Source: Rhodocyclaceae bacterium (lineage in GTDB: Bacteria > Pseudomonadota > Gammaproteobacteria > Burkholderiales > Rhodocyclaceae). From it: a stretch of 64,000 bases of DNA. Shown here piece after piece: positions 1-64,000 of this stretch. Location: NCBI GenBank assembly GCA_023383815.1, contig JAHDYG010000005.1:62001-126000 (forward strand), in the 5' to 3' direction. A model generated the notes under the pieces. The model had not been told where the DNA came from. It was given only the letters and a program-made list of their open reading frames with translations, and ran no database searches. Positions within the stretch are counted from its first letter, which is position 1; each line of letters begins with the position of its first letter. The position numbers and the translations under genes were made by a program.

Positions 1-327
1 GATTGCCCGCAGCACTCCGGCCACCCTCGGATCCGAGAATCCCGCATACCCGCGCACCGGCGCGAGAAAGGACATGAACGGAAGGAACACCCACCAGCTG
101 CCGAGCGGGCCAACCCCGGAGTGCTCCACCACAGCATCGAGTGCCGCCAGCACACCGACCGCTCCGAGCGCGCAGCCAGCATGCGCCGCACGCAGTGCCA
201 GCCGTTCGACGGCGACCCTGGACGCCATGTCGACGTGCTTTGCGCGCTCCGCGCGGCCGCCCGACTGGCTGCCCGCGACCGCCGAATCGGTGGCCTGAAT
301 CGACTCCCTTCGCATGACCTCGTTCAT
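1..327 (-). CDS. N-terminal part of an unidentified protein with a hydrophobic segment; runs off the window edge
   Basis: Reverse strand is open from ATG at 327 to the window edge (MNEVMRRESIQATDSAVAGS...GSWWVFLPFMSFLAPVRGYAGF...), co-directional and just downstream of the epimerase gene. Confidence 0.4.
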   Translation of the reverse strand, partial: MNEVMRRESIQATDSAVAGSQSGGRAERAKHVDMASRVAVERLALRAAHAGCALGAVGVLAALDAVVEHSGVGPLGSWWVFLPFMSFLAPVRGYAGFSDPRVAGVLRAI

Positions 328-349
328 GCCGTGCGCGATCGTCCCGGAT

Positions 350-1321
350 TCAGGCAGGCGCGCCGAACAGATCCGAATACCGGTTCAGGTTCTCGGAATA
401 CCATTGCGTGAGGCGCCCGATGTCATCGCGCAACCGGTTCTCCGGCCGCCATCCCATGGCCGCAAGCTTGCTCCACGAAATCGAGTAGCGTGCGTCGTTG
501 AAGGGTCGGTCGGCCACGTGGTCGATGACCTCTTCCGGCCGCTTGCCGAAATGTGCGGCGACGATTCCGGCCACTTCGAGATTCGTGTACTCCTCTTCGG
601 TGCCGATGTTGTAGGTCTCCCCGACTTCGCCGCGCTCTGCAAGGAACAGGATCGCGCGCGCGAAATCGGTCGTGCTCAGGTAGTGCCGGCGGTTACAGCC
701 ACTCCCGTGGATCGGCAAGCGCCGGCCGGTCAGCATATGGCAAAGAAATCGCGGAATGATCTTTTCGGGATACTGGCGCACACCATACAGATTGTTGGCA
801 CGCACGATGAGAATCGGAACCCGGTAGGACTGGATGTAGCCGCGCAGGATCATCTCGGCAGCCGCCTTCGACGACGAATAGGGGTTGGTCGGACGCAGTA
901 TGGTTTGCTCGTCGACCGCGCCGCTCATCACCTCTCCATAGACCTCATCCGTGCTGACGTGGATGATGCGCGGCACCCCGGCCTGCCGGCAGGCCTCCAT
1001 CAGCGTGTGGGTCCCCAGAACATTCGTGCGCGTGAATTCGAGCGAGTTGCCAAAGGAATGATCGACGTGGCTCTCTGCGGCCGCATGGATCACGAGGTCG
1101 GCCCCCTCGACCGCCCGACGACAGGCATCGAGATGTGCCACGTCGCCGACGAGAAGTCCGATGCGATCTTCGAGCAGATGGTGGGCGATATTGCGCACAT
1201 CACCCGCGTACGTCATCTTGTCGAAGACGAGGACCCTTACGTCGGGGCGCGTGCGGCACAGTTCGTCGACGATATGCGAACCGGCGAAACCCGCTCCGCC
1301 GGTCACCACGATCTTGCGCAT
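350..1321 (-). CDS. NAD-dependent epimerase/dehydratase, dTDP-glucose 4,6-dehydratase-like
   Basis: MRKIVVTGGAGFAGSHIVDEL (Rossmann GxxGxxG), STDEVYGEV, YSSSKAAAE catalytic motif. Confidence 0.88.
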   Translation of the reverse strand: MRKIVVTGGAGFAGSHIVDELCRTRPDVRVLVFDKMTYAGDVRNIAHHLLEDRIGLLVGDVAHLDACRRAVEGADLVIHAAAESHVDHSFGNSLEFTRTNVLGTHTLMEACRQAGVPRIIHVSTDEVYGEVMSGAVDEQTILRPTNPYSSSKAAAEMILRGYIQSYRVPILIVRANNLYGVRQYPEKIIPRFLCHMLTGRRLPIHGSGCNRRHYLSTTDFARAILFLAERGEVGETYNIGTEEEYTNLEVAGIVAAHFGKRPEEVIDHVADRPFNDARYSISWSKLAAMGWRPENRLRDDIGRLTQWYSENLNRYSDLFGAPA

Positions 1322-1456
1322 GTTCTCTCTCCCGGGGCGACGGTGTCCGACCGCGGAACGATCTGCGCCGGACCTCCCTTGCAGCAAGGCGAAGAGCGTA
1401 ACACAATGTCACAAACAAACAAACAACTGCCGGGGTGCTCCGGCACGAGAGCCCTC

Positions 1457-1822
1457 ATGACCGACCCGCAACGCAGGCACCATTCGCGCATCGTCTTTCG
1501 CGGCACGGCACGGCTGGCCTGCCTCGATCGCTGGAACCGGTGCGAGGTCCAGGACCTCTCACTGAAGGGCGCGTGCATCATCGTGCCGCCCGAATGCACC
1601 GTCCGCCCGAATGCCGGGTGCGTGCTCGAACTGACGCTGGACGATGGCGAGACCGTGGTCCGGATGGAAGGAGAGATTGCCCATATCGAGCATCCGCGCG
1701 TCGGGCTCGTCTGCCGGCGGATCGATCTGGACAGCATCACGCACCTGCGCCGGATGCTGGAACTGAATCTGGGCGATGCGGCGCTGCTCGAACGCGAACT
1801 GTCGGCCCTCATCTCGGGCTGA
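1457..1822 (+). CDS. PilZ domain protein
   Basis: QRRHHSRIVFRGTARL...VQDLSLKGACI...: RxxxR and (D/N)xSxxG-type PilZ pattern; ORF could start at 1406. Confidence 0.7.
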   Translation: MTDPQRRHHSRIVFRGTARLACLDRWNRCEVQDLSLKGACIIVPPECTVRPNAGCVLELTLDDGETVVRMEGEIAHIEHPRVGLVCRRIDLDSITHLRRMLELNLGDAALLERELSALISG

Positions 1823-1833
1823 CCCGAGGTGCG

Positions 1834-2469
1834 TCAGCGCATCGCGCCGGCGCGCTCACCCTCTTCCCGGTACGCCTCGACCCGCGCACCTTCGATACGG
1901 TAACCGGCCCGGCCCATCTCGGTATCGAGCCGCGCAACGCGCAGCGTGCCCAGCACCCAGACGGGCGCCATCGATTGATCGGCCTCCAGCGGGCGTTCGC
2001 TCGTCACGTGAAGGATCTGGTTTGCCGGCGGAGGCGGGACGTGGATGCAGGCGCCAAAATACGGCACCAGCAGGAACTCGCTGAACGCACGCTCCTCCGC
2101 TTCGAGCGGCACCACGAACCCCGGAATGCGCACGCGCACCCCGTCGAGCGCCTCGACGACCGGGGCGGCGTCCCACACCTCGCGAATCCTCGCCATGATC
2201 TCGAGCGCACGCGGATCGGCGTCCCCGATCGCATCCGGGTCGTCGTCATCGAAAAGGCCCTCGAACAGCTTCTCGGGCAGCCAGTCGGCCGGGATCAGGT
2301 CGTCCCAGTCCAGATTCCGAACCCCCGACATCGCGTTGGCTGATGCTTCCAGCCGAGTCCCGATGCGGGGCGCCTCCTGTACCGCACCTGTCTGCTGCCC
2401 CTGCGCGGCGGAGCCGAGCCCGCCAAGAATCAGCAGACCCACCATCATCACCCGTTGCCATCTCCCCAT
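1834..2469 (-). CDS. DUF3299 family exported protein
   Basis: Signal peptide, then DWDDLIPADW and VRIPGFVVPLE...FLLVPYFGACIHVPPPPANQ, typical of DUF3299. Confidence 0.85.
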   Translation of the reverse strand: MGRWQRVMMVGLLILGGLGSAAQGQQTGAVQEAPRIGTRLEASANAMSGVRNLDWDDLIPADWLPEKLFEGLFDDDDPDAIGDADPRALEIMARIREVWDAAPVVEALDGVRVRIPGFVVPLEAEERAFSEFLLVPYFGACIHVPPPPANQILHVTSERPLEADQSMAPVWVLGTLRVARLDTEMGRAGYRIEGARVEAYREEGERAGAMR

Positions 2470-2479
2470 CTCCTGCTCC

Positions 2480-3745
2480 TCAGATCCGGATCGTCATACC
2501 CTCTGCCAGCGACTGGCGCCAGGCGCGCCAGCCCGGTACCAGACTCGCAACGGCCGCAGCAAGAAGGACGAACGCAAGCATCCGCCATTCGGAACTTCCG
2601 GGCCAGCCCGCCTGCAGTTCCAGGCCAAAGCGGGCCTCCAGCCACGGCGCCCCGACGAGGATTCCAGTGTGCACGAGCGCAAGCCCCGTTGCGCAACCGA
2701 GCACGGCGATGAACTGGCTCTCCAGCGCCAGGAGCACGAAGATCCGCCCCGGTCCGGCGCCCAGCGCGCGCAGGATCGCGAGTTCGCGCCGCCGTTCGTT
2801 GAGGCCTGCGACCATCACCGCAACGAGCGCCGCAAGTCCGGCCACCACGACCAGCGCGGAGACCGCCAGCAGGGCGCGCTCGGCAATCGCCAGCATGCTC
2901 CAAAGCTGCTGCAGCGTCGCGCCCGGCAGGATCGCCAGCAAGGGTTCATCGCGGAAATCGTTCACATGGCGCTGCACGCTGAACACCGCCGTGCGCGACT
3001 TGAGCCCGACGAGTGCGGCCGTGACCGCCTTCGGTGTCAGATCGAAGCGTTCGATCCGCTCGGCGGGAAGATCGAGACCCGGCATCCGCACCCCGCCGGA
3101 CCAGTTCAGATGGATTGCCTCGATCGCCTCCAGGCTCACCAGCACCGAGCGGTCCACCGGCGTTCCGCTGCGCGCCAGCACGCCGGTGATCGTGAACGGC
3201 CGGTCATCATGCTCCGCCGATCCCAGCCCTCCCGCCCCGTGACTGACAACGATGCGCTGACCGGGGACGTAGCCGTGGCGGGCCGCAACCTCGGCCCCGA
3301 CCACGGCTTCGAACACGCCGTCGAAAGCACGCCCCTGTTCGAACGCAAGCGTGCGCCCACGCCCATGCCGGTAGTGCTCGAAGAACGCGCGGCTGGTTCC
3401 GACAACCCGAAACCCCCGATGCGTGTCGCCCAGCGACAGCGGCACCAGCCATGCCACCTGTGGATGCGCGGCGATGCTCTGGAGGCTCCGCCACGACACG
3501 TTGTTCGTCGCGTCGCCGAGGTGAAAGATCGAATACAGCAGCAACTGCACCGGCCCACTGCGCGCTCCGACGATGAGATCGGTGCCCGAGACGGTCCGCG
3601 CAAACCCCTCGCGCGCATCCTGGCGCAGACGCTCGACCCCCAGCAGCATGGCCACCGAGATCGCCACCGCAAGAACCGTCAGTGCCACCGTCAGGCTGCG
3701 GTTGGCGAGGCTGCGCCAGGCCAGATGCCACAGCGGCGCCCTCAT
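2480..3745 (-). CDS. ABC transporter permease, FtsX/MacB-type
   Basis: MRAPLWHLAWRSLANRSLTVALTVLAVAIS start; C-terminal FtsX-like four-TM arrangement; ATGA overlap with the ATPase gene. Confidence 0.85.
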   Translation of the reverse strand: MRAPLWHLAWRSLANRSLTVALTVLAVAISVAMLLGVERLRQDAREGFARTVSGTDLIVGARSGPVQLLLYSIFHLGDATNNVSWRSLQSIAAHPQVAWLVPLSLGDTHRGFRVVGTSRAFFEHYRHGRGRTLAFEQGRAFDGVFEAVVGAEVAARHGYVPGQRIVVSHGAGGLGSAEHDDRPFTITGVLARSGTPVDRSVLVSLEAIEAIHLNWSGGVRMPGLDLPAERIERFDLTPKAVTAALVGLKSRTAVFSVQRHVNDFRDEPLLAILPGATLQQLWSMLAIAERALLAVSALVVVAGLAALVAVMVAGLNERRRELAILRALGAGPGRIFVLLALESQFIAVLGCATGLALVHTGILVGAPWLEARFGLELQAGWPGSSEWRMLAFVLLAAAVASLVPGWRAWRQSLAEGMTIRI

Positions 3746-4461
3746 GCGAAGCACCCCGCGCGGTTGATCTCGTCGAGCCGCAGGGCGCTCGGGAAGCGGC
3801 TGGCCAGCCGCTCGTCGTGGCTGACGAAGAGCAGGCTCGACCCCGCCTCGGCGCATTGTTCGAGCAGCAGGTCGAGGAAAACGCGCTGACGCCCGGCATC
3901 GAGCGCCGACGTCGGCTCGTCGGCGATGATCAGTTCCGGACGGCCGATCAATGCCCGCGCCGCCGCAACGCGCTGCTGCTGGCCGACCGACAGTTCGGCG
4001 GCAGGCCGGCGCAACGTGTGCGAATCGAGATCGAGGCAGCCTGCGAGCCGAAGAGCCTCCTCGCGCGGGGACGGCTGTGCTCGCCGTGCCCGTTGCTGCG
4101 AAAAGCGGCACGGCAGCACGATGTTGTCGAGTCCTGAAAGATAGGGAATCAGATTGAACAACTGGAAGATGAATCCAATGTGTGCCGCCCGGTGCCGGTC
4201 GCGTGCCTGCGCGCCCAGGCGCTCCATCGGAACACCGAGCACCGTGATGCCACCCCGCTCCGGAAGCACGACACCGCCTACCAGCGACAGTAGCGTGGAC
4301 TTGCCACTCCCGCTCGGCCCCTGCAGAAAGACCTGATCCCCCCTGGCCAGTTCGAAGGCCGGAATGTCGATGCAGGGGCGACCGGCGCCCGGCCAGCGGA
4401 ACACGACATCACGGAAGCGGACCGCAGGGTGTCCCTCCACCATGGCTGCCGCGTGCCTCAC
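3742..4461 (-). CDS. ABC transporter ATP-binding protein (LolD/MacB-like)
   Basis: Walker [12 protein letters not shown], signature LSVGQQQRVAAARAL, Walker B LIIADEPTSALD. Confidence 0.92.
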   Translation of the reverse strand: MRHAAAMVEGHPAVRFRDVVFRWPGAGRPCIDIPAFELARGDQVFLQGPSGSGKSTLLSLVGGVVLPERGGITVLGVPMERLGAQARDRHRAAHIGFIFQLFNLIPYLSGLDNIVLPCRFSQQRARRAQPSPREEALRLAGCLDLDSHTLRRPAAELSVGQQQRVAAARALIGRPELIIADEPTSALDAGRQRVFLDLLLEQCAEAGSSLLFVSHDERLASRFPSALRLDEINRAGCFA

Positions 4462-5021
4462 AAGGCCACGCGCAGGGGCGCCCGCGCACGATCCGGACCG
4501 AATCGCAGCGAACTCTGGCCGCGCGGCGTCGCGCTATGCACTCGCAGGCTGCGGATGCCCGGAAACACCCGCAGCAGTTCCAGCTCGACCGCATCCAGCG
4601 CATCCGGATTGGCGCACTCGAACCGGTAGGCGGCGTGGACGTCCGCGTGTCCCGAATCGTCGCCTTCGCGATGGCCGTACCGGTGCTCGTGATCGTGCGT
4701 CCCTTCATCGGGATCTGCGTCCGAGAAGGGCGACGCGACCTCGACCTCGCGGGCCACGCATGCCGCGGCTTGCGGCAAGCGAAAGAGCCCGGCCGGTTCG
4801 CCAATCCGCGCCTCTGCCTCCTGCAGCGCCTTGCGCTGCCCGATGGTCCGCGGCGCATGCTCGAATCCGACCAGGTTGTCGAGCGGACTCTCGAACTCGA
4901 CCAGCAGGCTGCGCCCATCCAGTGCGATCCGCAGTTCAGCCACCCCGTGTTCGTGGGCGGGCGGCCCCGCGTGCACGACGCCACTCACCCCCAGCAGCAA
5001 GCCGATCACCTTGTTTCTCAT
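4458..5021 (-). CDS. DUF2796 / ZrgA-like periplasmic zinc-binding protein
   Basis: MRNKVIGLLLGVSGVVHAGPPAHEHGVAELRIALDG... plus His/Asp-rich stretch HDHEHRYGHREGDDSGHADVH. Confidence 0.82.
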   Translation of the reverse strand: MRNKVIGLLLGVSGVVHAGPPAHEHGVAELRIALDGRSLLVEFESPLDNLVGFEHAPRTIGQRKALQEAEARIGEPAGLFRLPQAAACVAREVEVASPFSDADPDEGTHDHEHRYGHREGDDSGHADVHAAYRFECANPDALDAVELELLRVFPGIRSLRVHSATPRGQSSLRFGPDRARAPLRVAL

Positions 5022-5100
5022 CGCAGTCCTCCAGGGAAAATCGAGCCGCTCTCCAGCCCCTTGCGCAGACGCGCGGGAGACGCCTTGAACGAACCAGCAA

Positions 5101-5119
5101 AATGCTACAATGTTGCATT
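5101..5119. promoter_or_regulatory. Candidate Zur box between two divergent zinc operons
   Basis: AATGCTACAATGTTGCATT, near-perfect 19-bp inverted repeat in the intergenic region. Confidence 0.65.
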
Positions 5120-5147
5120 CTCGAACACAAACTCGACCGCCCGACCG

Positions 5148-5327
5148 ATGTCCTCCGACCTGCATCGCATGAGCGTACCGGCCCACGCACACCTGCATCA
5201 CGATGGGCACCGGCACGGGACCCCGGCGCCGCGCACCGTACTCGCCGATGCCGCAGCGCTGCGCCTGGCCGCGGCGGCGGCGGCATCGGCACTGCTCTGG
5301 CTCACGATCGGCTGGGCGCTGGCATGA
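5148..5327 (+). CDS. Small His-rich single-TM protein
   Basis: MSSDLHRMSVPAHAHLHHDGHRHGTPAPRTVLADAAALRLAAAAAASALLWLTIGWALA; stop overlaps the znuC start (ATGA). Confidence 0.65.
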   Translation: MSSDLHRMSVPAHAHLHHDGHRHGTPAPRTVLADAAALRLAAAAAASALLWLTIGWALA

Positions 5328-6091
5328 CCGGGCCCGATTCACGCGCTGCCGTAAGCTTCGAGAACCTGACGCTGGGCTACGACCGTCACCCGGCCGTGCA
5401 TCATCTGCACGGGGCGGTACGCACAGGCACCTTGCTGGCGGTGGTCGGGCCGAACGGGGCCGGAAAGTCGACCCTGCTCAAGGCCCTGGTCGGAGAGCTC
5501 GCCCCACTCCAGGGCAGCTTTCGCATCGAAGTCGCTCCCCGGCAGATTGCCTACCTGCCGCAGCAAAACGAGATTGACCGCAGCTTTCCGGTGAGCGTCT
5601 TCGACATGGTCGCGATGGGCCTGTGGCACACGCTGGGTCCGCTGCGCGGCCTCACGCAAGAACAGCGCGCGCGGGTCATGGAGGTGCTCGCACAGGTCGG
5701 CCTGGCCGGGCTTGAGCGGCGCGCCATCGGCACGCTCTCGGGCGGCCAGTTGCAGCGCGCACGCTTCGCCCGCCTGATGCTTCAGGATGCTCGCCTGCTG
5801 CTGCTCGATGAGCCGTTCAACGCGATCGACAGCCGCACCACCGAGGATCTGGTCGCGCTGATGCTGGGCTGGCACGCCGAGGGGCGGACCATCCTTGCGG
5901 TGCTGCACGACCTCGAGCGCGTCCGCCGCTACTTTCCCGAATGCCTGCTGCTTGCGCGCGAGACGCTCGGCTTCGGTCCCACGCACGAGATCCTGACCGA
6001 AGCGCGGCTGGCCGAGGCACGGCGCATCGCCGAGCGCTTCGATGATCACGCCCCGGTCTGCCACCGCCCTCCGATCGAGATCGCGGCATGA
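5324..6091 (+). CDS. znuC: Zinc/metal ABC transporter ATP-binding protein ZnuC-like
   Basis: GPNGAGKSTLLKAL, LSGGQLQRARFARLML, LLLLDEPF; operon context. Confidence 0.88.
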   Translation: MTGPDSRAAVSFENLTLGYDRHPAVHHLHGAVRTGTLLAVVGPNGAGKSTLLKALVGELAPLQGSFRIEVAPRQIAYLPQQNEIDRSFPVSVFDMVAMGLWHTLGPLRGLTQEQRARVMEVLAQVGLAGLERRAIGTLSGGQLQRARFARLMLQDARLLLLDEPFNAIDSRTTEDLVALMLGWHAEGRTILAVLHDLERVRRYFPECLLLARETLGFGPTHEILTEARLAEARRIAERFDDHAPVCHRPPIEIAA

Positions 6092-6957
6092 TTTTCGATT
6101 TCGTCCTCGGGCCGTTCCTGGAGTTCGAGTTCATGCGCCGCGCGCTGGCGGGCTGCCTCGCGCTGGCGCTCGGTGCAACCCCGATCGGGCTCTTCCTGCT
6201 GCTGCGCCGGATGAGCCTGATGGGCGATGCGATGAGCCATGCCGTCCTGCCCGGCGCTGCGCTCGGCTATCTCGCTTTTGGTCTTTCGCTCGGCGCCATG
6301 ACCGTCGGCGGCATCATCGCGGGCATCGCGGTCGCGATCGCCTCCGGCTGGGTCGCGCGCAGTTCGGTCCTGAAGGAAGACGCCAGCCTTGCCACCTTCT
6401 ATCTGATGTCGCTCGCCGCAGGCGTGCTGATCGTGTCCCTGCGCGGGCGGAATCTGGATCTGCTGCACGTGCTCTTCGGCTCGGTACTCGCGCTCGACGG
6501 CGGCTCGCTGCTGCTGATCGCAGCGATCTCCACCGTTACGCTGTTCGCGCTGGCACTGCTGTACCGGCCGCTGGTACTCGAGTGCTTCGATCCGGTCTTC
6601 CTGCGCGGCGTCAGCCGTTGCAGTCCGATCGCCCACTACGGCTTTCTGATCCTCGTCGTCCTCAACCTGGTGAGCGGGTTTCACGCGCTCGGTACGCTGA
6701 TGGCGGTCGGCATCATGATCCTGCCGGCGGCCGCGGCGCGACTGTGGGCCGCCACCCTGCCCACGATGCTGGTGCTGGCGGTCTGCATCGCCTTGCTCAG
6801 CGGCGTACTGGGGCTCCTCGCCTCCTTCCACGCCGACGTTCCAGCCGGCCCCGCCATCATCCTGGTGGCCGGCCTGCTGCATGTCGCCTCACTCGTGCTC
6901 GCGCCCGGAGGCCTCATCGGCCCGCGCCTGGTTCGCCGCCCGCACCTGGAATCCTGA
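6088..6957 (+). CDS. znuB: Zinc/metal ABC transporter permease ZnuB-like
   Basis: Multi-TM ABC-3 family: LLRRMSLMGDAMSHAVLPGAALGYL. Confidence 0.88.
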   Translation: MIFDFVLGPFLEFEFMRRALAGCLALALGATPIGLFLLLRRMSLMGDAMSHAVLPGAALGYLAFGLSLGAMTVGGIIAGIAVAIASGWVARSSVLKEDASLATFYLMSLAAGVLIVSLRGRNLDLLHVLFGSVLALDGGSLLLIAAISTVTLFALALLYRPLVLECFDPVFLRGVSRCSPIAHYGFLILVVLNLVSGFHALGTLMAVGIMILPAAAARLWAATLPTMLVLAVCIALLSGVLGLLASFHADVPAGPAIILVAGLLHVASLVLAPGGLIGPRLVRRPHLES

Positions 6958-6981
6958 CCACCGCCACCCCGGAGATTGCAC

Positions 6982-7941
6982 ATGCTGGCCAGCCTACGAC
7001 GCCTGCTCCTCGGACTTGCGCTGATCGGAGCGGGACTCGCCCTCGGCACCCCTCCCGTACATGCGGCCCCCGTCACGGCAGTCGCGAGTTTCAGCATCCT
7101 CGCCGATCTCGTGCGTGAGGTTGGCGGCGATCGCATCACCGTGCACGCACTGGTCGGGCCGGACGAGGACGCCCATGGGTACCAGCCCCGCCCCTCGGAC
7201 GCCCGCACCGTGCGCGAGGCCCGGCTGGTGGTCGTCAATGGTCTCGGATTCGACACCTGGCTGTCGCGCCTGGCCGGATCGGAAGGCCACGCGTCGACCC
7301 TGGTCGTCGCTTCCGAAGGGATCGAGACGATCGACGAGAATCCCGATCACGCGCACCACCACGGCCATGATCACGACCACGAGCAAGGTGACGCGACTGC
7401 TCGCACTCCAGACCCCCATGCCTGGCAGGATGTCTCCCGAGCCAGGATCTATGTGCGCAACATCGCTGCCGCCCTCGCGCAGGCGGACCCCGAAGGGGCA
7501 TCGGAATATGCTGCCAACGCCGAGCGCTATGACCGGACCCTGCAGCAGCTCGATGATGAAATCCGCAGCACGCTCGCCCGCCTGACGCCCGAACGGCGCA
7601 AGCTCGTGACCTCACACGACGCCTTCGCCTACTTCGGTGCCGCCTATGGCATGCGTGTCGTGGCTGCCGCCGGTGTGAGCATGGAATCCGAGCCATCGGC
7701 TGCGGGCATCGCCCGCCTGATCCGGCAGCTCCGCAAGGAGAAGGTGCCGGCGGTGTTCGTCGAGAACATCAGCGATCCTCGGCTCATCGAACGCATCGCC
7801 AGGGAAGGCGGCGCGCGCATCGGAGGACGACTCCATTCCGACGCACTGTCGGGCGAAGCTGGGCCGGCCACCACCTACATCGATCTGATGCGGGCAAACC
7901 TGCGCACGATCATCGAAGGTCTGACGCCGCATGACGACTGA
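6982..7941 (+). CDS. znuA: Zinc/metal ABC transporter substrate-binding protein ZnuA-like
   Basis: Signal peptide, VASFSILADLVREVGGDRI, His-rich loop DHAHHHGHDHDHEQ, DPHAWQD, VTSHDAFAYF. Confidence 0.9.
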   Translation: MLASLRRLLLGLALIGAGLALGTPPVHAAPVTAVASFSILADLVREVGGDRITVHALVGPDEDAHGYQPRPSDARTVREARLVVVNGLGFDTWLSRLAGSEGHASTLVVASEGIETIDENPDHAHHHGHDHDHEQGDATARTPDPHAWQDVSRARIYVRNIAAALAQADPEGASEYAANAERYDRTLQQLDDEIRSTLARLTPERRKLVTSHDAFAYFGAAYGMRVVAAAGVSMESEPSAAGIARLIRQLRKEKVPAVFVENISDPRLIERIAREGGARIGGRLHSDALSGEAGPATTYIDLMRANLRTIIEGLTPHDD

Positions 7942-8003
7942 GCGGCTTCAAGACCGAGCACCCGCCTGACTGCGCCCCCGTCTCTACTGCCTCGCGCCAC
8001 CGG

Positions 8004-8621
8004 TCAGCGCGATGTGCCGGCGAGCAGCGCGCCGGCCGACACGAACAGCCCACCGAACACCCGGTTCTGGGCGCGAATCATGCGCGGACTGTGGAACCAG
8101 GCCCTGAAACGCCCGGCCGCGAGCGCGTAGATCGACATCACGATGATGTCGGTCACCACCATCGTCGCTCCGATGATCAGAAACTGCGGAAGCTGCGGAT
8201 GTTCCGGACGGACGAACTGCGGCACGAGGGCGACGATGAAGAGGATCGCCTTCGGATTGGTCAGATTCACGAACAGCCCCTGCAGATAGAATCCCCGCCC
8301 ACCGCCGCGCAACAACGCACGCTCGTCGACCTCCTCGATCGGGGCACGCCACTTCAGGATCCCGAGCCAGACGAGATACCCGGCCCCGACGATCTTGAGC
8401 ATGAGAAAGGCCGTCGAAGAGGCTGCCAGCACCGCCCCGAGCCCGAGCGCGACGACTGCAAGCTGGACGAGCAGCGCGCTCTCCAGGCCAAGGATGGCCC
8501 GCAGCGCGATCCGGTAGCCGTGGCGAAGGCCGGTTGCGATCGAAAGCACCGCGCCGGGACCGGGCGTCACCGCGATCACGATCGAGGCCACCAGAAAAGC
8601 CAGCCAGACGTTCCAGCTCAT
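8004..8621 (-). CDS. LysE family translocator
   Basis: AVTPGPGAVLSIATGLRHGYR; NLTNPKAILFIVALVPQF. Confidence 0.9.
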   Translation of the reverse strand: MSWNVWLAFLVASIVIAVTPGPGAVLSIATGLRHGYRIALRAILGLESALLVQLAVVALGLGAVLAASSTAFLMLKIVGAGYLVWLGILKWRAPIEEVDERALLRGGGRGFYLQGLFVNLTNPKAILFIVALVPQFVRPEHPQLPQFLIIGATMVVTDIIVMSIYALAAGRFRAWFHSPRMIRAQNRVFGGLFVSAGALLAGTSR

Positions 8622-8649
8622 TGCACCCCCCGCATCGGCCACCCTGGCC

Positions 8650-9456
8650 TCAACCGAAAACCGTGTGCAGCATCTTCGCACACAACAGCAGCAGCACTCC
8701 GGCAAAGACCCGCTTGAGCGTTGCCACCGGCAGCCGGTGGGCAAGGCGCGCGCCGAGCGGCGCGGTGACCATGCTCACCGCACTGACGAGCACGAGCGCC
8801 GGAAGATAGACGAACCCGAGGCTCAGCGCCGGCATGCCGGCCCCCCCCCAGCCGTTCACAAGGTAACCGACCGTGCCCGCCAGCGCGATCGGCAGGCCGA
8901 TCGCCGCCGAAGTGCCGATCGCGTGCTGGACCCTGACGTTGCACCAGGTCATGAACGGCACCGACAGGGAGCCTCCGCCGATCGCCACCAGCGCCGAAAC
9001 CCCGCCGATACCGGCCCCGACGGCACTCATGCCGATCGCGCCGGGCAGTTCGCGTGACGGTTTCGGCTTGAGGTTCGCCATCATCTGCAGCGATACGTAG
9101 GCCATGAAGCAGGCAAAGAAGATCGCCAGCGGGCCGGATGGGACCCGCGCCGCGACGAAGGTCGCCGCAAACGTGCCGGCCAGGATTCCGGGCGTGATCG
9201 CGCGCACGATGTCCCAGCGCACGGCGCCGTGGGCATGATGCGCGCGCAGGCTCGAAACCGAAGTCAGCACGATCGCGGCCATGGAGGTTCCGAGCGCGAG
9301 ATGGACCGACTTTTCGCCCGGAAAGCCCTGCGCAACGAACAGCGTGGTCAGCATCGGCACCATGATGCCGCCGCCGCCCAGACCAAGCAGTCCCGCAAAA
9401 AAGCCGACAAAGGCACCCAGCAGCGGGTAGCTCAGCCACCACAGGTCGAACGTCAT
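8650..9456 (-). CDS. TSUP (TauE/SafE) family sulfite exporter-like membrane protein
   Basis: GFFAGLLGLGGGGIMVPML and GAGIGGVSALVAIGGGSLSVPFM duplicated motifs. Confidence 0.88.
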   Translation of the reverse strand: MTFDLWWLSYPLLGAFVGFFAGLLGLGGGGIMVPMLTTLFVAQGFPGEKSVHLALGTSMAAIVLTSVSSLRAHHAHGAVRWDIVRAITPGILAGTFAATFVAARVPSGPLAIFFACFMAYVSLQMMANLKPKPSRELPGAIGMSAVGAGIGGVSALVAIGGGSLSVPFMTWCNVRVQHAIGTSAAIGLPIALAGTVGYLVNGWGGAGMPALSLGFVYLPALVLVSAVSMVTAPLGARLAHRLPVATLKRVFAGVLLLLCAKMLHTVFG

Positions 9457-9923
9457 TGCTTGAGTCCCATGAGTTCCTGCACGATGAATCGCCATTGCGC
9501 GGGCTCGACCGGCGTGATCGAAAGCCGGTTGCCGCGCGCAAGCACCTGCATGTCCGCAAGCTCCGGCGCCGAACGCAGTTCGGCGAGCGGCACGAAACGG
9601 GTCCTGCGCACGAAGCGTACGTCCACATTGAGCCAGCGCGGCGTCTCGGGCCGTGCGCGCGGATCGAAGTAGGGGCTGGACGGATCGAACTGCGTCGCAT
9701 CCGGATACGCCTCGCTCGCCACCCTTGCGATCCCGGCAATGCCCGGTTCGGTGCCGCCCGAATGATAGAAGAAAACGGGATCGCCGACCCGTATCCGGTC
9801 GCGCATGAAATTGCGCGCCTGGTAATTGCGCACGCCGAACCACGGCACGGTCTGGTCAGGCCTTCGCTCCAGATCCTCGATGGAACACTCCTGTGGTTCG
9901 GATTTCATCAGCCAGTAGCGCAT
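9453..9923 (-). CDS. EVE domain protein
   Basis: MRYWLMKSEPQECSIEDL...WFGVRNYQARNFMRDRIRVGDPVFFYHS. Confidence 0.93.
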   Translation of the reverse strand: MRYWLMKSEPQECSIEDLERRPDQTVPWFGVRNYQARNFMRDRIRVGDPVFFYHSGGTEPGIAGIARVASEAYPDATQFDPSSPYFDPRARPETPRWLNVDVRFVRRTRFVPLAELRSAPELADMQVLARGNRLSITPVEPAQWRFIVQELMGLKQ

Positions 9924-9969
9924 CGTGGTCTCCCGCTGTTCAAAACACGCCTTGACGCATCGAGCATGT

Positions 9970-9984
9970 GTTACAGTCCGTAAC
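9970..9984. promoter_or_regulatory. GTTAC-N5-GTAAC operator upstream of the CbrX/CbrA-like genes
   Basis: GTTACAGTCCGTAAC, extended to TGTTAC-N5-GTAACA. Confidence 0.6.
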
Positions 9985-10014
9985 ACCACAGCCCCCCCGG
10001 AAGGAAGGTTGCTC

Positions 10015-10176
10015 ATGGACAAGATCGTGATCCTGTTCCTGTTTGGCATCCTGCTTTTCGCTTCGCCTCTGGTCTACTGGTGGGCATCGCCAGCCTTCCC
10101 ATGGTATGCACCCTACCTGCTGTGGGCGATCCTGATCGGACTCATCGTGCTCGTGCAAAGACACCATGAGCACTGA
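10015..10176 (+). CDS. Small membrane protein overlapping the sensor kinase start (CbrX-like position)
   Basis: MDKIVILFLFGILLFASPLVYWWASPAFPWYAPYLLWAILIGLIVLVQRHHEH; two hydrophobic segments; 11-nt overlap with the next gene. Confidence 0.75.
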   Translation: MDKIVILFLFGILLFASPLVYWWASPAFPWYAPYLLWAILIGLIVLVQRHHEH

Positions 10177-13129
10177 GATCGGCATCCTGTATGCAGTCGG
10201 CGTGGCCTATCTGGGGCTGCTGTTCTTCATCGCCCATGCAACCGAAAACCGCTGGCTGCCCGACCGGCTGGTACGCCACCCGCTGGTCTATGCGCTCGGA
10301 CTCGGCGTCTATGCGACTTCGTGGAGCTTTTTTGGCAGTGTCGGCTTTGCGCAGACGCAGGGCTACAATTTTCTCACGATCTATCTCGGCGTCACGCTCG
10401 CCTTCATCCTGACACCGCTGCTGCTCGCTCCGCTGCTGCGACTGGTGCGGGACCACCAGCTCACCTCGCTCGCCGACCTCTTCGCGTTCCGTTACCCAAG
10501 CCCATGGACCGGCGCTCTGGTGACGCTCTTCATGCTCTGTGGCGTCTTGCCCTATATCGCGCTGCAGATCAAAGCCGTGACGGAGGCGGTGACCGTGATC
10601 ACTCAGGAGGCGCCGCCACACCTCCTGGCGCTCGCTTTCTGCGGCACACTGGGCCTGTTCGCAATCCTCTTCGGCGCACGCCACATCACCCCGCACGAGA
10701 AGCACGAGGGCCTGGTGGTCGCGATCGCCTTCGAATCGGCGATCAAGCTGCTGGCCCTGATCACCGTCGGCATATTCGCGCTGTTCGGGGTGTTCGGCGG
10801 ACTCGACGGCCTCGATCAATGGCTCGCCCGGCATCCCGAAGCGATCACTGCCCTTTATGCCCCGGTTCGCGACGGGCCGTGGTTCACCTTCATCGTCCTC
10901 GCCTTCGCGGCCGGCTTCCTGCTGCCGCGCCAGTTCCACATGCTGTTCGTCGAGAACATGGACGCGCGCGCGCTGAAGACCGCAGCCTGGGCGTTCCCGC
11001 TCTTCCTGTTGCTGCTCAATGTGCCGATTCCACTGATCCTGTGGGCGGGCTCTGCCGCCGCAGTGAGCACCGCACCCGATTATTTCGTCCTCGGACTGGC
11101 GGTCGAACGGGGGAGCAAGTGGCTCACGCTGATGACCTTCGTCGGCGGGGTGTCGGCGGCCAGCGCGATGATGATCGTGACGACGCTTGCACTGGCGAGC
11201 ATGTGCCTCAATCACCTGATCCTGCCGGCACGCTACCAGCAGCATTCCTTCCCGCGCGAGAACCTCTACGCCTGGCTCCTGTGGGGACGGCGGATGCTGA
11301 TTCTCGTCATCATCGGGCTCGGCTACGGGTTTTACCTGCTGCTGCAGGTCCACCAGGGCCTGGTCCAGATCGGCCTGATCTCGTTCGTGGCCGTTGCCCA
11401 GTTCCTTCCAGGCGTCGCCGGCATCCTGGCCTGGCCGCGCGCAACGCGGATCGGGTTTGTTTCCGGGCTGGCCGGCGGCATCGCCGTCTGGATCTTCGCC
11501 CTCATCCTGCCCTTGCTGCATCGGTCGGGATTGCCCGTCACCGACTTCAGCCTCCAGCAATGGGCCGGCGCCGGCGAGCAGGATCGATGGGCCTTCGCGA
11601 CCTTCTGGTCGCTCACGGTGAACGGGCTCCTGTTCGTCGCCGGATCGTTGCTGAGCCGCCCGACCCCGGCCGAGGCCCAGGCGAACCTGGCGATCGCGCG
11701 CCGCGACGCGGTCGACATTCCGCCGCGCATGCTCGAGGCACGGTCGGTGGAGGAGTTCATGGAGCGCCTGTCCCAGGCTGTCGGCCCGCAAACGGCAGCG
11801 CTCGAGCTCGGCCGGGCCCTCGACGACCTCGACATGCGGCACGACGAGACACGCCCGGCCGACCTGGGCCGCCTGCGCGAGCGCCTGGAGCGCAACCTGT
11901 CCGGCCTCATCGGCCCGCTGCTTTCGCGCATGATCGTCGACAACCGGCTTCAGGTCGCCCCGCACGCCCGCCTCGCACTGGCCGACAGCCTGCGCTTCGT
12001 CGAAGCGCAGCTCGAACGCTCGCACGGCCGCCTCGAAGGGCTCGCCGCCGAACTCGACACCTTGCGTCGCTATCACCGCAAGGTGCTGCATGAACTGCCG
12101 CTCGGAGTGTGTTCGCTGTCACCCGACGCCGTCGTGCTGTTCTGGAACAGTGCAATGGCCGGCATTTCGGGAATGCCCAGCCATGAAGCGGTGGGCCGCA
12201 GCCTGAACGAGCTCGCCCCCCCCTGGAAGGGGATTCTGCGCGCCTTCGTCGACGGCGACGAACGTCATCTGTACAAGCTCCAGTGCCTCGTCAAGGGCCG
12301 CAACCGATGGATCAACCTGCACAAGGCAACCATCGAGAACAGCACCGGAGATTCCCCGCCGGCTTCGGCTGAAGCCGCCGGCACCGTCATTCTGGTCGAG
12401 GACCTGACCGAACTGCACATGCTCGAAAGCGAGGTTGCTCATAACGATCGTCTGGCCTCGATCGGCCGGCTCGCGGCAGGCGTCGCGCACGAGATCGGCA
12501 ATCCGCTGACGGGCATCGCCTCGCTGGCCCAGAACCTTCACTTCGAGACCGACCCGAAGGAGCAGGAACTGGCGATCGCACAGATCCTGAAGCAGACCAA
12601 ACGCATCAGCAACATCGTCCAGTCGCTGATCACCTTCAGCCACGCCGGCGAGACCCAGCAAGCCCGGCGCGAGGCGGTTGCGCTGCACGAATGCGTGCAC
12701 GAGGCGATCCACCTCGTCCGGCTGGCCGACTCCGCGCGCCAGGTCCTGTGCGTCAATGCCGTGCCCGAGCATCTCATGGTCAGCGGCAACGCCCAGCGCC
12801 TGCTGCAGGTCTTCGTGAATCTCCTGAGCAACGCGACCCAGGCCTCGGAGGCCGGCAGCCGCGTCATCGTGCACGGGCGCGGCGACGACACGCTCATCGA
12901 GATCGTGGTCGAGGACGAGGGCAGTGGAATCGCCGAATCGAACCTCGACCGCATCTTCGAGCCATTTTTCACGACCAAGCCGGCCGGTGAGGGCACCGGG
13001 CTCGGGCTGTCGGTCGTCTACAGCATCATCGAGGATCACGGCGGGGTGGTCCAGGCCGAGAACCGGGAGCCACGCGGCACCCGCTTCACGATCCGGCTGC
13101 CCGCCCTTCAGGAGGAAAGCACTGCATGA
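10166..13129 (+). CDS. Histidine kinase with N-terminal SLC5/SSS transporter domain, CbrA-like
   Basis: 13-TM-like SSS region followed by PAS and HATPase: RLAAGVAHEIGNPLTGIASLAQNL, NLLSNATQASE, GEGTGLGLSVVYSI. Confidence 0.9.
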   Translation: MSTEIGILYAVGVAYLGLLFFIAHATENRWLPDRLVRHPLVYALGLGVYATSWSFFGSVGFAQTQGYNFLTIYLGVTLAFILTPLLLAPLLRLVRDHQLTSLADLFAFRYPSPWTGALVTLFMLCGVLPYIALQIKAVTEAVTVITQEAPPHLLALAFCGTLGLFAILFGARHITPHEKHEGLVVAIAFESAIKLLALITVGIFALFGVFGGLDGLDQWLARHPEAITALYAPVRDGPWFTFIVLAFAAGFLLPRQFHMLFVENMDARALKTAAWAFPLFLLLLNVPIPLILWAGSAAAVSTAPDYFVLGLAVERGSKWLTLMTFVGGVSAASAMMIVTTLALASMCLNHLILPARYQQHSFPRENLYAWLLWGRRMLILVIIGLGYGFYLLLQVHQGLVQIGLISFVAVAQFLPGVAGILAWPRATRIGFVSGLAGGIAVWIFALILPLLHRSGLPVTDFSLQQWAGAGEQDRWAFATFWSLTVNGLLFVAGSLLSRPTPAEAQANLAIARRDAVDIPPRMLEARSVEEFMERLSQAVGPQTAALELGRALDDLDMRHDETRPADLGRLRERLERNLSGLIGPLLSRMIVDNRLQVAPHARLALADSLRFVEAQLERSHGRLEGLAAELDTLRRYHRKVLHELPLGVCSLSPDAVVLFWNSAMAGISGMPSHEAVGRSLNELAPPWKGILRAFVDGDERHLYKLQCLVKGRNRWINLHKATIENSTGDSPPASAEAAGTVILVEDLTELHMLESEVAHNDRLASIGRLAAGVAHEIGNPLTGIASLAQNLHFETDPKEQELAIAQILKQTKRISNIVQSLITFSHAGETQQARREAVALHECVHEAIHLVRLADSARQVLCVNAVPEHLMVSGNAQRLLQVFVNLLSNATQASEAGSRVIVHGRGDDTLIEIVVEDEGSGIAESNLDRIFEPFFTTKPAGEGTGLGLSVVYSIIEDHGGVVQAENREPRGTRFTIRLPALQEESTA

Positions 13130-14472
13130 ACCGCATACTCATCGTCGACGACGAGGACGTCATCCGGCGTGCCCTGCGTCGCCTGCTCGAGCGCGAAGGC
13201 TACCGCGTGGCCGAAGCCACGAGCCTCGCCGAGGCACGCCAGTCGTGCGCCAGCCAGCAGTCGGATCTGGCAATCTGCGACCTGCGCCTGCCCGATGGCG
13301 AAGGCATCCAGCTCGCCGCGGCATGCCCGGATACGCCGGTGCTGATCATGACGAGCTTCGCGAGCGTCAATTCCGCGGTCGAGGCAATGAAGGCCGGTGC
13401 GGTCGACTACATCGCCAAGCCCTTCGACCACGAGGAGATGCTGCTGACGATTGCGCGCATCCTCAAGCAGCGCCGGCTCGAACGCGAGAACCAGCACCTG
13501 AGGAGGGATCTCGCACGCGTGTATCCGATCGACGGCATGGTCGGACGCTCGGCCGGAATGAACCAGGTGTGCGAAACGGTCAAGAAGGTCGCCCCGACGG
13601 ACACGACCGTCCTGATCCGGGGCGAGTCGGGCACCGGCAAGGAGCTCGTCGCACGCGCGATTCACGCCAAGAGCCCGCGTGCCGGCGTTCCGCTGGTCAC
13701 CGTCAATTGTGCGAGCATTCCGGAAGGACTGATCGAATCGGAACTGTTCGGCCATGAGAAGGGCGCGTTCACCGGCGCCACGACCGGGCACCGGGGGCTG
13801 GTCGAAGCCGCCGACGGCGGAACGCTCTTTCTCGATGAAATCGGCGAGCTCACGCCCGCCGCACAGTCCCGCCTGCTGCGTGTGCTCCAGGATGGCGAAA
13901 TCCGGCGGGTCGGCGCGACGACGAGCCGCACGGTCGACGTGCGCCTCGTCGCCGCCACCCACCGCGACCTCGAACAGATGGTGCGCGACGGCGACTTCCG
14001 TGAGGATCTCTACTACCGGCTGGAAGTCATGGAGATTCATCTGCCGCCGCTGCGCGAGCGCGGCGAGGACATCCCGCTACTCGCCGAGCATCTGCTCGAC
14101 GAAGCCTGCACCCGCATGAAACGTCCACGCCTGGCCTTCTCCGCAGCGGCAACGCAGGCCCTGCTGCGCCACCGCTGGCCCGGCAACGTGCGGGAACTGA
14201 AGAACGCGATCGAGCGCGCGGTGATCCTGGCCGACGAGTGCATCACCCCGGAACTGCTGGCGCTGCATACGCCGCGCGAAGCCGCACCGGAGCGACGCGG
14301 GATGAGCATGGACGACTACTTCCGCCGCTTCGTGATCGAGCACCAGGACACGCTCACCGAAACCGAGATTGCGCGCCGCCTCGGCATCAGCCGCAAGGCA
14401 TTGTGGGAGCGGCGTTCGCGCATGGGGCTGCCGCGACCGCGCGCCCAGGGTGCACGCGCGCCCGTCGAGTAA
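13126..14472 (+). CDS. Sigma54-dependent response regulator, NtrC/CbrB-like
   Basis: REC domain, RGESGTGKELVARAIH, ELFGHEKGAFTGA, C-terminal Fis-type HTH (TETEIARRLGISRKALWERR). Confidence 0.93.
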   Translation: MNRILIVDDEDVIRRALRRLLEREGYRVAEATSLAEARQSCASQQSDLAICDLRLPDGEGIQLAAACPDTPVLIMTSFASVNSAVEAMKAGAVDYIAKPFDHEEMLLTIARILKQRRLERENQHLRRDLARVYPIDGMVGRSAGMNQVCETVKKVAPTDTTVLIRGESGTGKELVARAIHAKSPRAGVPLVTVNCASIPEGLIESELFGHEKGAFTGATTGHRGLVEAADGGTLFLDEIGELTPAAQSRLLRVLQDGEIRRVGATTSRTVDVRLVAATHRDLEQMVRDGDFREDLYYRLEVMEIHLPPLRERGEDIPLLAEHLLDEACTRMKRPRLAFSAAATQALLRHRWPGNVRELKNAIERAVILADECITPELLALHTPREAAPERRGMSMDDYFRRFVIEHQDTLTETEIARRLGISRKALWERRSRMGLPRPRAQGARAPVE

Positions 14473-14482
14473 CCCGGAAAGC

Positions 14483-14516
14483 GTTACCCACGGTAACAGG
14501 CGTTACCTTGGGTAAC
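14483..14516. promoter_or_regulatory. Tandem 15-bp palindromic activator sites (candidate UAS)
   Basis: GTTACC-CAC-GGTAAC (14483-14497) and GTTACC-TTG-GGTAAC (14502-14516), centres 19 bp apart. Confidence 0.75.
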
Positions 14517-14568
14517 GCACGCTCGTCCGCCACTCCCCTCCGTCCCGGTCGCGACGGGCGCGTGCAAA

Positions 14569-14584
14569 TGGCACATCGCTTGCT
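14569..14584 (+). promoter_or_regulatory. Sigma54 (-24/-12) promoter for the DUF4212-symporter operon
   Basis: TGGCAC-ATCGC-TTGCT matches TGGCAC-N5-TTGCW exactly; 52 bp after the UAS pair, 54 bp before the start codon. Confidence 0.82.
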
Positions 14585-14638
14585 ATGTACGAAATGCGCC
14601 GCACCACAAGAGCGTTCCATACCAAAGGAGGAGCTTCC

Positions 14639-14905
14639 GTGACTCAACTGACACAAGAGCAGCGCGCGTTGCACTGGCAACGCACGCGAACCTTGATGAT
14701 CGTGCATCTGACGATCTGGTTCATCTTTTCATACGTCGTGCATTGGTTTGCCGTTGAACTGAACGCCATCAAGTTCTTCGGCTGGCCGCTCGGCTACTAC
14801 ATGTCCGCACAGGGCTCGCTGGTCGTGTTCGTGGTCCAGCTCTTCATGTTCAGCAAACAACAGCACGCCATCGACGTCGAGTTCGGCGTGGCTGAAGAAG
14901 AATAG
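14639..14905 (+). CDS. DUF4212 domain protein, sodium symporter small subunit
   Basis: GTG start after AAAGGAGGA; MTQLTQEQRALHWQRTRTLMIVHLTIWFIFSYVVHWFA. Confidence 0.88.
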   Translation: MTQLTQEQRALHWQRTRTLMIVHLTIWFIFSYVVHWFAVELNAIKFFGWPLGYYMSAQGSLVVFVVQLFMFSKQQHAIDVEFGVAEEE

Positions 14906-14917
14906 GGAGGACACGAC

Positions 14918-16759
14918 ATGGGCATGCAATGGGAAGGGAAATCCTTCATCGACAATCTGCCGAAGATCTATGGCGTGTACACCGGGGGCTTTCTCGCGTT
15001 CTTCGCGCTGATGGCGATCCTGGAACAGATGGGCGTGGGCGCCGACATGATCGGCATCCTGTTCGTGGGCTTCACGATCGTGATCTACGCCTTCATCGGT
15101 GTGCTGTCACGAACGATGGCGGTGGATGCCTACTACGTCGCGGGGCGCAGCGTACCACCCGTGTTCAACGGCATGGCAACGGCGGCCGACTGGATGTCCG
15201 GTGCCTCCTTCGTGGCGATGGCGGGCGGCATCTTCATGGCCGGCCACGGCTACATGGCCTTCATCGTCGGCTGGACGGGCGGCTACATCCTCGTGGCGAC
15301 CCTGATGGCGCCGTATCTGCGCAAGTTCGGCTGCTACACCGTGCCCGACTTCGTCGGCACGCGCTATGGCGGCAAGCTGGCGCGCTTCTGCGCAATCGTG
15401 GTACTGATCGTCGCTTCGTTCACGTACGTGACCGCGCAGATCACCGCGACCGGCACGATTGCCGCCCGCGCACTGCAGATTCCGTTCGAGGCCGGCGTCT
15501 GGTTCGGTCTCGCCGGCATCCTCGTCTGCTCGATGCTCGGCGGCATGCGCGCAGTGACCTGGACCCAGGTCGCGCAGTACATCGTGCTGATCGTCGCCTA
15601 CCTGATCCCGATCTTCTGGATGTCGATCGCGCAGGGCTTCGGGCCCTTCCCGCAGCTCGCCTACGGCGGCGCTGTCGAGCGCATCATGGAACTCGAACCG
15701 GTGATCGGCGTCGGCACGAAGGCCGTCGAGGCGGTTCCCGGCCTCGGAGTGCTGACCACCCTGCACGCCACGCCGAAGGAAGGCGCGATCGCCGCATGGC
15801 AGTTCGTGACGCTGGTCGCGTGCATGATGATCGGAACCGCCTCGCTGCCGCACATCCTGATGCGCTACTTCACGACGCCGTCGGTGCGGGATGCACGCAC
15901 GTCGGTCGCCTGGTCGCTGTTCTTCATCTTCCTGCTGTACTTCTCGGCCCCGGCGCTGGCGACGTTCAGCAAGCTGCAGATGATCGACCCGACGCTGCCG
16001 ACCGCGATCATCGGCAAGTCGATCGACGAGGTCATGGCGCTCAACTGGATCCAGAAATGGGGCGCGATCGGGCTGCTGGCCGTGAAGGACGGCAACGCAG
16101 ACGGCATCCTGCAGATCAACGAGTTCTTCCTCAACCCGGACATCATCGTACTCGCAACGCCTGAAATGGCCGGCCTGCCGTACGTGATCTCGGGCCTCGT
16201 CGCTGCCGGCGGCATGGCCGCCGCGATGTCCACGGCGGACGGACTGCTGCTCGCGATGGCCAACGCCCTGTCGCACGATCTGTACTACAAGATCATCGAC
16301 CCGAAGGCGGAAACCAAGAAGCGCCTGCTCACCGCCCGCATCCTGCTGGTCGTGATCGGTGCGGCCGGCGCGCTGGTGGCGAGCATGAAGCTCACCGGCA
16401 TTCTCGGTGCGGTGGCCTGGGCCTTCTGCTTTGCGATGTCCGGGCTTTTCTTCCCGCTCGTGCTCGGGGTGTGGTGGAAGCGCGCAAACCGCCCCGGTGC
16501 GATCGCCGGGATGGTCGGCGGGCTCGGCGTGGGCTGGTGGTATCTGCTGGCCGTGCGCAACCCGAAGGAGTGGTACGGTCTTGCCGAACCGTGGCTGGGC
16601 CTGAACGACCTGCGCTTCGGCATCGTCGGCATCGTCGCGAGCCTCGTGTGCATGGTCGTGGTAACCTTGCTCACGGCCGCGCCGGACGAGGAAACCCAGC
16701 GCATGGTGGACGAGGTCCGCATCCCGCGGGGTGACACGATCATCGGCGCAAAGGCCTGA
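14918..16759 (+). CDS. Sodium:solute symporter, ActP-like / VC_2705-type large subunit
   Basis: SSS family: DAYYVAGRSVPPVFNGMATAADWMSGASF; directly downstream of DUF4212. Confidence 0.9.
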   Translation: MGMQWEGKSFIDNLPKIYGVYTGGFLAFFALMAILEQMGVGADMIGILFVGFTIVIYAFIGVLSRTMAVDAYYVAGRSVPPVFNGMATAADWMSGASFVAMAGGIFMAGHGYMAFIVGWTGGYILVATLMAPYLRKFGCYTVPDFVGTRYGGKLARFCAIVVLIVASFTYVTAQITATGTIAARALQIPFEAGVWFGLAGILVCSMLGGMRAVTWTQVAQYIVLIVAYLIPIFWMSIAQGFGPFPQLAYGGAVERIMELEPVIGVGTKAVEAVPGLGVLTTLHATPKEGAIAAWQFVTLVACMMIGTASLPHILMRYFTTPSVRDARTSVAWSLFFIFLLYFSAPALATFSKLQMIDPTLPTAIIGKSIDEVMALNWIQKWGAIGLLAVKDGNADGILQINEFFLNPDIIVLATPEMAGLPYVISGLVAAGGMAAAMSTADGLLLAMANALSHDLYYKIIDPKAETKKRLLTARILLVVIGAAGALVASMKLTGILGAVAWAFCFAMSGLFFPLVLGVWWKRANRPGAIAGMVGGLGVGWWYLLAVRNPKEWYGLAEPWLGLNDLRFGIVGIVASLVCMVVVTLLTAAPDEETQRMVDEVRIPRGDTIIGAKA

Positions 16760-16800
16760 TCCCGGAGAGCAGACGATTCGTCACACGTTCACGTGACAGG

Positions 16801-16835
16801 ACCGGGGCGGAAGGATTCGCCCCGGTTTTCTTTTT
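16801..16835 (+). terminator. Rho-independent terminator
   Basis: ACCGGGGCG-gaaggatt-CGCCCCGGT followed by TTTCTTTTT. Confidence 0.85.
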
Positions 16836-16854
16836 ATGGAGCAAGACGAGCGAG

Positions 16855-17214
16855 ATGATGATCGAAGGCATCCCCGGCTGGGCCATCGCGATCGACTACC
16901 TGCTGGGCATGATCATGTGGACCCTGATCGGTCGCTTCGGCATGCGGCTGTTCCTGCCCGAAGAAAGCAAGTTCTTCTTCAGCCGCATCTTCATCCGGCT
17001 GACCAATCCACTGCTGAAGCTGTTCGCACCGATCACGCCCGGATTCCTCGTACCGGCGCTGATCCCGCTGTACGTGGCGTGGTTCTTCTACATGGTCCGC
17101 TTCTACCTGATGCCCTGGGCTCTGGGCTACTCGGTCATGGGCATGCTGTCCTTTCCGCTCGAAGGCGAGATCGCCCGCGGCATCTATCACCTGGGAAAGA
17201 TGATCGTCAATTGA
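16855..17214 (+). CDS. Conserved membrane protein of unknown function
   Basis: 119 aa, several hydrophobic segments; downstream of the symporter. Confidence 0.75.
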   Translation: MMIEGIPGWAIAIDYLLGMIMWTLIGRFGMRLFLPEESKFFFSRIFIRLTNPLLKLFAPITPGFLVPALIPLYVAWFFYMVRFYLMPWALGYSVMGMLSFPLEGEIARGIYHLGKMIVN

Positions 17215-17926
17215 GCGGCTGCAGGAGCGCCTGCACATCGAGACAGGCGCGCAGGTCCCGCCGCACCTCCTGCCAGCGAAAGCGCACCGAGTTGAGCACG
17301 ATCTCTTCGTCCAGTTCCTTGAGCTGGTCGAGCACCGGCGACCACCGGACCACCGAAGCTGGACTGTCTGTGAACGCCCATTCACCGTCCTCGAACCGGG
17401 CGAGATCGACGGCCGCGACCCGTTCGCGCAGACGCTGTGCGTGCTCGGGCCAGGCACCTCCTGCATCTTGGGGCGTGCCGGTGCGGGCGAGGATCTCGCC
17501 CACCAGCCCTTCGATCAAGGAGCGCACCGCTTCATGGCTGCCACCACCCTTGCAGAGCAGGCCTCCGGCGTGAATGGATAGATCACCCAGACAATCGAGC
17601 CAGATGTGCCACTTCGCGACGTTGATCCCCTCGACGAACGGATCGTCGTCAAACAGCTCGGGATAGCGCATGCCGGCGCGCGTGCGCAGGTAGCCATAGA
17701 GCGAGGTCTGGGCCACGAAACTCGCCCGCGTATCGAGAAAACCCGAAAGCCCGGCCAGGCTCGTGATTGGCTCCAGGCGCTTGCGTCCGCGCCCGATTCC
17801 GAAGTAGTCGGAAATCATCCTCAGCCAGTCGCCTGGCCGCAGCGACAGCCCCAATCCGGCCCCCCCGCCTTTCGTTGCGGTGCGCCGGACGACTCTGGGT
17901 TTGAAAAACTCCTGCGGTTCGGTCAC
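17207..17926 (-). CDS. Conserved hypothetical protein
   Basis: Full-length ORF (MTEPQEFFKPRVVRRTATKGG...), convergent with the preceding gene; no family recognised. Confidence 0.65.
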   Translation of the reverse strand: MTEPQEFFKPRVVRRTATKGGGAGLGLSLRPGDWLRMISDYFGIGRGRKRLEPITSLAGLSGFLDTRASFVAQTSLYGYLRTRAGMRYPELFDDDPFVEGINVAKWHIWLDCLGDLSIHAGGLLCKGGGSHEAVRSLIEGLVGEILARTGTPQDAGGAWPEHAQRLRERVAAVDLARFEDGEWAFTDSPASVVRWSPVLDQLKELDEEIVLNSVRFRWQEVRRDLRACLDVQALLQPLN

Positions 17927-18109
17927 GTTCTTCGTCTCCCCTGCCCGTCATGGATGGCTGCCCGGCCCTTGCAGGGCGCGACAGCAATGCGGATTCATTA
18001 TAGGGTCGCCCGAAGCAGGACTGGGCACGACGTCATCCGGGCACCGGAACGTCCAGCGTGTACGATGCCGGCGCACGCCTGATCCACCGCGCACATGCCC
18101 CCAACCGTT

Positions 18110-18143
18110 GTTACGGTTCGTAGCGCTCGCTACGCCGGGTAAC
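18110..18143. promoter_or_regulatory. Second tandem UAS pair of the same motif
   Basis: GTTAC-GGTTC-GTAGC (18110-18124) and GCTAC-GCCGG-GTAAC (18129-18143), centres 19 bp apart, as in the 14483-14516 pair. Confidence 0.7.
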
Positions 18144-18206
18144 AACCGCGCGCCCATCCCTGCGCGCGCACGGGCGCAATCCACCGTACCCACGAGCAAT
18201 CGCGCT

Positions 18207-18222
18207 CGGCACAGCGATTGCT
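18207..18222 (+). promoter_or_regulatory. Sigma54 (-24/-12) promoter
   Basis: CGGCAC-AGCGA-TTGCT (GG at -24, GC at -12, correct spacing), 63 bp after the UAS pair and 33 bp before the ORF. Confidence 0.7.
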
Positions 18223-18255
18223 TGGCGTGGACGTCCGTGACCACCCGCCACGATC

Positions 18256-18714
18256 ATGAGGCAGACGACCCCGAGTGCCCGACCGTCAGTGCGCCCGACG
18301 CGCCTGCTCGCAGCGACGATCGAATTCCTGCGCCGCAACCACCCGTTTTCAGACATGGAATCCGGACACCTGGAGTTTCTCGCCAAACGCCTCCACACGC
18401 GCTACTGCCCCGCCGGATCGAGGATCGAATGCGGAGATGAAATCGGAGGTGCGTGCCTGCTCATCGTCAAACAGGGCATCGTCGAAATCATCCGGGCCAC
18501 ACGACGGTCTTCGCGGCTGCTTCGCCCCGGCGACAGCTTCGTCATTCCGCCTTCCGGATTGCGCAACTCGGAAGGCGACGGGGTGGAGCATGTGGCGGGA
18601 GAGGATACCTTCTGCCTCGAAGTGGACCACGACGCACTGGCAGAACTGGCCAGGAAATCGGACGCGCTCAGGGATTTTCTCACTGCAGCCCAGGTACGCC
18701 ACCCCGAGGGCTGA
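18256..18714 (+). CDS. Stand-alone cyclic-nucleotide-binding domain protein
   Basis: HPFSDMESGHLEFLAKRLHTRYCPAGSRIECGDEIGGACLLIVKQGIVEI...LLRPGDSF. Confidence 0.75.
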   Translation: MRQTTPSARPSVRPTRLLAATIEFLRRNHPFSDMESGHLEFLAKRLHTRYCPAGSRIECGDEIGGACLLIVKQGIVEIIRATRRSSRLLRPGDSFVIPPSGLRNSEGDGVEHVAGEDTFCLEVDHDALAELARKSDALRDFLTAAQVRHPEG

Positions 18715-18719
18715 ATGCA

Positions 18720-18753
18720 GACGGGGTGCGGAACCCAGGTTCCGCACCCCGTC
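18720..18753. terminator. Perfect 16-bp stem hairpin between convergent CNB gene and 6S RNA
   Basis: GACGGGGTGCGGAACC-CA-GGTTCCGCACCCCGTC; no clear T-tract. Confidence 0.55.
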
Positions 18754-18760
18754 ATTCTGG

Positions 18761-18938
18761 CCCCCCGCCTGTGCCGTTTCCACCGGGCATCCTGAACCTG
18801 TGGTTCAGGGTGGTCGCTTTCCTGCCGCTTCAGGCTCACCCGTCAAGGGGCGTGCACACCAGCGGGTCGATGGTCCGCAACCGTGTCTCTCGACATTGGT
18901 CCAAGGAATCTACGATTTCAACGAACACGGCAGGGGAT
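18761..18938 (-). ncRNA. ssrS: 6S RNA
   Basis: Downstream of zapA on the same strand; closing stem CCCCTGCCGTGTTCG...GAAACGGCACAGGCGGGG and internal CCTGAACCACAGGTTCAGG resembling E. coli CTTGAACCAAGGGTTCAAGG. Confidence 0.8.
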
Positions 18939-18957
18939 TGACCGCTTCGCCTACACG

Positions 18958-19275
18958 CTAGAACAACCTGTCCTGCTGGGCGAGCACGCCATCGAGCCGC
19001 GCACTCATGAGCCCGATTCTACGCTTCAGTGCGGGCAAGTCAAACCCGCCCGACCGCTGCGACGAAAGATACTCATGCGTAATATTCAGGGCGGTCATCA
19101 ATGCCAGCTTCTCGCCGCTCACGCCCGTTCTGGCGCCCAGTTCCCGCAGCTTTCCATCCAGGAAGGCCACTGCTTCGAGCAGCCCTTCGCGCTCGTCCGG
19201 CTTGCAGGCGACGCGGTATTCCTTGCCCAGCAGCGCAATGTCGAGCGACTCGCTTTCCACGTCCGAACCTCGCAT
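18958..19275 (-). CDS. zapA: Cell division protein ZapA
   Basis: LDIALLGKEYRVACKPDEREGLLEAVAFLDGKLRELG...LALMTALNITHEYL. Confidence 0.92.
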   Translation of the reverse strand: MRGSDVESESLDIALLGKEYRVACKPDEREGLLEAVAFLDGKLRELGARTGVSGEKLALMTALNITHEYLSSQRSGGFDLPALKRRIGLMSARLDGVLAQQDRLF

Positions 19276-19276
19276 T

Positions 19277-19471
19277 TCAGGATTCCGGCAAGTTCTGCAA
19301 AAGCGACTCGAGCTTTTCGCTCGCCAGCCGCACCTTGCCCAGCAACTGACGGTTCTCGGCTTCGAGCGCAGCCACGCGCGTACGCAAGCTGCGCATCTCG
19401 GCCTTGCCCGACTCGTAGAGCGCAACCAGCTGCTCGAGCTGGTTCTCAAGGTGCGTGATTTCAGCGTCCAT
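19277..19471 (-). CDS. TIGR02449-type / ZapB-like coiled-coil protein
   Basis: MDAEITHLENQLEQLVALYESGKAEMRSLRTRVAALEAENRQLLGKVRLASEKLESLLQNLPES, upstream of zapA. Confidence 0.8.
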   Translation of the reverse strand: MDAEITHLENQLEQLVALYESGKAEMRSLRTRVAALEAENRQLLGKVRLASEKLESLLQNLPES

Positions 19472-19564
19472 GTCGCCGATGGTAGAGCCGCCCTCGGTCG
19501 GGGTCAAGACAGGCGCATCCCGGTGCGTCCAGCACGCGACAGGGTGGCACTTGGGGGCGCCGGA

Positions 19565-20443
19565 TCACTTTCGCAGCGCGGTCAGTTCGCTCAGATCGTC
19601 GGCGATCTCATTGCGCAGGTCCTCGACCTCATCCTCGCCCAGTCCGAGCCAGGCACAGGCCGGTTCGCGCAAGACCTCCCATTCGCTCTCGCTCGGAAAT
19701 CCGAGGAAGTCCGCTGCCAGCTTCTCGGCCAGCACCGATACACACACGAGCGCGCGGACCGGCTCCGGAAGATCCGGGAGCGAGCCCCGCACGGCATCCG
19801 GGTCGTGATGGACCTTGATCGCCTCGACGACGAGTTGCGGGAGCTGCCACGTGCGGGCGAGCAAAGCGCCGACGACGACATGGCTGGTCGCGTGCGCCTC
19901 GAACTCGACATCGACCATCGGACTCGTCGACTCGTTCGCCTTGGCGAGCGTGGCCTTGTAGTCCGGGAACCGCTGCATCAGGATCGGGATCCCGCAGTCG
20001 TGGAAGAGTCCGAAGGTGTAGGCATCATCCTGCCCCACCCCGGGCAGGCGCTTTGCCATGCGCGAGCAGATCGCCGCGTGCAGGCTGGAGCGCTCCCAGA
20101 AGCGCTCCATGCTCACGCCGGGCGGCTTGAGCGCCTGCTGCAGCGCGAGCCCGGTGACGATGCTCGCGATGTTCCTGAGCCCCAGGACGGACACCGCCTG
20201 CTGGACCGAGGACACCTTGCGCTGGAGGCCGAAGAAGGGGGAGTTGGCGACTTTCATGACCGCCGCCGCAAGGCCGACATCGGCCCCGAGCAAGCGCCCG
20301 ATGCGCACGAAATCGGCGTCCTCCCGCCGGATCTCCGACATCAGGGAACTCACGACGGCCGGACACGGTGGAATGCTGACGCTCTTGAGCAACGCCGACA
20401 GCTCTTCCTCGCCGGACTCGATGCTGCGTGTGGATTCAGCCAT
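19565..20443 (-). CDS. HDOD domain protein
   Basis: IPPCPAVVSSLMSEIRREDADFVRIGRLLGADVGLAAAVMKVANSPFFG. Confidence 0.9.
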   Translation of the reverse strand: MAESTRSIESGEEELSALLKSVSIPPCPAVVSSLMSEIRREDADFVRIGRLLGADVGLAAAVMKVANSPFFGLQRKVSSVQQAVSVLGLRNIASIVTGLALQQALKPPGVSMERFWERSSLHAAICSRMAKRLPGVGQDDAYTFGLFHDCGIPILMQRFPDYKATLAKANESTSPMVDVEFEAHATSHVVVGALLARTWQLPQLVVEAIKVHHDPDAVRGSLPDLPEPVRALVCVSVLAEKLAADFLGFPSESEWEVLREPACAWLGLGEDEVEDLRNEIADDLSELTALRK

Positions 20444-20483
20444 CCTGACCTCCTGCAGTGGGTGGCCGACCGGCAGTCTTCAC

Positions 20484-22334
20484 TCAGCGCGCGAGCTGAC
20501 TCACATCGCGCACCGCACCGGTATCGGCACTCGTGGTAAGAGCCGCATACGCCTGCAGCGCGGCAGAGACGACGCGCTGGCGCGTGGCGGGCTTCCATGC
20601 CGCCGCACCCTTGGCCTCCATCGCAGCCCGGCGGGTGGCAAGTTCGTCGTCACTCACTGCGAGCTGGATGCTGCGTGCCGGGATGTCGATCTCGATCCGG
20701 TCCCCTTCCTCGACCAGCGCGATCGCGCCGCCGCAGGCCGCTTCGGGTGAGGCATGGCCGATCGACAAGCCCGACGTGCCGCCCGAGAAACGCCCGTCGG
20801 TCAAGAGCGCGCAGGCGGCCCCCAGGCCCTTCGACTTGAGGTAACTCGTCGGATAGAGCATCTCCTGCATGCCAGGCCCGCCCTTCGGCCCCTCGTAGCG
20901 GATCACGACGACGTCTCCGGCGACGACGCGATCGCCCAGGATCGCTTCGACTGCCTCTTCCTGGCTCTCGAAGACCCTTGCCCGGCCGCCGAACCTCCAG
21001 ATCGATTCATCGACGCCCGCCGTCTTCACGATGCAGCCTTTCTCGGCGATGTTTCCGTACAGCACCGCCAGACCGCCATCGGCGGTGAAGGCGTTGGCGC
21101 GGTCACGAATGACGCCGGCGGTGCGATCGAGGTCGAGCTCGTTCCAGCGCCGGTCCTGCGAGAAGGCCTGCTGGCTCGGCACCCCGCCCGGCGCGGCACG
21201 GTAGAAATCGAACACGGCGGTGTCATGGGCCTGCATCACGTCCCAGTGATGGAGCGCCTCGCCCAGTGTCCGGCTGTGCACGGTCGGCACTTCAGCGTGC
21301 AGCAGGCCGGCGCGGTTGAGTTCGGCGAGAATGCCGAAGATGCCGCCCGCGCGATGGACGTCCTCGATGTGCACGTCGGGAACGGCAGGCGCGACCTTGC
21401 ACAGGCACGGCACCTGGCGCGAGACGCGGTCGATGTCCTTCATCGTGAAGTCGACCCCGGCCTCGCGCGCGGCTGCGAGCAGATGCAGCACGGTATTGGT
21501 CGAACCGCCCATCGCGACATCGAGCGTGATCGCATTCTCGAACGCCTTGAAGCTCGCGATCGAGCGCGGCAGGACCGACACATCGTCCTTCTCGTAGTAG
21601 CGGCGTGCCATGTCGACGATCTGTCGCCCGGCCCGCAGAAAAAGCTCCCGACGATCGGCGTGCGTCGCCAGCACCGTGCCGTTGCCGGGCAACGCAAGGC
21701 CCAGCGCCTCGGTCAGGCAGTTCATCGAGTTCGCGGTGAACATGCCGGAGCAGGAGCCGCAGGTCGGACAGGCCGAGCGCTCGATCTCGGCGACCTCCTC
21801 ATCCGAGCAGGCACTGTCGGCCGCCTTGACCATCGCGTCGACGAGGTCGACCGAATAGACCTTGGCCTCCCACTTGACCTTGCCGGCCTCCATCGGCCCG
21901 CCCGACACGAAGATCGCCGGAATGTTCAGGCGCAGCGCGGCCATCAGCATGCCCGGCGTGATCTTGTCGCAGTTCGAGATGCACACCAGTGCATCGGCCG
22001 TGTGCGCATTGCACATGTACTCGACGCTGTCGGCGATCAGCTCGCGCGAGGGCAGCGAGTACAGCATGCCGCCGTGGCCCATCGCGATCCCGTCATCGAC
22101 CGCGATCGTATTGAATTCCTTCGCGACCCCGCCCGCCTTCTCGATCTCGCGGGCGACGAGCTGACCGAGATCCTTGAGGTGGACGTGACCGGGAACAAAC
22201 TGGGTGAAGCTGTTGGCGATTGCGATGATGGGCTTCTCGAAGTCGCCGTCCTTCATCCCGGTGGCGCGCCACAGTGCGCGGGCACCGGCCATGTTGCGTC
22301 CGGCGGTCGATGTGCGGGAGCGGTACTGGGGCAT
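20484..22334 (-). CDS. ilvD: Dihydroxy-acid dehydratase
   Basis: [71 protein letters not shown]. Confidence 0.97.
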
Positions 22335-22488
22335 GATTTCCTCTGACTTGCTGGGTGGGGCGCGGTGCCGTAACCGGTCAATTCTAACCGAAGCCTCAGG
22401 CCGAGTCGGCTATCATTGCGTGCGCCCGCCGATGCGCCCCGGGCGGCTCCGCCTGGCGCCGGCGATGCCCCCGAAGAGGATTCCGCTC

Positions 22489-23181
22489 ATGACCGACTCC
22501 AGCCCGACCACCCCCAGCACCGACGAGTTCGACCTCGACCCGAACGAGGTCCGCGTGCTCGGCGTATTGATCGAGAAGGCCTTCCTGACCCCGGACGTCT
22601 ATCCGCTGTCGGTCAATGCCATCGTCTCCGGCTGCAACCAGCTCACCGGGCGCGATCCGGTCCTGGCGCTGTCGGAAGCGGAAGTGCAGGACGCGATCGA
22701 GGGGCTGCTCGCACGCCGGCTGATTTCGCGCCGCGATCAGGCCGGTGCGCGAGTCGCGAAGTACGAACATCTCGTGCGCCTGCGCCATTCCCTCGCCCCC
22801 CCCGAACAGGCCGTGCTGGCGGTACTGATGCTGCGCGGCCCGCAGACCGCCGGCGAGATCCGCCAGCGCAGCGAGCGCATGCACGCGTTTTCCGACATCG
22901 CTGCGGTCGAAGCCGCGCTCGAACACCTGGCCGAGAAATACCCCCCGATGGTCACGGCCCTGCCGCGTGCGCCGGGCACCAAGGAAACGCGGCACGCCCA
23001 CCTCATGAGCGGAACCGATGCCCTTGCCGCTTGCGTCACCGCCGCATCCGTTGCGGGCGCGGAGCTGCCCGGCACGCCGAGGGGCCGCCTCGGGGAACTT
23101 GAAGAAGAGCTTCTGCGTCTGCGACAGGAACTCGACGAACTGCGGTCGGAGTTCCGACAGTTCAGATCCAGCTTCGAGTAA
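22489..23181 (+). CDS. DUF480 / YceH family protein
   Basis: [39 protein letters not shown]...[25 protein letters not shown]. Confidence 0.93.
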
Positions 23182-23213
23182 TTCATACAGATCCACAGCA
23201 TGTCCGAGGCCCG

Positions 23214-24011
23214 ATGCTGACCCACCCCCGTTTCGACCCGGTCGCGATCGCGATCGGCCCGGTTTCCGTGCACTGGTACGGCCTGATGTATCTCGTGGCC
23301 TTCGTGCTCTTCGTCGTGCTCGGGCGCCTGCACGCACGGCGCCGGCCCGAGCTGGGGTGGGACAGGAGCCAGATCGACGATCTGCTGCTCTACGGCATGC
23401 TCGGCGTGGTGATCGGCGGACGGCTCGGCGAGGTGCTGTTCTTCCAGCCCGGCTACTACCTCACCCATCCGCTCGAGATCTTTGCGATCTGGAAGGGCGG
23501 CATGAGCTTTCATGGCGGCTTTCTCGGCGTGCTGGTCGCGATGGCATGGTACGGACGACGGACCGGCAAGGGCTTCTGGGAGGTCACGGACTTCATCGCC
23601 CCACTGGTTCCGACCGGTCTCGCCGCAGGGCGGATCGGCAATTTCATCAACGGCGAACTGTGGGGCCGGCCGGTAAGCTGGGAGCTGCCGTGGGCCATGG
23701 TCTTTCCGTGGGTGGACGCCATCCCGCGCCACCCCTCGCAGCTCTACCAGGCCGCGGGTGAAGGTCTCCTGCTGTTCGGCATCCTGTGGCTGTATGCCGC
23801 CCGTCCAAGACCGCTGCGGGCCGTATCGGCGGTTTTCCTGATCGGCTACGGCAGCCTGCGCTTTCTCGCGGAGTTCTTCCGCACGCCCGACCCCGGCATC
23901 TTCGGCACCCTCGCACTCGGACTATCGACCGCACAGTGGTTGTGCCTGCCGATGATTGCGGCCGGGCTGTGGCTGCTCGCCCATCCCGGGCAGCGGCCGG
24001 AGCGCGCCTGA
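23214..24011 (+). CDS. lgt: Prolipoprotein diacylglyceryl transferase
   Basis: [44 protein letters not shown]. Confidence 0.96.
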
Positions 24012-24100
24012 AACAGATCGACGCACCCGCTTGTCCCGGCGTTTGGGTACACTCGGACGCACCCGTAGCGCACGAACCGGAACGCGAAGGAGCAAGCGCC

Positions 24101-25480
24101 ATGACCTCAGGACTCGTCGCCCGCAGCCTCTCGATGGTCAAGGCCATCGTCGCAAATGCAACCGGTCTCGGGCAGGAGGCGCCCGAAAAGCTGCTCGCCC
24201 GCCTGCGCCAGGAGTTGCAGGAATGCGCTGAAGCGCTCGGCGGTGAGGTCTCGACCCGTCAGCGTGCGGCACGACTCGCGCAGAGCTATCTCGGACTCGA
24301 TGATGCTGGCCGCCACGCCTTCCTGCGCATGATCGCGCTCGAGTTCGGCCCCGATCCGGCACGGATCGCGCGTGCGCACGAAGCCTATCAGGAGGCGGTC
24401 GGAACCCCTGCGCAGTGGGAGTCCGAGGCGCAACTGCGCACTGCGATGCGCTCGTCTAGGATCCGCATCCTCACGCAGTTCAACGCAATCCCCCAGGGCG
24501 TCAAGTTTCTCGTCGATCTGCGCGCCGACCTGCTGCGCTTCCTGCGCGAAGACGAGGAACTGCGCGCACTCGACCGCGAGCTCGAGGCACGGCTGACCGC
24601 CTGGTTCGACGTCGGATTCCTCGAACTCGTGCGTCTGAACTGGAGTTCTCCAGCCGCACTGCTGGAGAAGATCGTCGAGTACGAAGCTGTCCACGAGATC
24701 TCTTCGTGGAAGGATCTCAAGAACCGTCTCGATTCGGACCGGCGCTGCTACGCCTTCTTCCACCCGCGCATGCCGATGGAGCCGCTCATCTTCGTCGAAG
24801 TCGCGCTCCTCGAGGGCCTGGCCGACAACGTCCAGACCCTGCTCGACGTCGGCGCCCCGCTTGCGGATTCGACCCGCGCCACGACCGCGATCTTCTACTC
24901 GATCAGCAACACTCAGGCGGGCCTGCGCGGCGTGTCGTTCGGCAACTTCCTGCTCAAGCGCGTCGTCGATGATCTCAAGCGCGATTTTCCGAAGCTGAAG
25001 ACCTTCGCGACGCTTTCCCCGATGCCCGGCCTCGCGCGCTGGGCAGCGCGCAACCGCGAGACGGTGCTCGCGCAGTTTGCTGCCGGTGACTGGAAGCGGC
25101 TCGCCGAAGCAGGGATCGTGGGCGCCGAAGACGAGCGCCTCGAGGCCGCGCTGACCGGCGCCGGAAGCTGGCACACCGATGCCGCGCTCGCCAAAGCACT
25201 GCGCGAACCCCTGCTCAGGGCGGCCGCCGGCTATCTGCTCCAGGCACGTCACGAAGACGGCGGGCCGGTCGATCCGGTCGCGCGCTTCCACCTCGGCAAC
25301 GGTGCGCGCATCGAACGCCTGAACTGGCTCGCGGACACCTCCGACAAGGGCCTGAACCAGTCCTGGGGAATCATGGTGAACTACCTCTACGATCCCGACC
25401 GGATCGAGGACAATGTCGAGGCCTTCGCGCGGAATGGACAGGTCGACGCCGCGTCGGCGGTCCGGCGGCTGGCCTCCTGA
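24101..25480 (+). CDS. Malonyl-CoA decarboxylase family protein
   Basis: FFHPRMPMEPLIFVEVALLEGLADNVQTLLD; TTAIFYSISNTQAGLRGVSFGNFLLKRVV; FATLSPMPGLARW. Confidence 0.93.
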   Translation: MTSGLVARSLSMVKAIVANATGLGQEAPEKLLARLRQELQECAEALGGEVSTRQRAARLAQSYLGLDDAGRHAFLRMIALEFGPDPARIARAHEAYQEAVGTPAQWESEAQLRTAMRSSRIRILTQFNAIPQGVKFLVDLRADLLRFLREDEELRALDRELEARLTAWFDVGFLELVRLNWSSPAALLEKIVEYEAVHEISSWKDLKNRLDSDRRCYAFFHPRMPMEPLIFVEVALLEGLADNVQTLLDVGAPLADSTRATTAIFYSISNTQAGLRGVSFGNFLLKRVVDDLKRDFPKLKTFATLSPMPGLARWAARNRETVLAQFAAGDWKRLAEAGIVGAEDERLEAALTGAGSWHTDAALAKALREPLLRAAAGYLLQARHEDGGPVDPVARFHLGNGARIERLNWLADTSDKGLNQSWGIMVNYLYDPDRIEDNVEAFARNGQVDAASAVRRLAS

Positions 25481-25538
25481 GCCCCGTTCAGCCCGCCAGC
25501 GGGCCACACGGGGTTCGGGTCCACGCTTGCGGACGGGC

Positions 25539-26261
25539 TCAGCCAGGGCGCGCCACAACCTCCAGCGCAAGCGCTCCAACTCCGGCGACACGGCCTTCCA
25601 GGCGGTCGCCCGGCACCACCGGTCCGACGCCCTCCGGGGTACCGGTAAAGATCAGGTCTCCGGCCTGCAGCCGGAAGTAGCGCGACAGATACGCGATCAT
25701 CTCCGGAATCCCCCAGATCATGTCGGCCAGATCCCCGCACTGGCGCGCCTCGCCGTTGACGTCGAGGCGGATCTCGCCGCTTTGCAGCACCTGTCCCGGC
25801 AGGTGCCGGATCGGCGAGATCGGCGCCGACTGGTCGAAGGCTTTCGCAATGTCCCACGGGCGGCCCTTTGCCTTGGCCTCGGCCTGCAGGTCGCGCCGCG
25901 TCATGTCCAGCCCCACCGCGTAGCCCCAGATGCATTCCTCGGCCGCTTCAGGCGACAGATTCTCGCCGCCGGCGCATAGCGCGACCACGAGCTCGATCTC
26001 GTGGTGCACGTCCTGAGTGCCGAGCGGATAGTCGAAGCGGCCGGTCTGCCCTTCGCCAACCGGCAGTACCGCATCGCCCGGCTTGGTGAAGAAGAACGGC
26101 GCCTCGCGCGTCGGATCCGCGCCCATCTCTCGCGCATGGGCGGCGTAGTTGCGGGCCACGCAGTAGATCCTGCGTACCGGAAACAAGCCCCCGCCGAAGA
26201 CCGGCACGGCAGGCGCTGCCGGTCTGGCGATCACGAAATCGTCATTGCTCATGGTGTTCAT
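25539..26261 (-). CDS. Fumarylacetoacetate hydrolase family protein
   Basis: FPVRRIYCVARNYAAHAREMG; HHEIELVVALCAGG; GDLIFTGTPEGVGPV. Confidence 0.93.
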   Translation of the reverse strand: MNTMSNDDFVIARPAAPAVPVFGGGLFPVRRIYCVARNYAAHAREMGADPTREAPFFFTKPGDAVLPVGEGQTGRFDYPLGTQDVHHEIELVVALCAGGENLSPEAAEECIWGYAVGLDMTRRDLQAEAKAKGRPWDIAKAFDQSAPISPIRHLPGQVLQSGEIRLDVNGEARQCGDLADMIWGIPEMIAYLSRYFRLQAGDLIFTGTPEGVGPVVPGDRLEGRVAGVGALALEVVARPG

Positions 26262-26365
26262 CGACCTCTCTGTGGATATCCGGTTACGGCCGCGCCGACC
26301 TTGAACGACCTCGCGTCACGACCGACCGCCACATCCGGCTTGACCGGAAGGGCAGAGTGCTATTA

Positions 26366-26384
26366 AATAAGAACCGTTTTCATT
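26366..26384. promoter_or_regulatory. Candidate Fur box upstream of hemP
   Basis: AATAAGAACCGTTTTCATT, 7 of 9 arm positions complementary. Confidence 0.55.
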
Positions 26385-26400
26385 CGCATTCTTGTACGCA

Positions 26401-26604
26401 ATGACATCGAAGCCTCCCAGCATTCCTGCATCCGCTGCGCCATCCGGCAGGACGGGCACGACAAACGCGATCTCGCCCGCACAAACGCCCTGCCTGTCGA
26501 GCGCGGCCCTGCTCGGGGGGCACAGCAGCATTGCGATCGATCACGAAGGTACGCGTTATGTACTACGCGCAACCCGTACCGGCAAGCTGATTCTCACCAA
26601 GTAG
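26401..26604 (+). CDS. hemP: Hemin uptake protein HemP
   Basis: SSAALLGGHSSIAIDHEGTRYVLRATRTGKLILTK. Confidence 0.88.
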   Translation: MTSKPPSIPASAAPSGRTGTTNAISPAQTPCLSSAALLGGHSSIAIDHEGTRYVLRATRTGKLILTK

Positions 26605-26663
26605 GCAGTGACGCCGGCCGCTGGCAAACACTCGCAGCAATCCATTTCTGGGGGCATACTTGA

Positions 26664-26921
26664 ATGTACGTCTGTATCTGTAACGCGATCACCGAACGCC
26701 ACATCGAGGCCGCAGTCGCGAGCGGTGCCACCCGCATGCGTGACTTGCACGATAACCTCGGCGTTGCATCCGAGTGTGGCCGTTGCGCGAGTTGCGCGCA
26801 CCAGTGCCTGAAGTCTGCGCTGGCCACGACGAACGGACGTGCGTGGCGCGACGCTGCCCTGCAGACGCTCTCGGACGCCCTGTCCGGCCCCTTCCCCAAC
26901 GAAATGGAGGCACGAGCATGA
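26664..26921 (+). CDS. bfd: Bacterioferritin-associated ferredoxin
   Basis: [21 protein letters not shown]...[11 protein letters not shown] (C-x-C and CxxC [2Fe-2S] ligands). Confidence 0.92.
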
Positions 26922-27394
26922 AAGGCGACAAGAAGGTCATCCAGTACCTGAACAAGCAACTCACCCTCGAACTGACGGCAATCAACCAGTATTTCCTCCA
27001 CGCCCGCATGTACAAGAACTGGGGTCTGGACAAACTCGGACACCATGAGTACGAGGAATCGATCGAAGAGATGAAACACGCCGACGAACTCATCGAACGC
27101 GTCCTCTTCCTCGAAGGCTTGCCGAACCTCCAGAACCTCGAGAAACTCATGATCGGAGAGGATGTGCCGGAGTGCATGCAGGGTGACCTGAAACTCGAGC
27201 TTGCCGCACGGACCCACCTCGTCGAGGCGGTTACCTACTGTGAGTCCTGTAAGGACTATGTGTCGCGCGAGCTGTTCGAGGAACTGCTCGAAGACACCGA
27301 AGAACACATCGACTATCTCGAAACCCAGCTGGAGCTGATCGGCAAGGTCGGCCTGCCCAACTACCTGCAGTCGCAGATGGGCAGCGCGAGCTGA
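26918..27394 (+). CDS. bfr: Bacterioferritin
   Basis: [72 protein letters not shown]. Confidence 0.97.
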
Positions 27395-27453
27395 ACGCTG
27401 CCACCGGCCTCCCGTGGCCGGAGCCGCCGTACCGGATCCGGCCACGACCGCGC

Positions 27454-27588
27454 ATGAACATGAACACCGAACTGAGCCGCCCTGCCTCCCGCACGAACCC
27501 CGCGCCGCCTGCGACCGCCTTCGCGACGATCCGCGTCGCGATCTGGCTTGCCTTCACCGCATGGTTCCTGCATCTCATGCTCGAATGA
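27454..27588 (+). CDS. Small single-TM protein (44 aa) between bfr and tonB
   Basis: MNMNTELSRPASRTNPAPPATAFATIRVAIWLAFTAWFLHLMLE. Confidence 0.5.
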   Translation: MNMNTELSRPASRTNPAPPATAFATIRVAIWLAFTAWFLHLMLE

Positions 27589-27664
27589 AACACGCTGCAC
27601 CGGATCCGCTCCGTCGCACCAGGACGGCCGCGTCGGCTCTCCAGAAGGCAGAGGACGTCGCCGG

Positions 27665-28567
27665 ATGAACCCGGTCTCGTCGCTCGCGCTTGCGTCCGAT
27701 CGCAGCTTCGCCCCGCCCCAGGGTCGGCCGCTGACCTTCGTCGCGCCCGCCCTGACCGTGCCGGCGTGCGCGCCCGCTGCGCTTGCGGCGACGACGGGAA
27801 GGCGGGAGCGACACCTTCTGCTCGTCTTCGTCGCCTGCGCGCATCTCGCCGGAGCCGTGGGCCTCGCGCGCGTTCAGCGCGACGACCGCGCGCCTGAAAT
27901 CCCGCCGATGATGGTATCTCTGATCGAGCTTGCCCCGGTCGCAGCCGAACCCTCACCACAGCCCCAGATCCCCGCCCCGACACCGGAGCCGGTCATCACC
28001 CCGCCCCCGCCGGTACCGCCCCCGCCCGAACCTGTTGCGTTGCCGCCCGAGCCGGTTGTCGTACCGCCACCGCCGAAGCCAGCCCCCAAGCCGGCGCCCA
28101 AACCCAGACCGGCTCCCAGAAAGGTAGATATCGCACCAACCCAGCTCAGCGAGGCGCCGACGGCGATCCGCAGCGAAGACATCACTCCGCAGGCGCCCGC
28201 AGCGCCGGCCACGCCCGCAGCAAGCGCGCCGCCCGTTCAAGCGATCGCCGCTGCACCGGCACGCGCGCAACCCGGTCCGGTCATCAGCGCCCGCTTCGAC
28301 GCCGCGTATCTGAACAATCCGAAACCGTCCTACCCACCGCTTTCGCGACGGATGAACGAGCAGGGCAAGGTCCAGCTGCGGGTACGGGTCGGCGCCGATG
28401 GCTACCCGCAGGACATCGAACTGCACGAGACCTCCGGTTCGCCCCGTCTGGACAAGGCGGCCGAAGCGGCCGTCGCGCGCTGGCGCTTCATCGCCGCGCA
28501 GCAGGACGGGCGCAACATCGAATCCTGGGTCATCGTGCCCATCGTCTTTGAACTTCAGGGATCCTGA
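27665..28567 (+). CDS. tonB: TonB energy transducer
   Basis: TM segment, long Pro-rich (PPPP/KPAPKPAPK) spacer, C-terminal NPKPSYPPLSRRMNEQGKVQLRVRVGADG. Confidence 0.92.
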   Translation: MNPVSSLALASDRSFAPPQGRPLTFVAPALTVPACAPAALAATTGRRERHLLLVFVACAHLAGAVGLARVQRDDRAPEIPPMMVSLIELAPVAAEPSPQPQIPAPTPEPVITPPPPVPPPPEPVALPPEPVVVPPPPKPAPKPAPKPRPAPRKVDIAPTQLSEAPTAIRSEDITPQAPAAPATPAASAPPVQAIAAAPARAQPGPVISARFDAAYLNNPKPSYPPLSRRMNEQGKVQLRVRVGADGYPQDIELHETSGSPRLDKAAEAAVARWRFIAAQQDGRNIESWVIVPIVFELQGS

Positions 28568-28569
28568 TC

Positions 28570-29355
28570 ATGCACACTGCCGAAGCCTTCGGACTGGCCC
28601 ATCTGTGGGCGCAATCCGACCTCGTCATCAAGTTCGTCGCCTTCATTCTCGTCGTGATGTCGGTCGCCAGCTGGTACCTGATCCTCGTACGCAGCCTGCG
28701 CCAGTGGCGCGCTCGCTGTCACGCGGATGCCGTCGAATCGTTCTGGAACGCAGCGGGGCTCGATGAAGGGCTCGCCCGCCTCTCGCGCGAAGCGCCCCAG
28801 TCGCCGTTCGAGGCGCTCGCCCGCCAGGGCGTCGCAGCTGCCGAGCATGTACAGCGCCATCACCACGGCGAAACGCTCGGCGGCAAACTCGATGCCGACG
28901 AGTTCGTCACGCGCGCGCTGCGCAAGTCGATCGCGCTCTCCACGGCCCAGCTCGAATCCGGGCTCACGGTGCTCGCCTCGATTGGCTCCACGGCCCCGTT
29001 CGTCGGCCTCTTCGGGACCGTATGGGGCATCTACGGGGCCCTGATCGGCATCAGCGCCTCGGGCACGGCGACGATCGACGCGGTCGCCGGTCCGGTCGGC
29101 GAAGCGCTCATCATGACGGCGTTCGGCCTCTTCGTCGCAATCCCCGCAGTGCTCGCATTCAATGCCTTCACCCGGGCAAACCGGATCGAGCTGTCGGAGC
29201 TGGACGCATTCGCCCATGACCTGCACGCCTGGTTCACGACCGGAACGCGACTGGCAAGCACACCGAGCGGGGCATCCGGCGCCGCGCAGAATGCGCCGTC
29301 CCACGGGATGGAGGTGGCACACAGGCTTGCTCCCGGCGGCCCGGGAGTTGCGTGA
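28570..29355 (+). CDS. exbB: ExbB/TolQ/MotA proton channel
   Basis: LASIGSTAPFVGLFGTVWGIYGALIGISASGTATIDAVAGPVGEALIMTAFGLFVAIPAVLAFN. Confidence 0.95.
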   Translation: MHTAEAFGLAHLWAQSDLVIKFVAFILVVMSVASWYLILVRSLRQWRARCHADAVESFWNAAGLDEGLARLSREAPQSPFEALARQGVAAAEHVQRHHHGETLGGKLDADEFVTRALRKSIALSTAQLESGLTVLASIGSTAPFVGLFGTVWGIYGALIGISASGTATIDAVAGPVGEALIMTAFGLFVAIPAVLAFNAFTRANRIELSELDAFAHDLHAWFTTGTRLASTPSGASGAAQNAPSHGMEVAHRLAPGGPGVA

Positions 29356-29768
29356 TGGCCTTCGGAGGATTCAACCAGGAGGGACGATCGGCACCGATGA
29401 GCGAGATCAACATGGTGCCGCTCATCGACGTGATGCTGGTGCTCCTGATCGTCTTCATGATCACCGCGCCGCTGCTCACGCATGCGGTCAAGATCGATCT
29501 GCCGAGCGCGGCGAGCCACGCCACAAGCGAAACGCCCGAAACCGTGACGCTCTCGATCGATGGCGACGGTGCGATGTACTGGAACGATGCGCCGATCGGC
29601 CAGGAGGATCTGGAAGCACGGCTGGCCAGTGCCGCCGCGCAAAGCAGCCAGCCTGAACTGCACCTGCGGGCCGACCGCGCGACGCGCTACGAAGTGCTGG
29701 CTTCGATCATGTCGGCCGCACGCCGGGCCGGGATCCAGAAAATGGGATTCGTCACCCAGCCGGACTGA
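29355..29768 (+). CDS. exbD: ExbD/TolR biopolymer transport protein
   Basis: SEINMVPLIDVMLVLLIVFMITAPLLTHAVKIDLP. Confidence 0.95.
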   Translation: MAFGGFNQEGRSAPMSEINMVPLIDVMLVLLIVFMITAPLLTHAVKIDLPSAASHATSETPETVTLSIDGDGAMYWNDAPIGQEDLEARLASAAAQSSQPELHLRADRATRYEVLASIMSAARRAGIQKMGFVTQPD

Positions 29769-29789
29769 AATCCCACGACCGGGTTGCAA

Positions 29790-29836
29790 GGCGCCCTGCG
29801 AACGGCTCCGCCTCCTCGGCCGTTTCGCGGGGCGCC
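29790..29836. terminator. Long hairpin between convergent exbD and fur-like gene
   Basis: GGCGCCCTGCGAACGGC ... GCCGTTTCGCGGGGCGCC. Confidence 0.6.
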
Positions 29837-29856
29837 CCCTCTTGCCGTCCTGCGGG

Positions 29857-30273
29857 TCAGGCGGCCTTGCTGCGCACCCGGACGATGACGTCGACTTCCT
29901 CCAGTTCCATGCCCGGGGGCAGGACCGGCTGTCCGACGACCTTCAGGTCGTCTTCCGGCAGGTCGCACAGCATGCCCGTAGTGACGTCATAGATGTGATA
30001 GTGCGGATGCGTACTGGAATCGTAGAACACCCGCTCGGGATCCACGATCAGTTCGCGGATCAGCTTCTTTTCCTTGAACACCTTGAGCGTGTTGTATACC
30101 GTCGCGCGCGAGGTTTCGGGGGTGGTCTCGCGCACCCGCGCGAGCACCTGATCCGCGGACAGGTGCACCGGTTCGGAGAGCAGGACCCGACCGATCTCCA
30201 GCCGCTGGAAAGTGACGGGGATTCCTGCACGGCGCAAGGTATCGGCGATGTTTCTGAACTGATTCATTTCCAT
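29857..30273 (-). CDS. Fur family transcriptional regulator, possibly Irr-like
   Basis: VTFQRLEIGRVLL...HLSADQVLARV...TSRATVYNTLKVFKEKKLI...HPHYHIYDVTTGMLCDL; no CxxC structural zinc motif. Confidence 0.9.
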   Translation of the reverse strand: MEMNQFRNIADTLRRAGIPVTFQRLEIGRVLLSEPVHLSADQVLARVRETTPETSRATVYNTLKVFKEKKLIRELIVDPERVFYDSSTHPHYHIYDVTTGMLCDLPEDDLKVVGQPVLPPGMELEEVDVIVRVRSKAA

Positions 30274-30398
30274 TGGATGTCTCTCCTGTGACTGCGCGCG
30301 CCGCGTACGATCGCACGTCGTTGTATCCGGTGGCTGTGCTGGATTTTCCGGCCGGACTCTTCTGGCCCCAGTCCAGAAGATGGACGGATTACAACACA

Positions 30399-30414
30399 AC
30401 TTGCAGGTGCAAGT
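30399..30414. promoter_or_regulatory. Perfect 16-bp palindrome
   Basis: ACTTGCA-GG-TGCAAGT. Confidence 0.45.
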
Positions 30415-30415
30415 C

Positions 30416-30429
30416 TTGATCCAGATCAC
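30416..30429. promoter_or_regulatory. FNR/ANR-like box
   Basis: TTGAT-CCAG-ATCAC, 9/10 match to TTGAT-N4-ATCAA. Confidence 0.5.
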
Positions 30430-30600
30430 AAGTTCGGCGGGCAGTCGCGCACCCTCGGCAGGACGAACCGGCCATGCCGATCGTGCGACCGGAACGGCAC
30501 GGCTCGAACAGTGCGATACAAACAACCCGTCGCATTGCCCGTATGCTTACATCCGACGAGCCCACACGCGGACGACCTTTCTCCTGACTCCCTGCGGAAC

Positions 30601-31818
30601 ATGAATCAGACCTCACCCACGCGGTTCGGCTTCGGCCGCCTGAGTTTCGCTCTCATCGTGATCGCACTCGCTGGCGCCGGAGCCTGGCAGGCCTGGACGA
30701 CTTGGCTGCGCCCGCCTTCGGCTGCCGCAGCATTCGAGACCACTGCCGTCGTTCGTGGCGACATCGAGCAGGTCGTCACGGCAACCGGGACGCTTCAGCC
30801 GCGTGACTACGTTGACGTCGGCGCACAGGTTTCGGGACAGCTGAGGAAGATCCACGTCGAAGTCGGCTCATCGGTCAAGGCCGGCGACCTGCTGATCGAG
30901 ATCGACCCGACCGTGCTGCAAAGCCGGGTCGATGCGACCCGTGCCCAGCTTCGCTTTCAGCGCGCGCAACTGCTCGAACGCCAGTCGACGCTCGAACTGG
31001 CGCGCCTGCAGCACCAGCGCCAGCGCGCGTTGATGGGCGACGGCGCGACCAGCGAGGAAGCCCTGCAGGACGCCGAAGCGGCGCTGCGCTCCGCGACGGC
31101 CCAGATCGAGGCGTTGCAGGCGCAGATCGAACAGACCTCGTCCAACCTGCGTGCAGATGAGGCGAACCTCAACTACGCGCGCATCTATGCCCCGATTTCG
31201 GGCACCGTGGTTTCGATCAGCGCCCGCTTGGGACAGACGATCAACGCCACCCAGCAGGCACCGGTCTTGCTGCGCATCGCCGACCTGGCAACGATGACCG
31301 TGCAGACTCAGGTTTCCGAGGCCGACGTCGGCCGCCTGCGTCTGGGCATGCCGGCCTACTTCACCCGCCTCGGCAGCCGCGAGCAGCGCTGGCATGGCGC
31401 ACTGCGAAAGATCGAACCGACACCGACCGTGGTCAACAACGTCGTGCTCTACAACGCACTGTTCGATGTGCCGAATGCCGATCTCGCACTGCTGCCGCAG
31501 ATGACCGCACAGGTGTTCTTCGTCGTCGCGTCCGCCGAAGACGCCCTGCTGATCCCCGCCTCGGCACTCACGGCCGGACAGGGTGAGGCGGGCCTCACGC
31601 CGCCGCGCCGCCGCGCCGCACCGGCCGCACGCGACGCTGGCGCACCCGGGCCCACGGTTCTGGTGCTGCGTGCGGGAGGCGACACCGAAACGCGCCGGAT
31701 CGAAACCGGTGTCTCGAACCGCATCCAGGTCCAGGTCCTGAGTGGCCTGGCTGAGGGCGAGCACGTCGTGTCGGGCACCCCCGGGCCCACCGGCACACGG
31801 GGCGCCACGGCGCGATGA
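30601..31818 (+). CDS. macA: MacA-like periplasmic adaptor
   Basis: [54 protein letters not shown]. Confidence 0.9.
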
Positions 31819-33788
31819 AGCACGAAGCCGAGGCGCTCGGCCGCCTGAGCGGACACGCGCGACCGACCCCGCTGATCGAACTGCGCGGCGTCGGCCGCAG
31901 CTTCCTCACCGGCGGCCAGTCGCTCGAAGTGCTGAAGGACATCGACCTCACGATCCTGCCGGGCGAATTCGTTGCGATCGTCGGCACTTCAGGCTCGGGC
32001 AAGTCCACATTGATGAACCTCCTGGGCTGCCTCGACCGTCCCAGCCGCGGCGAATACCGCTTTCAGGGCGAGGATGTCTCCACGCTCGACAGCGACGGAC
32101 TCGCGCGGCTTCGGCGCGAGACCTTCGGCTTCATCTTCCAGAGCTACCACCTGATCGGGTCCGCGACGGCGCGCGAGAACGTCGAAGTGCCGGCAGTCTA
32201 TTCGGGCATGGCACCACGCGCCCGGCGGACCCGCGCAACCGAACTGCTCGGCACGCTCGGTTTGGGCGACCGCCTCGACCACCTGCCTTCCCAGCTTTCC
32301 GGGGGGCAGCAACAACGCGTCTCGATCGCCCGCGCGCTGATGAACGGCGGCCGCGTCATCCTTGCCGACGAGCCGACCGGCGCGCTCGACAGCCGCACCG
32401 GCGAGGAGGTCATGGCGCTGCTCGAGCGACTGTCCGCCGAGGGACACACGATCATCCTCATCACACACGAACGCGAGGTCGCCCAGCGCGCAAAGCGCAT
32501 CATCGAGATCCGCGACGGACGCATCCTCTCCGACCCCGGACCGCTCGTCGTGCGTCCGCACGCGAGCGCGAGTGCGCCGCGCATCGAGCATCCGTCGCAC
32601 GTGGCCGATCTCGTCGAGGCGACGCGCACCGCATTGCGGGCGCTGCGTGCCAACCTGTTCCGCTCGGTGCTGACGCTGCTGGGCATCGTCATCGGTGTCG
32701 CCGCAGTCATCGCCATGCTTGCGATCGGCGACGGGGCGCGCCAGTCGGTCATCGACCGCATCAGCTCGATGGGCTCGAACCTGCTCATCATCCGCCCCGG
32801 ATCGCCGAACCTGCGCGGCCGCGACGTCACGGCAACCCTGGTCGCCGAGGACGTCGAAGCGATTCGTGCGGTCCCGAACGTGCTCGCTGCGATCCCCGAG
32901 CAGGCCACAACGGCCACGGTGCGCTACGCCGGCGCAGATCACCGCACTTCGGTCACCGCGACTTCATCCGATTTTCCGATCGTGCGCCGATGGCAGGTCG
33001 CTCGCGGCACTTTCTTCACGCCCGAGGACGAGCGCGACCACGCCACGGTCGCAGTGCTCGGCCAGACTGCGGCCGAGGCCCTGTTCGGACGGCGCGAACC
33101 GCTCGGGGAGTACATCCTCGTGAACAACGTCGTGTTCCAGGTCATCGGCATCCTGCATCCGCTCGGCGCAACCCCCTGGGGCCAGGATCAGGACGACGTG
33201 CTGTATGTCCCGTTCACGACCGGCAGCCTGCGCCTCACGGGCCAGCGCCACCTGCGCAGCGCGACCGTCGCGGTCGCCGAGGTCGCGCACATCGACCGCA
33301 CCCAGACCGACATCGAAACCCTGCTCATCGCACGCCACGGCCTCGAGGATTTCCGCATCCGCAACATGGCCGCAATCATCGAGACCGCCTCCGAGACGCA
33401 ACGCACGATGACGCTGCTGCTGGGCATCGTCGGCGTGATCTCGCTCGTGGTCGGCGGCATCGGCGTGATGAACATCATGCTCGTCTCGGTCACCGAGCGC
33501 ACCCGCGAGATCGGCATCCGCATGGCGACCGGGGCGCGCACGCGCAACATCCTGCAGCAATTCCTGATCGAGGCGCTCGTCGTCACCGCACTCGGGGGCG
33601 CGATCGGCGTCGCGTTCGGACTCGGCACGACCGCAGCGGTCGCAGCCTTCGGCACGCCAGTCGTGTACGCGCTGTTCCCGGTCGTGCTCGCCTTCGGCTG
33701 TGCGTTCGCGATCGGTTTGATCTTCGGTTACCTGCCGGCGCGCAAGGCGGCCCGCCTCGACCCGGTCGTCGCGCTGGCTTCGGAGTGA
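31815..33788 (+). CDS. macB: MacB-like ABC transporter (ATPase-permease fusion)
   Basis: [45 protein letters not shown]-terminal MacB permease [25 protein letters not shown]. Confidence 0.95.
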
Positions 33789-33790
33789 GC

Positions 33791-35215
33791 ATGAGGAAGC
33801 CCGCCCCCCGTTCTGGCCCACGCGGCGCCATTGTCCTGGCCGCCTTTGCCCTCGCGGGTTGCACCCCCGCACTCGTCGCGCCGGGTCCTGGCGTTGCCGC
33901 ACCCGCCGCGTGGGACGAGGCCGATCCGCATGCTCCCACCGCACGTGCGCCGCACGACGGATGGTGGCAGCACTTCCGCTCGCGTGAACTGGAGTCGCTC
34001 ATCTCCGAGGCGCTGGCCGGAAACCCGGACCTCGCGGCCGCCACCGAAAGGGTCGTACAGGCCGAGATCGCGCTGCGCAGCGCTGGAGCGACGCTGTTTC
34101 CCGCCGTCAACCTCGAAGCCGCAACAGGTCTGCAAACGACCGATTCCGGATCCGCCTCGGGCACGACCCGCAGTTCCAGTCTCGGGGTGGCAATGGGCTA
34201 CGAGATCGACCTCTGGGGCAGCAAGTCCCTGCAGCGAGACGGCGCCCGTGCACAACTCGCAGCCACACGCCACGATCACGATGCCGCCCGCCTCTCCCTG
34301 CGCGCCGGGGTGGCCAGCGCCTACCTGCACCTGCTCGCACAGCGCGAACGCCTGGCCATCGCCGAGGGCAATCTGGCCATCGCGGAGCGCCTGTTCGCTC
34401 TCGTCGAGGCCCGCCACCGTCACGGTGCAGCCTCCGCACTGGACGTCAGCCGCCAGCGCTCGACCGTGCTCGCCCAGCGCGACGCGATCCTTCCGCTGCG
34501 TGTCCAGGAACGGCAGATGCTGCGTGCGCTCGCCTTGCTGCTCGGTCGGGTTCCGCAAGGTTTCGAGATCACGGGCGTCGGGCTCCTCGCCCTCTCGGTA
34601 CCGGACCCTGCGGTACCGCTACCCGGAGAACTGCTCGCCCGCCGACCCGATCTCGCGGCCACGGAGGCCCGCCTGGTCGCGGCCGATGCCAACATCGCAA
34701 TCGCCCGCGCTGCGCTGTTTCCGCTCAAGCTGTCGCTCTCGCTCGCATCCACTGCCGACAGCAGCGCGCTCGCCCTCACGGGCCTCGGCAGCCCGACCAG
34801 CACCGCATCGATCACGCTGTCGCTGCTGCAGGCCGTCTTCGATGGGGGCCGCCTGCGCGCCCAGGTCGAGACAACCGAATCGCAGCGGCGCGAGTTGCTG
34901 GAGAACTATCGCGCGAGAACGCTTGCCGCGCTCAAGGAGGTCGAGGACGCCCTTGCGGCCGCCGCGCGCACCCGGCACCAGGAAGCCACCCAACACGAGA
35001 TCCGAGCCGAGGCCGAGCGCGCACTGCGCTTGTCCGAACTACGCTACCGCTCCGGCAGCGACCGGCTCGACACCCTCCTCGATGCCCAGCGCAGCCTGTT
35101 CTCGGCGCAGGACCAGCTCGTGCAGCAGCGCCTGGCGCGCCTGAGCGCTGCGATCGATCTGTACAAGGCCCTCGGCGGCGGCTGGTCCAGCCCGCCCGGC
35201 GATTCCGCACCATGA
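33791..35215 (+). CDS. RND-type outer membrane efflux lipoprotein (NodT/OprM family)
   Basis: LAGCTP lipobox; LLARRPDLAATEARLVAADANIAIARAALFP. Confidence 0.93.
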   Translation: MRKPAPRSGPRGAIVLAAFALAGCTPALVAPGPGVAAPAAWDEADPHAPTARAPHDGWWQHFRSRELESLISEALAGNPDLAAATERVVQAEIALRSAGATLFPAVNLEAATGLQTTDSGSASGTTRSSSLGVAMGYEIDLWGSKSLQRDGARAQLAATRHDHDAARLSLRAGVASAYLHLLAQRERLAIAEGNLAIAERLFALVEARHRHGAASALDVSRQRSTVLAQRDAILPLRVQERQMLRALALLLGRVPQGFEITGVGLLALSVPDPAVPLPGELLARRPDLAATEARLVAADANIAIARAALFPLKLSLSLASTADSSALALTGLGSPTSTASITLSLLQAVFDGGRLRAQVETTESQRRELLENYRARTLAALKEVEDALAAAARTRHQEATQHEIRAEAERALRLSELRYRSGSDRLDTLLDAQRSLFSAQDQLVQQRLARLSAAIDLYKALGGGWSSPPGDSAP

Positions 35216-36330
35216 CGTTGCTGCGCCCCCTGCTCACGCGCGTGAGCGAAGACGTGTTGCTCGTCGCGCTGCTGCTCGCACTGGCGCCATTGCTGCTGTG
35301 GATGCCGGATCAGATCGGCACGCTGCACCGGCTCGTCGACTGGAAGACGATCGGCGCGCTGGCGGGTCTGCTGGTCCTGAGCCGCGGCCTCGAAGACAGC
35401 GGCTACCTCGCGCATGCGGGGCGCCGGCTGCTCGCGCACATCCACGGCGAGCGCGCCCTCGCGGCGCTGCTGGTGCTCTTTGCCGCAGGACTGTCGGCGG
35501 TCGTCACGAACGACGTCGCTCTCTTCATCGTCGTCCCGCTGACGCTCGGCCTGCGTGCGGTCGCTCACCTGCCGATCGGACGGCTGGTGATCTTCGAGGC
35601 GCTCGCAGTCAACGCGGGCTCGACGCTGAGCCCGGTCGGCAACCCGCAGAACCTCTTCCTTTGGCAGTCCTCACCGCTCGGCTTTTTCGAGTTCACGCTC
35701 GCGATGCTCCCGTTGGGGCTGGGCCTGGTCGCGTTGCTGCTCGTGACGATTCCATTCGCCTTCCCGCCCGCCCGGATCGCTGCCGCGGACACTGCCGGCA
35801 TGGCGCCTACCCTGGAGCGCGGCTTGCTGTGGCTGTCGCTCGCGTGCTATGTGCCGTTTCTCGTGCTCGCCGATCTGGGCCACTCTGCGGCAGCGGCCCT
35901 CACGGTGATCGCGCTCTACCTGTTCCTCTACCGGCGCGTGCTCGGTGGCGTCGACTGGCTCCTGCTCGGCGTTTTCGTGCTGATGTTCATCGACCTCGGT
36001 CTCGTCGCCCGGCTGCCGCTGCTGCGCGAACTCGCAGCCGGTATCGAGCACCTCCCGGGCGGGGTGTTCACGGCCGCGGTCCTGCTGTCGCAGGGCGTCT
36101 CGAACGTTCCTGCGGCGATCTTCCTGGCCGGCTTCACCGACGACGTCCGCGCGCTCGCCTGGGGTGTGAGCGTCGGCGGCTTCGGCCTTGCGATCGGATC
36201 GCTCGCCAACCTCATCGCGCTCCGCCTGGCGCGCGAACCCGGTCTGTGGCGGGAATTCCACGCCTGGTCGGTCCCCGCGCTGGTCGCCGGTGCAACGCTC
36301 GCTGCCGTGCTGATGCCTCTCTGGCGATAA
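35212..36330 (+). CDS. SLC13/ArsB-CitMHS-type anion permease
   Basis: SGYLAHAGRRLLAHI; VVTNDVALFIVVPLTLGL; NAGSTLSPVGNPQNLFLW. Confidence 0.85.
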   Translation: MTLLRPLLTRVSEDVLLVALLLALAPLLLWMPDQIGTLHRLVDWKTIGALAGLLVLSRGLEDSGYLAHAGRRLLAHIHGERALAALLVLFAAGLSAVVTNDVALFIVVPLTLGLRAVAHLPIGRLVIFEALAVNAGSTLSPVGNPQNLFLWQSSPLGFFEFTLAMLPLGLGLVALLLVTIPFAFPPARIAAADTAGMAPTLERGLLWLSLACYVPFLVLADLGHSAAAALTVIALYLFLYRRVLGGVDWLLLGVFVLMFIDLGLVARLPLLRELAAGIEHLPGGVFTAAVLLSQGVSNVPAAIFLAGFTDDVRALAWGVSVGGFGLAIGSLANLIALRLAREPGLWREFHAWSVPALVAGATLAAVLMPLWR

Positions 36331-36383
36331 GGACGCGCCCAGCGCCCGGTGGTATGCGGCGAGCCGTGCCAGTTTGCAACGAG

Positions 36384-36400
36384 TGTCCCGAAACGGGACA
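36384..36400. promoter_or_regulatory. Perfect palindrome, candidate activator site
   Basis: TGTCCCG-AAA-CGGGACA. Confidence 0.6.
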
Positions 36401-36478
36401 GCGCACCCGGGTCGCACTCTCCTCTGCCTGCCCATGAAACCCGGCGCCAGAACTGGCATGCCGGCGCGTCCGGACACC

Positions 36479-36494
36479 TGGCACGCACGTTGCG
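36479..36494 (+). promoter_or_regulatory. Sigma54 (-24/-12) promoter of the aldehyde dehydrogenase gene
   Basis: TGGCAC-GCACG-TTGCG. Confidence 0.8.
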
Positions 36495-36554
36495 AACGGG
36501 ACTGCGACCCGCATCCGCGGGCAGGTTCATATCCACGAACATGAGGAGATCCGG

Positions 36555-38075
<1,521 letters not shown>

Positions 38076-38156
38076 ACGCGGTACGCCTCTCTCCGGACGG
38101 GGCGTCCCGGCAGCGCCACGCGTACAATCGTACGCTTCACGCAGCAGGACGCCCCG

Positions 38157-38669
38157 ATGCCTCCAACCCCCGAAACCTATGCCACCGCGCCGATCGAAAC
38201 CGCCCGCGGGCAGGTGCGTCCCGAGTGGATCGACTACAACGGCCACATGAACGTCGCGTACTACGTGCTCGCCTTCGACCACGGCACCGACTACTTCCTC
38301 GGCCTCCTGGGCATGGACCCGGGCTATCCGCAGCGCGAGGGCGGCTCGACCTTCGCACTTGAGATGCACGTGAGCTACGAGCGCGAGCTCAAGTGCGACC
38401 AGCCCTACGTCGTGCGCACCCAGCTCATCGACGCCGACACCAAGCGCATCCACCTCTTCCACCGCATGCACCACGCCAATGAAGGCTGGCTTGCCGCAAC
38501 CAATGAGGTGATCACGATGCACATCGACATGGCGCAGCGCCGCTCGGCCCCCTTCCCGCAGCACATCCAGCCGCGCGTGGAGGCCCTCAAGGCCGCCCAC
38601 ACCGCACTCGCCCGCCCGGAAGGCCTCGGACGCGTGATCGGCATCCGTCGCAGCGGATCTCCAGCATGA
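38157..38669 (+). CDS. Thioesterase family (hot-dog fold) protein
   Basis: [34 protein letters not shown]. Confidence 0.88.
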
Positions 38670-39112
38670 AGAGCGCGCACATGAAGCGCCTCTTCCTCGC
38701 CTCGCTCGCCTCCCTGCTCACCGGCTGCGCCGGCACCCGTCCGGCGACGCTCGGCGCGCACGACGGCCGGCTCGCGCCCTGCCCGTCCACACCGAACTGT
38801 GTGTGCAGCCAGGGCGCAAGCGCCGATCATCACATCGAACCGCTGCGCTACCAGGGCACCCCGATCGATGCACGCGAACGGCTGCTCGCTGTCCTTCGGG
38901 CGATGCGCGGCGCCAGGATCATCACGTCCGAACCCGCCTACGTCCACGCCGAGTTCACGTCCCGCCTCCTGCGCTTCGTCGACGACGTCGAGTTCCTGCT
39001 CACCGACGAAGGCCTCATCCACGTCCGTTCCGCTTCGCGCATCGGCCGCTCCGACTTCGGCGTGAACCGCAAACGCATCGAGGCCGTGCGCAGCGCGTTC
39101 GAGGCACGCTAA
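38666..39112 (+). CDS. DUF1499 family lipoprotein
   Basis: LTGCAG lipobox; [48 protein letters not shown]. Confidence 0.92.
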
Positions 39113-39699
39113 GCCGCCGGCGGCTCGATCCACTTGGGCACTGCCACCTGCTCGAAGGCCCGGAGGCCATCGATGAGGCGCTCCGGGTCGGACTGACGGA
39201 CGATGCCGTTGCGGTGCGCCGCGGGCAGGAAGCCCTCGCCGATCATGTGGTCGACGAAGCCCATGAAGGGTTCGAAGAAACCCTTGAGATCGAGCAGGCC
39301 GGCCGGCTTGTCGATCTCGCCGAGCTGATTCAGCGTCCACGCCTCCATGAACTCTTCGAGCGTGCCGATCCCGCCGGGCAACGCGATGAAGGCGTCGGCG
39401 AGTTCGGCCATGCGCAGCTTGCGCTCGCGCATCGTCGGCACGATCTCGTGCCGCGTCAGCGCAGGGTGCAGGTGGCCCTTGCCGTGCAGGCGTTCGGTGA
39501 TGATGCCGACGACGCGCCCGCCGGCCCCGAGCGCGGCATCGGCCAGCACCCCCATCAAGCCCTTGTGGGTACCGCCATACACCAGCTCGATGCCGGCCCC
39601 GGCAAGCGCGCGCCCGAGGGCGTCGGCGCCCCGCCGGTACTGTTCGTCGGCTCCGAAGTTGGAGCCGCAGAAAACCGCGATCCGTCCGATCCGTCTCAT
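39109..39699 (-). CDS. LOG family / TIGR00730 Rossmann-fold protein
   Basis: [71 protein letters not shown]. Confidence 0.95.
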
Positions 39700-39849
39700 G
39701 TCGTCCTCGATATCCAGGCGGCACCTGCGGCCGCACCGAAGCAGGAATCTATCACCGCGGACGGGCGCACGGGGCGGATGCTTCCCCTATACTGGCCCTC
39801 GGGTCGCACCTTCCAGGCGCGATCCGCACCCTCACCGCCGGGAGATGCC

Positions 39850-41157
39850 ATGTCCTGCTGTCATCACTACGCCCTCGCCGAAGGCGGCGACGCGGTCTTT
39901 TCAGTCGATCTCTCGGCGATCACCTTCGGGCCGGGCAGTCTGGCCGAAGCCGGCGACCACGCCCGCAACCTGGGGCTCCGGCGCGTTGCACTGTTCACCG
40001 ATCCGCGCCTGGCCGAACTGGAGCACGTCGACATCGTACGCCGCGCGCTGGCCGAGGCCGGAATCGATGCCGTGCTCTACCGCGAGGTCACCGTCGAGCC
40101 GACCGACGCGGCATTCCGGAACGCTGCCCGCTTTGCCGCCGAGGGGCACTTCGACGGCTACGTGTCGGTCGGCGGCGGCTCGGTCATCGACACCGCCAAG
40201 GCGGCCAACCTGTATGCGACCTACCCCGCCGAGTTGGCCGCCTACGTGAATGCCCCGCTTGGCGAGGGGGGCGCGGTGCCCGGTCCGCTCAAGCCGCACA
40301 TCGCCTGCCCCACGACCTGCGGTACGGGCGCCGAATGCACCGGCATTGCGATCTTCGACTGGGTCGAGAAGGGCGTGAAGACCGGCATCGTATCGCGCCG
40401 CCTGCGCCCCACGCTGGCGCTGATCGACCCGACCACGACCTGGACGCTGCCCGCGTCGGTAGTCGCAGCCTCCGGCTTCGACGTGCTCTCGCACGCGCTG
40501 GAGAGCTACACCGCCCTGCCCCACACCTGCCGCGCGAAGGCCGAGCGGCCAAGCCTGCGGCCGATGAGCCAGGGCGCGAATCCGTGGAGCGACTTCGGCT
40601 GCGAGAAGGCGCTGCAGCTCACCGGCACCTACCTCGAACGCGCAGTGCGCGACGGCAACGATCGCGAGGCACGCGACGCGATGATGTGGGCAGCGACGCT
40701 GGCCGGCATCGCGTTCGGCAACGCCGGTGTGCATCTGCCGCACGGCATGGCCTACGCGGTCGCTGGCGGCGTGCGCGAGTTTCGTGCGCCGGGTTATCCG
40801 CAGGAGGAACCGATGGTGCCGCACGGGATGTCGGTCATCGTCAATGCGCCGGCGGTGTTCCGCTTCACCGCCGATGCCTGCCCCGATCGCCACCTCGATG
40901 CCGCGCGCTGGCTCGGCGCCGACACGCGGGGCGCGGCGCCGGGCGACGCCGGCGAGATCGTCGCGCGCCGCCTGATCGAGCTGATGCGCCTGTGCGACAT
41001 CCCCAACGGCGTCGGCGGCGTCGGCTATCACGAGGGCGACCTCGCCACGCTCACCGCCGGCACCTGGGCTCAGCAACGGCTCGTGAAGAACGCGCCAAAG
41101 GCGGTCAACGAAGCGCATCTGTCCGAACTCTTCCGCAACGCAATGCGCTACTGGTAA
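39850..41157 (+). CDS. Iron-containing alcohol dehydrogenase, hydroxyacid-oxoacid transhydrogenase-like
   Basis: [53 protein letters not shown]. Confidence 0.88.
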
Positions 41158-41232
41158 GCCGGGTGGCCGGGCCGCCAACATCATCTGTTTCGGCACCTCA
41201 TCGAAAGGCTCGGGGCGGTTGGCCGCCCTCGC

Positions 41233-42660
41233 TCACAGCGTTCGTGCCAGCTTCCCGAGACGCGCGATCGCCGCTTCGAGGACCGGCGTCCACGGTTGTC
41301 CGCAACTGATCCGCAGGCAGTGGCCAAAGCGCGGTTCGGCTGAGAAGGCCATGCCGGGCGCGAAGCTGATGCCTTCGGCGAGCGCGCGCTGCAGCAAGCG
41401 GGTCGTGTCGCAGGACTCGGGGCATTCGACCCACAGCAACAGGCCACCGTGCGGCCGCAGCAGGCGCGTGCCGCGCGGAAAATGGTGCTCGATCGCGTCG
41501 GCGAAGGCCTGCACCTGGGCCTGCAACTGCTGTCGCAGGCGCTGGCGGATGCGCGCGTAGTCGCCGCTTTCGAGCACGTCGGCGAGCACCGACTGCAGGA
41601 GCGGCGAGCACACCAGCGTGCTGCTCGCACACAGCAGCGAAAGCGCCGCGTGGTGGCGTCCGGCGGCCATCCAGCCGAGGCGGAAGGATGGGGCGAAGCT
41701 CTTCGTGAACGACGCACAGTAGATCACGTCGCCGTCGCGGTCCCAGGCCTTGAGCGGGGTCGGGCGCTGCGCTCCGAAATGGAGATCGCCGAACACGTCG
41801 TCCTCGATGACCGTGAGCCCGTGGCGGCGCGCGATCGCAAGCAGGCGGCGACGCTGCTCATCGGGCATCAGCGCCCCGGTCGGATTCTGAAAGCTCGGCA
41901 CCGTAACGAGGCAGCGCACGGCAGGCCCGTGACGCAGCGCGAACTCCAGCGCTTCGAGTGACAGGCCGGTGGCCGGTGCGCATGGGATCTCGAGCGCCTT
42001 CAGGCCCAGTCCTTCAAGCTGCTGCAGCAGGCCGAAATAAACGGGCGTCTCGACCGCAACCGTATCGCCCGGCCGCGTCAGGTGACGCAGCGCGAGACTG
42101 ATCGACTCGGTGACCCCATGGGTGACGAGGATGCCGTCGGCCGGCAGCGCGAGCCCGCGTTCGACAGCCAGCGCGGCGAGCGCGGCCATCAGGCGGCGCT
42201 GGTCGGGCCCCGGCACCTGGGCGCCGATCAACTCGGGCTGGCGCGCCAGTGCAAACTGCAGGCGACGCCCCAGCTCGGCAAACGGATACAGCGCCGGGGC
42301 CGCCTCGGCCATGTGCAACTGCACCGCGATACGCTCATCAGCCAACTGCAGGAGCGTACTCATGCGACGGCTCAGATCGACCAGCGCGGCCGGGGATGGC
42401 AGCGGCACGCTCGACTCGCCCCCCCGCGATCCGGCGACGGGCAATGCCGCGTAGTACCCGGCGCGCGGCCGTGCCACCACACGCTGTTCGCGCTCCAGGT
42501 GGCGATAGGCCGCGAGGGCGGTGAGCGTGTTGACGCCGTGCCGCGCGGCCAGTGCCCGGACCGAGGGCAGGCGGCTGCCAGGCGGATATTCGCCGGCGGC
42601 GAGCTGCCGTGCGATCGCGTCGGCGATCTGGCGATAGAGCGGCGGGGTGTCGGAAGCCAT
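41233..42660 (-). CDS. PLP-dependent MocR/GntR family regulator
   Basis: N-terminal GntR wHTH (PLYRQIADAIARQLAAGEYPPGSRLPSVRALAARHGVN) and aminotransferase domain (YCASFTKSFAPSFRLGWM). Confidence 0.95.
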   Translation of the reverse strand: MASDTPPLYRQIADAIARQLAAGEYPPGSRLPSVRALAARHGVNTLTALAAYRHLEREQRVVARPRAGYYAALPVAGSRGGESSVPLPSPAALVDLSRRMSTLLQLADERIAVQLHMAEAAPALYPFAELGRRLQFALARQPELIGAQVPGPDQRRLMAALAALAVERGLALPADGILVTHGVTESISLALRHLTRPGDTVAVETPVYFGLLQQLEGLGLKALEIPCAPATGLSLEALEFALRHGPAVRCLVTVPSFQNPTGALMPDEQRRRLLAIARRHGLTVIEDDVFGDLHFGAQRPTPLKAWDRDGDVIYCASFTKSFAPSFRLGWMAAGRHHAALSLLCASSTLVCSPLLQSVLADVLESGDYARIRQRLRQQLQAQVQAFADAIEHHFPRGTRLLRPHGGLLLWVECPESCDTTRLLQRALAEGISFAPGMAFSAEPRFGHCLRISCGQPWTPVLEAAIARLGKLARTL

Positions 42661-42779
42661 GGTCCGGCTGTTATATACAACAGCGGGCCGTCGCGCCAGT
42701 CTGTTGTGGCCGGCTGTGGCAGGCCGGGGGACGAATGCCCGCGCTACAGTCGTCCGCGTTTCCCACGGAGCCCAAGCCC

Positions 42780-43991
42780 ATGCTGCGCCATCTCCCCCCC
42801 TCGACCGTGATCGCCGGCGTACTGACGATCGCCGTCGGCTACACCGGTCCCTTCCTCATCATCGTCCACGCCGCCCAGCAGGCCGGCCTTTCCTCGGCAC
42901 AGCTCGCCTCCTGGCTGTGGGCCGTGTCGATCGGCTGCGGGTTCACCGGTCTGTGGCTGTCGTGGCGCTGGCAGATGCCGGTCATCACCGCGTGGTCGAC
43001 CCCGGGCGCGGCGGTGCTGCTCGCCGCCCTGCCGGGGGTGCCATACGCGGAGGCCGTCGGCGGATACCTGATTGCGGGACTCGCGGTGTGGCTCATCGGC
43101 GCGAGCGGCGCATTCGATACGCTGATGCGGCGCTTCCCGCCGGCACTCGCCGCCGCACTGCTCGCCGGCATCCTCTTTCGCTTCGTCGCAGAACTGGTTC
43201 CGGCCGCGCGCGACCATGCGCAACTCGTGTTGCCGATGGCACTCGTGTTCTTCGCCGGGCGCCGGCTTTGGCCACGCTACGCGCTGATGGCGGCGCTGAT
43301 GGTCGGCTGCGCCACCTTGCTTGCGCAGGGCGGCTTCGGGGGGTCCGCACCGGGTGCGAGTGCGAGCGCGACCTTGTGGACCCTGCCCGTGTGGACGACT
43401 CCGCAGTTCAGCCTGGCCGGTCTCACCAACATCGCACTTCCGCTCGCACTGGTCGCGCTCACGGGCCAGTTTCTACCCGGCATGGCGGTGCTTCGACACG
43501 ATGGCTACGCGCTGCCGGCGCGCTCCCCGGTCGGCCTGCTCGGTGGCGCTTCGGCGCTGCTCGCGCCCTTCGGCTGCCATGGGGTCGTGCTGGCAGCGAT
43601 CACCGCGGCGATGTGCACCGGCCCCGAGAGCCACCCCGACCCGCGCCAGCGCTGGAAGGCGGGCATGGTCGCCGCGGTCTGCTACGTGCTGATCGCGATC
43701 GTCGGCGGTGGTCTCGTGGCGGTACTGCAGTCCTTGCCCGCCGCGCTCGTGATGGCGACCGCCGCACTCGCGCTCTTCGGCACGCTGGGCGCTTCGCTGT
43801 CCACAGCGCTGGCACACGAAAGCCATCGCGAGGCCGCGCTTCTGACCTTCGTCGTTGCGGCGTCGGGCGTCAGCATCGCCGGCATCGGAGCCCCGTTATG
43901 GGCGCTGCTCGCCGGCGTGAGCGCCAGCGCCGTACTGCGCTGGCGCGCCAGGCGCGCAATCCCGGCAACCGCACCGGCGGGCGGACGCTGA
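42780..43991 (+). CDS. BenE family benzoate/aromatic transporter-like protein
   Basis: AVGYTGPFLIIVHAAQQAGLSSAQLASWLWAVSIGCGFTGLWLSWRWQMPVITAWSTPGAA. Confidence 0.9.
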   Translation: MLRHLPPSTVIAGVLTIAVGYTGPFLIIVHAAQQAGLSSAQLASWLWAVSIGCGFTGLWLSWRWQMPVITAWSTPGAAVLLAALPGVPYAEAVGGYLIAGLAVWLIGASGAFDTLMRRFPPALAAALLAGILFRFVAELVPAARDHAQLVLPMALVFFAGRRLWPRYALMAALMVGCATLLAQGGFGGSAPGASASATLWTLPVWTTPQFSLAGLTNIALPLALVALTGQFLPGMAVLRHDGYALPARSPVGLLGGASALLAPFGCHGVVLAAITAAMCTGPESHPDPRQRWKAGMVAAVCYVLIAIVGGGLVAVLQSLPAALVMATAALALFGTLGASLSTALAHESHREAALLTFVVAASGVSIAGIGAPLWALLAGVSASAVLRWRARRAIPATAPAGGR

Positions 43992-44054
43992 ACCGGCCGG
44001 CACTTCGCGGACGAAGCCGGTCCGGAGAAGCGTCCGGCGCGAAGCTTCCGGCGC

Positions 44055-44083
44055 TTGAGGGGCCGTTGTGCGATCCCTATACT
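44055..44083 (+). promoter_or_regulatory. Sigma70-like promoter for the methyltransferase gene
   Basis: TTGAGG-N17-TATACT. Confidence 0.5.
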
Positions 44084-44116
44084 GGGCCGCCCTGCCCCTG
44101 CCCGGAACCCATCCCG

Positions 44117-45289
44117 ATGAACGAAGAACGCGACGCCCGTCCCGCAGCCGTGTCCGCCGCCTCGCCCCGCGTGACGTGGGAGGAGGAGGGTCAGCCGCGC
44201 ACGGCGCGCTGGCGCTCCGAATCCGGCGCCCCGGCCCCACGCCGGATCGTGATCGCCGACGACCGCATGAGTGCGGATGAAGCCTGGCGGCTCGCCTGCG
44301 AAGGCACGGCGCTGCTGTGGCGCGGGGATTTCCACAATGCACGCCAGCTGCTGCAGGCGATCGGCCGCCGGATCGGACGCAAGCCTGCGCAGCGAAAGGG
44401 CGCCGCCCCGCTCACGCCGGCCGACTCGTTTCACCGCCACCGCATGGCACAGGCGCAACGCGCTCGCACGCTGGGCATGCTGCTGGTGCCGCTCGATGCC
44501 GGCTACCGCCTGCCGCTGCGGCGCGCGCCCGACGTGCGCGAGGCCTGCACCGAGGCATGGGGCGTGGAGGGCGAGGACTGCCTCGTGTCGCTGCGCGAGA
44601 TCCTGGGCCTCATCGGCGCGCATGAGTGGCGCCGCAACGGCGTGCCGGTGGCGGTGCTCGATGCCCGCATCCATCCTCACTACGGGGTGTTCTCGCCGGT
44701 GCGCGGCGAATATCTCGATCTCGTCGCGACCGCGCCGCTGCCGGGCTCCGCCCTCGCGTTCGACATCGGTACCGGTACCGGCGTGCTCGCCGCCCTGCTC
44801 GCCCGGCGCGGCGTCGCGCATGTGATCGCGACCGACCTCGATCCGCGCGCGCTCGCCTGCGCCCGCGACAACCTCGACCGCCTGGGCCTGGCGCATCAGG
44901 TCGGTTTGCTCGCCGCAGATCTCTTTCCCGAGGGGCGTGCGGATCTCGTGGTGTGCAATCCGCCATGGCTCCCCGGGCGCCCGACGACACCGCTCGAAGC
45001 GGCGATCTACGACCCGGACAGCCGCATGTTGCGCGGCTTTCTGGACGGTCTGGCGGACCATCTGGCGCCGCGAGGGGAAGGCTGGCTGGTGCTGTCGGAT
45101 CTGGCCGAACACCTGGGGCTACGCTCGCGCGAGACCCTGCTTGGCTGGATCGCCGCGGCCGGCCTGAAGGTGCTCGGACGCGACGAGCTCGCACCACGCC
45201 ACCCGAAAAGCCGCGATGCGGACGATCCGCTGCACGAAGCCCGCAAGGCCGAACGCACGTCGCTGTGGCGGCTCGCAGCGGACGACTGA
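44117..45289 (+). CDS. Class I SAM-dependent methyltransferase (PrmB/HemK-like)
   Basis: AFDIGTGTGVLAALLARRGVAHVIATDLDPRAL; DLVVCNPPWLPG (NPPY/W-type motif). Confidence 0.88.
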   Translation: MNEERDARPAAVSAASPRVTWEEEGQPRTARWRSESGAPAPRRIVIADDRMSADEAWRLACEGTALLWRGDFHNARQLLQAIGRRIGRKPAQRKGAAPLTPADSFHRHRMAQAQRARTLGMLLVPLDAGYRLPLRRAPDVREACTEAWGVEGEDCLVSLREILGLIGAHEWRRNGVPVAVLDARIHPHYGVFSPVRGEYLDLVATAPLPGSALAFDIGTGTGVLAALLARRGVAHVIATDLDPRALACARDNLDRLGLAHQVGLLAADLFPEGRADLVVCNPPWLPGRPTTPLEAAIYDPDSRMLRGFLDGLADHLAPRGEGWLVLSDLAEHLGLRSRETLLGWIAAAGLKVLGRDELAPRHPKSRDADDPLHEARKAERTSLWRLAADD

Positions 45290-45432
45290 GAGCTTGTGAA
45301 GAAATCGTAGCGAGCAGGGCCGAGTGCAAGGCGCGAGCGAGCGAACGACGAGACATATCAGGTAGATAGGCGAGGAGTGAGCGAGTGAGCAACGCAGCAA
45401 TCGGCACGCGCAGTAGATTTATTCACAGGCTC
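45290..45432. repeat. MITE-like intergenic element with terminal inverted repeats
   Basis: Ends GAGCTTGTGAAGAAATC ... GATTTATTCACAGGCTC: about 15/17 complementary; starts right after the methyltransferase stop; internal GAGCGA-rich. Confidence 0.7.
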
Positions 45433-45469
45433 TGAGGCCGCGCCACGCCCGGCAGACTGATCCCGGAAC

Positions 45470-45886
45470 TCAGCCGCCCGTGGCGGGCGGGTCGGCTTCC
45501 TCGTCGGCCATGCGGAGGATCGCTCCGACGATGTCGTTCATCGTGATGATGCCCGACAGTTCGTTGGCGGCGGTGACGAGCAGGCGCCGGATGCCGATGT
45601 TCACCATCAGCCGTGCGGCATGCTTGACGTCGAGCTCGCGCGAAATCGTCAGCGCGGGCTTGGCACAGACGTCGTAGACGTTGATGAGATCGATGTCGCC
45701 TTCCTCGGCGACGATGGTCTTCAGGATGTTGGTGTAGGTGATGATGCCGAACGCGTCGTGCTCGTGGCGCTTGTCGACCACCAGCGACTTGACGCCGCGG
45801 CTACGCATGACGCGCATCGCATCGCGGATCGTCGCGAACGGCGAAATGGTCACGACCTCGCGGACCATGATGTCCTTGACCAGCAT
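45470..45886 (-). CDS. CBS domain pair protein
   Basis: MLVKDIMVREVVTISPFATIRDAMRVMRSRGVKSLVV ... GIRRLLVTAANELSGIITMNDIVG. Confidence 0.92.
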   Translation of the reverse strand: MLVKDIMVREVVTISPFATIRDAMRVMRSRGVKSLVVDKRHEHDAFGIITYTNILKTIVAEEGDIDLINVYDVCAKPALTISRELDVKHAARLMVNIGIRRLLVTAANELSGIITMNDIVGAILRMADEEADPPATGG

Positions 45887-45899
45887 GATGGCACTCTCC

Positions 45900-46247
45900 C
45901 TAGATGTCATCGCGGATGCGTTGTTCGAACTGCAGGATCTGCGTCGTGTCGATGCCCGCGATGTGCTCCAGAGGAATCGTGAACACGACACCACGGCTTT
46001 CCTTGCGCAGGTCGAGTTCATTGACGATCGCCTTCATCACCGCGAGCGAGAGCTTCTTCTCCAGCACGAACACAAGCACCGACTGGCTGCCTTCGTAGGT
46101 GAGACCGAAGAAGGTCTTCTTCTCCTGTGCGCCGATGCCGCGACCATCGAGAATGGTCACGCCCCCCGCGCCGGCCCGGCGCGCCGCGTCGATGGCCTTC
46201 TCCTCCAGATCCTCGGCGAGGATCGCGACGAGTACCGAGAATTTCAC
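45900..46247 (-). CDS. P-II-like small signalling protein
   Basis: GTG start; MKFSVLVAILAEDLEEKAIDAARRAGAGGVTILDGRGIGAQEKKTFFGLTYEGSQSVLVFVLEKKL. Confidence 0.82.
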   Translation of the reverse strand: MKFSVLVAILAEDLEEKAIDAARRAGAGGVTILDGRGIGAQEKKTFFGLTYEGSQSVLVFVLEKKLSLAVMKAIVNELDLRKESRGVVFTIPLEHIAGIDTTQILQFEQRIRDDI

Positions 46248-47758
46248 GATGCTTCTCCTTGCTGCCGGGTGACCCGCTCGACGTACAGAGCATAGAGCAT
46301 GACGGTCACGATGGGAAAAATCGAGGCGAAGGCGATCAGGCCGAAGCCGTCGATCAGCACGTTGCGCCCCTCGATGTGGGTCGCCAGCCCGATACCGAGC
46401 GCAGTGACGAGCGGCACCGTAACCTCGGAGGTCGTCACGCCGCCCAGATCGAAGGCGAGCGGCACGATGTACTTCGGCGCGACCCACGTGAGCGCGATCA
46501 CCAGTGCGTAGCCCGCCATGATGTAGAAATGGATCGAATCGCCGCTGATGATGCGATGCACGCCGATCGTGATCCCGATCGCGACCCCGATCGCAACCAG
46601 CATGCGGATGTGGTTGCCGCGCAGCCGTCCCTTGCCCGCTTCCTCGGCCTTCTGCCCGATCGCGATCAGGGCCGGCTCGGCCATGGTCGTTGCAAAGCCG
46701 ATCGAAAAAGCGAAGAGATAGACCCAGAGGCGCGTGTCGAGCCCGATCAGCTGCTCGGCCATGCTCTGGCCGATCGGGAACAATCCAAGCTTGAGCCCGA
46801 CGACGAAGGCATACAGCCCGACGATCACCAGCACGAAGCCACCGATGACTTTGTGCAGATGCGCGATCGGCTTGCGGATCACGCCGTACTGGAAGAACAG
46901 GATCACGAGGATGATCGGCGCCACGTCGCGGAACATGCGCAGGAGATCGGTCACCGCGCCGACCACCAGTGCCCACGCGCCCGTCGCCACCTTCCCGGTT
47001 GCGGCCGCATCGGCCGTGACCGGCGCGGCCATCGCCGGCAGCGCCGGATCGGCCAGATTGAACACGTAGATTCCGTAGAGCTGCACGACGATCATCGGCA
47101 CCATCACCGCAAGCGCGACGAGGCCGAAACCGTGCGCCAGCGCATTGCGCCCGCGGATCGAGGTCGCGAGCCCGATCCCGAGCGCGGCGATGAGCGGCAC
47201 GGTGACGATGTTGGTCGTCACCCCACCCGAATCGTAGGCCAGCCCGACGATCTCCCCGGGAGCGAAGAAGGTCACCGTGACGACCAGCAAGTACCCCACG
47301 ATCATGTACCCGTGCAGCGAATGGCCAAGGATCGTGCGCACGACCCCGAGCGCGACCACCGCACCGACCGACAGCGCAACGAGCACGCGCAGCGTGAAGC
47401 CGTCCACCCTTCCGCCGCTGATGAGCTCGGCCTTGCCCGCAACGGCGATCAGCGCCGGCTCGGCGATCACCGCCGAAAACCCGAGGCAGAACCCGAAGGC
47501 CATCAGCAAGGGCAGCGAACCTTTCTTCGCGAACTCATTGGAGAGGTTCTTGCCGATCGGAAAGATCCCGAGTTCCAGGCCCTGCAGGAACAGCGCCACA
47601 CCGAAGATCACCACCATCAGGCCGAAGGCCATCGACGCTACGCCCTCGGGCACCTCGCGCATCACGCCGAGCTGGAAGAAGGTGACGACCAGCACGATCG
47701 GCAGCAGATTGCGGAACGAATGCTCCAGCGTCTCGGCGAAGGCCTTGAGCGGGTTCAC
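46244..47758 (-). CDS. DUF1538 domain membrane protein (two repeats)
   Basis: Two homologous halves: LAEPALIAVAGKAE.../MAEPALIAIGQKAEEA...; DSGGVTTNIVTVPLIAALGIGLA.../DLGGVTTSEVTVPLVTALGIGLA; 4-nt overlap with P-II gene. Confidence 0.88.
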   Translation of the reverse strand: MNPLKAFAETLEHSFRNLLPIVLVVTFFQLGVMREVPEGVASMAFGLMVVIFGVALFLQGLELGIFPIGKNLSNEFAKKGSLPLLMAFGFCLGFSAVIAEPALIAVAGKAELISGGRVDGFTLRVLVALSVGAVVALGVVRTILGHSLHGYMIVGYLLVVTVTFFAPGEIVGLAYDSGGVTTNIVTVPLIAALGIGLATSIRGRNALAHGFGLVALAVMVPMIVVQLYGIYVFNLADPALPAMAAPVTADAAATGKVATGAWALVVGAVTDLLRMFRDVAPIILVILFFQYGVIRKPIAHLHKVIGGFVLVIVGLYAFVVGLKLGLFPIGQSMAEQLIGLDTRLWVYLFAFSIGFATTMAEPALIAIGQKAEEAGKGRLRGNHIRMLVAIGVAIGITIGVHRIISGDSIHFYIMAGYALVIALTWVAPKYIVPLAFDLGGVTTSEVTVPLVTALGIGLATHIEGRNVLIDGFGLIAFASIFPIVTVMLYALYVERVTRQQGEAS

Positions 47759-47959
47759 AGTCCGGCGCCTCCGGCGATCCCGCACAAGGGCCTGGCCAGA
47801 TGCGCACAGCCGGTGCTCTTCACCGCCCGCATGTTGCCCGGTGCCGCCGGACCGTCCGGTCCTCCCCCTGCGATCGCCCGCACGTCCGCCCTCCCCGTTC
47901 CTGGCCAGCCCAGAGCATAGAGCAGGGCGTGCAGAAGCGGAATCCCGACGAGCTCCTGG

Positions 47960-48227
47960 ACGCTCGCCAGCGCCGGCGGCGGCTTTCTCTCGCAGTGGGA
48001 TACCAACACCTACGCACTCTTCCACAAGTCGGGCGAAGAAGCCGACGTATGGGTCGCGCTCTACGGGATCGAGTTCGACTTCGACAGCGACCGCCCTCAC
48101 CAGTCGCCACAGCATCGCCGCGCAACGCCTGACGCCGTTCGGCGCCGGCATGGCGGCGCCCGTCGCAAGCAACGACCACGAAGACGGCCGCGCGCGCAAC
48201 CGGCGCGTCGAACGGGTGAAACGCTGA
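47960..48227 (+). pseudogene. Degenerate OmpA-family gene remnant
   Basis: One frame reads SAGGGFLSQWDTNTYALFHKSGEEADVWVALYGIEFDFDSDRP, another continues ALTSRHSIAAQRLTPFGAGMAAPVASNDHEDGRARNRRVERVKR*, matching the start and end of an OmpA C-terminal domain with the middle lost. Confidence 0.6.
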
Positions 48228-48321
48228 TTCGCACCCGGCGCCAGGCCCGGAGAATCATTGCGGGCGATGCGGGCTGCGTGCCGGCCATGCTCGCCCCGTC
48301 CTTTGTCGGGACGGCTCGATA

Positions 48322-48759
48322 CTACTTTCTTCCTTCGCGGCGTCCCGCCATTCCTGCGTGCTGCCAGAGCTTCACTGCACGCGAGCGGCGGATGTTGCCG
48401 TCGCGCGTCAGCAGCGGCAGTCCATGGGCACGCGCCGTTGCGACAATGATGCGATCGGCCGGGTCACCATGAAACCCTGCCGGCAGACGATCGAGGGCGA
48501 CGACGACCGAGACGTCCAGCGGCAAGAGGGTGACGGCTTCCGCCGCCACCGGCAGCCAGAGCGACAACGGCGTGTCGAGCGTCAGCCGCTCCTTGGCGGC
48601 CAGCATCTGCGCTTCCCAGAGACTGATGGCGGAAAGGGCGGGCGGCGTGCCGGCGGCCGCCAGCGCGTCGAGCGCTTCACGCTCGCGAACGGACAGTTCG
48701 GATTGACCCAGCAGCCACCAGATCCAAGCATGGGTGTCGAGCAACAGAGGCAGTTTCAT
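48322..48759 (-). CDS. PIN domain toxin (VapC family)
   Basis: LLLDTHAWIWWLLGQSELSVREREAL ... GFHGDPADRIIVATARAHGLPLLTRD. Confidence 0.92.
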   Translation of the reverse strand: MKLPLLLDTHAWIWWLLGQSELSVREREALDALAAAGTPPALSAISLWEAQMLAAKERLTLDTPLSLWLPVAAEAVTLLPLDVSVVVALDRLPAGFHGDPADRIIVATARAHGLPLLTRDGNIRRSRAVKLWQHAGMAGRREGRK

Positions 48760-49013
48760 TGACTCGCGGATTGCATGGCTTCGAAATCTGCGGCATCGAG
48801 TACCGATTCACCCGGGGCGGCCGAAAGGCGACCGCTGCCGCGCAACCGAAGCCACGGAGCGGTATCTCGCTCCGCCGGCGCGCTGGGCACGAGCCTGGCG
48901 ACGATGCGGCCACGACGCGTCAGGTCGAAAGCGGTCCCCTGCTGTTCAACCTGACGGATCAGATCCAGGCAATGTGCCTTGAATTCAGTGACGCTGACGG
49001 CACTCATGGTCAT
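48756..49013 (-). CDS. Phd/YefM-type antitoxin
   Basis: AVSVTEFKAHCLDLIRQVEQQGTAFDLTRRGRIVARLVP; 4-nt overlap with the PIN toxin. Confidence 0.9.
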   Translation of the reverse strand: MTMSAVSVTEFKAHCLDLIRQVEQQGTAFDLTRRGRIVARLVPSAPAERDTAPWLRLRGSGRLSAAPGESVLDAADFEAMQSASQ

Positions 49014-49090
49014 TTCTCACTTGAAAATGGTCACATGCAACGATAGCACTTTGAGGAAGATGGAAAAAGTCGGCGCGGCCCGCCCGCTCC

Positions 49091-49411
49091 TCAGCGGTCG
49101 CCCTCCGGAACGTAGATGAACGAGCCGTCCTTCATCCGGTAGGCGACGCCGGCGCGCGAGCCCTCGCCGCTGCCGATCTCGCCGCTCGCCTGGTAGTGCT
49201 CGATCTGCTCGCCCTTCTTGACGATCATCTCCATGTTCGGCTGGCCGGGGTTCTTGATCACCGTGACGTTGTCGGCCGAGAACGGGTTCATCGGGTTGTT
49301 CGCGACCGCGAGCAGCAGCGCGGCGATGATGACGAGAAACACGTCGATCAGGTTTACGACCGACAGGATCGGGTCGTCCGCTTCGAGATCGTCCATCAGC
49401 CGCAGGCTCAT
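49091..49411 (-). CDS. DUF2149 domain protein, ExbD-like architecture
   Basis: MSLRLMDDLEADDPILSVVNLIDVFLVIIAALLLAVANNP; overlaps ExbB-like gene. Confidence 0.85.
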   Translation of the reverse strand: MSLRLMDDLEADDPILSVVNLIDVFLVIIAALLLAVANNPMNPFSADNVTVIKNPGQPNMEMIVKKGEQIEHYQASGEIGSGEGSRAGVAYRMKDGSFIYVPEGDR

Positions 49412-49956
49412 TGCACGCCCTCCGCCGCGAGCGGAGCGATCGGGTCGTCATGCGCCGGCCGAGCGGACGCCTGCGGCAGCGGCACGCCCTTCTCGATCTC
49501 GGCCAATTCGGTGGCGAGCCAGCGCCGGCGCACGCTCACGATCCAGTAGGTGATCGCTGCGCCGATCAGCGCCAGGATGACGGCCGAGAAGGCGACCATC
49601 AGGTTGCGGCTGACTTCCTGCAACTGGCCATCAGCGAGCGCCTTGAGCGCCGGCCCCATCGGGATCATCGTCGCAACGAGACCGAGCATCGGCGCGACCC
49701 GCGTCACGATGCGCAGCAGTTCGAGCTTGCGCACCGCCAGCGCTTCGAGGTCCGTGATGCCGAGCGCGGGATCGGCACGCAGCGCCATGCGCAGTTCGAA
49801 CCCGCGCGGGTCGTTGCGCGCTCGCTGGCGCGCCTGGATCAGGAACACGCCCATCGCGTAGAACGAGTAGAAGAAGAGCGCTGCGACGAGCACCAGCACC
49901 GGCAGCATGAAGAGCTGGCTCAGGCCATACATGGCCGATTCAACGGGATACGACAT
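49408..49956 (-). CDS. MotA/TolQ/ExbB proton channel family protein (HmuU-like)
   Basis: VTRVAPMLGLVATMIPMGPALKALADGQLQEVSRNLMVAFSAVILALIGAAITYWI. Confidence 0.88.
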   Translation of the reverse strand: MSYPVESAMYGLSQLFMLPVLVLVAALFFYSFYAMGVFLIQARQRARNDPRGFELRMALRADPALGITDLEALAVRKLELLRIVTRVAPMLGLVATMIPMGPALKALADGQLQEVSRNLMVAFSAVILALIGAAITYWIVSVRRRWLATELAEIEKGVPLPQASARPAHDDPIAPLAAEGVQ

Positions 49957-50038
49957 GGCGGAAAGACTCCTTTTCAGGTGGGATGGAAATCGGGACGGGT
50001 GTGTTGGGGTCCGGATCGAGGCGGCGCGGGCGGGCGGC

Positions 50039-52168
50039 TCACCATTTGCCCTCCAGCGCCAGCAGCCAGGTACGCTCTCCGCCGTCGCGGGTGCGCAGGC
50101 CCCACTCGCCCTCGGGTCGCAGCGCAGTGCGGACGGCGCGATCCGGGGTGGCGAACAGGTTCTCGACCGACAGACGCAGCAGCAGCGATGGCGCGAGCGG
50201 GCGCGAGAGGTGTCCGTCCACCCGCGTAGCGGTACTGCTGCGCGCCCGCAACTTGCCCGGATGCACGCTGCGCGTGCCCGATGCATGGCGGATCTGCACG
50301 CCGTAGCCGGTCCGCCCGCGCGCCGCGGCCTGCTCCCAGGACAGCGTCGCGAGCAGGCGCGGCGTGTCGTTCGCGATGCGCCGCACGCCTAGATCGCGGT
50401 CGGCCACGCTCGCGCGCGGCAGCGTCAGGCTCAAGCGCAACACGCCGCCTTCGAGCGCACCGCGGGTGAGCAGCACGGAATCGGCGCGCAGGCTCAGTTC
50501 GGCGCCGTAGTGACGCGCATGTCCGACATTTGCAGGGCGCTCGACCCAGCGGCCATCTTCGAGCGTGGTCCGGCCCTCGACGAAATCGCGTGTGCGACGG
50601 GCGTAGAAGTTCACCCCCACGAGGCCGGCCTGCCTGGCGAAATACCGTTCCAGACCGAATTCGGCGCGCACGATGCGTTCGACGCGAAGTTGCGGGTTGC
50701 CGGCACGATCCGGTTCCAGCGGTGAGTTCACGCCGGCCGCCCGCACGACGATCGCACTGCGCTCGTCGAGCTTCGGAAAACGGACGCCATGCCCGGCCGA
50801 TGCGCGCACCACCCAGCCTTCATGGGGCTCCCATCGCAGCGACAAGGACGGATCGAGCACTCTGCGCTTTTGCCGGCCGGCTTCGGTGCGTTGGCGCAGC
50901 GCATCGGCGCGCACGCCACCGGTCAGGATCAGCGCATCATCGACGATCCACTCGTCCTGCAGCCACAGACTGAGACGCTCTTCGCGCTGGGCATGGCTGC
51001 GGGCCTGGCCCGCGGCGTCCGCGGCCTGCCGCTCACGCAGTCCCAGGTGTGCGGCTTCGAGCCCGATCGATACGAGATGTGCGTCGACCGGCCGATCGAG
51101 GCGCAGCGCACCGCTCAGTTCACGCTCGCGCCGCTCGCTTCGCTCGGTCCAGTGCCCGGGTTCCTCGCCCGACGCGGCCCCATCGACGATCGTGCGCCGC
51201 ACGTCGTGGCTGCGCGTGCCTTCCATCCACGCCAGGCGCACGCCGAGCTTCGGCTCGGCGCCACCGCCGCGCTCGCCGTCTACACGCAGGCGCGAGATCC
51301 GCGTGCGCCCGTCCTCGCGATCCCGGCGCACTGTCGGATCGGACTCGCCCTGCGCGCGCTGCACGACGTCGACACGGCGCGCAACCGTGTTCTCGTAGCG
51401 GCTCGGCCACAGGCTCAGGCGCATCTTGCCGCGTGACCAGGACAGGCGCGGCGTGAAGATCGTTTCGTCGACGCGATAGACCCCGTGTGCATGCTCGGAG
51501 CCGGCACCGGTTTCGCCCTCGCGTGTTCGACGCGTGTCGACCGGCATGCGATGGCGGTTCGCGGTCAGCGGCAGATTCCACGAGAAGCCGTCGGCACCGC
51601 CCCCGACGCCGGCGGTCAGTTGCAGGTTCGGCTCGCCGCCGCGCCATCCGATGACGCTGCGCACCTCGGTCGACCAGGTCTTCGGGGGCGCCTTGAGGAT
51701 CAGATTGACGACGATCTCGGCATCGGCGCCATGCTCGGCGCTCGCCCCGCGCACGAGTTCGATGCGTTCCAGATCGCCCGCTGGCAGGCGCCCGACGACC
51801 GCCATCGCGTGGCGCCCGCTCGCACTCGGGCGCTCACCATTGACGAGGATCGCCACCGAATCGCGCCCGATCCCGCGTGCGCTCGCCGCGGCCGAGCCCG
51901 ACATGCCGCCGCCCGCACGATCGAGCCCGGGGATCCGGCGCAACACTTCGGCGACCGACAGACCGCCGAGCGAGGCGATCTGCTGCGCATCGAGGACGAT
52001 CTTTGCACCCGGCGCGAACCGTTGCTCGGAGAGCGCATCGAGCACCGCACTCACATTGACCACCGGCAGTTCGACCGCGTCATTCGCATGCGCCCGTTCC
52101 TGCGCCCCCGCACCGGCCGCCGCCAGCAGCAGGCACAGCGCAACCGGACGATGCGCGGCACGCGTCAT
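50039..52168 (-). CDS. TonB-dependent receptor
   Basis: Signal peptide, plug domain (SLGGLSVAEVLRRIPGLDRAGGG...SVAILVNGERP...LERIELVRGASAEHGADA), beta-barrel ending in W. Confidence 0.9.
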   Translation of the reverse strand: MTRAAHRPVALCLLLAAAGAGAQERAHANDAVELPVVNVSAVLDALSEQRFAPGAKIVLDAQQIASLGGLSVAEVLRRIPGLDRAGGGMSGSAAASARGIGRDSVAILVNGERPSASGRHAMAVVGRLPAGDLERIELVRGASAEHGADAEIVVNLILKAPPKTWSTEVRSVIGWRGGEPNLQLTAGVGGGADGFSWNLPLTANRHRMPVDTRRTREGETGAGSEHAHGVYRVDETIFTPRLSWSRGKMRLSLWPSRYENTVARRVDVVQRAQGESDPTVRRDREDGRTRISRLRVDGERGGGAEPKLGVRLAWMEGTRSHDVRRTIVDGAASGEEPGHWTERSERRERELSGALRLDRPVDAHLVSIGLEAAHLGLRERQAADAAGQARSHAQREERLSLWLQDEWIVDDALILTGGVRADALRQRTEAGRQKRRVLDPSLSLRWEPHEGWVVRASAGHGVRFPKLDERSAIVVRAAGVNSPLEPDRAGNPQLRVERIVRAEFGLERYFARQAGLVGVNFYARRTRDFVEGRTTLEDGRWVERPANVGHARHYGAELSLRADSVLLTRGALEGGVLRLSLTLPRASVADRDLGVRRIANDTPRLLATLSWEQAAARGRTGYGVQIRHASGTRSVHPGKLRARSSTATRVDGHLSRPLAPSLLLRLSVENLFATPDRAVRTALRPEGEWGLRTRDGGERTWLLALEGKW

Positions 52169-55100
52169 GCTGCAAGCGCCATCGGCTCTGCCAGCCGGCG
52201 CGTCTGACGCAACGAGCCGGCGACGAAGGCAGACGCCGTCAGCGCAGCGAGCAGCAGGTCGAACCACCTCCACGCGAGCGGACTTTCCTGCGGCGACGGG
52301 ACCTGCTCAAGCGTCTGGCCGGTGACCTGCTGCACGTCCGGCTCCGGCGGCGCGGCGGCCGGCTCCGCGCTCACGGCCTCGGGTTTCGGTCCGGCATCGA
52401 GGCCGAATCCGGCCGCCAGCCCGTCCACGAACGCACCCACGCGGCTGCTTGCCGGAAGGTAGTCGAGGCGTTCGACCGCGTCGCGATAGACCTCGACCAG
52501 GCGGCGCAGCGTCGCCTCATCGGTCGTCCAGTACTCCTTGCGCGCGGCTTCGAGCATGCGCTCGGCGATCTGCGCACGCGCGGTCGGGTTGTGGGTCTCG
52601 AACCACTCGTCCATCCCCAGATCGAGCGTATCCTCGACATACACGTCGAAGAAGCCCTGCCACTGGTCATCGCGGACGATCTCGGGTGCGACCGAGGTCC
52701 AGCCCCAGAAGTTGTTGACGGTGTCGACGACGTTGAGCGTGCCGGCGTAGCCTTCCTGCTGCATCGCGCCGATCCACTGCGGATGAAAGTAGCGCGAGCG
52801 CAGCTCGGCGGCGAGAAAGCGCGCGGCGCCTTCGACCTTGCCCTGGGCTGGATCGCGCAGGTTGCTGATGTAGAGGCCCGGGCTCTTTCCGGTCAGATGC
52901 CGCACCGCAAGACCGATCCCGCCCAGGTACTGGAACGGATCGTCCGTGGTCAGCATGCCGTAGAGGTTCGACGAACGCGACAGCACCGCCGCCTCGACCC
53001 CCTTGATCTGCTCAGCATAGAGGTTCAGGCCTTCGGGCTTCTTGCCCCAGCGCTCCAGGGTCGGACCGAAGGCGTACTGCATGCGCGAAAGATAGAGATC
53101 GGCGAGCTTGCCCTCGTCGTCCCAGGTGTCGGTCGCCAGCGTCGCATCATCCAGACCCGTACCGTAGAGCCCGCTCTGGCTCGAGAAGATGCGGGTGAGC
53201 GAATACTCGCGCGCATCCTCGGGCGCCATCCCCTGTTCGAGCAGGCTGCGCTCCAGGCTGAGGGTGTTCGCCCTCACGGCGTTGTCCGGCTCGTCGAGCG
53301 CCGACACCTTCTCGACTGCGCTCGCGATCAGCGCCATCACGTTCGGAAACTGATCGCGGTAGAGACCCGTGGCCGAAACCACGACGTCCACCCGCCCCCG
53401 CCCGAGTTCGGCACGTGGAATCACCTCGACCTCTGCGATGCGGCCGAACCGGTCCCACACCGGCCGCACGCCGAGCGCGTGGAAGACCTGCGCTTCGAGC
53501 ACGCCGAGGTGGCGCATCGCCTCGACCGACCAGAGCGAGAACGCGATCTTGCGCATCTCGGCTCCGTGCTCGGCGCGGTGCGCCGCCAGGAGCTGGGCAA
53601 AGGCATCGCCGCCGGTCCTCCAAGCCTGCTCGGTCGGCAGCCGCGACGGATCGAAGCCATAGAGGTTGCGCCCGGTCGGCAGGCTTTCGGGATTGCGGAT
53701 CGGATCGCCCCCGTAGTGGGTTTCGATGTAACGGCCAGCGAGCGCAGCCAGCAGCCCCGTGTGTTCGTTGCCGGCATCCTGGGCCGTGAAGTGCTCGCGC
53801 GCCTCGCGCATCAGCTCGGCCCGTGCCGGATCGGCCGGCGCGCCGTCGATCAGGTGCGCAGCCAGCACGCGATAGGGTTCGGACTCGGCAAGCTCGCGAT
53901 AGTCGTCGACGAAGAGTTCGTCGCGCTCGGCCAGGTCGAGCGCCTCGTAGAGACGATCTCCGAGCATCTGCAGCGTCGTCGACACCCGGTGGCCGGGCTG
54001 CGGCGCCTGCCCGAAACTGTGCAGCCCGAGCGGCTGCGCGGTCTGTGCCAGCGCATGCAGCCAGTCGTGGAGTTCACGCTCGAACGGTACGAAGTCGGCC
54101 TGCGCCCGCGCGACGGTCCAGCCGATGTCCTCGAGCAGGGTCAGGCGTGCGGCCTCGTCGATGATCGCGGCGATCGTCTGCTCCTTGACGGCACCGTCGT
54201 CGAGCAGCCCGTATTCGTGCAACAAGTCGTGCAGCGGCATCAGCTGCGCATGCAGCCCGGCCGGCGCGAAGGGCGGGGTCTGGTGACTGATGATGGTCGC
54301 CCGGCCGCGGCGCTTGGCCTGGGTCGCCTCGCCAATGTTGTCGACAATGTAGGGATAGACGATCGGCGTGTCGCCGAGCACGAGATACGGATCGTCATAC
54401 ACCGACAGCCCGCGCTCCTTGCCCGGCGTCCATTCCTGGCTGCCGTGGGTGCCGAAGTGGATCAGCGCATCGGCGTCGAACTGCTGGCGTGCGTAGAGAT
54501 AGGCGGCCAGATAGAAGTGCGTGAGCGGCACCTTGGCGTCATGGTAGATCGCCTTCTCGGCCGGTTCGCCCGCCTGCCCGCGCGGCGGCTGCGGCAGGAT
54601 CACGAGATTGCCGAGCGCGAGGCGCGGCACGACGAAGTAGCGGCCGGCGCCCTCGCCCGCAACCATCGGGTCCGCCTCCGGCGCCCCCCAGCGCGCCACC
54701 ACCCGTTCGCGCACGGGCACCGGCAGCGCGTCGAACCAGGCGCGGTAGTCGGCGAGCGGCAGCTTCGCCGCAAGATCGCGCACGACCAGATCGTCGAGAC
54801 GTCCACTGCGGTAGAACGGAGCGAGGAGCGCCTGCGCCCGCTCGATCATCTGGAGCTCGTCCATCCCCTCGACCCGGTAGCCCGCGGTTGAGAGCACGCC
54901 CGTCAGCGCGGCGAGGCTCTTCGGCACGTTCAGGAACGAGGCGGAAAGGTTCTTCTCGCCCGGCGGGTAGTTGTAGAACATCAGCGCGAGCCGCTTGTCG
55001 GCATTCGCCTTGTGCCGCAGGCGGGCGATCTTCAGCACCTTGGCGACGAGCGCATCGGCCTGCTCGGGAATCAGGCGCGCCTCGCCGTTCTCGATCGCCG

Positions 55101-56133
55101 CCACCATCAGCGGATCGGTCAGCCCCGCGTACTCGGGAATCGCAAGATAGAAGGGCACGCCGCTCATCGGCACACCGACTTCGCTCGCGCGCCAATCCTC
55201 CGCATTGCCACTGCGCCAGGTCATCGCCTGCAGCACCGGAACATCGAGGCGCGCGTAGTCCTCGCGGCGCGCGCCCTGGTACATCACCTGGAAGTTGACG
55301 AGCACGTCGACCGCCGCGCGCTCGCCGTCCATCACGAGATCGAGCGCACCGGCAGCGGCCGTGACCGGATGGTAGAACACCACCGGGAGCGCCCCGGCCA
55401 ACTCCAGACGACGCACGAACTCGTCGATGTGCCCGGTCCCCATGTTGCTGATGAAGGCCTGGTGGATGACGATTCCGACAGCCGGTCGGCGCGCAGCGCG
55501 CTCAGGACCAAGCCAGGCCCGGTAGGCCGGCAGATCGGCAACGACGAGATCGGGGTGGTCCGGATGGTAGATGCCCGAATCCGGATAGACGACCGGCGCC
55601 GGCACCTCCCCCTGTGCGCCCGCGAGGCGCACCGCGACATAGCGGAACAGCGCCTCGAAGTTGCGCCGCCCGCCGTTACGGTAATAGGCCTGCAGCGCCT
55701 CGGCGTGCTCGGCGGCGAGCCCGCCACCGGCCTGCGGGCCACGCGCTGCGACGAGCAGCCACGAGGTTCCGGCATCGCCGAGGAGCGCCCCGATTTCTTC
55801 CTGCATCCGCCGTGCATCCTCCTCGCGCGGGGCGTCGAGCAGAGCCAGCCGAGCGCCATCGAGCGCGGCGCGGATCGCGCTGCGCTCGTCACGATCGATG
55901 TTGAAGCTGTCGAGGACGAACCCTTCACGGCGGGCCGCCTCGCGCACGTGCCCGATCTTGCCGTCGAGCACGAAATCGCTGCTCAATAGAACGATGCGTG
56001 GCGACTCGGTCGGGGTGAAAACCAGGTGGCGCACGCTCAGGACGAGGGCTGCTGCGACACCGGCGGCGAGCAGCACACCGACGACGAGGCGAACGCGGAA
56101 GCGGACACGGAAATCGGATAGGGAGGAGTACAT
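52165..56133 (-). CDS. Membrane-anchored CobN/HmuS-like chelatase
   Basis: CobN/BchH family motif HFGTHGSQEWTPGKERGLSVYDDPYLVLGDTPIVYPYIVDNIGEATQAKRRGRATIISH; N-terminal TM (VVGVLLAAGVAAALVLSV) and C-terminal TM (WFDLLLAALTASAFVAG). Confidence 0.92.
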   Translation of the reverse strand: MYSSLSDFRVRFRVRLVVGVLLAAGVAAALVLSVRHLVFTPTESPRIVLLSSDFVLDGKIGHVREAARREGFVLDSFNIDRDERSAIRAALDGARLALLDAPREEDARRMQEEIGALLGDAGTSWLLVAARGPQAGGGLAAEHAEALQAYYRNGGRRNFEALFRYVAVRLAGAQGEVPAPVVYPDSGIYHPDHPDLVVADLPAYRAWLGPERAARRPAVGIVIHQAFISNMGTGHIDEFVRRLELAGALPVVFYHPVTAAAGALDLVMDGERAAVDVLVNFQVMYQGARREDYARLDVPVLQAMTWRSGNAEDWRASEVGVPMSGVPFYLAIPEYAGLTDPLMVAAIENGEARLIPEQADALVAKVLKIARLRHKANADKRLALMFYNYPPGEKNLSASFLNVPKSLAALTGVLSTAGYRVEGMDELQMIERAQALLAPFYRSGRLDDLVVRDLAAKLPLADYRAWFDALPVPVRERVVARWGAPEADPMVAGEGAGRYFVVPRLALGNLVILPQPPRGQAGEPAEKAIYHDAKVPLTHFYLAAYLYARQQFDADALIHFGTHGSQEWTPGKERGLSVYDDPYLVLGDTPIVYPYIVDNIGEATQAKRRGRATIISHQTPPFAPAGLHAQLMPLHDLLHEYGLLDDGAVKEQTIAAIIDEAARLTLLEDIGWTVARAQADFVPFERELHDWLHALAQTAQPLGLHSFGQAPQPGHRVSTTLQMLGDRLYEALDLAERDELFVDDYRELAESEPYRVLAAHLIDGAPADPARAELMREAREHFTAQDAGNEHTGLLAALAGRYIETHYGGDPIRNPESLPTGRNLYGFDPSRLPTEQAWRTGGDAFAQLLAAHRAEHGAEMRKIAFSLWSVEAMRHLGVLEAQVFHALGVRPVWDRFGRIAEVEVIPRAELGRGRVDVVVSATGLYRDQFPNVMALIASAVEKVSALDEPDNAVRANTLSLERSLLEQGMAPEDAREYSLTRIFSSQSGLYGTGLDDATLATDTWDDEGKLADLYLSRMQYAFGPTLERWGKKPEGLNLYAEQIKGVEAAVLSRSSNLYGMLTTDDPFQYLGGIGLAVRHLTGKSPGLYISNLRDPAQGKVEGAARFLAAELRSRYFHPQWIGAMQQEGYAGTLNVVDTVNNFWGWTSVAPEIVRDDQWQGFFDVYVEDTLDLGMDEWFETHNPTARAQIAERMLEAARKEYWTTDEATLRRLVEVYRDAVERLDYLPASSRVGAFVDGLAAGFGLDAGPKPEAVSAEPAAAPPEPDVQQVTGQTLEQVPSPQESPLAWRWFDLLLAALTASAFVAGSLRQTRRLAEPMALAA

Positions 56134-56217
56134 TGACGTAGCATTCCAGGAGGTTCGGATGCGGGCGCGGTGCGTTGCACCCCGATGCGGTGGCGGCAGC
56201 GAAGTGCCGCCGCCCGG

Positions 56218-58197
56218 TCAGAAACGGCCTTTCAGCGCGACGCGCAGGGTGCGCGGCGTTTCCGAGTAGTTGAAGAGGGGCGACTTGTCGGCGAGGTACA
56301 CGTCGGTGAGGTTGTCCACGCCGGCGCTGAGCTGGAGGTACTTGCTCACCGCGTACGACACCCCGGCATGCACCAACCGGTAGGACGGCACGCGCGCATC
56401 GTTGAGCCGCTGACGACCGAAGTGCTGGAAGCGCAGGTAGGCGTCCCATGGCCCGCGCTGCCAACCGAGGCGGGCATTGAAGACCAGCTCCGGGCGGCCA
56501 TTCAGCTCGTCGCCGGTCGCCTTGTTCTCGGTATCGAGCCACTGCGCGTTCGCGCCGACGTGAAAACCCATCGGCAATCGCCACTTCGCACCGGCCTCGA
56601 CGCCCTGGATGCGCGCCTCGTTGACGTTGTCGTAAACGTAGTGGGTCCGCGGAACCGCCCCCGGTGCGGCCGGCGGGTCGGTGCGCAGGCGCCGGGTCGT
56701 GATGAGATCCTTCACTTCGTTGCGGAACACGGTCGCCTCCCAGTCGAGGCTCGACGCCGAGTACAACACCCCGAACTCCACCGAGCGGCTCGTCTCGGGC
56801 CGGATGCCAGCGTTGCCGTAGAACGAATGCGGTCCCTCATGCCCCTCGTAGCCGGGCGAGATCTGCTTGAGTGTCGGCGCACGAAAGCCCTCGCCGTAGC
56901 CCCCGCGCAGGCTCCAGCGCTCGTCGAGGTGCCACACCAGATAGGCGCGCGGGCTCGTCTCGCCACCAAACAGGCTGTGCCGGTCGTGGCGCACTCCGAG
57001 CGTCAGCATCAGGTCGTCCGCAAGTCCGATCTCATCCTGCACGTACAGCGCTTCAAAGCGTGCACGGTCCTTGCCGCCGGCAAGCCCGGCGTTCTTCATG
57101 GTCTCGGTGCGGGCATCGAATCCGACCGTGAGGAACTGGCTCGTGCCGATCCCGAACGCCACACGGCCGTCGGCACCCCGCTCGTCCATGCTCTGCGGGC
57201 GCGTCGGCGCAACGTTGTGGGTGCGCGAGTTCGACACCGCGAAATCCGATTCCCAGACGCGCAACTGCGTCTTCGCAGCGCTCCAGTCGGCCCGCCAAGT
57301 GAGCGCGGTCTGGCTTCGATCGATGTCGTAGGTATCGCGATAGGCGACACCGCGGCTCAACTGGTCGCGACGACGCACCTCATCCGTGCTGCGGTGATCG
57401 AGATCGAAGGTGTGCGCAGCGGCCGGCTGCCACGACAGCAGCAGGTGCCCAGCGTCGAGCCGCCGGCCTTCCATCTCGGAGATGCGCGAATCGGCCTTGC
57501 TCTTGAGCGGTGCCAGATCGAGCGAGCTTCCCGCCAGCGCCACACGGAGCGCATCGCCGACCCCCCCCGATACGCTGAAACCCCCCTGCAAGGCATCACC
57601 ACCGCGCGACCCGCGGGCCGACCGGTTGCTGAGCCGAGCCGAACCACGCCACTCAGCCTGCGGTCGCGCCGTGATGACGTTCACCACACCGCCGAGCGCC
57701 TCCGAGCCGTACAGCACCGACATCGGACCGCGCACGACCTCGATCCGCTCGATCCCGTCCGACGGGGCCCAGTCGTACTGGAAGTCCGAATGGCCGACCC
57801 AGTCGTCGGTTGAAATCACACGCAAGCCATCGATCAGGAACAGCGTGTGCTTGCCTTCCATGCCGCGCAGCGAGATCGTCTTGCGCCCGCCCACGCTCTG
57901 GCCGAGCAGCGTCACGCCCGGCGTGTCGCGAACCGCATCGAGGGTGTTGTCGGCGCCGCGCTCGTCGAGATCCCAGCGCGTGACCACCGAGGCGGCCGCC
58001 GGCACGTCGCGCAGCGCCTGTTCGCGCTGGGTTGCCGTAACCACCACTTCATCGAGACGTGAGCCGGCATCGGGTGATGCCGCGCCTGAACTCGCTGGAA
58101 ACGCCAGTGCGAGGCTGATCTGCAAGGCCGCCGCGCCCTTTCGGACAAACCCCTGGCGGGACGCACGTGCGCGCCCCTTCCTGCTTGATTCTTGCAT
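56218..58197 (-). CDS. TonB-dependent receptor (CirA/FepA-like)
   Basis: DEVVVTATQREQALRDVPAAASVVT; GMEGKHTLFLIDGLR; IERIEVVRGPMSVLYGSEALGGVVNVIT; C-terminal F. Confidence 0.94.
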   Translation of the reverse strand: MQESSRKGRARASRQGFVRKGAAALQISLALAFPASSGAASPDAGSRLDEVVVTATQREQALRDVPAAASVVTRWDLDERGADNTLDAVRDTPGVTLLGQSVGGRKTISLRGMEGKHTLFLIDGLRVISTDDWVGHSDFQYDWAPSDGIERIEVVRGPMSVLYGSEALGGVVNVITARPQAEWRGSARLSNRSARGSRGGDALQGGFSVSGGVGDALRVALAGSSLDLAPLKSKADSRISEMEGRRLDAGHLLLSWQPAAAHTFDLDHRSTDEVRRRDQLSRGVAYRDTYDIDRSQTALTWRADWSAAKTQLRVWESDFAVSNSRTHNVAPTRPQSMDERGADGRVAFGIGTSQFLTVGFDARTETMKNAGLAGGKDRARFEALYVQDEIGLADDLMLTLGVRHDRHSLFGGETSPRAYLVWHLDERWSLRGGYGEGFRAPTLKQISPGYEGHEGPHSFYGNAGIRPETSRSVEFGVLYSASSLDWEATVFRNEVKDLITTRRLRTDPPAAPGAVPRTHYVYDNVNEARIQGVEAGAKWRLPMGFHVGANAQWLDTENKATGDELNGRPELVFNARLGWQRGPWDAYLRFQHFGRQRLNDARVPSYRLVHAGVSYAVSKYLQLSAGVDNLTDVYLADKSPLFNYSETPRTLRVALKGRF

Positions 58198-58368
58198 CGT
58201 ACGAAACTCCCTGGACAGATTGCCGTGTTGCTGGCTACCTATCCCAGAGGGCTTCGGGTGCTGGCGTCTTACGGGCGAAGAAAACCTTACGTGCCCCGGT
58301 TGGCCGGAGCTTGCGGCGGGCGCCGCCCTCGTCTGGGCCAGCGCGCGCCGCGGGATCGCAGGATCCGC

Positions 58369-58737
58369 TTACTTGACGATCTCGCGCGAGACCTTGAGGT
58401 AGGCGCGGCCATTGCTGACCACCCCTTCGCGATCGAGCTTCTCGGAGGCCTTGTGCACCTTCTCGAGCGTCTCGGCGAGCTGCGCCATCTCCTCGTTCAT
58501 CTTGTGGAGCGCGTTCTCTAGCGTGTAGGTCAGGATGTGGATGTCGGCCATTGCGGAATCATCGACCTTACCGTTGAGAATCGCTTCGAGTTTCTGGTTG
58601 TACGCAGAAAAATTCTTGACGGCCTGCGGCAGCGTCTCGGCCGGCTCGCCCTTGAAATGCTTGTCACCCGCACCGGAAGCGAAGGCCAGCGGTGCGCAAA
58701 GCGCCAGGACGAGAGCGATGGAGCGGATCGATTTCAT
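58369..58737 (-). CDS. Small exported helical protein (DUF6746-like)
   Basis: MKSIRSIALVLALCAPLAFASG signal peptide, then about 100 aa predicted helical; first gene of the TonB/CobN operon. Confidence 0.7.
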   Translation of the reverse strand: MKSIRSIALVLALCAPLAFASGAGDKHFKGEPAETLPQAVKNFSAYNQKLEAILNGKVDDSAMADIHILTYTLENALHKMNEEMAQLAETLEKVHKASEKLDREGVVSNGRAYLKVSREIVK

Positions 58738-58761
58738 GTGTGTTCCCCTTGACTGGTTAGT

Positions 58762-58780
58762 AATACGACTGATTCGCATT
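58762..58780. promoter_or_regulatory. Candidate Fur box in divergent promoter region
   Basis: AATACGACTGATTCGCATT, 7 of 9 arm positions complementary; AT-rich flank GTTATCATTGTTTTCG. Confidence 0.6.
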
Positions 58781-58833
58781 CATGTTATCATTGTTTTCGA
58801 AAATCAACCACTCGAAACAGGGAAGGAACCACG

Positions 58834-59535
58834 ATGTCCATCACCTCATGCACCACCAAACTGTCCGCGCTGACCGCCCTGCTCCTGCTGGCGCCCTTCG
58901 CCCACGCCGAGCGGCCGATGGCGGTTGACGACGCCGGCACGCTCGAGCGCGGCGGCTACAAGCTCGAAGCAGGCTGGAGCAAGGACGACCGCGAGCGCGG
59001 CCTGGAGGTCGCGGCCGGCTGGGGTCCGGTCGAGAACGTCGAAGTCGAGCTCGCTTTTGGCCAGGCCCGCGATCGCGGCACAGATCCGAGCACGCGCCTG
59101 AACGGGATCGGGTTCGCAGCGAAATGGGTGCCACTGCAAGCCGAAACCGGTCTTTCAGCCGGACTCAAGCTCGAACTGGGCCGCACACGCATCGACGAAC
59201 GCGTCGACGGCACCCACACCGAACGCACGCAGGCGCTGCTTGGGCTCGCGAGCTGGCGCTTCGAGTCCGGGCACATCCTTCATTTCAACGCCGGGCGCGA
59301 GTGGTCCCGCTACCGCGGCGAGCGCGAACACGCGAACGTGTGGGGGCTGGGTTTCGAGCAGCCGGTCGGCGAAACGGTGCAGATCACCCTGGAAGTCTTC
59401 GGCACCGAAGGCGCACGGCCGGATCGTCAGATCGGCGTGCGCTGGGAAGTCGCCGAGGGACTCAAGCTCTCCGCTGCCGTCGGTCGCGGAAACGAGCGCA
59501 GTTTCGCCAACGCCGGCGTGGCCTGGGAGTTCTGA
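58834..59535 (+). CDS. Exported beta-barrel-like outer membrane protein
   Basis: Signal peptide ending AHA; alternating-residue strands; C-terminal VAWEF. Confidence 0.75.
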   Translation: MSITSCTTKLSALTALLLLAPFAHAERPMAVDDAGTLERGGYKLEAGWSKDDRERGLEVAAGWGPVENVEVELAFGQARDRGTDPSTRLNGIGFAAKWVPLQAETGLSAGLKLELGRTRIDERVDGTHTERTQALLGLASWRFESGHILHFNAGREWSRYRGEREHANVWGLGFEQPVGETVQITLEVFGTEGARPDRQIGVRWEVAEGLKLSAAVGRGNERSFANAGVAWEF

Positions 59536-59572
59536 GCCGAAAGGCGCACTGGATCGGTCCGGCGCGCCCGCG

Positions 59573-59899
59573 CTACCAGCCCAAGCCCTTGCGCAGCACG
59601 AGCAGTACGCCCATCCCGAACAGGAAGGGCAACCAAGGGTTGCGCGAGCGGCTGGCGATCACGATCACGACGAGCGCCGCGGCGAGCTTGGGGTCGAGCG
59701 GATCGAAACGCCCCCCGTCGAGCAACACGTCGGGGGCGACCAGCGCCGCGAGCGCAGCAACCGGCGCGAAGCGCAAAGCCCGCTGCACCCCTGGTGGCAG
59801 GCTCGCGCGCTCACCGAGCAGGATGAAGCTGCCACGCAGCCCGAGCGTCAGCAGTGCCATGACGCCGATCGTGAGCCACAGCTCAACGCCCGCGGTCAT
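59573..59899 (-). CDS. azlD: AzlD family branched-chain amino acid exporter subunit
   Basis: LTLGLRGSFILLGERASLPPGVQRALRFAPVAALAALVAPDVL. Confidence 0.9.
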   Translation of the reverse strand: MTAGVELWLTIGVMALLTLGLRGSFILLGERASLPPGVQRALRFAPVAALAALVAPDVLLDGGRFDPLDPKLAAALVVIVIASRSRNPWLPFLFGMGVLLVLRKGLGW

Positions 59900-60600
59900 G
59901 ACTTGCGCGCCTCGATCCAGCGCTCGGTCGCAAAGCCGGAAACCATCCCGGCCATGATCGCAGCAATCAGTCCCAGCTTGAGCGGCAGGCCGCGCAGCAT
60001 CACCGCACCAAGCCCCCCGACTACGGCCGACACCAGGAGCGGCCGGGTCGAGGCCATCGGAACCAGCATCACCAGCAACGCGATCGTCGCCATGAACTCG
60101 AGTGACCAGTCGGCCGGGAGTGAACCGGCACCGAGAATCCCGAGCAGTCCGAAGCCCTGCCACAACACCCAGCACCACACCGAAGGCGCGATGAAGCAGC
60201 CCCAGCGCCAGCGCGGGTCGTCACACTTCAGCATGCGGTCGGCACAGACTGCGAACACCCCATCGACCAGCAGGTAGCCCGATAGCAGTCGGCGGCGCAG
60301 CGAATAGCCGCGAAAGGCCGGCGCAATCGCGGCGCTGAAAATCAGAAAGCGCAGGTTGAGCGCAGCGGTCGTCAGGGCGACGAGCCACATCGGCGCGTCC
60401 ATCATCAGAAGCGGCAGGCTGCCCAGTTGTGCCGTCCCGGCGAAGACGATCGCGTTCATGCCGATCGCCTCGGCAACCGACAGCCCGGAAGAGCGCATCG
60501 CCACACCGGTGACGAGCGCCCACGGAATGAGGCCGATCGAAAGTGGCAGGAAGAGCCGGAAGCCCTCGCGGGCGCCCCGGCGGAACGAATCATCGAACAT
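59896..60600 (-). CDS. azlC: AzlC family branched-chain amino acid exporter subunit
   Basis: AREGFRLFLPLSIGLIPWALVTGVAMRSSGLSVAEAIGMNAIVFAGTAQL. Confidence 0.93.
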   Translation of the reverse strand: MFDDSFRRGAREGFRLFLPLSIGLIPWALVTGVAMRSSGLSVAEAIGMNAIVFAGTAQLGSLPLLMMDAPMWLVALTTAALNLRFLIFSAAIAPAFRGYSLRRRLLSGYLLVDGVFAVCADRMLKCDDPRWRWGCFIAPSVWCWVLWQGFGLLGILGAGSLPADWSLEFMATIALLVMLVPMASTRPLLVSAVVGGLGAVMLRGLPLKLGLIAAIMAGMVSGFATERWIEARKS

Positions 60601-60708
60601 GCAGCCAGACCTGGAACGCTCCCGTCGACCGGGAGCCGGAAAGCCATTCCTGCACCCGTTCCGCTCGACGATGCGAGCCGGACGCAGCGCGTGGATCGTT
60701 GAAAAGCT

Positions 60709-61644
60709 TCAGTAGACGGGCGCGGGCAGCGGCAGTTCCGGATGTTCCTCAGGAATTTCCGAATCACGCTTGCTGACGAAGGCTGCAGCGATCTGCGACA
60801 CCTTCCGGTCGCGCAGGATACGGTAGTGCCCCAGCCCCCAGGTCCGCAGCACCCGCGCCCCGGCGAGGTGGCGCCGCAGGCGCAGCGCATGTTCGAACGG
60901 CACCTGCTCGTCGGCGTCATCGTGAACGAAGAGTGCGGGCACCGACACGGTCTCGAGCTCATCGATGCGGTCGATCTCGTCGAACCGCACGCCGAGGCGG
61001 CGTTCGATTCGCCGCCTCATCGCGTCGAGCACACGCGCCGAGATTCCGAGCTGGCCGGCGAAGCGATGGGAGTATTCGGTCAGCGAAGCCGGAGCCCCGA
61101 TCAGGACGACCCGCTCCAGCGCCAGCGCGGAGCGGCGCAGTGCAAGGATCAGCGCGGCAGCCCCAAACGAATGGCCGACCGCTCCGCAAAACGGCCCCGC
61201 CAACGCATCCAGTCCCTCGAACACCGTGACCAGTTCGGGCAGAGCGACCGCCCCCCGGTCGCTTTCGCCATGACCAGGAAGATCGACCCACACGACCCGA
61301 TGACCTTCCGCCAGCAGCGGTGCGACGAAGCTCCCCATCTGCACCCCACGTCCGCCCCAGCCATGCACGAGCAGCACCGCCGGAGCCGCAGCCGGCCCGG
61401 CCTGCCACAGTGCCACGCTGCGCCCGCCCGCGACGACCGTTTCGCGGCGTGCCGGCACGGGGTGGACACTCCGCCCGGCGTAGCGCGGCGGGGTCGTGAA
61501 CAGTCGCTCGGCCTGACGACGCGCCGTCTCGGGCAACAAACGGGAGACCGTGCGGAAGTAGGTGCGAAGGGCGAGCCACTGAAGGCTCCTTGAACGAACG
61601 GTCGTGCTATTCGCGGACGAAGAAGAAATCAGGGTGGTACTCAT
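60709..61644 (-). CDS. Alpha/beta hydrolase
   Basis: VLLVHGWGGRGVQMGSF; AVGHSFGAAALILAL. Confidence 0.93.
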   Translation of the reverse strand: MSTTLISSSSANSTTVRSRSLQWLALRTYFRTVSRLLPETARRQAERLFTTPPRYAGRSVHPVPARRETVVAGGRSVALWQAGPAAAPAVLLVHGWGGRGVQMGSFVAPLLAEGHRVVWVDLPGHGESDRGAVALPELVTVFEGLDALAGPFCGAVGHSFGAAALILALRRSALALERVVLIGAPASLTEYSHRFAGQLGISARVLDAMRRRIERRLGVRFDEIDRIDELETVSVPALFVHDDADEQVPFEHALRLRRHLAGARVLRTWGLGHYRILRDRKVSQIAAAFVSKRDSEIPEEHPELPLPAPVY

Positions 61645-61665
61645 TGGGCAGGCTCCCGGAAGAAG

Positions 61666-62265
61666 TCAGGACGGCTGCACGGCCGCGTGCGCGATCAACC
61701 GTTCGAAGGCGGCACGTGCCCGCTTCGTGGCATCTTCGGCACACAGCAAGCGTGCGTGATGGTAGTAGGAAAAGACGATCCCGAGCAGCTCGAATACGAA
61801 CTGCTCGACGTCCAGGTCGGACCGCAGATGGCCTTCCAGAACCGCAATCCGGACCGCGCGCCCGGTCTCCCGGTCGAGGTGGCGGTAGTGACCGACGACG
61901 GCGTCACGCACCGGGCCGGGCCGGTCGTCGAACTCGACGGCTGCGGCCTGCATCGGGCAGCCGTGCGCAAGCCCGCTCGACTCGGTCCAGGCAAGCCAGT
62001 GGTCGAACAGCGCCTGCAGCCGCGGCAGCCCACGCGGAGCCTTGAGCGCCGGACGGAAGACCGTCTCGACGAAGCGCTCGGCGGCGACCCCGATCGCTGC
62101 GATCTGCAATTCCTCGCGCGAGCCGAAGTGGGCGAACAGCCCACTCTTCGAAAGACCGGCCCGTTCGGCCAGCGAGCCGATCGTGAGCGATTCGAACCCA
62201 CATTCGCTGGCCTGCGCCAGCGCCGCGTCAAGAATCGCAAGTCGGGTGTGTTCACCTTTTCCCAT
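61666..62265 (-). CDS. TetR family regulator
   Basis: MGKGEHTRLAILDAALAQASECGFESLTIGSLAERAGLSKSGLFAHFGSREELQ. Confidence 0.95.
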   Translation of the reverse strand: MGKGEHTRLAILDAALAQASECGFESLTIGSLAERAGLSKSGLFAHFGSREELQIAAIGVAAERFVETVFRPALKAPRGLPRLQALFDHWLAWTESSGLAHGCPMQAAAVEFDDRPGPVRDAVVGHYRHLDRETGRAVRIAVLEGHLRSDLDVEQFVFELLGIVFSYYHHARLLCAEDATKRARAAFERLIAHAAVQPS

Positions 62266-62343
62266 GGCTTTAATAGTACGACCGTTCGTTTTATTTGTCA
62301 AAGGGATCGTGCTCATCTTCATGCCAGCACGGTTTCGCCTGCC

Positions 62344-62799
62344 TCAGCGCCCGGCCTGTTCCAGCATCCGCCGCCGCATCGTGTGGATCTCGGCGGGCCA
62401 GGTACTCTGGATCCACGCCAGCACGGCGCGGATCTCGTCGTCGGACAACACGCCGGCGTAGGCCGGCATGTCGCTCTCGTAGCCTTCAGGTGCCAGCGGC
62501 GGCACCATGCCGTGCTTCGTCATCGCGAAAAGATCCGCATCCGGATGGTGCCAGGTATGCCCGCTCTCGTCGTGCGGCGGCGCCGGCAGGCGCCCGTTGG
62601 GCAAGCGGCGGCGCCAGTCCGGCTGCCCTTCGCGATCGGCGCCGTGGCAGGCAGCGCAGTGTTCACGATAGACCACCTCGCCTCGTGCGACCTGACGGAG
62701 GTCCGTCGGGTCGATGCCGGACTGCGGCGTCTGCGGCGAGCAGCCCGTGACGGCGAGCAGCAAGAGCCCCGGCAGAATGCACAGAGGTGGAAGCGGCAT
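62344..62799 (-). CDS. Monohaem c-type cytochrome
   Basis: Signal/lipobox-like N-terminus; YREHCAACHGADREG haem-binding CxxCH; MPAYAGVLSDDEIRAVLAWIQSTWP. Confidence 0.92.
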   Translation of the reverse strand: MPLPPLCILPGLLLLAVTGCSPQTPQSGIDPTDLRQVARGEVVYREHCAACHGADREGQPDWRRRLPNGRLPAPPHDESGHTWHHPDADLFAMTKHGMVPPLAPEGYESDMPAYAGVLSDDEIRAVLAWIQSTWPAEIHTMRRRMLEQAGR

Positions 62800-62804
62800 C
62801 TCTT

Positions 62805-63275
62805 TCAGTGGCGCGAGAAGACCTCGACGCCCCCCTTCCTGTCGAAGCTCACGACCTCATAGCGATCGGGCGGATACGGCCCTTCCATCCCGGGCGAGCC
62901 CATCGGCATTCCTGGCGCGGAGATGCCGACGATCTTCGGGCGCTCGTCGAGCATGCGCCGCACATCGGCGGCGGGCACGTGCCCCTCGACGATGTAGCCG
63001 CCCACCTTCGCGGTATGGCACGACCCCAGCTCGGCGGGCAGTCCGGCTTCACGCTTGACCGTCCCCATGTCGCGGGTAGCGATCTCACGCACCTTGAAGC
63101 CATGGCTGCGCATGTGCTCGGCCCATTTGCCGCAGCAACCGCAGTTCGGGTCCTTGTACATGACGACCTCGTCGTCGGCGGCCAAGACCGGCGCACCTGC
63201 GGCTACGACCGCGAGCGCGAGTCCGCAAAGGGCGGTGCGAAGCGTCGAAACGAGTCTGGCGATGTTCATGGGCAT
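62805..63275 (-). CDS. DUF411 metal-binding protein
   Basis: VVMYKDPNCGCCGKWAEHMRSHGFKV ... GSCHTAKVGGYIVEGHVPAADVRRMLDERP. Confidence 0.95.
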   Translation of the reverse strand: MPMNIARLVSTLRTALCGLALAVVAAGAPVLAADDEVVMYKDPNCGCCGKWAEHMRSHGFKVREIATRDMGTVKREAGLPAELGSCHTAKVGGYIVEGHVPAADVRRMLDERPKIVGISAPGMPMGSPGMEGPYPPDRYEVVSFDRKGGVEVFSRH

Positions 63276-63293
63276 TCCTCTCATTCAGGCAGA

Positions 63294-64000
63294 TCAGACG
63301 GGAGAATCCGGCGCCGCACCGCGTTCGCCGGATGCGGGCGCCTTCCCCGCACACGGCAAAGAATGGTCGATTTCCCCGGGAGCGGCCTTGATGTCCGGCA
63401 GGTCGATCGTGAAGGTCGTGACGCCGCTGGACGACTCCGCCCGAACGGTGCCGCCATGCGCGGCAACGATGGAGCGCGTGATCGCAAGCCCCAGACCGGC
63501 GCCCTCACCCTGCCTCGCACGGGCCAGCTCGGCGCGATGGAAGCGCTCGAAGAGCCGCGGCAACTGCTCGGACGGGATCGTCTCCCCCTCGTTGGTGATC
63601 GACAGCCGCACCCCCTCCCCATGCGGCCCGATGCGGATCGCTACGGTGGTGCCCGGTCGCGCATGGCGCAAGGCGTTGGAGACGAGGTTCGACAAGGCCC
63701 GGCGCAACATCAGGTGATCCCCCGTGACGGCTGCCGCCCCCTCGACCGAGATCCGGACCGATTTCTCTTCGGCGAGCGCTTCGTAGAACTCGGCCAGCGC
63801 ACGCGCTTCGGCCTCCAGTCCGACACGCTCGGCCGGCCTGGGCAGCAGGCCATTGTCGGCCTTCGCAAGAAACAGCATGTCGGCAATCATGCGCGCGAGC
63901 CGATCGAATTCTTCGAGGTTCGAATGCAGCGTCTCGCGGTAGGCCTCTGCCGTGCGCGCGCGCGACAGCGCGACCTGCGTCTCGGTCATCAGGTTCGAGA
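63294..64000 (-). CDS. C-terminal part of a CusS-like heavy-metal sensor histidine kinase, truncated by window edge
   Basis: LARMIADMLFLAKADNG, NLVSNALRHARPGT, GEGAGLGLAITRSIVAAHGG. Confidence 0.88.
   Translation of the reverse strand, partial: SNLMTETQVALSRARTAEAYRETLHSNLEEFDRLARMIADMLFLAKADNGLLPRPAERVGLEAEARALAEFYEALAEEKSVRISVEGAAAVTGDHLMLRRALSNLVSNALRHARPGTTVAIRIGPHGEGVRLSITNEGETIPSEQLPRLFERFHRAELARARQGEGAGLGLAITRSIVAAHGGTVRAESSSGVTTFTIDLPDIKAAPGEIDHSLPCAGKAPASGERGAAPDSPV

Follow-up and report, generated by a model that had tools for sequence, protein, structure and literature searches.

Two palindromes and a sigma54 box sit between a gene for a CbrB-like regulator and a DUF4212/SSS symporter operon in the window (the whole 64,000-nucleotide stretch of Rhodocyclaceae DNA that was analysed), and it is highly likely that the palindromes form a tandem operator of the adjoining regulator, which would drive the symporter operon through sigma54 as part of a local regulon. 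The mechanism put forward by the initial annotation, in which the regulator acts on the symporter promoter, is, as far as the sequence can tell, very probably right. Published accounts regard CbrAB as a system unique to the Pseudomonadaceae (PMC8871633, PMC6296734), and among the literature matches listed none deals with CbrAB outside that family; the broader result is that the cbrX-cbrA-cbrB type of architecture is present in some 30 other families, together with a definable operator and neighbouring acetate genes.

Putative operator 1, GTTACCCACGGTAAC (14483–14497, + strand), is an exact GTTACC-N3-GGTAAC palindrome that begins 10 bp beyond the regulator stop codon at 14472, and putative operator 2, GTTACCTTGGGTAAC (14502–14516, +), is a second exact palindrome, 19 bp away from centre to centre. 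They are followed by a predicted sigma54 −24/−12 promoter of the GG-N10-GC type, TGGCACATCGCTTGCT (14569–14584, +), which lies at the same distance from operator 2 as in relatives and is the sole exact match in the window to the consensus TGGCAC-N5-TTGCW, with 0.02 expected. The initial annotation had reported both the pair of exact 15-bp palindromes with 19-bp centre spacing and the consensus TGGCAC-N5-TTGCT, and both are found as it described them. When up to two mismatches are allowed, the palindrome has four matches in the window against 0.39 expected, a number reached by none of 100 shuffles, and at zero or one mismatch the whole 3.81-Mb genome has no copies besides those at 14483 and 14502. 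Genome-wide there are three occurrences of the core GTTAC-N5-GTAAC (14483, 14502 and 9970), all of them at this locus, so that a random genomic distribution, the outcome which the annotation had named as speaking against its reading, is clearly not the case. A genome scan for the tandem 34-bp layout at up to three mismatches returned two places, 14483 and 18110, both in the window, while the reversed-pattern control returned none. The arrangement is not due to chance.

Upstream of the palindromes lies a cbrX-cbrA-cbrB-like operon, which is preceded by a single putative operator with the exact GTTAC-N5-GTAAC core, GTTACAGTCCGTAAC (9970–9984, +), probably serving in autoregulation of the operon. 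Its first gene (10015–10176, +) encodes a CbrX-like membrane peptide of 53 aa that matches chain X of PDB 10ED (P. putida CbrX, E=4.9e-9) and overlaps the ATG of the kinase gene by 11 nt. The CbrA-like sensor kinase (10166–13129, +; 987 aa) has the architecture SLC5-STAC-PAS-HisKA-HATPase, matching PDB 10ED chain A (P. putida CbrA, E=5.8e-161) over residues 8–593, the SLC5-STAC part, and Pfam PAS, HisKA and HATPase_c, with REC absent. The CbrB-like response regulator (13126–14472, +; 448 aa) is of the REC-AAA+(GAFTGA)-HTH type, with Pfam REC and Sigma54_activat (3e-73) matches, the GAFTGA motif and a Pseudomonas-like recognition helix. Thus the CbrB-like sigma54 activator gene that the initial annotation had placed directly upstream of the palindromes, and its pairing with an SSS-domain kinase, both stand. 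The features which that annotation named hold, although it had overlooked the 9970 site, the cbrX-like ORF, and a further tandem pair with a promoter at 18110–18222. There, a degenerate operator 1′, GTTACGGTTCGTAGC (18110–18124, +), and a degenerate operator 2′, GCTACGCCGGGTAAC (18129–18143, +), again 19 bp apart, stand before a second sigma54-type promoter of the −24/−12 kind, CGGCACAGCGATTGCT (18207–18222, +), an arrangement that is also seen in two relatives (L050 and L136). This promoter precedes an ORF for a cNMP-binding-like protein of 152 aa (18256–18714, +), whose Pfam cNMP_binding match (E=0.0015) is below the cut-off, and which is related to the N-terminal region of DUF294 proteins found after the operators in relatives (34% identity over 144 aa to that of L100). 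Directly after this ORF, on the opposite strand, lies a 6S RNA (18758–18939, −; Rfam RF00013, 61.8 bits).

The symporter operon itself opens with the DUF4212 small subunit (14639–14905, +; PF13937 5.5e-24; TIGR03647 79.5 bits, cut-off 26), the GTG start of which is preceded by the ribosome-binding site AAAGGAGGAG, and continues with the large subunit of a VC_2705-family sodium/solute symporter (14918–16759, +; TIGR03648 680 bits, cut-off 321). Of the DUF4212/ActP-type operon announced by the initial annotation, the DUF4212 part is retained, and the ActP identity is rejected, the TIGR02711 score of 105 bits being below the cut-off of 1099. A 119-aa ORF with a weak, below cut-off YggT-like Pfam match (E=0.012) follows at 16855–17214 (+), and could be the third gene of the operon. 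Elsewhere in the same genome (L139, contig 43, 70000–89000), two more DUF4212 genes in opposite orientation are found beside a VC_2705-type symporter, at a locus where both the GTTAC operators and the kinase-regulator pair are absent.

The window operon shares with the CbrXAB of P. putida and P. aeruginosa the order cbrX-cbrA-cbrB with an overlapping cbrX, an SLC5-STAC-PAS-HK kinase together with a sigma54 activator, GTTAC/GTAAC half-sites, and a target promoter directly after cbrB. The HTH recognition helix around LGISRK-x-LWE is almost the same in all sequences compared, the window and Pseudomonas included, which fits the GTTAC core common to the P. putida CbrB subsites and the window operators, and the P. 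putida half-site TGTTAC/GTAACA which the initial annotation had given is the one that has been published (PMC6296734). Given this full-length homology, gene order and common HTH, the window might be supposed to encode a true CbrAB, that is, a global carbon regulator sensing histidine, with the symporter promoter as one target among many; this is nonetheless quite unlikely, since the three exact operators in the genome are all local, Rfam CrcZ has no match at 8000–20000 of the window, where 6S RNA is the only RNA match, and the histidine-contact positions are systematically different. P. putida CbrB is reported to be a monomer which recognizes three non-palindromic subsites 20–25 bp apart and needs IHF (PMC6296734), whereas the window has two full palindromes 19 bp apart, and no IHF consensus was found between operator and promoter at this locus. 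Similarly, the Pseudomonas target is the crcZ sRNA and the Pseudomonas regulon is large, whereas the predicted target in the window is a symporter operon and the regulon, judged by operator count only, is local. Because crcZ, the subsite layout and the large regulon were not encountered, the window system is regarded as a variant of CbrAB and not as CbrAB itself. The Pseudomonas-type locus L131 (genome G222) does have an Rfam CrcZ; its kinase shares 47% and its regulator 55% identity with the window counterparts.

The ligand pocket was compared at positions 51, 53, 55, 56, 74, 75, 196, 248, 251, 257 and 406 (P. putida numbering), some of the histidine contacts of CbrA being known from molecular dynamics alone, and the signal sensed by CbrA being an open question (PMC13022988). 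Relative to P. putida CbrA, the window kinase keeps Y51, W55, Y75, K196 and F406, and carries the changes S53T, A56S, C74I, F248A, S251A and H257R. The resulting string, YTWSIYKAARF, is the same almost without exception in the non-Pseudomonad members, two SLC5-domain outgroup kinases have YTWTIYKSARF, and L131, L134 and L135 have YSWA(T/Y)YKF(S/A)(H/F)F. Since the non-Pseudomonad members and the outgroup kinases share the other pattern, it is the Pseudomonas-type pocket that is the unusual one. The arginine that replaces His257 would, we infer, be well matched to a carboxylate ligand. Another SLC5-domain histidine kinase, 37% identical to that of the window, lies beside a DUF4212 operon in genome G046 (L138, 11243–14017), with no REC in its ORF and with pocket residues as in the window kinase.

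Conservation of the operator was assessed on 36 loci having both kinase and regulator, by scanning all 1024 5-mers as N5 palindromes in the 350 bp before the kinase and the 250 bp after the regulator. GTTAC was the sole recurring half-site, present upstream of the kinase at 24 of the 36 loci and downstream of the regulator at 9, against 2 for the runner-up, and no gap from 0 to 15 other than 5 exceeded one locus. The 24 loci represent about 17 GTDB families (by inspection), and kinship of the genomes alone is therefore no explanation of the recurrence. An exact operator near the kinase-regulator pair is absent in L119, L123, L132, L134 and L135. Exact copies were looked for in 15 kinase-bearing genomes, and in the majority of these they lie mostly or wholly at the kinase locus. 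With the paired motif itself as the query against 369 genomes of the class, only three were retrieved (G000, G382 and G166), all of them kinase carriers. The DUF4212 operons of relatives away from kinase-regulator loci had the site in 0 of 28 cases, including that of a genome of the same genus (G001) whose symporter is 81% identical to that of the window; this absence supports the view that the operator travels with the regulator. These data also bear on the possibility that the palindromes are bound by an unrelated transcription factor encoded elsewhere, the CbrB-like neighbour being incidental. Such a factor would be compatible with the simplicity of the half-site, which P. putida CbrB uses non-palindromically, and with the fact that binding by the CbrB-like regulator is predicted from sequence only, but it is made very unlikely by the co-occurrence of site and regulator over the 17 or so families, by the site-free DUF4212 operons that have no regulator, by the lack of further exact copies in the genome, and by a GTTAC core and recognition helix that are those of P. 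putida CbrB, or almost so.

Kinase homologues (E≤1e-120) occur in 40 of 369 genomes of the class and 27 of 349 of the phylum, and in only 1 of 400 genomes of the order, namely the window genome, to which G035 from the same family can be added. The kinase tree, which was used for placement instead of a regulator tree with NtrC outgroups, the base of which was not separated, puts the window next to sequences of the Ectothiorhodospira type, and L050 and G035 likewise (0.97). Taken together, the patchy presence in the order and this placement suggest that the kinase-regulator system was acquired horizontally in this lineage.

Tandem pairs in relatives have spacings of 19–23 bp, and the distance from operator 2 to the best downstream −24/−12 element is mostly 59–63 bp, with 69–71 bp in three cases and 83–84 bp in two. 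In the window, the distance from operator 2 to the GG of the −24 element is 61 bp for the symporter promoter, and for the promoter at 18207–18222 the corresponding distance is 72 bp, about one helical turn more. These operator-promoter distances are in helical register and would be consistent with same-face binding, although a good −24/−12 element is missing at a comparable distance from one pair (L129, at 7271). A role of the inverted repeats at the RNA level, as a terminator or attenuator behind the gene for the regulator, is hardly credible, for all that they start 10 bp past a stop codon, given that no T run follows them, that the same palindrome with its fixed 5-bp gap stands upstream of cbrX in relatives and before genes distant from the regulator, and that the distance to the sigma54 box shows helical periodicity. 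As for the single upstream site, it is situated about 20–80 bp before cbrX, often just ahead of a TG-n-TAxxxT element, a position which would fit autorepression of a sigma70 promoter. NtrC autorepresses the promoter of its own operon in this manner.

The gene that comes first behind the operators in relatives encodes a cNMP-CBS-DUF294 protein, a DUF4212 or other SSS symporter, or an acetate--CoA ligase; in L129, Acs (TIGR02188) is the first gene past the operators and the sigma54 box. An Acs gene lies downstream on the same strand within 12 kb in 22 of the 36 genomes, against about 0.15 expected on the basis of 45 matches to the Acs family across about 128 Mb, with 36 × 12 kb examined, and this linkage ties the gene cluster to acetate or a similar acid. 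By this association, the system likely controls genes for acetate or short-chain acids. The acs gene of the window genome is on contig 43 (C43), which has no exact operator copies; the acetate link is therefore made in this genome by analogy with relatives, and the regulator seems to govern the uptake arm only. An organic acid as the symporter cargo, as suggested by the initial annotation, is plausible on the same analogy.

From the computed features, namely sequence, genome-wide specificity, conservation, co-occurrence and spacing register, we infer steps of phosphorylation, binding and sigma54-dependent activation for the tandem-operator mechanism. The CbrA-like SLC5-STAC kinase, probably in complex with the CbrX-like peptide, would phosphorylate the CbrB-like regulator, which would then bind both palindromes (14483–14516) on one face of the helix, contact sigma54-RNA polymerase at 14569–14584, hydrolyse ATP and open the promoter in front of the DUF4212/VC_2705 symporter genes. 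The degenerate copy of the module at 18110–18222 would make the cNMP-domain gene a second target, and the single palindrome at the cbrX-cbrA-cbrB promoter would probably provide the autoregulation deduced above, giving a local regulon of one locus and two or three promoters. Acetate or another short-chain carboxylate would most likely be both the signal and the cargo.

Enhancers of the NtrC type consist of short inverted half-sites, paired upstream of a −24/−12 promoter. The window sites are like them in having inverted half-sites with a 5-bp gap and in standing in pairs upstream of −24/−12 elements, but differ from them in the half-site GTTAC, the dedicated kinase and the local target. With CrbS/CrbR (MxtR/ErdR), the window system has in common an SLC5-STAC kinase of a kind found in association with acs and with genes for acetate permease (PMC5715377, PMC7918813), whereas CrbS is a hybrid kinase with REC and CrbR is of the LuxR type (PMC9100948), the window kinase being non-hybrid and its regulator sigma54-dependent and NtrC-type. 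The rhizobial RpuS/R and MctS/R are also similar, in that the SLC5-domain kinase RpuS adjoins and controls an SSS monocarboxylate symporter, according to the relevant passages of PMC9100948; in those passages RpuR is a LuxR-family protein, unlike the window regulator, and a sigma54 activator and a GTTAC operator are not mentioned for either system. In terms of predicted features, the window-type system resembles CbrAB in its molecular working and CrbS/R in the genes it would control.

A wider proposal, to which we would give an even chance, is that the Gammaproteobacteria (sensu GTDB) widely carry a CbrXAB family whose signal is a short-chain carboxylate, probably acetate, and which acts through tandem GTTAC-N5-GTAAC sites and sigma54 on the genes for symporters, DUF294 proteins and Acs. 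On this view the histidine-linked, CrcZ-producing CbrAB of Pseudomonas would be a derived branch, altered in its pocket, in its operator layout and in its target alike. A family with small regulons bears on the way in which a local transporter switch could turn into a global carbon regulator, and its non-Pseudomonad members are natural variants for testing SLC5 ligand residues and the action of CbrX. For target prediction elsewhere, the operator rule would be GTTAC-N5-GTAAC pairs, 19–23 bp apart, at about 60, 70 or 83 bp from the −24 element.

Exact sites also occur elsewhere in relatives, such as on contig 3 of G121 and contigs 5, 8 and 10 of G186. On the former contig (L140), exact palindromes at 160232 and 160278, 46 bp apart and far from the kinase locus, may mark a distant target of the regulator there. 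In Ectothiorhodospira (L046–L049 and L100), a third, weaker GTTTC-N5-GGAAC-like palindrome is seen about 45 bp past the tandem operators, and might be a third subsite.

Follow-up and report, generated by a model that had tools for sequence, protein, structure and literature searches.

Genes and features of the locus

The window, i.e. the whole analyzed stretch of 64,000 nucleotides from a Rhodocyclaceae bacterium, carries a regulatory gene cluster followed by a symporter operon, both on the forward strand. The following features were annotated:

9970–9984 (+), single conserved dyad GTTACAGTCCGTAAC before the kinase operon
10015–10176 (+), CbrX-like membrane peptide of 53 aa, its ORF overlapping the start of the kinase gene (match to PDB 10ED chain X, E 4.9e-9)
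10166–13129 (+), CbrA-like SLC5-STAC-PAS-histidine kinase
13126–14472 (+), CbrB-like NtrC-family response regulator with sigma54-interaction domain
14483–14516 (+), paired dyad operator UAS1 of the symporter operon
14569–14584 (+), sigma54 −24/−12 element TGGCACATCGCTTGCT of the symporter operon
14642–14905 (+), DUF4212 symporter small subunit (TIGR03647)
14918–16759 (+), VC_2705-family sodium/solute symporter large subunit (TIGR03648)

The dyad at 9970–9984 has the form GTTAC-N5-GTAAC and is located ~30 bp before the CbrX-like ORF. Since such a single dyad is also kept before the CbrX-kinase operon in most regulator-carrying genomes, its position suggests autoregulation. A divergent 239-aa gene at 17207–17926 (−) had no Pfam or NCBIfam match; it adjoins a YGGT-like gene and the symporter in Azoarcus-type and Thioalkalivibrio loci, too, and this neighborhood is thus conserved. 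Further downstream, a second operator precedes a lone gene with a cyclic-nucleotide-binding (CNB) domain:

18110–18143 (+), paired dyad operator UAS2, GTTAC-N5-GTAGC-N4-GCTAC-N5-GTAAC (pattern match and conservation in a second genus)
18207–18222 (+), putative sigma54 −24/−12 element CGGCACAGCGATTGCT (1 mismatch to TGGCAC-N5-TTGCW; same-position element in L062 and L063 of the second genus)
18256–18714 (+), lone CNB-domain ORF, 152 aa, phosphate-binding cassette degraded (homology to the N-terminal domain of CNB-CBS-DUF294 proteins)
18720–18753 (+), very stable hairpin directly behind the stop codon (−43.6 kcal/mol, z −6.35)

The hairpin lacks a U-run here, while U-runs are present in relatives, and it is a possible terminator; a scan for classical terminators after the lone ORF found none. 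A 6S RNA gene (ssrS, RF00013, 61.8 bits) is located at 18758–18939 (−), with the lone CNB gene, to which it is convergent, on one side and zapA on the other.

Paired operators and putative sigma54 promoters

UAS2 is composed of the dyads GTTACGGTTCGTAGC (18110–18124) and GCTACGCCGGGTAAC (18129–18143), both of the form GYTAC-N5-GTARC, with their centers at 18117 and 18136 and thus 19 bp apart. The element CGGCACAGCGATTGCT reads CGGCAC-N5-TTGCT and contains the GG-N10-GC signature of −24/−12 elements. From the last base of the operator to the −24 element, the lone ORF has a distance of 63 bp and the symporter operon one of 52 bp (14483–14516 to 14569). An earlier note on this DNA, made from the letters alone, had already described both dyads with their spacing, the element behind them and these two gaps, and it was exact to the base. 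Transcription of the lone ORF is predicted to start near 18233.

In the 64-kb window, 5 single dyads were observed (0.01 expected). The paired 34-mer has exactly 2 copies in the 3.8-Mb genome, one before the lone ORF and one before the symporter operon, and no further copies were detected there up to 3 mismatches; a control with the reversed pattern gave 0 matches in the genome at 0 mismatches and 5 at 3. Elements of the sigma54 consensus at ≤1 mismatch occurred 6 times in the 64 kb on both strands, which corresponds to a chance of ~0.5% to find one ≤100 bp downstream on the right strand. The genome also contains an rpoN gene. Two other assignments were rejected: a promoter scan found no sigma70 promoter for the lone ORF, and UAS2 was not assigned to the divergent gene 17207–17926, as there is no minus-strand sigma54 element at ≤2 mismatches between the two.

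Both UAS2 and the −24/−12 element are kept in two species of the second genus (L062 and L063), where the element GGGCACAAGGCTTGCA is found at the position equivalent to CGGCACAGCGATTGCT and the inner half-sites GTAGC/GCTAC are retained. The UAS2 34-mer is identical in these two species, while the spacer diverges. Conservation of operator and promoter was thereby established by comparison.

Among 21 homologous promoters, the gap is 51–54 bp in 19, and the other two have 63 bp (the lone ORF) and 62 bp (L093); looser promoter cases showed gaps of 61, 64 and 75 bp. Direct relatives of the lone-ORF promoter have 53 bp versus 63 bp here. Helical phasing of operator to promoter, as proposed in the earlier note, is plausible and moderately supported by these sequences: the exceptions do lie close to multiples of a helical turn (P ~0.01–0.05; for six exceptions, Rayleigh 0.045 with a period of 10.5 bp and simulation P ~0.013), but the sample is small and non-independent and periods of 11–13 bp fit equally with 10.5. 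The spacing to −24 (51–54 bp, or one turn more) is conserved into Ectothiorhodospira and Thioalkalivibrio. Four Ectothiorhodospira promoters (L048, L052, L057, L058) have in common a second palindrome-like block TTGTTTCC..AGGGAACA between the UAS and −24, just upstream of the latter, which is possibly another operator.

Within the family, the paired operator was found in only 3 of 200 genomes, and the same three alone carry close relatives of the regulator 13126–14472 and the CbrXAB-like cluster (10015–14472 in the window; genomes G000, G035 and G116). A genome of the same genus as the window (G001) has neither paired operator nor regulator. This patchy distribution suggests that the cluster was acquired horizontally from gammaproteobacteria or lost repeatedly. 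L062 and L063 of the second genus likewise have both operators, at a distance of 3.5 kb, one preceding the symporter and the other a short CNB-type gene. A scan with one genome per species, complemented by additional loci from relatives of the regulator in a class-wide sample, showed that Ectothiorhodospira, Thioalkalivibrio and gammaproteobacteria related to them have the paired operator beside these genes, too. In the two named genera and others, it precedes CNB-CBS-DUF294 genes, mostly with DUF4212-SSS genes downstream. Matches of the scan in Actinomadura, Planctomycetota, Bacteroidetes and others were without relevant genes and were taken as chance or unrelated. Elsewhere in the genome, full-length homologues of the DUF294 type (L113, L114) had no nearby dyads at ≤1 mismatch. 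Operator and regulator were found together in 3 of 3 genomes of the family, and distant lineages have kept the arrangement; this comparison supports the small local regulon suggested earlier, one regulator with two sigma54 promoters.

The lone CNB-domain reading frame

The gene at 18256–18714 is indeed a lone gene, as had been noted before, and its product aligns with the N-terminus of CNB-CBS-DUF294-DUF294_C proteins of ~640 aa. The ORF ends after the CNB domain; the CBS and DUF294/DUF294_C domains, present in the full protein of the tested relative, are missing. Because only the N-terminus aligns and full CNB-CBS-DUF294 genes sit directly 3′ of the same operator in gammaproteobacteria, we read the gene as a truncated form, in which promoter and CNB domain survive in the window lineage and the CBS and nucleotidyltransferase domains are gone. 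Thus, the ORF shares with the large proteins a homologous N-terminal CNB domain and, for those of Ectothiorhodospira and Thioalkalivibrio, the upstream operator, and it differs from them by lacking the CBS and nucleotidyltransferase domains and by the loss of its cassette. Comparison with these proteins and with the two relatives of the second genus established homology, truncation and cassette loss as well as purifying selection between the two relatives.

The ORF is intact in three species of two genera. Between L062 and L063, dN/dS is ~0.21 (dS 0.83, dN 0.17), which indicates purifying selection between these two, and because of this selection the lone protein is probably a functional adaptor that does not bind nucleotides. 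Between genera, the protein is only 34% identical (neighbors 59–85%), which leaves selection in the window's own lineage unsupported; the ORF may be decaying there. The low identity, the indels in the cassette region and the 63-bp spacing unlike that of the relatives would also fit a DUF294 gene that was truncated and left a pseudogene in the window lineage, with a promoter not yet decayed. We consider this unlikely, as it is opposed by the intact ORF in all three species, by the dN/dS value and by a UAS 34-mer that stayed identical next to a diverging spacer.

The earlier note had taken the product for a cyclic-nucleotide-binding protein and a putative second-messenger sensor, and the overall fold agrees with this. 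The structure model has a CNB-like beta-roll fold (pLDDT 80) with a low-confidence patch at residues 104–107 in the cassette region, and the best Foldseek matches are cGMP/cAMP-binding domains (E 4e-8 to PKG CNB-B, TM ~0.6–0.7). CNB pockets are also able to change their ligand. Still, a genuine sensor of a cyclic nucleotide or another small molecule, coupling the sensing of substrate to a second messenger, is improbable. The cassette PGECFPIGALL..RPVRT of relatives is changed to PGDSFVIPPSGLRNSEGDGVE in the window protein, whereby the key Glu is replaced by Asp and Arg-Thr is lost, and ~14 cassette residues are deleted in L062 and L063. The Pfam CNB score of the ORF (PF00027) is 18.9 bits versus a gathering cut-off of 27.5, and a PF00027 search of the short proteins of L062 and L063 gave no match. 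With the cassette degraded or deleted and the score below the cut-off, nucleotide binding by the lone protein appears unlikely from sequence and model, and the sensor assignment is not supported, also because the ORF represents only part of a larger protein of the DUF294 type and not an independent sensor.

Very improbable, finally, is a regulatory RNA as the useful product with the ORF being incidental, as crcZ is for Pseudomonas CbrB: among the targets of CbrB, the sRNAs crcZ and crcY are known best (PMC6296734), the start codon of the ORF has no clear Shine-Dalgarno sequence and the 3′ hairpin is stable, but substitutions in the reading frame are synonymous-biased, the ORF is homologous to a protein domain, the same promoter drives a 640-aa protein in relatives, and an Rfam search of the ORF strand gave no match at gathering score.

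Kinship with CbrXAB and implications

The kinase is 46.5% identical over 587 aa to chain A (CbrA) of PDB 10ED (E 5.8e-161), the structure of the CbrXA SLC5-STAC complex (PMC13022988), and its gene overlaps the CbrX-like ORF by 11 bp. Of the SLC5 histidine-ligand residues, Y51, W55, Y75, K196 and F406 are kept and S53, A56, C74, F248, S251 and H257 are changed in the kinase, so that the pocket is conserved only in part. The regulator shares 55.6% identity with its counterpart in a Pseudomonas-like genome (G385), which is encoded behind a CbrA gene of 82% identity, and the recognition helix SRKALWERR is near-identical in both regulators. Downstream of the G385 regulator, TGTTAC...GTAACA...GTAAC sites are followed by a sigma54 element, which matches the published crcZ layout with the CbrB subsites TGTTAC/GTAACA (PMC6296734). 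The first inverted pair there is GTTAC-N15-GTAAC, with 15 bp versus 5 bp in the window dyads, i.e. exactly 10 bp wider. A search with the CrcZ model gave no match, but neither did the positive controls. Based on gene order, CbrX and pairwise identity, we assign the regulator to a CbrXAB-type system.

In common with Pseudomonas CbrXAB, the window has a CbrX peptide overlapping an SLC5-STAC-PAS kinase, an NtrC-family regulator, TGTTAC/GTAACA half-sites and sigma54 targets. Unlike it, the window system is found in the family that holds Azoarcus, has tight N5 palindromes in tandem pairs instead of separated non-palindromic F1/R1/R2 subsites, and has local targets instead of a global regulon. In published work, CbrAB has been called exclusive to Pseudomonadaceae, and Pseudomonas CbrB sites have been described as non-palindromic and monomer-bound.

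A similar combination of targets is known from the CrbS/CrbR (MxtR/ErdR) acetate system, in which an SLC5-STAC kinase controls a symporter gene and a gene for a CNB-CBS-nucleotidyltransferase protein. The full-length protein, PFLU5625/PP_0354 of Pseudomonas, is a CrbS/R target and shares its regulation with acetate genes; deleting it did not affect growth (PMC5715377, PMC9927547). That system differs by the LuxR-type CrbR and an ACTU motif next to an RpoD promoter, whereas in the window the activator is of the sigma54 type and the CNB gene is truncated. RpuS/RpuR of Sinorhizobium fredii is also an SLC5-STAC two-component system regulating a carboxylate symporter (MctP). To our knowledge, it has no CNB-type target. 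Its required operator, unlike those of the window, is an imperfect direct repeat (PMC9100948). The best reading is that the joint production of a CNB module and a carboxylate-type symporter is an ancient pattern and that here a CbrB-type sigma54 activator would control the module.

We consider it likely that the CbrXAB-type system drives two sigma54 promoters and that the lone gene is the 5′ remnant of a CNB-CBS-DUF294 gene, with its pocket decayed. The NtrC-family regulator would bind the tandem TGTTAC/GTAACA palindromes, located upstream of −24 at ~52 bp or one turn further away, and would thereby activate the promoters of the DUF4212/VC_2705 symporter and of the lone CNB-fold protein, whose gene would have retained its own promoter. 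Made together with the symporter, this protein would serve as a small adaptor or regulatory domain and not as a cAMP sensor. Here, we infer regulator binding, sigma54 dependence and protein function from the sequence features described above.

More tentatively, a CbrB-family activator outside Pseudomonadaceae may use ordinary tandem palindromes and, at the same time, a pocket-less CNB domain may be a small subunit of a new kind that regulates the symporter system with which it is co-induced, a combination that we regard as doubtful. If true, the non-palindromic CbrB subsites of Pseudomonas would be a derived form, stretched by one turn. Here, a CbrXAB-type system with a conserved operator code lies outside Pseudomonadaceae, the family regarded as the exclusive owner of CbrAB. 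The fixed geometry of operator and putative sigma54 promoter would offer a comparative system for DNA recognition by CbrB and for the influence of spacing on activation. Also, the uncharacterized CNB-CBS-DUF294 proteins, which occur repeatedly beside carboxylate symporters, would thereby be tied to one regulator across distant lineages.
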